Shown here piece by piece: positions 1-15,952 of a stretch of 15,952 bases of DNA; position 1 is the stretch's first letter, and every line of letters starts with the position of its first letter. The stretch is from an uncultured Prevotellaceae bacterium (GTDB lineage: Bacteria > Bacteroidota > Bacteroidia > Bacteroidales > Bacteroidaceae), in the NCBI GenBank assembly GCA_946539475.1, contig CAMNHM010000060.1:1-15952 (forward strand). The letters run 5' to 3'. The position numbers and the translations under genes were made by a program. The notes beneath the pieces were generated by a model. It ran no database searches, had not been told where the DNA came from, and saw only the letters and a list, made by a program, of their open reading frames with translations.

Positions 1-607
1 CCTCGCAGATGGCATCCTCGCGCTCCTTCGGCGTCTTGTCGGGATACATGCGCAGAAGCTCCTCGGCGTGGATGAAATGGATGTGCTCAGGCAAGAAAGG
101 CTTGATCTGAGGGTAGGTCTCACAGGTGAGATACTCCGTGCGGCGTATGGCGGCATATATGCGCTCAACGATGTTCTTCAGGAAGCGCAGCGTGCGATCC
201 TCGCGACGGATGACGGCCTCCCAGTCCCACTGGTCGACATAGAGCGAATGGAGGTTGTCGAGCTCCTCGTCGGCTCGGATGGCGTTCATGTCGGTATAGA
301 CGCCGTAGCCCGGCTCTATCTCATACTCGGCCAGCGTCAGCCGCTTCCACTTTGCCAGCGAGTGGACCACTTCGGCACGGGCGTCGCCGAGGTCCTTGAT
401 GGGGAAGGTGACGGGGCGCTCCACACCGTTGAGGTCGTCGTTGATGCCCAGTCCCTTCAGCACGAAGAGGGGTGCCGTGACGCGCCGCAAGCGCAGCTCG
501 GTGGAAAGGTTCTGCTGGAAGAACTCCTTGATCAACTTAATGCCCTGCTCGGTCTGACGCATGTCGAGCAGCCGCTCGTAGTGGATGGGTTGGATGACTT
601 TGCTCAT
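1..607 (-). CDS. asnA: Aspartate-ammonia ligase (asparagine synthetase A), 5' part only
   Basis: The enzyme makes asparagine from aspartate, ammonia and ATP (AMP-forming) in the cytoplasm. It is a class II aminoacyl-tRNA-synthetase-like fold. Read from the ATG at 607-605, about 202 codons are visible before the gene runs off the left edge; the family is about 330-345 aa, so roughly the N-terminal 60% is present. The translation begins MSKVIQPIHYERLLDMRQTE and contains the AsnA hallmarks EVVHSLAKWKR, a GVYTDMNAIR segment, LHSLYVDQWDWE and FLPEHIHFIHAEELLRMYPD, which align to E. coli AsnA without gaps of note. It is transcribed away from the pectin-lyase unit from a well-formed promoter at 665-695. 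No frameshift or missing motif is seen in the part present. The identification is secure. Confidence 0.96.
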   Translation of the reverse strand, partial: MSKVIQPIHYERLLDMRQTEQGIKLIKEFFQQNLSTELRLRRVTAPLFVLKGLGINDDLNGVERPVTFPIKDLGDARAEVVHSLAKWKRLTLAEYEIEPGYGVYTDMNAIRADEELDNLHSLYVDQWDWEAVIRREDRTLRFLKNIVERIYAAIRRTEYLTCETYPQIKPFLPEHIHFIHAEELLRMYPDKTPKEREDAICE

Positions 608-664
608 AGGTGTGTGTCTCTGTTGCTTCTTGTCTTAAATGGGATTCGTTTCGCAATTGTGCGG

Positions 665-695
665 CAAAGGTACGAATAATCTGTCAAAACGCAAA
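665..695 (-). promoter_or_regulatory. Promoter of asnA (Bacteroidetes -33/-7 type)
   Basis: On the minus strand the sequence reads TTTG (695-692), 19 bases, then TACCTTTG (672-665). This matches the Bacteroidetes primary-sigma consensus TTTG-N19-21-TAnnTTTG exactly. It lies about 58 bases upstream of the asnA ATG and gives an untranslated leader of about 50 bases. The 8-base palindrome AAACGTTT at 693-700 overlaps the -33 box. The rest of the 296-base gap between asnA and the lyase gene holds the opposing promoter at 832 and AT-rich sequence, with no gene that I can support. Confidence 0.85.
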
Positions 696-831
696 CGTTT
701 CACGCGAAATATTTTGCAAAAAGTAAGCAAAACTTGACGTACACTACCTTTTTGGCATTTCAAGAAGGAGGAAATGAGGCTTGCGTCGAATAAAAAAAAT
801 CAAAAAAGATGGCTGTTTCAAATTTTTGTTG

Positions 832-839
832 TAACTTTG
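832..839 (+). promoter_or_regulatory. Promoter -7 box of the PL11-GH3-symporter unit
   Basis: TAACTTTG is a perfect match to the Bacteroidetes -7 element TAnnTTTG and sits in AT-rich sequence 64 bases before the lyase ATG. At the expected distance (809-812) there is no good TTTG, so the -33 element is weak. Weak -33 boxes are common in regulated carbohydrate genes, where an activator may be needed; that last step is inference. No operator or riboswitch was recognised in the 64-base leader. Confidence 0.7.
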
Positions 840-903
840 CAGGCAATTAACATGCGAACGAAACCACGCATTACAACGTACGAACAAAACCAAATCCTAG
901 AAC

Positions 904-3900
904 ATGAGACGATTTTTCATCCTACTCTCTGCCCTTATGCTGTGCTCGCTTTCAATGAGCGCACAGCGCACCACCGACCGCCTCGACCGCGGGCTCGTTG
1001 CCGTTCCGTCAGGATCAGGCAGCTTTGTCAGCTGGCGCATCTTCGGTGAAGAATACTACGACACGAAGTACAACCTCTATCGCGACGGCGTAAAGGTGAA
1101 CGCCGAACCGCTCGACGTCTCGAACTACGTCGACAACAGCGGACGCGCCGGAGCAAAGTACCAGGTGGCAGCCGTCGTGCGCGGCGTGGAGCAGGAGAAG
1201 AGTGCTGAAACGACACGCCTCGCCCAGCAGTATGTACAGTTTGCCGTCCAGCCGATGTACTCGCGTCGCGGGACGAACATCACCAACGACTACCAGATCA
1301 ACGACATCGCCCTGGCCGACGTCACGGGCGACGGCGTCTCGGAATTTATCCTGAAGCGCAACTACAAGGAGAAGCAGTCTCCACAGAACGACTCTGCCTA
1401 CTGGGCACTGGAGTGCTACACGCTGAAAGGCGAGCGCCTGTGGTACATCGACCTCGGACCGAACATGGTCAGCGGCCCTGACGAGCAGCACGACGCCGTG
1501 GGCTACGACTGGGACGGCGACGGGCGTGCAGAGATCCTCATGCGCGGAGCCGACAACATGATCATCCACCACAGCGACGGTACGACGACGGAGATCGGCA
1601 ACATGAAGGTGAACACCCGCAACACCGTGAACCAGTCGGACGGCAACCTGGCCTACACCAATACGGGCGCCGAGTACCTGCTCTACCTCGACGGACTGAC
1701 CGGAAAGCCCTACCCCATCGGCCCCAACGGACAGCTATGGATGACCTATCCCCTGCCGCGAGGAAACGCCAACGACTGGGGCGACGGCTACGGCCATCGC
1801 TCGACGAAGCACTACTTCGGAGCGCCCTTCCTCGACGGGCGGCACCCCTTCATCTTCCTCGGGCGCGGATGCTACACGAAGCATCACATGAAAGCCTTCT
1901 CCGTCGATCCGCTGACCCACCAGCTGACCCTCTACTGGGAGTGGAAGAGCAGCGAGAACAACTGGAGCGACCCTTGGTTCGGCAACGGATACCATAACTT
2001 CGGAATAGCCGACGTCGACTGGGACGGACGCGACGAGATATGCTTCGGATCGATGGTCATCGACGACAACGGCAAGGGACTGTCGACCACAGGACTGGGA
2101 CACGGCGACGCGCAGCATTGCGGCGACTTCGACCCCTATCGCCACGGACAGGAAATCTTTGCCTGCAACGAGGACGAGCCCGCCATGAACTATCGCAACG
2201 CGACGACCTCGAAGATCTACTACCGCCTGCAGACCACCAGCGACGACGGACGCGCCCTCTGCGGCAACTTCTCGAACGACTATCCCGGTGCCATCGGACG
2301 CTCGTCGCAGTCGGGCACCGTATCGTGCGTCAGCGACAAGGTCATCGCCAACGGGCCGAACGGATTCACCCTCAACTGGCGCATCTACTGGGACGGCGAC
2401 CTGCTTGAGGAGGGCCTCGACGGAGCAGGAACGGAGGGCGTATGCCGCGTCTACAAAGCCAACGGACAGCAGGTATTCTCGACCGAGGGCACGAAAAACT
2501 GCAACTGGACGAAGAACACGCCGTCGGCCACCGGCGACGTGCTGGGCGACTGGCGTGAGGAGATCATCGTCCGCACGTCGGATAATAGATATGTACGCGT
2601 TTACACTACTAATATAAAGACCAACTACCGCAACTATACCCTCTGGCACGACCATCAGTACCGGCAGGCAATGGTATGGGAGACGATAGGATATAATCAG
2701 CCGCCACACGCAAGCTACTTCATCGGCGAGCTGGAAGGCATCACCGTAGCTCCACCACCCCTGACGATGACCGGACGCACGGAGGTGGCCAACGGTGGCA
2801 CGATAGGCAGCGCCCTGAACGGCAAGCACGTCATCGTCTGCGAGACCAACGACACGAAGGTGAACGTCGAGAATGGCGCTCAGCCCTGGGTCGTAACGTT
2901 CAACGTGCCATCGTGGGTACAGGGAACAAACAGCAACATTACCACTGGCAACCCGAAGATTGACTATACCTACTACACCTGCGACGTAGAGGGCGGCGCC
3001 TTCGCTGGCGAGACCCGACTGGTGAAGCAGGGCGACGGCACGCTACAGCTGCCCAAGGTCACGCAGACCTACAGCGGACCTACCGACGTATGGGCGGGCA
3101 CCCTCTGTTTCGACGGCACGCTGGAGCACTCACCGCTGTGGCTCAACCGCTTTACAGAGCTGAACAGCGACGGCGGACGCTTCATGGGCGGCATATCGAT
3201 GGAGTACGACGCCACGCTGCGTCCGGGAGGAGCCGACAAGCAGGGCTCGACGACGACGACGAAACTGGCGATGAACTTCGGATCGCGCATTGTCTTCGAC
3301 CTCTACAACGAGGGCCTCAATGCCGACAAGATCGTTGCCGACGAGCTGACCATAGCCACGAAGAACTGGCAGTACGGTCCGCAGTATCAGCAGCCAATAT
3401 TTGAGTTCGTCACCCATCTCGCCGCTGGCGAGGAAGTGGCTGCCGGACGCTACCTCATCGGCGAGATCAGCGAGCCCGTCGGCAATCTCGACAAGATCCG
3501 CATCGAAGGCATCGACACCAAGCTGAAGGCCGTCCTCGTGCAAGAGGGTAAGAACCTCTACCTGGAGCTCAGCGGCATGCGCGACGCCTCCGACATCACC
3601 TGGACGGGCAGTCTGAGCAACGTGTGGAACGTGGCTGACACCGAGAACTTCAGCACCGACGGACAGAGCAACTTCTTCGTCACGGGCGACAACGTACACT
3701 TCGACGATAGTGCCAGCCAGTTCACGGTATCGCTCAACGGAGAGCTGGAGGCCGACACCGTCTTCGTCGACAACACCAAAACATACACGTTCAGCGGAGC
3801 GGGGGCTCTGGTGGGCAACACCACCCTCGTCAAGCAGGGCAAGGGAACGCTCATCGTCAAGAACGACAACACCTATACCGGCGGCAACCGATTGTCGGGA

Positions 3901-5403
3901 GGCATAGTAACCGTCAGTTCACTGGCTAACGCCAACCAGCCAAAGGGCAATCTTGGAGCAATGACCACCGTAGCCTCGAAGTTCGTCATCGAGAACGGTG
4001 CTGAGCTGCGCACCACAGCTGCCGTCACCAACGGATCGTCCATCCGCTTCGAAGGCGAGGAAGGCGGTGTCATCAACAACTCGGCCGACTTTATCGTCGA
4101 CCGCGCCATGCTGGGCACCAAGCTCACCAAGAAGGGCTCGGGATGGATGAAGCTCAACGTCTCCAACAGCAACCTGCAACGCCTCGTCGTAGCTGCCGGC
4201 ACCGTACAATGTATCAACTCCAACAAACCTGCCAACACCGTAGAGTTCCAGGGCGGCACGCTGCGCGAGAATACCGGAACGAGCTACACCATCGACGTGC
4301 CACGCGGAAAGACCGGCACGTGGTATATGGCAAATCGCTCGACCTACACCAACAAGGTGACGGGCGAGGGAACGCTCAACGCCTACTGCACCACTGAGAA
4401 GGGCACCAACTACTATGCCACACGTACACCTGTGCAATGCGACTTCAGCGCCTTCGAGGGTACGCTGCGTCCATCGTCGGGACAAGACGACCCCGACCTG
4501 CTGCGCTTCACCCTCGACACGTCGAAGGGCATGCCTAAAGGAACGATGAACATCGCCGCCGGCGTAGAAGTGCAGAACAGCGGAAAGACCTTCCGCATCG
4601 GTAAGGTCACGGGTACGGGCAATCTGGGCGGCAGCTGCACCTTCAGCAATGGTGCCAGCGTAGGTGCCAACACCTGGCAGGTGGGCAACGACGACAACTG
4701 GTCGACCACCGTGAAGGTTACGTCGAACGCCAACTTCACAAAGATGGGCAGCGGACGCATCACCTGGTCGGGCGCCAGCGACAATAGCGGCGCGACGACA
4801 ATCAGCGAAGGTGAGCTGGCACTCTCCACCAACGGCAAGCTGGGCACAGGTCGCCTTACCATTGGCCCCAACGGCACCCTCTCGGGCACGAACAAGAAGA
4901 CATCGGCGCTGGCCAACTCGGCCATTGTGGTCAACGGAACGCTGGCACCCAATACGCTCTACATCGACAACAAGAACGTCACCGTCAACGAGGGTGGTAC
5001 GCTGCTCGTCGCTGCCAGCCATTGCGCTACGACTGTCAGCGCCGGATGCGGCACGATGGATGGTATCGCCACGCTTACCCTGAACGGCACGCTGCGCATC
5101 CAGCCGGGGGTGATCAACACACTTCAGGTGGGCGACAGCATCCGTCTGTTCACAGCAAAGAAGTTTGAGGGAACACCGCAGATCGTCGACGAATGCGGCA
5201 TCGAATGGGATGATAGCCGGCTGAGCGAGGGCCTGCTCTTCGTCAAGAGCATCGACACTGGCATCATGCCGACCATCTCCGCAGCAACGCCACATCACAT
5301 CTACGACATCCGCGGCCGACTGGTACGCGCCAATGCCACCAATACCGAGGGACTGCCTGCAGGCATCTATATCTGTGAAGGACATAAATTTGTCATTAGA
5401 TAA
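904..5403 (+). CDS. Secreted PL11 rhamnogalacturonan lyase with autotransporter-like repeat extension
   Basis: PL11 enzymes cut the rhamnose-galacturonate backbone of pectin (rhamnogalacturonan I) by beta-elimination. Residues 1-20 form a signal peptide ending CSLSMSA before Gln. Residues about 21-610 are the PL11 catalytic beta-propeller. They begin LDRGLVAVPSGSGSFVSWR, as in Bacillus YesW, and carry Asp-rich calcium-type loops: ADVTGDG (138-144), YDWDGDGR (201-208), ADVDWDGRDE (369-378), HGDAQHCGDFDP (400-411) and GDWREE (548-553). YesW-type enzymes end near here. The remaining ~890 residues are beta-rich, with four segments resembling the passenger-associated repeat (KxGxGxL...Y.G.T.v..G.L) near 704-738, 973-1008, 1072-1107 and 1278-1317. 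The last 36 residues, with GRLV, LPAGIYI and a basic end (KFVIR), resemble the second half of a type IX secretion sorting domain. The ATG at 904 is chosen because it starts the signal peptide; no Shine-Dalgarno is visible. First gene of a three-gene unit. Confidence 0.93.
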   Translation: MRRFFILLSALMLCSLSMSAQRTTDRLDRGLVAVPSGSGSFVSWRIFGEEYYDTKYNLYRDGVKVNAEPLDVSNYVDNSGRAGAKYQVAAVVRGVEQEKSAETTRLAQQYVQFAVQPMYSRRGTNITNDYQINDIALADVTGDGVSEFILKRNYKEKQSPQNDSAYWALECYTLKGERLWYIDLGPNMVSGPDEQHDAVGYDWDGDGRAEILMRGADNMIIHHSDGTTTEIGNMKVNTRNTVNQSDGNLAYTNTGAEYLLYLDGLTGKPYPIGPNGQLWMTYPLPRGNANDWGDGYGHRSTKHYFGAPFLDGRHPFIFLGRGCYTKHHMKAFSVDPLTHQLTLYWEWKSSENNWSDPWFGNGYHNFGIADVDWDGRDEICFGSMVIDDNGKGLSTTGLGHGDAQHCGDFDPYRHGQEIFACNEDEPAMNYRNATTSKIYYRLQTTSDDGRALCGNFSNDYPGAIGRSSQSGTVSCVSDKVIANGPNGFTLNWRIYWDGDLLEEGLDGAGTEGVCRVYKANGQQVFSTEGTKNCNWTKNTPSATGDVLGDWREEIIVRTSDNRYVRVYTTNIKTNYRNYTLWHDHQYRQAMVWETIGYNQPPHASYFIGELEGITVAPPPLTMTGRTEVANGGTIGSALNGKHVIVCETNDTKVNVENGAQPWVVTFNVPSWVQGTNSNITTGNPKIDYTYYTCDVEGGAFAGETRLVKQGDGTLQLPKVTQTYSGPTDVWAGTLCFDGTLEHSPLWLNRFTELNSDGGRFMGGISMEYDATLRPGGADKQGSTTTTKLAMNFGSRIVFDLYNEGLNADKIVADELTIATKNWQYGPQYQQPIFEFVTHLAAGEEVAAGRYLIGEISEPVGNLDKIRIEGIDTKLKAVLVQEGKNLYLELSGMRDASDITWTGSLSNVWNVADTENFSTDGQSNFFVTGDNVHFDDSASQFTVSLNGELEADTVFVDNTKTYTFSGAGALVGNTTLVKQGKGTLIVKNDNTYTGGNRLSGGIVTVSSLANANQPKGNLGAMTTVASKFVIENGAELRTTAAVTNGSSIRFEGEEGGVINNSADFIVDRAMLGTKLTKKGSGWMKLNVSNSNLQRLVVAAGTVQCINSNKPANTVEFQGGTLRENTGTSYTIDVPRGKTGTWYMANRSTYTNKVTGEGTLNAYCTTEKGTNYYATRTPVQCDFSAFEGTLRPSSGQDDPDLLRFTLDTSKGMPKGTMNIAAGVEVQNSGKTFRIGKVTGTGNLGGSCTFSNGASVGANTWQVGNDDNWSTTVKVTSNANFTKMGSGRITWSGASDNSGATTISEGELALSTNGKLGTGRLTIGPNGTLSGTNKKTSALANSAIVVNGTLAPNTLYIDNKNVTVNEGGTLLVAASHCATTVSAGCGTMDGIATLTLNGTLRIQPGVINTLQVGDSIRLFTAKKFEGTPQIVDECGIEWDDSRLSEGLLFVKSIDTGIMPTISAATPHHIYDIRGRLVRANATNTEGLPAGIYICEGHKFVIR

Positions 5404-5427
5404 AGACCAACTAAGAGACCAACTATG
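5404..5427 (+). repeat. 12-base tandem repeat at the lyase/GH3 junction
   Basis: AGACCAACTAAG (5404-5415) is followed directly by AGACCAACTATG (5416-5427). The copies differ at one base, and the last three bases of the second copy are the ATG of the GH3 gene. The repeat fills the whole 21-base spacer between the two genes. It contains no Shine-Dalgarno-like sequence. It could have come from slippage duplication of a translation-initiation region; that is inference. Confidence 0.7.
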
Positions 5428-7674
5428 AAAAGGGAAAAACTGCTAGCGATCGCACTTGCGGCAACACTTGCGGCGAGTGCACAGAAGATGCCCTATCAGG
5501 ATGCCAGTCTCCCCGTAGAGCAACGCGTGGAAGACCTCCTAGGCCGCCTCACGCTTGAGGAGAAAGCACGCTTGATGATGAACGGATCGCCTGCCATCGA
5601 GCGGCTGGGCATCCCACAATTCAACTGGTGGAGTGAGGCACTGCACGGCGTAGGACGCAATGGCTTGTCGACCGTCTTCCCCTCGTGTATCGGTATGGCT
5701 TGCTCGTTCGACGAGGAAATGATTGAACGTATCTATACCGCCGTCAGCGACGAGGCACGAGCCAAGAACACTGAGCTGCGTCGGCAGGGAAAGGCCGTCG
5801 GACAGTATAAGGGGCTTTCGTTCTGGACGCCCAACATCAACATCTTCCGCGACCCGCGATGGGGACGCGGACAGGAGACCTATGGCGAGGACCCACTGCT
5901 GACGGCCCAGATGGGCCTGCGCGTAGTACGCGGACTGCAGGGGAAGGACGCCGACGACGCTGGCTACTACAAGCTGCACGCCTGTGCCAAGCACTTTGCC
6001 GTGCACAGCGGACCGGAGAAAATCCGCCACAGCTTCAACGTCGAGGACCTGCCGGCACGCGACCTCTGGGAGACCTACCTGCCGGCCTTCAAGCGACTGG
6101 TGCAGGAGGGAGGCGTACAACAGATTATGTGTGCCTACCAGCGTTTCGAGGGCGATCCCTGCTGCGGCAGCAACCGCTTGTTGCAGCAGATACTCCGCGA
6201 TGAATGGGGATTCAAGGGACTCGTCGTCAGCGACTGTGGAGCCATCAGCGACTTCTGGCAGCCTGGCCGTCATGGTGTCTCTGCCGACGTGCAGGCAGCC
6301 TCTGCCAAAGGTGTGCTCAGCGGCACCGATGTGGAGTGCGGTTCGAACTATCGCAGTCTGCCCGAAGCCGTCCGTCGTGGCGACATCAGCGAGGAGCAGA
6401 TCAACGTCAGCGTGCGCCGACTTCTGAAAGGCCGTTTCGAGCTTGGCGACTTCGACCCTGACGATCTGGTGAAATGGACACGCATACCCATGAGCTGCGT
6501 CGCCTCGAAGGAGCATAAACAGCTAGCCCTTGAGATGGGACGCGAGCAGATGGTGCTGCTGCAGAATCGCGGCAACCTGCTGCCCCTGAGCAAGAGCGAT
6601 GCCAGTCGTATCATGGTGATGGGGCCAAATGCCGCCGACAGCACGATGCTATGGGGTATCTACTTCGGGCAGCCCTCCCATACGGTGACACCCCTCGAAG
6701 GCATCCAGTCGAAGATTGGCCCTGTGAAATACGCTACCGCCTGCGACATCACCAGCCTTACCGTCAAGGAGATGGCCATTGGACAGCAGACCGCCACAGC
6801 CGACGGCAGCACCACGCTGCAGATGGAGGTAAAGGGACAGCGAACCTATACCATCCCGGAAATCCTCAGCCTGGCAAGTGGTTCGGACATCATCATCTTC
6901 GTAGGAGGCATATCGCCTAACCTGGAGAAAGAGCAGGCACGTGTCAACGTTCCAGGATTCGACGGGGGTGACCGCACCAGCATCGAACTGCCACAGGTGC
7001 AACGCGACATCCTGCGTGCCCTACACGAGGCTGGGAAGAAAATTGTGCTCGTCAACTGTAGCGGTTCGGCAGTTGCACTCACACCCGAGACCGAGACCTG
7101 CGACGCCATCGTTCAGGCATGGTATGCCGGCGAACAGGGCGGACATGCACTGGCCGACGTCCTCTTTGGCGACTACAACCCGTCGGGAAAGCTGGCCGTC
7201 ACCTTCTATCGCGACGACTCCCAGCTGCCCGATTTCAACGACTACCGCATGAACGGCACCATCGGACGTACCTATCGTTACTTCCGCGGACAGCCCCTCT
7301 ACCCCTTCGGCTACGGACTGAGCTACACCTCGTTCAGCATCGGCAAGCCTTCATGCCGCAACGGCAATGCCAGCAGCACCGTCACCTCCTCTGTCAGCAA
7401 TACGGGAAAGCGCGCCGGCACCGAAATCGTACAGGTCTATATGCGACGCAAAGGCGATAGCGACGGACCACTGAAGACGCTTTGCGGATACCAGCGTGTC
7501 AATCTTGAGCCTGGACAGAGACAGACCGTCAGCATACAGATTCCACGTCAGCGCTTTGAGACCTGGGACGCCCAGACGAACACGATGCGCGTCGTACCAG
7601 GCGACTACGAGCTGATGGTTGGCTCGTCGAGCGCCAACAGCGATCTACAGACAATTAACATTCAACTTAAATAA
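5425..7674 (+). CDS. Periplasmic glycoside hydrolase family 3 (beta-xylosidase/beta-glucosidase type)
   Basis: Retaining exo-enzyme that removes beta-linked sugars from the non-reducing end of oligosaccharides. Residues 1-19 are a signal peptide (LAATLAASA before Gln) without a lipobox, so the product should be periplasmic or exported. Residues about 25-340 form the (beta/alpha)8 domain, with NWWSEALHGVGR, DPRWGRGQETYGEDP, the substrate-binding K189-H190 (CAKHFAVHSG) and the nucleophile D270 in GLVVSDCGAIS. Residues about 370-610 are the alpha/beta sandwich, with a likely acid/base at E501 or E503 in GGISPNLEKEQ, followed by FDGGDRTSIELP. A C-terminal fibronectin-III-like domain follows at about 650-745 (VSNTGKRAGTEIVQVY). 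The 749-aa length is usual. The motifs place it near Bacteroidetes enzymes annotated as xylan 1,4-beta-xylosidase; the neighbouring XylE-like symporter fits xylose release, but glucosidase or mixed activity is possible. It starts 21 bases after the lyase stop. Confidence 0.93.
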   Translation: MKREKLLAIALAATLAASAQKMPYQDASLPVEQRVEDLLGRLTLEEKARLMMNGSPAIERLGIPQFNWWSEALHGVGRNGLSTVFPSCIGMACSFDEEMIERIYTAVSDEARAKNTELRRQGKAVGQYKGLSFWTPNINIFRDPRWGRGQETYGEDPLLTAQMGLRVVRGLQGKDADDAGYYKLHACAKHFAVHSGPEKIRHSFNVEDLPARDLWETYLPAFKRLVQEGGVQQIMCAYQRFEGDPCCGSNRLLQQILRDEWGFKGLVVSDCGAISDFWQPGRHGVSADVQAASAKGVLSGTDVECGSNYRSLPEAVRRGDISEEQINVSVRRLLKGRFELGDFDPDDLVKWTRIPMSCVASKEHKQLALEMGREQMVLLQNRGNLLPLSKSDASRIMVMGPNAADSTMLWGIYFGQPSHTVTPLEGIQSKIGPVKYATACDITSLTVKEMAIGQQTATADGSTTLQMEVKGQRTYTIPEILSLASGSDIIIFVGGISPNLEKEQARVNVPGFDGGDRTSIELPQVQRDILRALHEAGKKIVLVNCSGSAVALTPETETCDAIVQAWYAGEQGGHALADVLFGDYNPSGKLAVTFYRDDSQLPDFNDYRMNGTIGRTYRYFRGQPLYPFGYGLSYTSFSIGKPSCRNGNASSTVTSSVSNTGKRAGTEIVQVYMRRKGDSDGPLKTLCGYQRVNLEPGQRQTVSIQIPRQRFETWDAQTNTMRVVPGDYELMVGSSSANSDLQTINIQLK

Positions 7675-7682
7675 TTAAAACA

Positions 7683-9155
7683 ATGGTACAAACAGACAAG
7701 GGTAGCCGCGGCTACCTCATTTCCATCGTCATGGTGGCCGTTTTGGGCGGTCTGCTCTTCGGCTACGACACAGCAGTCATCTCGGGAGCCGAGAAGGGAC
7801 TGCAGGCATTCTTCATGGGCGCGCAGGACTTCACCTACACCGACGGACTGCACGGATTCACTTCGGCATCGGCACTGATCGGATGCATCATCGGATCGGC
7901 CATCTCAGGACTGCTGGCCACACGGCTGGGACGTAAGCGTTCGCTGATCATCGCCGGCCTGCTGTTCTTCGTCTCAGCACTGGGATCGATGACCCCCGAG
8001 TTCCTCTTCTTCGAGCACGGCAAGCCCAGCTACTCGCTGCTCGTGATGTTCAACTTCTACCGCGTCATCGGTGGCATCGGCGTAGGACTGGCATCGGCCA
8101 TCTGCCCAATGTACATCGGCGAGGTGGCTCCGTCGAACATCCGCGGAATGCTCGTCTCCTGGAACCAGTTTGCTATCATCTTCGGACAGCTGGTCGTCTA
8201 CTTCGTCAACTTCCTCATCCTTGGTGAGCATACCAACCCCATTATCGAGTCTATCGGTCAGGGCGTGAACGCCGTCGCTCCGGGCAGCGACCCCTGGACC
8301 ATCGCCACAGGCTGGCGCTACATGTTCGGATCGGAGGCTGTGCCTGCCGGACTCTTCGCGCTGCTCATCTGCTTTGTGCCTGAGACACCGCGCTACCTAG
8401 TATCCATCGGTCAGGACCAGAAGGCCCTTGGCATCCTGTCGCGCATCAACGGTACGACGAAGGCTCAGCAAATCCTCTCTGAGATTAAGGAGACGATGAC
8501 CGTGAAGACCGAGCGTCTGATGACCTACGGATTCATGTGTATCTTCATCGGCATCATGCTCAGCGTCTTCCAGCAGGCAGTAGGCATCAACGCCGTACTC
8601 TATTATGCTCCGCGTATCTTCGGCGATATGGGCATGACCAACCCGATGGTGATCACCGTCGTGATGGGTGTCATCAACATCCTCTTCACCCTCGTAGCCA
8701 TCTTCACCGTCGAGAAGCTCGGTCGCAAGCCCTTGCTCATCTGCGGCTCACTGGGAATGGCCATCGGAGCCTTTGGCGTTGCCCTCACCTTCGGTCACGC
8801 CGGCCTCGAGATGGTCACCGCCATCAGCATCATGGTCTACTCCGCGTCGTTCATGTTCTCATGGGGCCCCATCTGCTGGGTGCTCATCGCAGAGATATTC
8901 CCCAACACCATTCGTGGTGCAGCCGTTGCCATCGCAGTGGCATTCCAGTGGATATTCAACTTCGTCGTGTCCTCCACTTTCGTGCCCATGTTCAACATGC
9001 ACCTCACCGAGGGCGACGACTTCGGCCACTGGTTCACGTACGGTCTCTACGGCGTCATCTGCGTCGTAGCAGCCATCTTCGTCTGGAAGCTCGTGCCCGA
9101 GACAAAGGGCAAGACGCTCGAAGACATGACCAACCTCTGGCGCCGCCACAAGTAG
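7683..9155 (+). CDS. xylE: Sugar:proton symporter of the major facilitator superfamily, XylE-type
   Basis: A 490-aa inner-membrane transporter of the sugar-porter family, most like D-xylose:H+ symporters. It has 12 predicted hydrophobic segments. Family motifs are GYDTAVISG in the first helix, R81-LGRK85, PMYIGEVAPSNIRG, VPETPR (232-237), EKLGRKPLL and VPETKGKTLE (471-480). Residues that bind xylose in E. coli XylE have counterparts: the Gln in WNQFAIIFGQ, Q297-Q298 and N303 in QQAVGINAVLYY, and the Trp in GPICWVLIAEIFP. The ATG is 8 bases after the GH3 stop, so the two are almost certainly co-transcribed and the symporter probably imports the sugar that the GH3 releases. A related hexose or arabinose substrate cannot be excluded. 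A strong terminator follows 19 bases after the stop. Confidence 0.93.
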   Translation: MVQTDKGSRGYLISIVMVAVLGGLLFGYDTAVISGAEKGLQAFFMGAQDFTYTDGLHGFTSASALIGCIIGSAISGLLATRLGRKRSLIIAGLLFFVSALGSMTPEFLFFEHGKPSYSLLVMFNFYRVIGGIGVGLASAICPMYIGEVAPSNIRGMLVSWNQFAIIFGQLVVYFVNFLILGEHTNPIIESIGQGVNAVAPGSDPWTIATGWRYMFGSEAVPAGLFALLICFVPETPRYLVSIGQDQKALGILSRINGTTKAQQILSEIKETMTVKTERLMTYGFMCIFIGIMLSVFQQAVGINAVLYYAPRIFGDMGMTNPMVITVVMGVINILFTLVAIFTVEKLGRKPLLICGSLGMAIGAFGVALTFGHAGLEMVTAISIMVYSASFMFSWGPICWVLIAEIFPNTIRGAAVAIAVAFQWIFNFVVSSTFVPMFNMHLTEGDDFGHWFTYGLYGVICVVAAIFVWKLVPETKGKTLEDMTNLWRRHK

Positions 9156-9174
9156 TCGACTGACTCATCACTCC

Positions 9175-9219
9175 AGAAAGCCTACCTGCCGCCCATCCGG
9201 TCAGGTGGGCTTTCTTTTT
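9175..9219 (+). terminator. Intrinsic terminator after the symporter gene
   Basis: A 14-base-pair stem is formed by AGAAAGCCTACCTG (9175-9188) and CAGGTGGGCTTTCT (9202-9215), with one G-U pair, a 13-base loop and a T5 run at 9215-9219. It closes the PL11-GH3-symporter unit and separates it from the ruvC promoter that starts 25 bases later. Confidence 0.9.
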
Positions 9220-9243
9220 GAGACAACTTTTCTACCCTATTCT

Positions 9244-9275
9244 TTTGGGCGTTTCGTTATTTATTCGTAACTTTG
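9244..9275 (+). promoter_or_regulatory. Promoter of ruvC (TTTG-N20-TAACTTTG)
   Basis: TTTG at 9244-9247, a 20-base spacer and TAACTTTG at 9268-9275 match both Bacteroidetes promoter elements. The -7 box ends only 10 bases before the ruvC ATG, so transcription should begin about 2-6 bases before the start codon and give an almost leaderless message. Confidence 0.85.
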
Positions 9276-9285
9276 CCGACTGTTT

Positions 9286-9918
9286 ATGGAAAAGATCATA
9301 TTGGGCATCGACCCAGGAACAAATATCATGGGATACGGTGTGCTGAAAGTGAGCAGCGGACCGACAACCGCCCGCCGTGCCAGCAAACAAGCCGAGATGG
9401 TGACAATGGGAATCATCGACCTGAGAAAGTTCGACGATGCCTACCTGAAGCTGGGGCATATCTTCGAGCGAGTTACGGGCATCATCCAGTCGTACCTGCC
9501 CGACGAGATGGCCATCGAAGCACCGTTCTTCGGCAAGAATGTACAGTCGATGCTGAAGCTGGGACGCGCACAAGGGGTGGCCATCGCTGCTGCCATCGAG
9601 CGTAGCGTGCCCATACATGAGTACGCCCCCATGAAGATTAAGATGGCGCTGACAGGAAATGGCAATGCATCGAAGGAACAAGTGGCAGGCATGCTGCAGC
9701 GCTTGCTGAAGATTCCACAGGAGGAGATGGGCCATTTCATGGATGCTACCGATGCACTGGCTGCCGCCTACTGCCACTACCTGCAGATGGGGCGCCCGAA
9801 CACCGATGCGCCCCACTATAGTGGATGGAAAGATTTCGTGAACAAGAACCGACAGAAACTATGGACACCACAGAAGCCAAGAGAAGACAGGGAAGAGTCG
9901 TCGTCATCGCAGGACTAA
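9286..9918 (+). CDS. ruvC: Holliday junction resolvase RuvC
   Basis: Crossover-junction endonuclease that acts with the RuvAB helicase to resolve four-way DNA junctions. The 210-aa product begins [20 protein letters not shown], the normal RuvC N-terminus, which supports the ATG at 9286. The four acidic metal-binding residues are present: D9 (GIDPG), E78 (AIEAPFF), and D153 and D156 ([16 protein letters not shown]). The family core is about 160-190 aa. The extra length here is a charged, Ser-rich C-terminal tail (after about residue 185), and the following gene overlaps this tail in another frame. ruvA and ruvB are not in the window. Confidence 0.96.
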
Positions 9919-11162
9919 ACGCCAGCGGCAAAACACGCATGGTAGAGGAGATGCGCCGCAGGATGGGTAGTGACAACGTGCGCTACGTGGCTTTCTGCGA
10001 CACATACGGTACTGCCACCGACCGCAGTTACTACCTGCAGCAACGCTGGAACCAGCACGACATCGACGAAGAGACGCCTCGCGTGGGAGAAGCTCTAGAG
10101 CGCTCGTTCCTACTGTCAGGCAGCGACAACGTCGAACGACGACAGTACCAGCAATACCTCTACGAACTGACGGGCATGCAACCGCTGCTCGACAAATATG
10201 TCATCACCCTATCCAGCGGCGAACTGCGGAAGATGCAATTGGTAAAAACGCTGATGGCACGTCCGTCGACACTCATCCTCGACAATCCGTTTATCGGGCT
10301 CGACAGCAAGGCAAGAGAGATGCTCTCCACGCAGCTGCTACAGCTGAAGGAACAGGGCATGCAGCTCTATTTGGTCATTGCCCGACCTGGCGAGATACCT
10401 CCTTTTGCAGACGAGATCATCTGGACTACTCCCGAATCACAATTCAACGCGACACATCCATCGACCCTTGCATCCAGCATGCCAGTCAGCACCAATCAGA
10501 CATCGGCTCGCCCAATCGTCGAACTGCATGACGTCAGCATCCGATACGGCGACCGTATCATCCTCAACCATCTGTCTTGGACCATCAACGAGGGCGAACA
10601 TTGGGCATTGTCAGGCCGCAACGGAAGCGGTAAGTCGACGCTGCTGTCTCTCATTTCAGCCGACAACCCACAAGCTTATGCCTGCGACATCGCACTCTTC
10701 GGACATCAGCGGGGGTCGGGCGAAAGTATCTGGGATATCAAGCGACGCATTGGCTACGTATCACCCGAACTACATCGCTCTTACCTGCGGAACCTGCCTC
10801 TGATCAGTATCGTCGCCAGCGGACTGAAGGACACCGTAGGACTCTATTCACGATACGACGAAGCAGAAAAACAGCAATGCGTCAGATGGATGCAACGATT
10901 TGGATTAGAAGGACTTCATCAGCGATCGTTCCTACAAGTCTCTAGTGGTGAACAGCGGCTGGCACTCGTCTGCCGAGCATTCGTGAAGAATCCCGACCTG
11001 CTCATCCTCGACGAGCCAATGCACGGACTAGACCTTCAGCGCCAGCAGCTGACAAAGGACATCATCGACGAATACTGCCATCAACCCACTAAAACGCTCA
11101 TCATGGTGAGCCACTACGAAGAAGAACTGCCCACCTGCATCGATTATCGGCTGCAGCTTTAA
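9861..11162 (+). CDS. modF: ModF-like protein with two ABC ATPase domains
   Basis: Soluble protein with two ABC nucleotide-binding domains and no membrane segments. It resembles E. coli ModF, whose exact role is unsettled (named for molybdate transport, also called PhrA). Domain 1 has Walker A GLNASGKT (18-25, with Ala where Gly is usual), signature LSSGE (117-121) and Walker B LILDNPF (138-144), in which N142 replaces the catalytic Glu. Domain 2 is complete: GRNGSGKST (252-260), VSSGE (360-364), LLILDEP (380-386) and switch H418. The stretch [20 protein letters not shown] in domain 2 is nearly shared with E. coli ModF. The ATG at 9861 is preferred; an in-frame ATG at 9825 would add 12 residues. 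Either start overlaps ruvC, by 58 or 94 bases, and later ATGs would remove Walker A. No molybdate transporter genes are nearby. Confidence 0.85.
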
Positions 11163-11229
11163 GGAATGGCTTTATGATTTTTTAACCTAAATTATTTGCA
11201 CAAAAAATACAACTTATCAATATTTTTTG

Positions 11230-11237
11230 TAACTTTG
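11230..11237 (+). promoter_or_regulatory. Promoter -7 box of rpoD
   Basis: TAACTTTG is a perfect -7 box lying in a strongly AT-rich stretch 79 bases before the rpoD ATG, giving a leader of about 70-75 bases. No TTTG is found 19-21 bases upstream; the nearest is at 11195-11198, 31 bases away. The primary sigma factor gene is therefore probably read by its own product from a promoter with a weak -33 element. Confidence 0.75.
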
Positions 11238-11301
11238 CAGCGCATTTAATAGGTAATTTCACGTATAAGCCTAAAGTTCAGGCAGTTAAGACAAGATTTA
11301 T

Positions 11302-11308
11302 AAAGGAG
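11302..11308 (+). promoter_or_regulatory. Shine-Dalgarno-like site of rpoD
   Basis: AAAGGAG lies 8 bases before the ATG at 11317. It is the clearest ribosome-binding site in the window, where most other genes have none, and it fixes the rpoD start. Confidence 0.7.
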
Positions 11309-11316
11309 TAGTAAGG

Positions 11317-12189
11317 ATGAGACAGCTTAAAATTCAGAAGAGTATCACCAACCGTTCGAGCGAAGCGCTCGACAAGTACCTTGTGGAAATAGGGCGTGCT
11401 CCCCTCATCAGCATCGACGAGGAGATTGAGCTTGCCCAGAAAATCCGTAAGGGAGGGCCAGAAGGCGAGCGTGCCAAGGACAAGCTCGTCACCGCCAACT
11501 TGCGCTTTGTCGTGTCGGTGGCCAAACAATATCAGCATCAGGGACTGACGCTTACCGACCTTATCGACGAGGGCAATATTGGCCTGATCAAGGCAGCCCA
11601 GAAGTTTGATGAGACCCGTGGCTTTAAGTTCATCTCGTATGCTGTCTGGTGGATTCGCCAGAGCATCCTGCAGGCTATTGCCGAGCAGAGCCGCATCGTG
11701 CGGCTGCCGCTGAACCAGGTTGGCTCGCTGAATAAGATCAGCCACGAAATCAACAAGTTCGAGCAGGAGAACCAGCGCCATCCTTCCGTAAGCGAGTTGG
11801 CCGAAGCCACCGATATGGACGAGGAGAAGATCGGACAGTCGATGATGGCCGACGGTCACCACGTCAGTATTGATGCACCGTTCCAGGACGGCGAGGACAA
11901 CTGCATGCTCGACGTGATGGCTTCGGGCGACGACTCCCGTACCGACCGCCACGTTGACCACGAGTCGATGGCTCAGGAGCTGAACACCGTGCTAACGAAG
12001 GTTCTGAAGGACCGCGAGATCACTATCATCCGAGAGTGCTTCGGAATCGGCTGTCACGAGAAGGGCCTTGAGGAGATCGGCGACCAGCTCGGGCTGACCC
12101 GTGAGCGTGTGCGCCAGATTCGCGAGAAGAGCATTGCCAAGCTCCGCGACTCTGGCAACGCCAGGATCCTGATGAAATACTTAGGATAA
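11317..12189 (+). CDS. rpoD: Primary (housekeeping) RNA polymerase sigma factor
   Basis: Directs RNA polymerase to housekeeping promoters. At 290 aa it has the length of the Bacteroidetes primary sigma factor, which lacks region 1.1 and the long non-conserved region of the E. coli protein. Region 1.2 is near residues 16-45 (SSEALDKYLVEIGRAPLIS). Region 2 includes ANLRFVVSVAKQYQ, the core-binding LIDEGNIGLIKAA and FKFISYAVWWIRQSI (Trp111-Trp112 of the -7 melting segment). Region 3 begins after SRIVRLPLNQ. Region 4.2, the helix-turn-helix for the -33 box, is at about 251-277 (LEEIGDQLGLTRERVRQIRE). It has its own promoter, a good ribosome-binding site and a terminator, so it is a single-gene unit. 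It is the factor expected to use the TAnnTTTG boxes seen elsewhere in the window. Confidence 0.97.
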   Translation: MRQLKIQKSITNRSSEALDKYLVEIGRAPLISIDEEIELAQKIRKGGPEGERAKDKLVTANLRFVVSVAKQYQHQGLTLTDLIDEGNIGLIKAAQKFDETRGFKFISYAVWWIRQSILQAIAEQSRIVRLPLNQVGSLNKISHEINKFEQENQRHPSVSELAEATDMDEEKIGQSMMADGHHVSIDAPFQDGEDNCMLDVMASGDDSRTDRHVDHESMAQELNTVLTKVLKDREITIIRECFGIGCHEKGLEEIGDQLGLTRERVRQIREKSIAKLRDSGNARILMKYLG

Positions 12190-12201
12190 GACATACTTAC
12201 T

Positions 12202-12256
12202 TGAGGTTTGAAGTCGACGCATCACTTTGCGGAAGAAGCCTTCAAACCTCATTTTT
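12202..12256 (+). terminator. Intrinsic terminator after rpoD, directly upstream of trmD
   Basis: TGAGGTTTGAAG (12202-12213) pairs perfectly with CTTCAAACCTCA (12240-12251): 12 base pairs, a 26-base loop, then T5 at 12252-12256. It starts 12 bases after the rpoD stop and ends 27 bases before the trmD ATG. No clear TAnnTTTG box lies between the hairpin and trmD, so trmD may depend on read-through of this hairpin or on a promoter that I cannot see. Confidence 0.85.
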
Positions 12257-12283
12257 GTATCTACACACTTCAAAAGATCAAGC

Positions 12284-12964
12284 ATGCGAATTGATATTAT
12301 CACCGTCCTTCCCGAGATGATTGAGGGTTTTGTGCACGAGTCTATCTTGGCGCGTGCCGAGAAGAAAGGACTTGCTGAGATACGCCTCCACAACCTGCGT
12401 GACTATACGCTCGACAAATGGCGTCGTGTGGACGACTACCCCTATGGCGGGTCGGCAGGGATGGTGATGCAATGCGAACCCATCGACCGCTGTATCTCTG
12501 CCCTGAAGGCCGAACGTGACTACGACGAGGTCATCTTCACCTCGCCTGATGGTGAGCGCTTCGATCAGCATATTGCCAACGAGCTGTCGCTGCTAGGAAA
12601 TATCATCATCCTCTGCGGACACTATAAAGGCATTGACCAGCGGGTACGCGATCATCTTATTACCCGCGAGATCAGCATCGGCGACTATGTGCTCACGGGA
12701 GGCGAGCTGGCAGCAGCCATCATGGCAGATGCTATTGTGCGCGTCGTTCCTGGCGTCATCGGCGACGAGCAGAGCGCACTAAGCGACTGCTTCCAGGACG
12801 ATCTGCTGGCAGCGCCTATCTATACTCGTCCTGCCGACTACAAGGGTTGGCGCGTGCCCGACATCCTGCTTTGCGGCAACGAGGCAAAGATTCGCGACTG
12901 GGAGCTGGAGCAAGCTATGGAGCGCACACGACGTCTGCGTCCCGACCTGTTGGAAAGGAAATAA
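12284..12964 (+). CDS. trmD: tRNA (guanine37-N1)-methyltransferase
   Basis: Uses S-adenosylmethionine to methylate G37 next to the anticodon, which prevents +1 frameshifting. The 226-aa product is of SPOUT (trefoil-knot) type. It begins [16 protein letters not shown], which is the family's usual start; an in-frame ATG at 12227 lies inside the terminator loop and is rejected. Visible motifs are [10 protein letters not shown], the knot strand [28 protein letters not shown] (133-144) and [17 protein letters not shown], where D172 matches the catalytic Asp169 of E. coli. The usual companions in many bacteria (rpsP, rimM, rplS) are absent; it lies instead between rpoD and a pantothenate kinase gene. 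No Shine-Dalgarno is visible. Confidence 0.97.
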
Positions 12965-13011
12965 GGAAACTCAGAAGAATAACACTAAACCATAAAAACA
13001 ACACCATCATC

Positions 13012-13839
13012 ATGGGTATCATTATTGGCATAGACGTAGGTATCTCAACAACTAAGATCGTTGGACTGCGCGACGGAAAGCCCTCAGCCCCCATCCGCAT
13101 CACGGCTGCCGACCCTATCACCTCGCTCTACGGAGCCTTCGGAAAGTATCTGCACGACAACAACATCATGATCAGCGATGTAGAGCATGTCATGCTGACC
13201 GGCGTAGGTGCTGCCTACGTAAAGAACGATGTCTACGGGCTGGCGACAAGCCGCTGCGACGAGTTCCTGGCTGATGCCCTTGGAGCCCGCTATGAGTCAC
13301 ACCTCGATCATGTCATCGTTGTGTCGATGGGCACAGGAACATCGTTTGTCATGTGCAACGGCGACGACATCCGTCATATCGGAGGCATCGGCATTGGAGG
13401 CGGAACGCTGCAGGGTCTCTCGCGCATCATGCTCAACACCAGCGACATCAAGCAAGTTTCGGCGCTCGCCATGCAGGGCGACATCAGCCATATCAACCTG
13501 CTCATCGGCGACATCTCAGCCCATCCGCTTCCCGGACTGCCTATGGAGGCCACTGCCAGCATTTTTGCCCGTGCTAAGAACGATGCTCCCAAGGAAGATA
13601 TTGCCTGCGGTATCATCTCGATGGTGCTGCAATCCATCGGCTCTGCATCCGTGCTTGCTGCCCAAGGGACGGGCTGCCGCGATATGGTACTCATCGGCAA
13701 CCTGTCGCTGCTGCCTCAATGCAAAGAAGTCTTTCCTGCTTTGGAAAGGCTTTACAACGTGCGTTTCCACATCCCCAAGTACTCAGAGTACTGCACGGCT
13801 ATCGGAGCTGCCCTCGCCTATCAGAAGACCAGCCACTGA
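13012..13839 (+). CDS. coaW: Type II pantothenate kinase
   Basis: Phosphorylates pantothenate, the first step of coenzyme A synthesis, in the cytoplasm. The 275-aa product has the actin-like kinase fold. It shows MGIIIGIDVGISTTK (phosphate-1 loop, D8), a probable catalytic E84 in RCDEFLADALGA (compare S. aureus Glu70), VSMGTGTSF (104-112) and HIGGIGIGGGTLQGL (about 123-137), all of which align with S. aureus CoaW. A later VLIGNL segment and YCTAIGAALAY complete the fold. The ATG at 13012 is chosen because it opens directly into the phosphate loop; the frame is open upstream into trmD, but no family sequence is there. The 47-base gap after trmD suggests possible co-transcription. Bacteria of this phylum more often carry the type III enzyme CoaX, so the physiological role should be stated with some caution. 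Confidence 0.87.
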   Translation: MGIIIGIDVGISTTKIVGLRDGKPSAPIRITAADPITSLYGAFGKYLHDNNIMISDVEHVMLTGVGAAYVKNDVYGLATSRCDEFLADALGARYESHLDHVIVVSMGTGTSFVMCNGDDIRHIGGIGIGGGTLQGLSRIMLNTSDIKQVSALAMQGDISHINLLIGDISAHPLPGLPMEATASIFARAKNDAPKEDIACGIISMVLQSIGSASVLAAQGTGCRDMVLIGNLSLLPQCKEVFPALERLYNVRFHIPKYSEYCTAIGAALAYQKTSH

Positions 13840-13874
13840 CGCTCGGCCGAGGATGACCTCTGTCCCTCCAAGGC

Positions 13875-14783
13875 TCAACCGCCGATAACGACCTGCAGCC
13901 CATACGACTCCAGCAATGCCTTGCAATGATGCTGAAGAGCATCCGAGGGGGCGCTCATCGCCAGCCGCCCGGGGTTGTACGTGCTCCACATCCGGCGATG
14001 CTTGTCGCGTCCCACATCGTGGTAGGGCAGCAGATTGACGGTACGACGCTGCCAGGGCAGGTCACTCAGGAACCGCCCCGTGGCTCGGAGGTTCTCGTCG
14101 TCGGCATTCACCCCGTCAATCAGCGGGATGCGGATGAAGAAGTCCCTCCCCTGCCCTGCCAGCCAACGGATGTTTTCTAGGATCTGCTCATTAGGCACAC
14201 CAGTATAGCGGCGATGTGCTTCAGAGTCCATCAGTTTCAGGTCGACGAGAAACAGTTCGCAGCAGTCGGCCACGCGACGCACCACGTCGCTAGTGGCATA
14301 GAGCGTAGTGTCGACAGTCCGATGGAAGCCACGCCGTCCAAGCTCCTGCAACAGCTGCACGCAATAGTCGGCATGCATCAGCGGCTCGCCTCCACAGAGG
14401 GTCACCCCTCCGCCGCTGTCCTCCATGATGTCGCGCTCCTTCTCTACTTCGGCCATCAGGTCGTCCATCGTCCACTGCCGTCCGCAGACCTCCAATGCCT
14501 TCGTAGGACACTCCTCAGCGCACTGCCCACAAAGCAGGCACCGTCCGTCGTCGCGGACGATGCCCTCTGGTGTCAGCCGTAGTGCCTGCTGCGCACAAGT
14601 CTTTACACAGCTCTGACAGCCGATGCACTTCGACTGCTTGTAGAGTAACTGACGCTCAGCCAGCCAGCTTTCCGGATTATGACACCACACGCAGCGCAAC
14701 GGACAGCCCTTCAGGAAAAGCGTCGTACGTATGCCCGGCCCGTCGTTGATGGCATACCGTTTAATATCGAATATCAGCGCCAT
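13875..14783 (-). CDS. Glycyl-radical-enzyme activating protein (radical SAM, two ferredoxin clusters)
   Basis: Installs the glycyl radical on its partner enzyme by reductive cleavage of S-adenosylmethionine. The 302-aa product begins MALIFDIKRYAINDGPGIRT. The radical-SAM cluster motif is CPLRCVWC (C27, C31, C34). An inserted ferredoxin-like domain carries two 4Fe-4S sets, C53/56/59/63 and C82/85/88/92; this type activates the eliminase/decarboxylase group of glycyl radical enzymes, whereas the pyruvate formate-lyase activase has no such insert. GGGVTLCGGEPLMH is the SAM-binding GGEP motif, and DLKLMDSEAHRRYTGV is typical of the family. One oddity is VDTTLYA, where most family members have a Gly before the Tyr. 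The start at 14783 is used because upstream in-frame sequence overlaps the preceding gene and lacks family similarity. It lies 10 bases after the glycyl radical enzyme stop, in one operon with it. Confidence 0.93.
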   Translation of the reverse strand: MALIFDIKRYAINDGPGIRTTLFLKGCPLRCVWCHNPESWLAERQLLYKQSKCIGCQSCVKTCAQQALRLTPEGIVRDDGRCLLCGQCAEECPTKALEVCGRQWTMDDLMAEVEKERDIMEDSGGGVTLCGGEPLMHADYCVQLLQELGRRGFHRTVDTTLYATSDVVRRVADCCELFLVDLKLMDSEAHRRYTGVPNEQILENIRWLAGQGRDFFIRIPLIDGVNADDENLRATGRFLSDLPWQRRTVNLLPYHDVGRDKHRRMWSTYNPGRLAMSAPSDALQHHCKALLESYGLQVVIGG

Positions 14784-14793
14784 ACTCAGACAG

Positions 14794-15952
14794 CTACACC
14801 TCCTCGTTCTCCGTGCGGGCAATGATCTCGTTCTGCAGTTGCTCGGTCATGTCGTTGAAGTAGTCGCTGTATCCAGCCACGCGCACCAGCAGGTCACGAT
14901 AGTTGTCAGGATGTCGCTGGGCGTCGAGCAGCGTCTCTGTGTCGACGATGTTAAACTGGATGTGATGTCCGCCAAATTTGAAGTAAGTACGAATCAGCGA
15001 AGCCAGCTTGCGCTGGTCTTCTTCCCTTCTCAGCAGCTGCGGCACGAAGCGCATGTTGAGCAGCGTGCCTCCGCTCTTCGTCTGGTCGAGCTTTCCCAGC
15101 GACTTGACGACCGCCGTCGGCCCGTAGGTGTCAGCACCATGAGCCGGCGATGTGCCGTCGCTGATGGCGAAGTGGGCAAAGCGTCCGTTGGGCGTTGCGC
15201 CGCAGACGCTGCCGAAGTAGTTGTGGCAGGTGGTAGAGAGCATGTTCAGCTGCGTCTTTCCGCCACGGGTGTTAGGACGTCCCTCGATGGCTTTCACCAG
15301 GTCGTCGTAGACGCGCACGGCAATCTCGTCGGCATAGGCATCGTCGTTGCCGAAGAAGGGAGAATGGTTGCGGATGTACTGGCGCATAACAGCCCCCTCT
15401 CCGGCTCCCAAGGGGGCTTCTTTACCTTGTTGGACATTTGTGTCCCCCTCGGGGGACGAAAGGGGGGCTCCCCAGTTGTTCTTGCATGCCTCCAGAATCT
15501 GGTCCATCGTATATCGGCGGTCCTCGAAGACGTGCTTCTTCAGCGTAGTAAAACAGTCGGTGATGGTGCCCAGGCCGGTACACTGTATATAGGTGGTATT
15601 GTAGCGTGCGCCGCCGCTATAGTAGTCGCGTCCCTTCTCGATGCAGTCGTCGATGTAGAGGCTGAGGAAGGTGGCAGGGGCATAGAGCGAGAACATCCGC
15701 TCGATGTAGTTGTTGACGGCGAGCTTCAGGTTGACGAAGTAGACCATCTGCCGATGCCATGCATCGTAGAGCTGCTCAAACGACGTAAACGTCCGCGGGT
15801 CGCCGGTCTCCAGCCCCAGCTTCTTGCCAGTCTCGGGGTCGAAGCCATTATTGAGGGTGATCTCCAGGATCTTGGGGGTGTTGAGGTAGCCCGTCAGCAG
15901 ATAGGCCTCCTTGCCGAAGGATGCAACCTCGATGCAGCCTGAGCAACCTCCC
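14794..15952 (-). CDS. hypD: Glycyl radical enzyme, probably trans-4-hydroxy-L-proline dehydratase; C-terminal half
   Basis: About 385 residues are visible; the 5' half lies beyond the right edge (family about 780-800 aa). The catalytic cysteine motif SGCIE is at the edge (Cys codon 15934-15936, followed by Ile-Glu), and the radical glycine is in RVAGYSDYF (Gly codon 14872-14874). Eliminases and decarboxylases share this GCxE form, and it separates them from pyruvate formate-lyase. The segments FGKEAYLLTGY, PKILEITLNNG, ETGDPRTF, DDCIEKGRDY, GGARYN and GHHIQFN follow, from memory, C. difficile HypD closely, so HypD is the best call. HypD dehydrates 4-hydroxyproline to pyrroline-5-carboxylate. 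The substrate-binding N-terminal half is not visible, so another dehydratase is possible. An in-frame palindromic insert (15391-15472) adds about 22 residues between NNW and VMRQY. The activase gene follows 10 bases downstream. Confidence 0.85.
   Translation of the reverse strand, partial: GGCSGCIEVASFGKEAYLLTGYLNTPKILEITLNNGFDPETGKKLGLETGDPRTFTSFEQLYDAWHRQMVYFVNLKLAVNNYIERMFSLYAPATFLSLYIDDCIEKGRDYYSGGARYNTTYIQCTGLGTITDCFTTLKKHVFEDRRYTMDQILEACKNNWGAPLSSPEGDTNVQQGKEAPLGAGEGAVMRQYIRNHSPFFGNDDAYADEIAVRVYDDLVKAIEGRPNTRGGKTQLNMLSTTCHNYFGSVCGATPNGRFAHFAISDGTSPAHGADTYGPTAVVKSLGKLDQTKSGGTLLNMRFVPQLLRREEDQRKLASLIRTYFKFGGHHIQFNIVDTETLLDAQRHPDNYRDLLVRVAGYSDYFNDMTEQLQNEIIARTENEEV
15391..15472 (-). repeat. 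GC-rich palindromic element read in frame within the glycyl radical enzyme gene
   Basis: Plus-strand AGCCCCCT (15391-15398) pairs with AGGGGGCT (15411-15418) across 12 bases. A second palindrome, GTCCCCCTCGGGGGAC, is at 15442-15457, and an alternative stem GGACA/TGTCC is at 15432-15445. The right end AGGGGGGCT (15461-15469) is again complementary to the left end, and GGCTCCC occurs at 15403-15409 and 15466-15472. On the coding strand the region encodes 27 residues rich in Gly, Pro, Ala and Glu, with GAPL and EAPLGA as related sub-units. The related HypD enzyme has only about five residues (EGYEA) there. The flanking protein is intact and in frame. Exact ends and any target duplication cannot be fixed without an uninterrupted relative. 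Confidence 0.75.

Follow-up and report, generated by a model that had tools for sequence, protein, structure and literature searches.

The locus and its inserted element

The window, meaning the whole stretch of 15,952 nt analysed here, ends within a gene for a HypD-like glycyl radical enzyme (14794..15951, minus strand), of which it contains the 385 C-terminal codons; the remainder of this ORF lies outside the window, and its nearest solved structure is 6vxc, the trans-4-hydroxy-L-proline dehydratase HypD (E 3.7e-122). The adjacent gene on the same strand (13875..14783), whose start was set at an inner ATG of the ORF 13875-14822, is one that we take from its sequence to encode a radical-SAM-type activating enzyme. 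The plus strand carries a 1499-residue ORF (904-5403), in which, judged by eye, a polysaccharide-lyase-like start is followed by a long region of passenger-like character. Two further plus-strand ORFs, RuvC-like (9286-9918) and ABC-ATPase-like (9825-11162) by eye, overlap by 94 nt as listed, and the true start of the latter is probably further in.

Inside the glycyl radical enzyme gene lies a palindromic element of 79 bp, here called P1 (15391..15469, minus strand). A profile derived from the relative genome G003 aligns with it over its entire length (E 1.5e-17), and BLAST matches in relatives end at query positions 16-94, which correspond to both P1 ends. These ends are terminal inverted repeats of the AGCCCCCC...GGGGGGCT type, reading AGCCCCCCTTTC...GAGGGGGCT on the coding strand. 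In the coding direction, the first half is unit 1 (28 bp, 15442..15469, minus strand; peptide (G)APLSSPEGD), followed by a spacer of 23 nt (15419..15441, minus strand) and by unit 2 (28 bp, 15391..15418, minus strand; peptide EAPLGAGEGA), the latter reading EAPSGAVGGA in 52 of 60 sense copies from relatives. The spacer is variable among other P1 copies, and total element length stays at 1 mod 3. The inverted-repeat arms span 26 nt with 77% complementarity, and the GC-rich palindromic units are in frame; arms and ORF thus agree with the initial annotation, which had described two such units within this gene. The extent that it gave, 15391-15472, has the same start but runs 3 bases beyond the profile-defined end at 15469. 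The predicted fold of the coding strand of 15380-15484 (-45.6 kcal/mol, z -2.1) was equalled by 5 of 200 shuffles and is therefore, by itself, just moderately unusual.

Alignment with 80 orthologues (the best 80 of 204 relatives) delimits 27 inserted codons (GAPLSSPEGDTNVQQGKEAPLGAGEGA; 81 nt, 15391..15471, minus strand), equivalent to P1 plus two bases and located between the NNW and VMRQY segments of the enzyme. The gene in the window measures 1155 nt as against 1086 nt in insert-free orthologues, a difference of 69 nt or 23 codons, and it has 28 residues between NW and MR where these orthologues have 5. The 27-residue insert proposed at the outset is thus retained, while its net gain of about 22 residues (27 in place of about five) becomes 23. 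A full-length model of the orthologue L001, built with 43 sequences and of moderate mean confidence (pLDDT 63.6), has 6vxc as its top structural match (E 7.6e-51, 46% identity). In this model, residues 614-638, inside the insert, score below 50 in pLDDT and are flanked by helices 600-608 and 637-650. We read the insert as a predicted disordered inter-helix loop; of the earlier proposal of a surface loop between helices, it is the inter-helix position that the model supports, in a low-confidence segment. The gene fragment in the window gave a poor model, with a mean pLDDT of 58.5.

One enzyme loop with many fillings

The loop through MR inclusive is usually 7 residues long. Among the best 80 of 204 orthologues, 30 have extra residues at this position and 50 have none, as expected by the initial annotation, which had called for orthologues lacking the insert; these 50 include L065, in which the stretch aligns shorter. 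The 30 inserts, classed by eye from their DNA, are diverse. Three (L001-L003) are of the P1 class, like the window, three (L004, L009, L016) carry a second palindrome, P2, and six (L006, L010, L011, L012, L021, L030) a third, P3; the remainder comprise seven AT-richer or tandem inserts, three with inverted GAACTCC-type repeats, and eight others. The whole-protein alignment of the same 80 rows, with 799 core columns, sites in the first five columns left out and a few proteins incomplete, contains a sole other inserted region, at core columns 233-242. This second insertion-taking loop, outside the window, is occupied in 15 of the 80 orthologues by inserts that include palindrome-type and SYESYESYG-type repeats, and in the L001 model it falls between helices 203-241 and 253-270.

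An orthologue tree was built by a quick search from these 80 rows, with both insert regions removed and the window fragment left out, and 26 of its 77 inner branches are open. On this tree, insert presence requires a minimum of 18 changes; for the seven classes the figure is 25, where the least possible is 6 and the shuffled mean 29.1. On starred branches alone, the 'none' label must change 10 times or more. A single loop has thus acquired, exchanged or lost its inserts many times.

Distribution of P1 among related genomes

Copies of P1 were sought in the genomes of relatives, 16 of which we chose for counting. BLAST returned between 1 and 78 matches per genome at E <= 1, counts in which a palindromic copy may figure twice and which, in G002, G003 and G008, rest on 40 scored candidates; the weakest genomes were G014 and G015, with best matches at E 0.09 and 0.92. 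The closest match to the element in the window (94% identity over 80 nt) comes from another genome, where it lies in a different gene. Within G003, copies in unrelated genes reach 94.9% and 93.4% identity, so that copying between genes is real. With a 79-nt query, 14 of 100 relatives of G003, counting G003 itself and G008, match at E <= 1e-6, and a phylum-wide draw of 395 genomes gave one match at E <= 1e-8, namely G003. On these sequence comparisons, P1 is a multi-copy family seen here solely among relatives of rumen Prevotella. The repeated palindrome suspected from the window alone is thus found in many copies, in unrelated genes of several genomes.

These copies are mostly single, tandem arrays not being the rule, and adjacent pairs are few. 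Copies lying side by side in one gene, each in frame, were observed in L098 and in G008 (C15 24456-24612). In G003, 12 of 22 copies fall on contigs C18 and C25 (L119-L125), within 140 of 1198 kb, on contigs picked for their matches. Searches for a phage or plasmid vehicle, made in viral contigs with an exact 26-base pattern and also in plasmids and phages, found no P1, and this route was rejected.

Frame, length and orientation of the copies

One phase is common to 67 of 68 full-length genic copies. Length is 1 mod 3 in all 40 exact-ended genic copies and in all 60 full-length sense copies, the latter measuring 79 bp (26 copies), 91 bp (16), 82 and 85 bp (6 each), or 64, 76 and 88 bp (2 each). 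The frame in use is free of stops in 67/68, and the two remaining frames are interrupted in 63/68 and 58/68, so that selection on the open frame accounts for the shared phase. Excision from the mRNA, or bypass by the ribosome, was considered and judged unlikely because length is 1 mod 3 in 60/60 copies and stops are lacking. Frame, length and the absence of stops agree with the in-frame translation first proposed for the window, and P1 is very likely translated as part of its host proteins.

As to orientation, judged by diagnostic words, 71 of 84 genic places carry P1 in sense, 7 in reverse, and 6 are unclear. In 65/68 copies the reverse complement of P1, read in the same phase, is open too, and stop selection therefore does not account for the sense bias; nor is this bias merely a product of ancestry common to the genomes, since the G003 tiles alone give 19 sense copies to 2. 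Among the 60 sense copies, departures from consensus are synonymous in 49/60 cases for unit 2 and 61/104 for unit 1, against 31% and 29% under uniform change, a test that is weakened by palindrome constraint, which could mimic part of the excess, and by subfamily variants held in common.

Genic location and host genes

Location was examined in a 1.198-Mb sample of G003, made of contigs with BLAST matches chosen blind to genes, using a home-made ORF caller that gives a coding fraction of 0.854 in the G003 tiles. An iterated profile (E <= 1e-3) identified 22 distinct copies, all 22 within genes, although the reading of one (C25 22171) is doubtful; there is also a weak extragenic match, at C12 3228-3352 with E 0.005, that may represent a P1 copy in decay. 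The G008 sample of 385 kb has five copies, of which three are genic (two of them adjacent), one is at a gene edge and one is intergenic, and in 392 kb of G005 four of five are genic and one intergenic. Over the stretches from these three genomes, 29 of 32 copies are genic (p 0.28 against coding density). The pooled DNA gave 103 raw copies, reduced to 88 places by removing near-end and identical-flank ones, and 84 of these places are genic, 3 at an edge and 1 intergenic; the genic share gives p 0.0095 against coding density, with the reservation that 65 of the 88 places come from best-match loci and that sister genomes may share insertions, so that places are not independent. The count of in-gene and intergenic copies in relatives that the initial annotation had proposed thus comes out heavily genic. 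That annotation had not anticipated this genic predominance, the bias to one sense and frame, or the occupation of the same enzyme loop by other repeat types in other species.

Gene targeting was rejected as a conclusion from this count, the genic share being near coding density with an excess that is nil to slight. What is noteworthy is that P1 copies in genes are retained at roughly the rate at which blind landing would put them there, while most of the other repeats checked are intergenic. Twelve of the most repeated 14-mers in G003 were examined, out of 111: three P1 words are genic at 22/22, 21/21 and 11/11 places, and eight words that belong to other repeats, some of them to a single one, at 1/125. 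Other repeat words in G008 and G005 are genic at few or no places, barring a P3-like word in G008 (4/7). P2 and P3, each multi-copy within its own genomes, occupy best-match loci at 30 and 33 places; 23 P2 places are genic and 7 intergenic, and 16 P3 places are genic, 9 at an edge and 8 intergenic. Since one and the same caller yields these figures, a gene-caller bias was discarded, and P1 is one extreme of a range of gene-boundness in which P2 and P3 are less gene-bound. A TCTCACC-type repeat was also seen in G003 (tiles L111-L170), genic at 10/11 places and in one orientation in 10/11 of the in-gene rows; it occupies uvrA together with a P1 copy.

The hosts of P1 in G003 are diverse. An NCBIfam scan covered 18 of the host proteins, leaving out the glycyl radical enzyme and one protein crossing a tile. 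Matches above the curated cut-off identified ArgRS, Lon, UvrA, RlmD, GcvT, AlaRS and a GH92 glycosyl hydrolase, and those below it comprised RlmB-like, FucP-like, ABC exporter, Dcp/oligopeptidase A-like and two glucosaminidase-like proteins. Another protein had S1-domain matches only, and we take it to be Tex; four others were unmatched, one at 1e-20 and three at 1e-10. In aligned orthologues, P1 sites are loops of varying length, and empty, shortened and filled versions of the orthologous loop were found for GcvT, UvrA, ArgRS, AlaRS, Lon, RlmD and the Tex-like protein, including a whole-codon remnant in the AlaRS of G001 and a shortened copy in the GcvT of G002. The RlmD of G001 (L252) has a CCATCCACCATTC-type tandem repeat in frame, exactly at the P1 site of G003.

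Seventeen G003 sites were probed in G002. Nine have an element-sized gap (75-91 nt) and two a longer gap containing a P1 copy (L273, L254); for the rest, GcvT is shortened, ArgRS has other sequence and four gave no resolved answer. Many insertions thus predate the split between these genomes. Empty-site alignments gave no exact insertion boundaries, the loops having diverged.

Origin and spread of P1

Taken together, we favour, with a probability of about 75%, a lineage-restricted, non-autonomous P1 family whose copies have entered unrelated genes and are translated there, and which has spread with the help of selection and lock-in. New copies would land through an activity that leaves no target duplication, and selection would retain those that place the stop-free frame in a tolerant loop, where the 27-residue Pro/Gly/Ser-rich peptide would be a tolerated flexible excursion with no new domain. 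Genic copies would then be locked in, because most deletions break the gene, and would shrink by whole codons only, as the AlaRS and GcvT remnants illustrate. This combination of some activity with selection and lock-in is our best guess for the spread of P1, not far from even when set against a function of the element or a transcription-linked entry, because stop selection leaves both the sense bias and the small number of intergenic copies unaccounted for.

The same two observations are the starting point of two rival explanations. An RNA-linked or transcription-coupled process might copy P1 into transcribed coding sequence on its sense strand, making genic, sense and in-frame copies the outcome of mechanism and not of selection alone; we regard this as a minority possibility, which, if true, would make P1 a mobile element that encodes a peptide and needs expressed genes in order to spread. 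Alternatively, the hairpins or the peptide might be useful, through pausing, mRNA stability or an interaction, with genic sense copies kept for that purpose. The sense bias despite an open reverse complement, the synonymous excess in both units and the few intergenic copies all speak for such a function, but P1 is patchy among relatives (14/100), orthologues of the same hosts do without it, other repeats occupy the same loops and shortened copies persist, all of which makes a function unlikely. Far less credible, indeed close to negligible, is the reading that the loop is native to the enzyme family or that it arose as an artefact of assembly: apart from being open and in frame, the insert has nothing to recommend such a reading, and the 50 of the best 80 of 204 orthologues without extra residues, on which the native loop was rejected, are joined by similar DNA in unrelated genes and by the same insertions recurring across separate assemblies.

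Known classes of mobile palindromes fare poorly as well. With its inverted-repeat ends, its numerous copies and no internal gene, P1 resembles a classical MITE, an element that is mobilised by a DDE transposase whose terminal repeats match its own. However, the target duplication that the initial annotation had suggested looking for did not appear: none of 70 de-duplicated full-length places had 5 or more matching bases, and one had 4. A MITE with target duplication is not supported on this count, and the class as a whole is improbable. A REP/BIME family that owes its movement to a RAYT (Y1 transposase) would fit the paired palindromes and the missing target duplication, and by eye unit 1 has CGTC directly before its inner palindrome. 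Y1_Tnp matches occur in 8 of the 16 genomes, including the P1-rich G002, G007, G008 and G012. Yet five other P1-rich genomes (G001, G003, G004, G005 and G009, with 24 to 74 BLAST matches) have no Y1_Tnp match, a weak absence given that these are drafts, and the 12 Y1_Tnp loci contain neither P1, P2 nor P3; REPs are, in addition, largely intergenic in the part of the literature consulted (PMC3733652). RAYT-driven movement of P1 was therefore set aside as highly improbable.

Comparison with known palindromic and coding repeats

Protein-coding palindromic repeats are best known from Rickettsia. In the literature searched, which leaves most subscription journals outside, we found none described for Prevotella. 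Dispersed repeats have been described in the same bacterial order as P1, namely BrickBuilt in Porphyromonas gingivalis (PMC4596501) and PINSR in Prevotella intermedia (PMC4755523), but the portions of these reports consulted place both in intergenic regions, unlike P1. REP/BIME elements, tagged with GTAG and CGTC, share short paired palindromes with P1, and, according to the sections consulted, are mostly intergenic with some copies in ORFs, including uvrA and recB, and are tied to RAYT genes (PMC3733652), whereas P1 is mostly genic and abundant in five drafts without a RAYT match. Like MITEs, P1 has terminal inverted repeats, but it lacks their target site duplication. PARCEL repeats are coding and have DNA dyad symmetry, as P1 does, but in the text consulted they form tandem arrays of 25-residue amphipathic repeats (PMC2996958), whereas P1 is mostly single and sits in loops of conserved proteins.

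Rumen bacteria would offer a case of Rickettsia-like protein remodelling that involves more than one repeat family and affects enzymes, AlaRS, ArgRS and Lon among them, for which close relatives have empty loops. A single enzyme loop with unrelated fillings across species provides a natural series on loop tolerance and on the passage from selfish DNA to protein. It also carries a warning for annotation, namely that peptides common to such proteins are not domains.

The closest counterparts of P1 are the Rickettsia palindromic elements, to which the initial annotation had already likened it and which, in the part of a 2024 review that was consulted, are about 150 bp long, have nearly half of their copies in ORFs, and are likewise multi-copy palindromes encoding a conserved peptide in frame within unrelated genes (PMC10969869). 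From the same part of that review, comparable remodelling by repeats in other prokaryotes was held to be 'conceivable' (PMC10969869). P1 differs in its size (64-91 bp), in the genic position of nearly all its places and in its phylum, and the likeness, which holds for the multi-copy, conserved-peptide and in-frame character of both, is one of behaviour. P1 acts like the Rickettsia palindromic elements, yet is more gene-bound.
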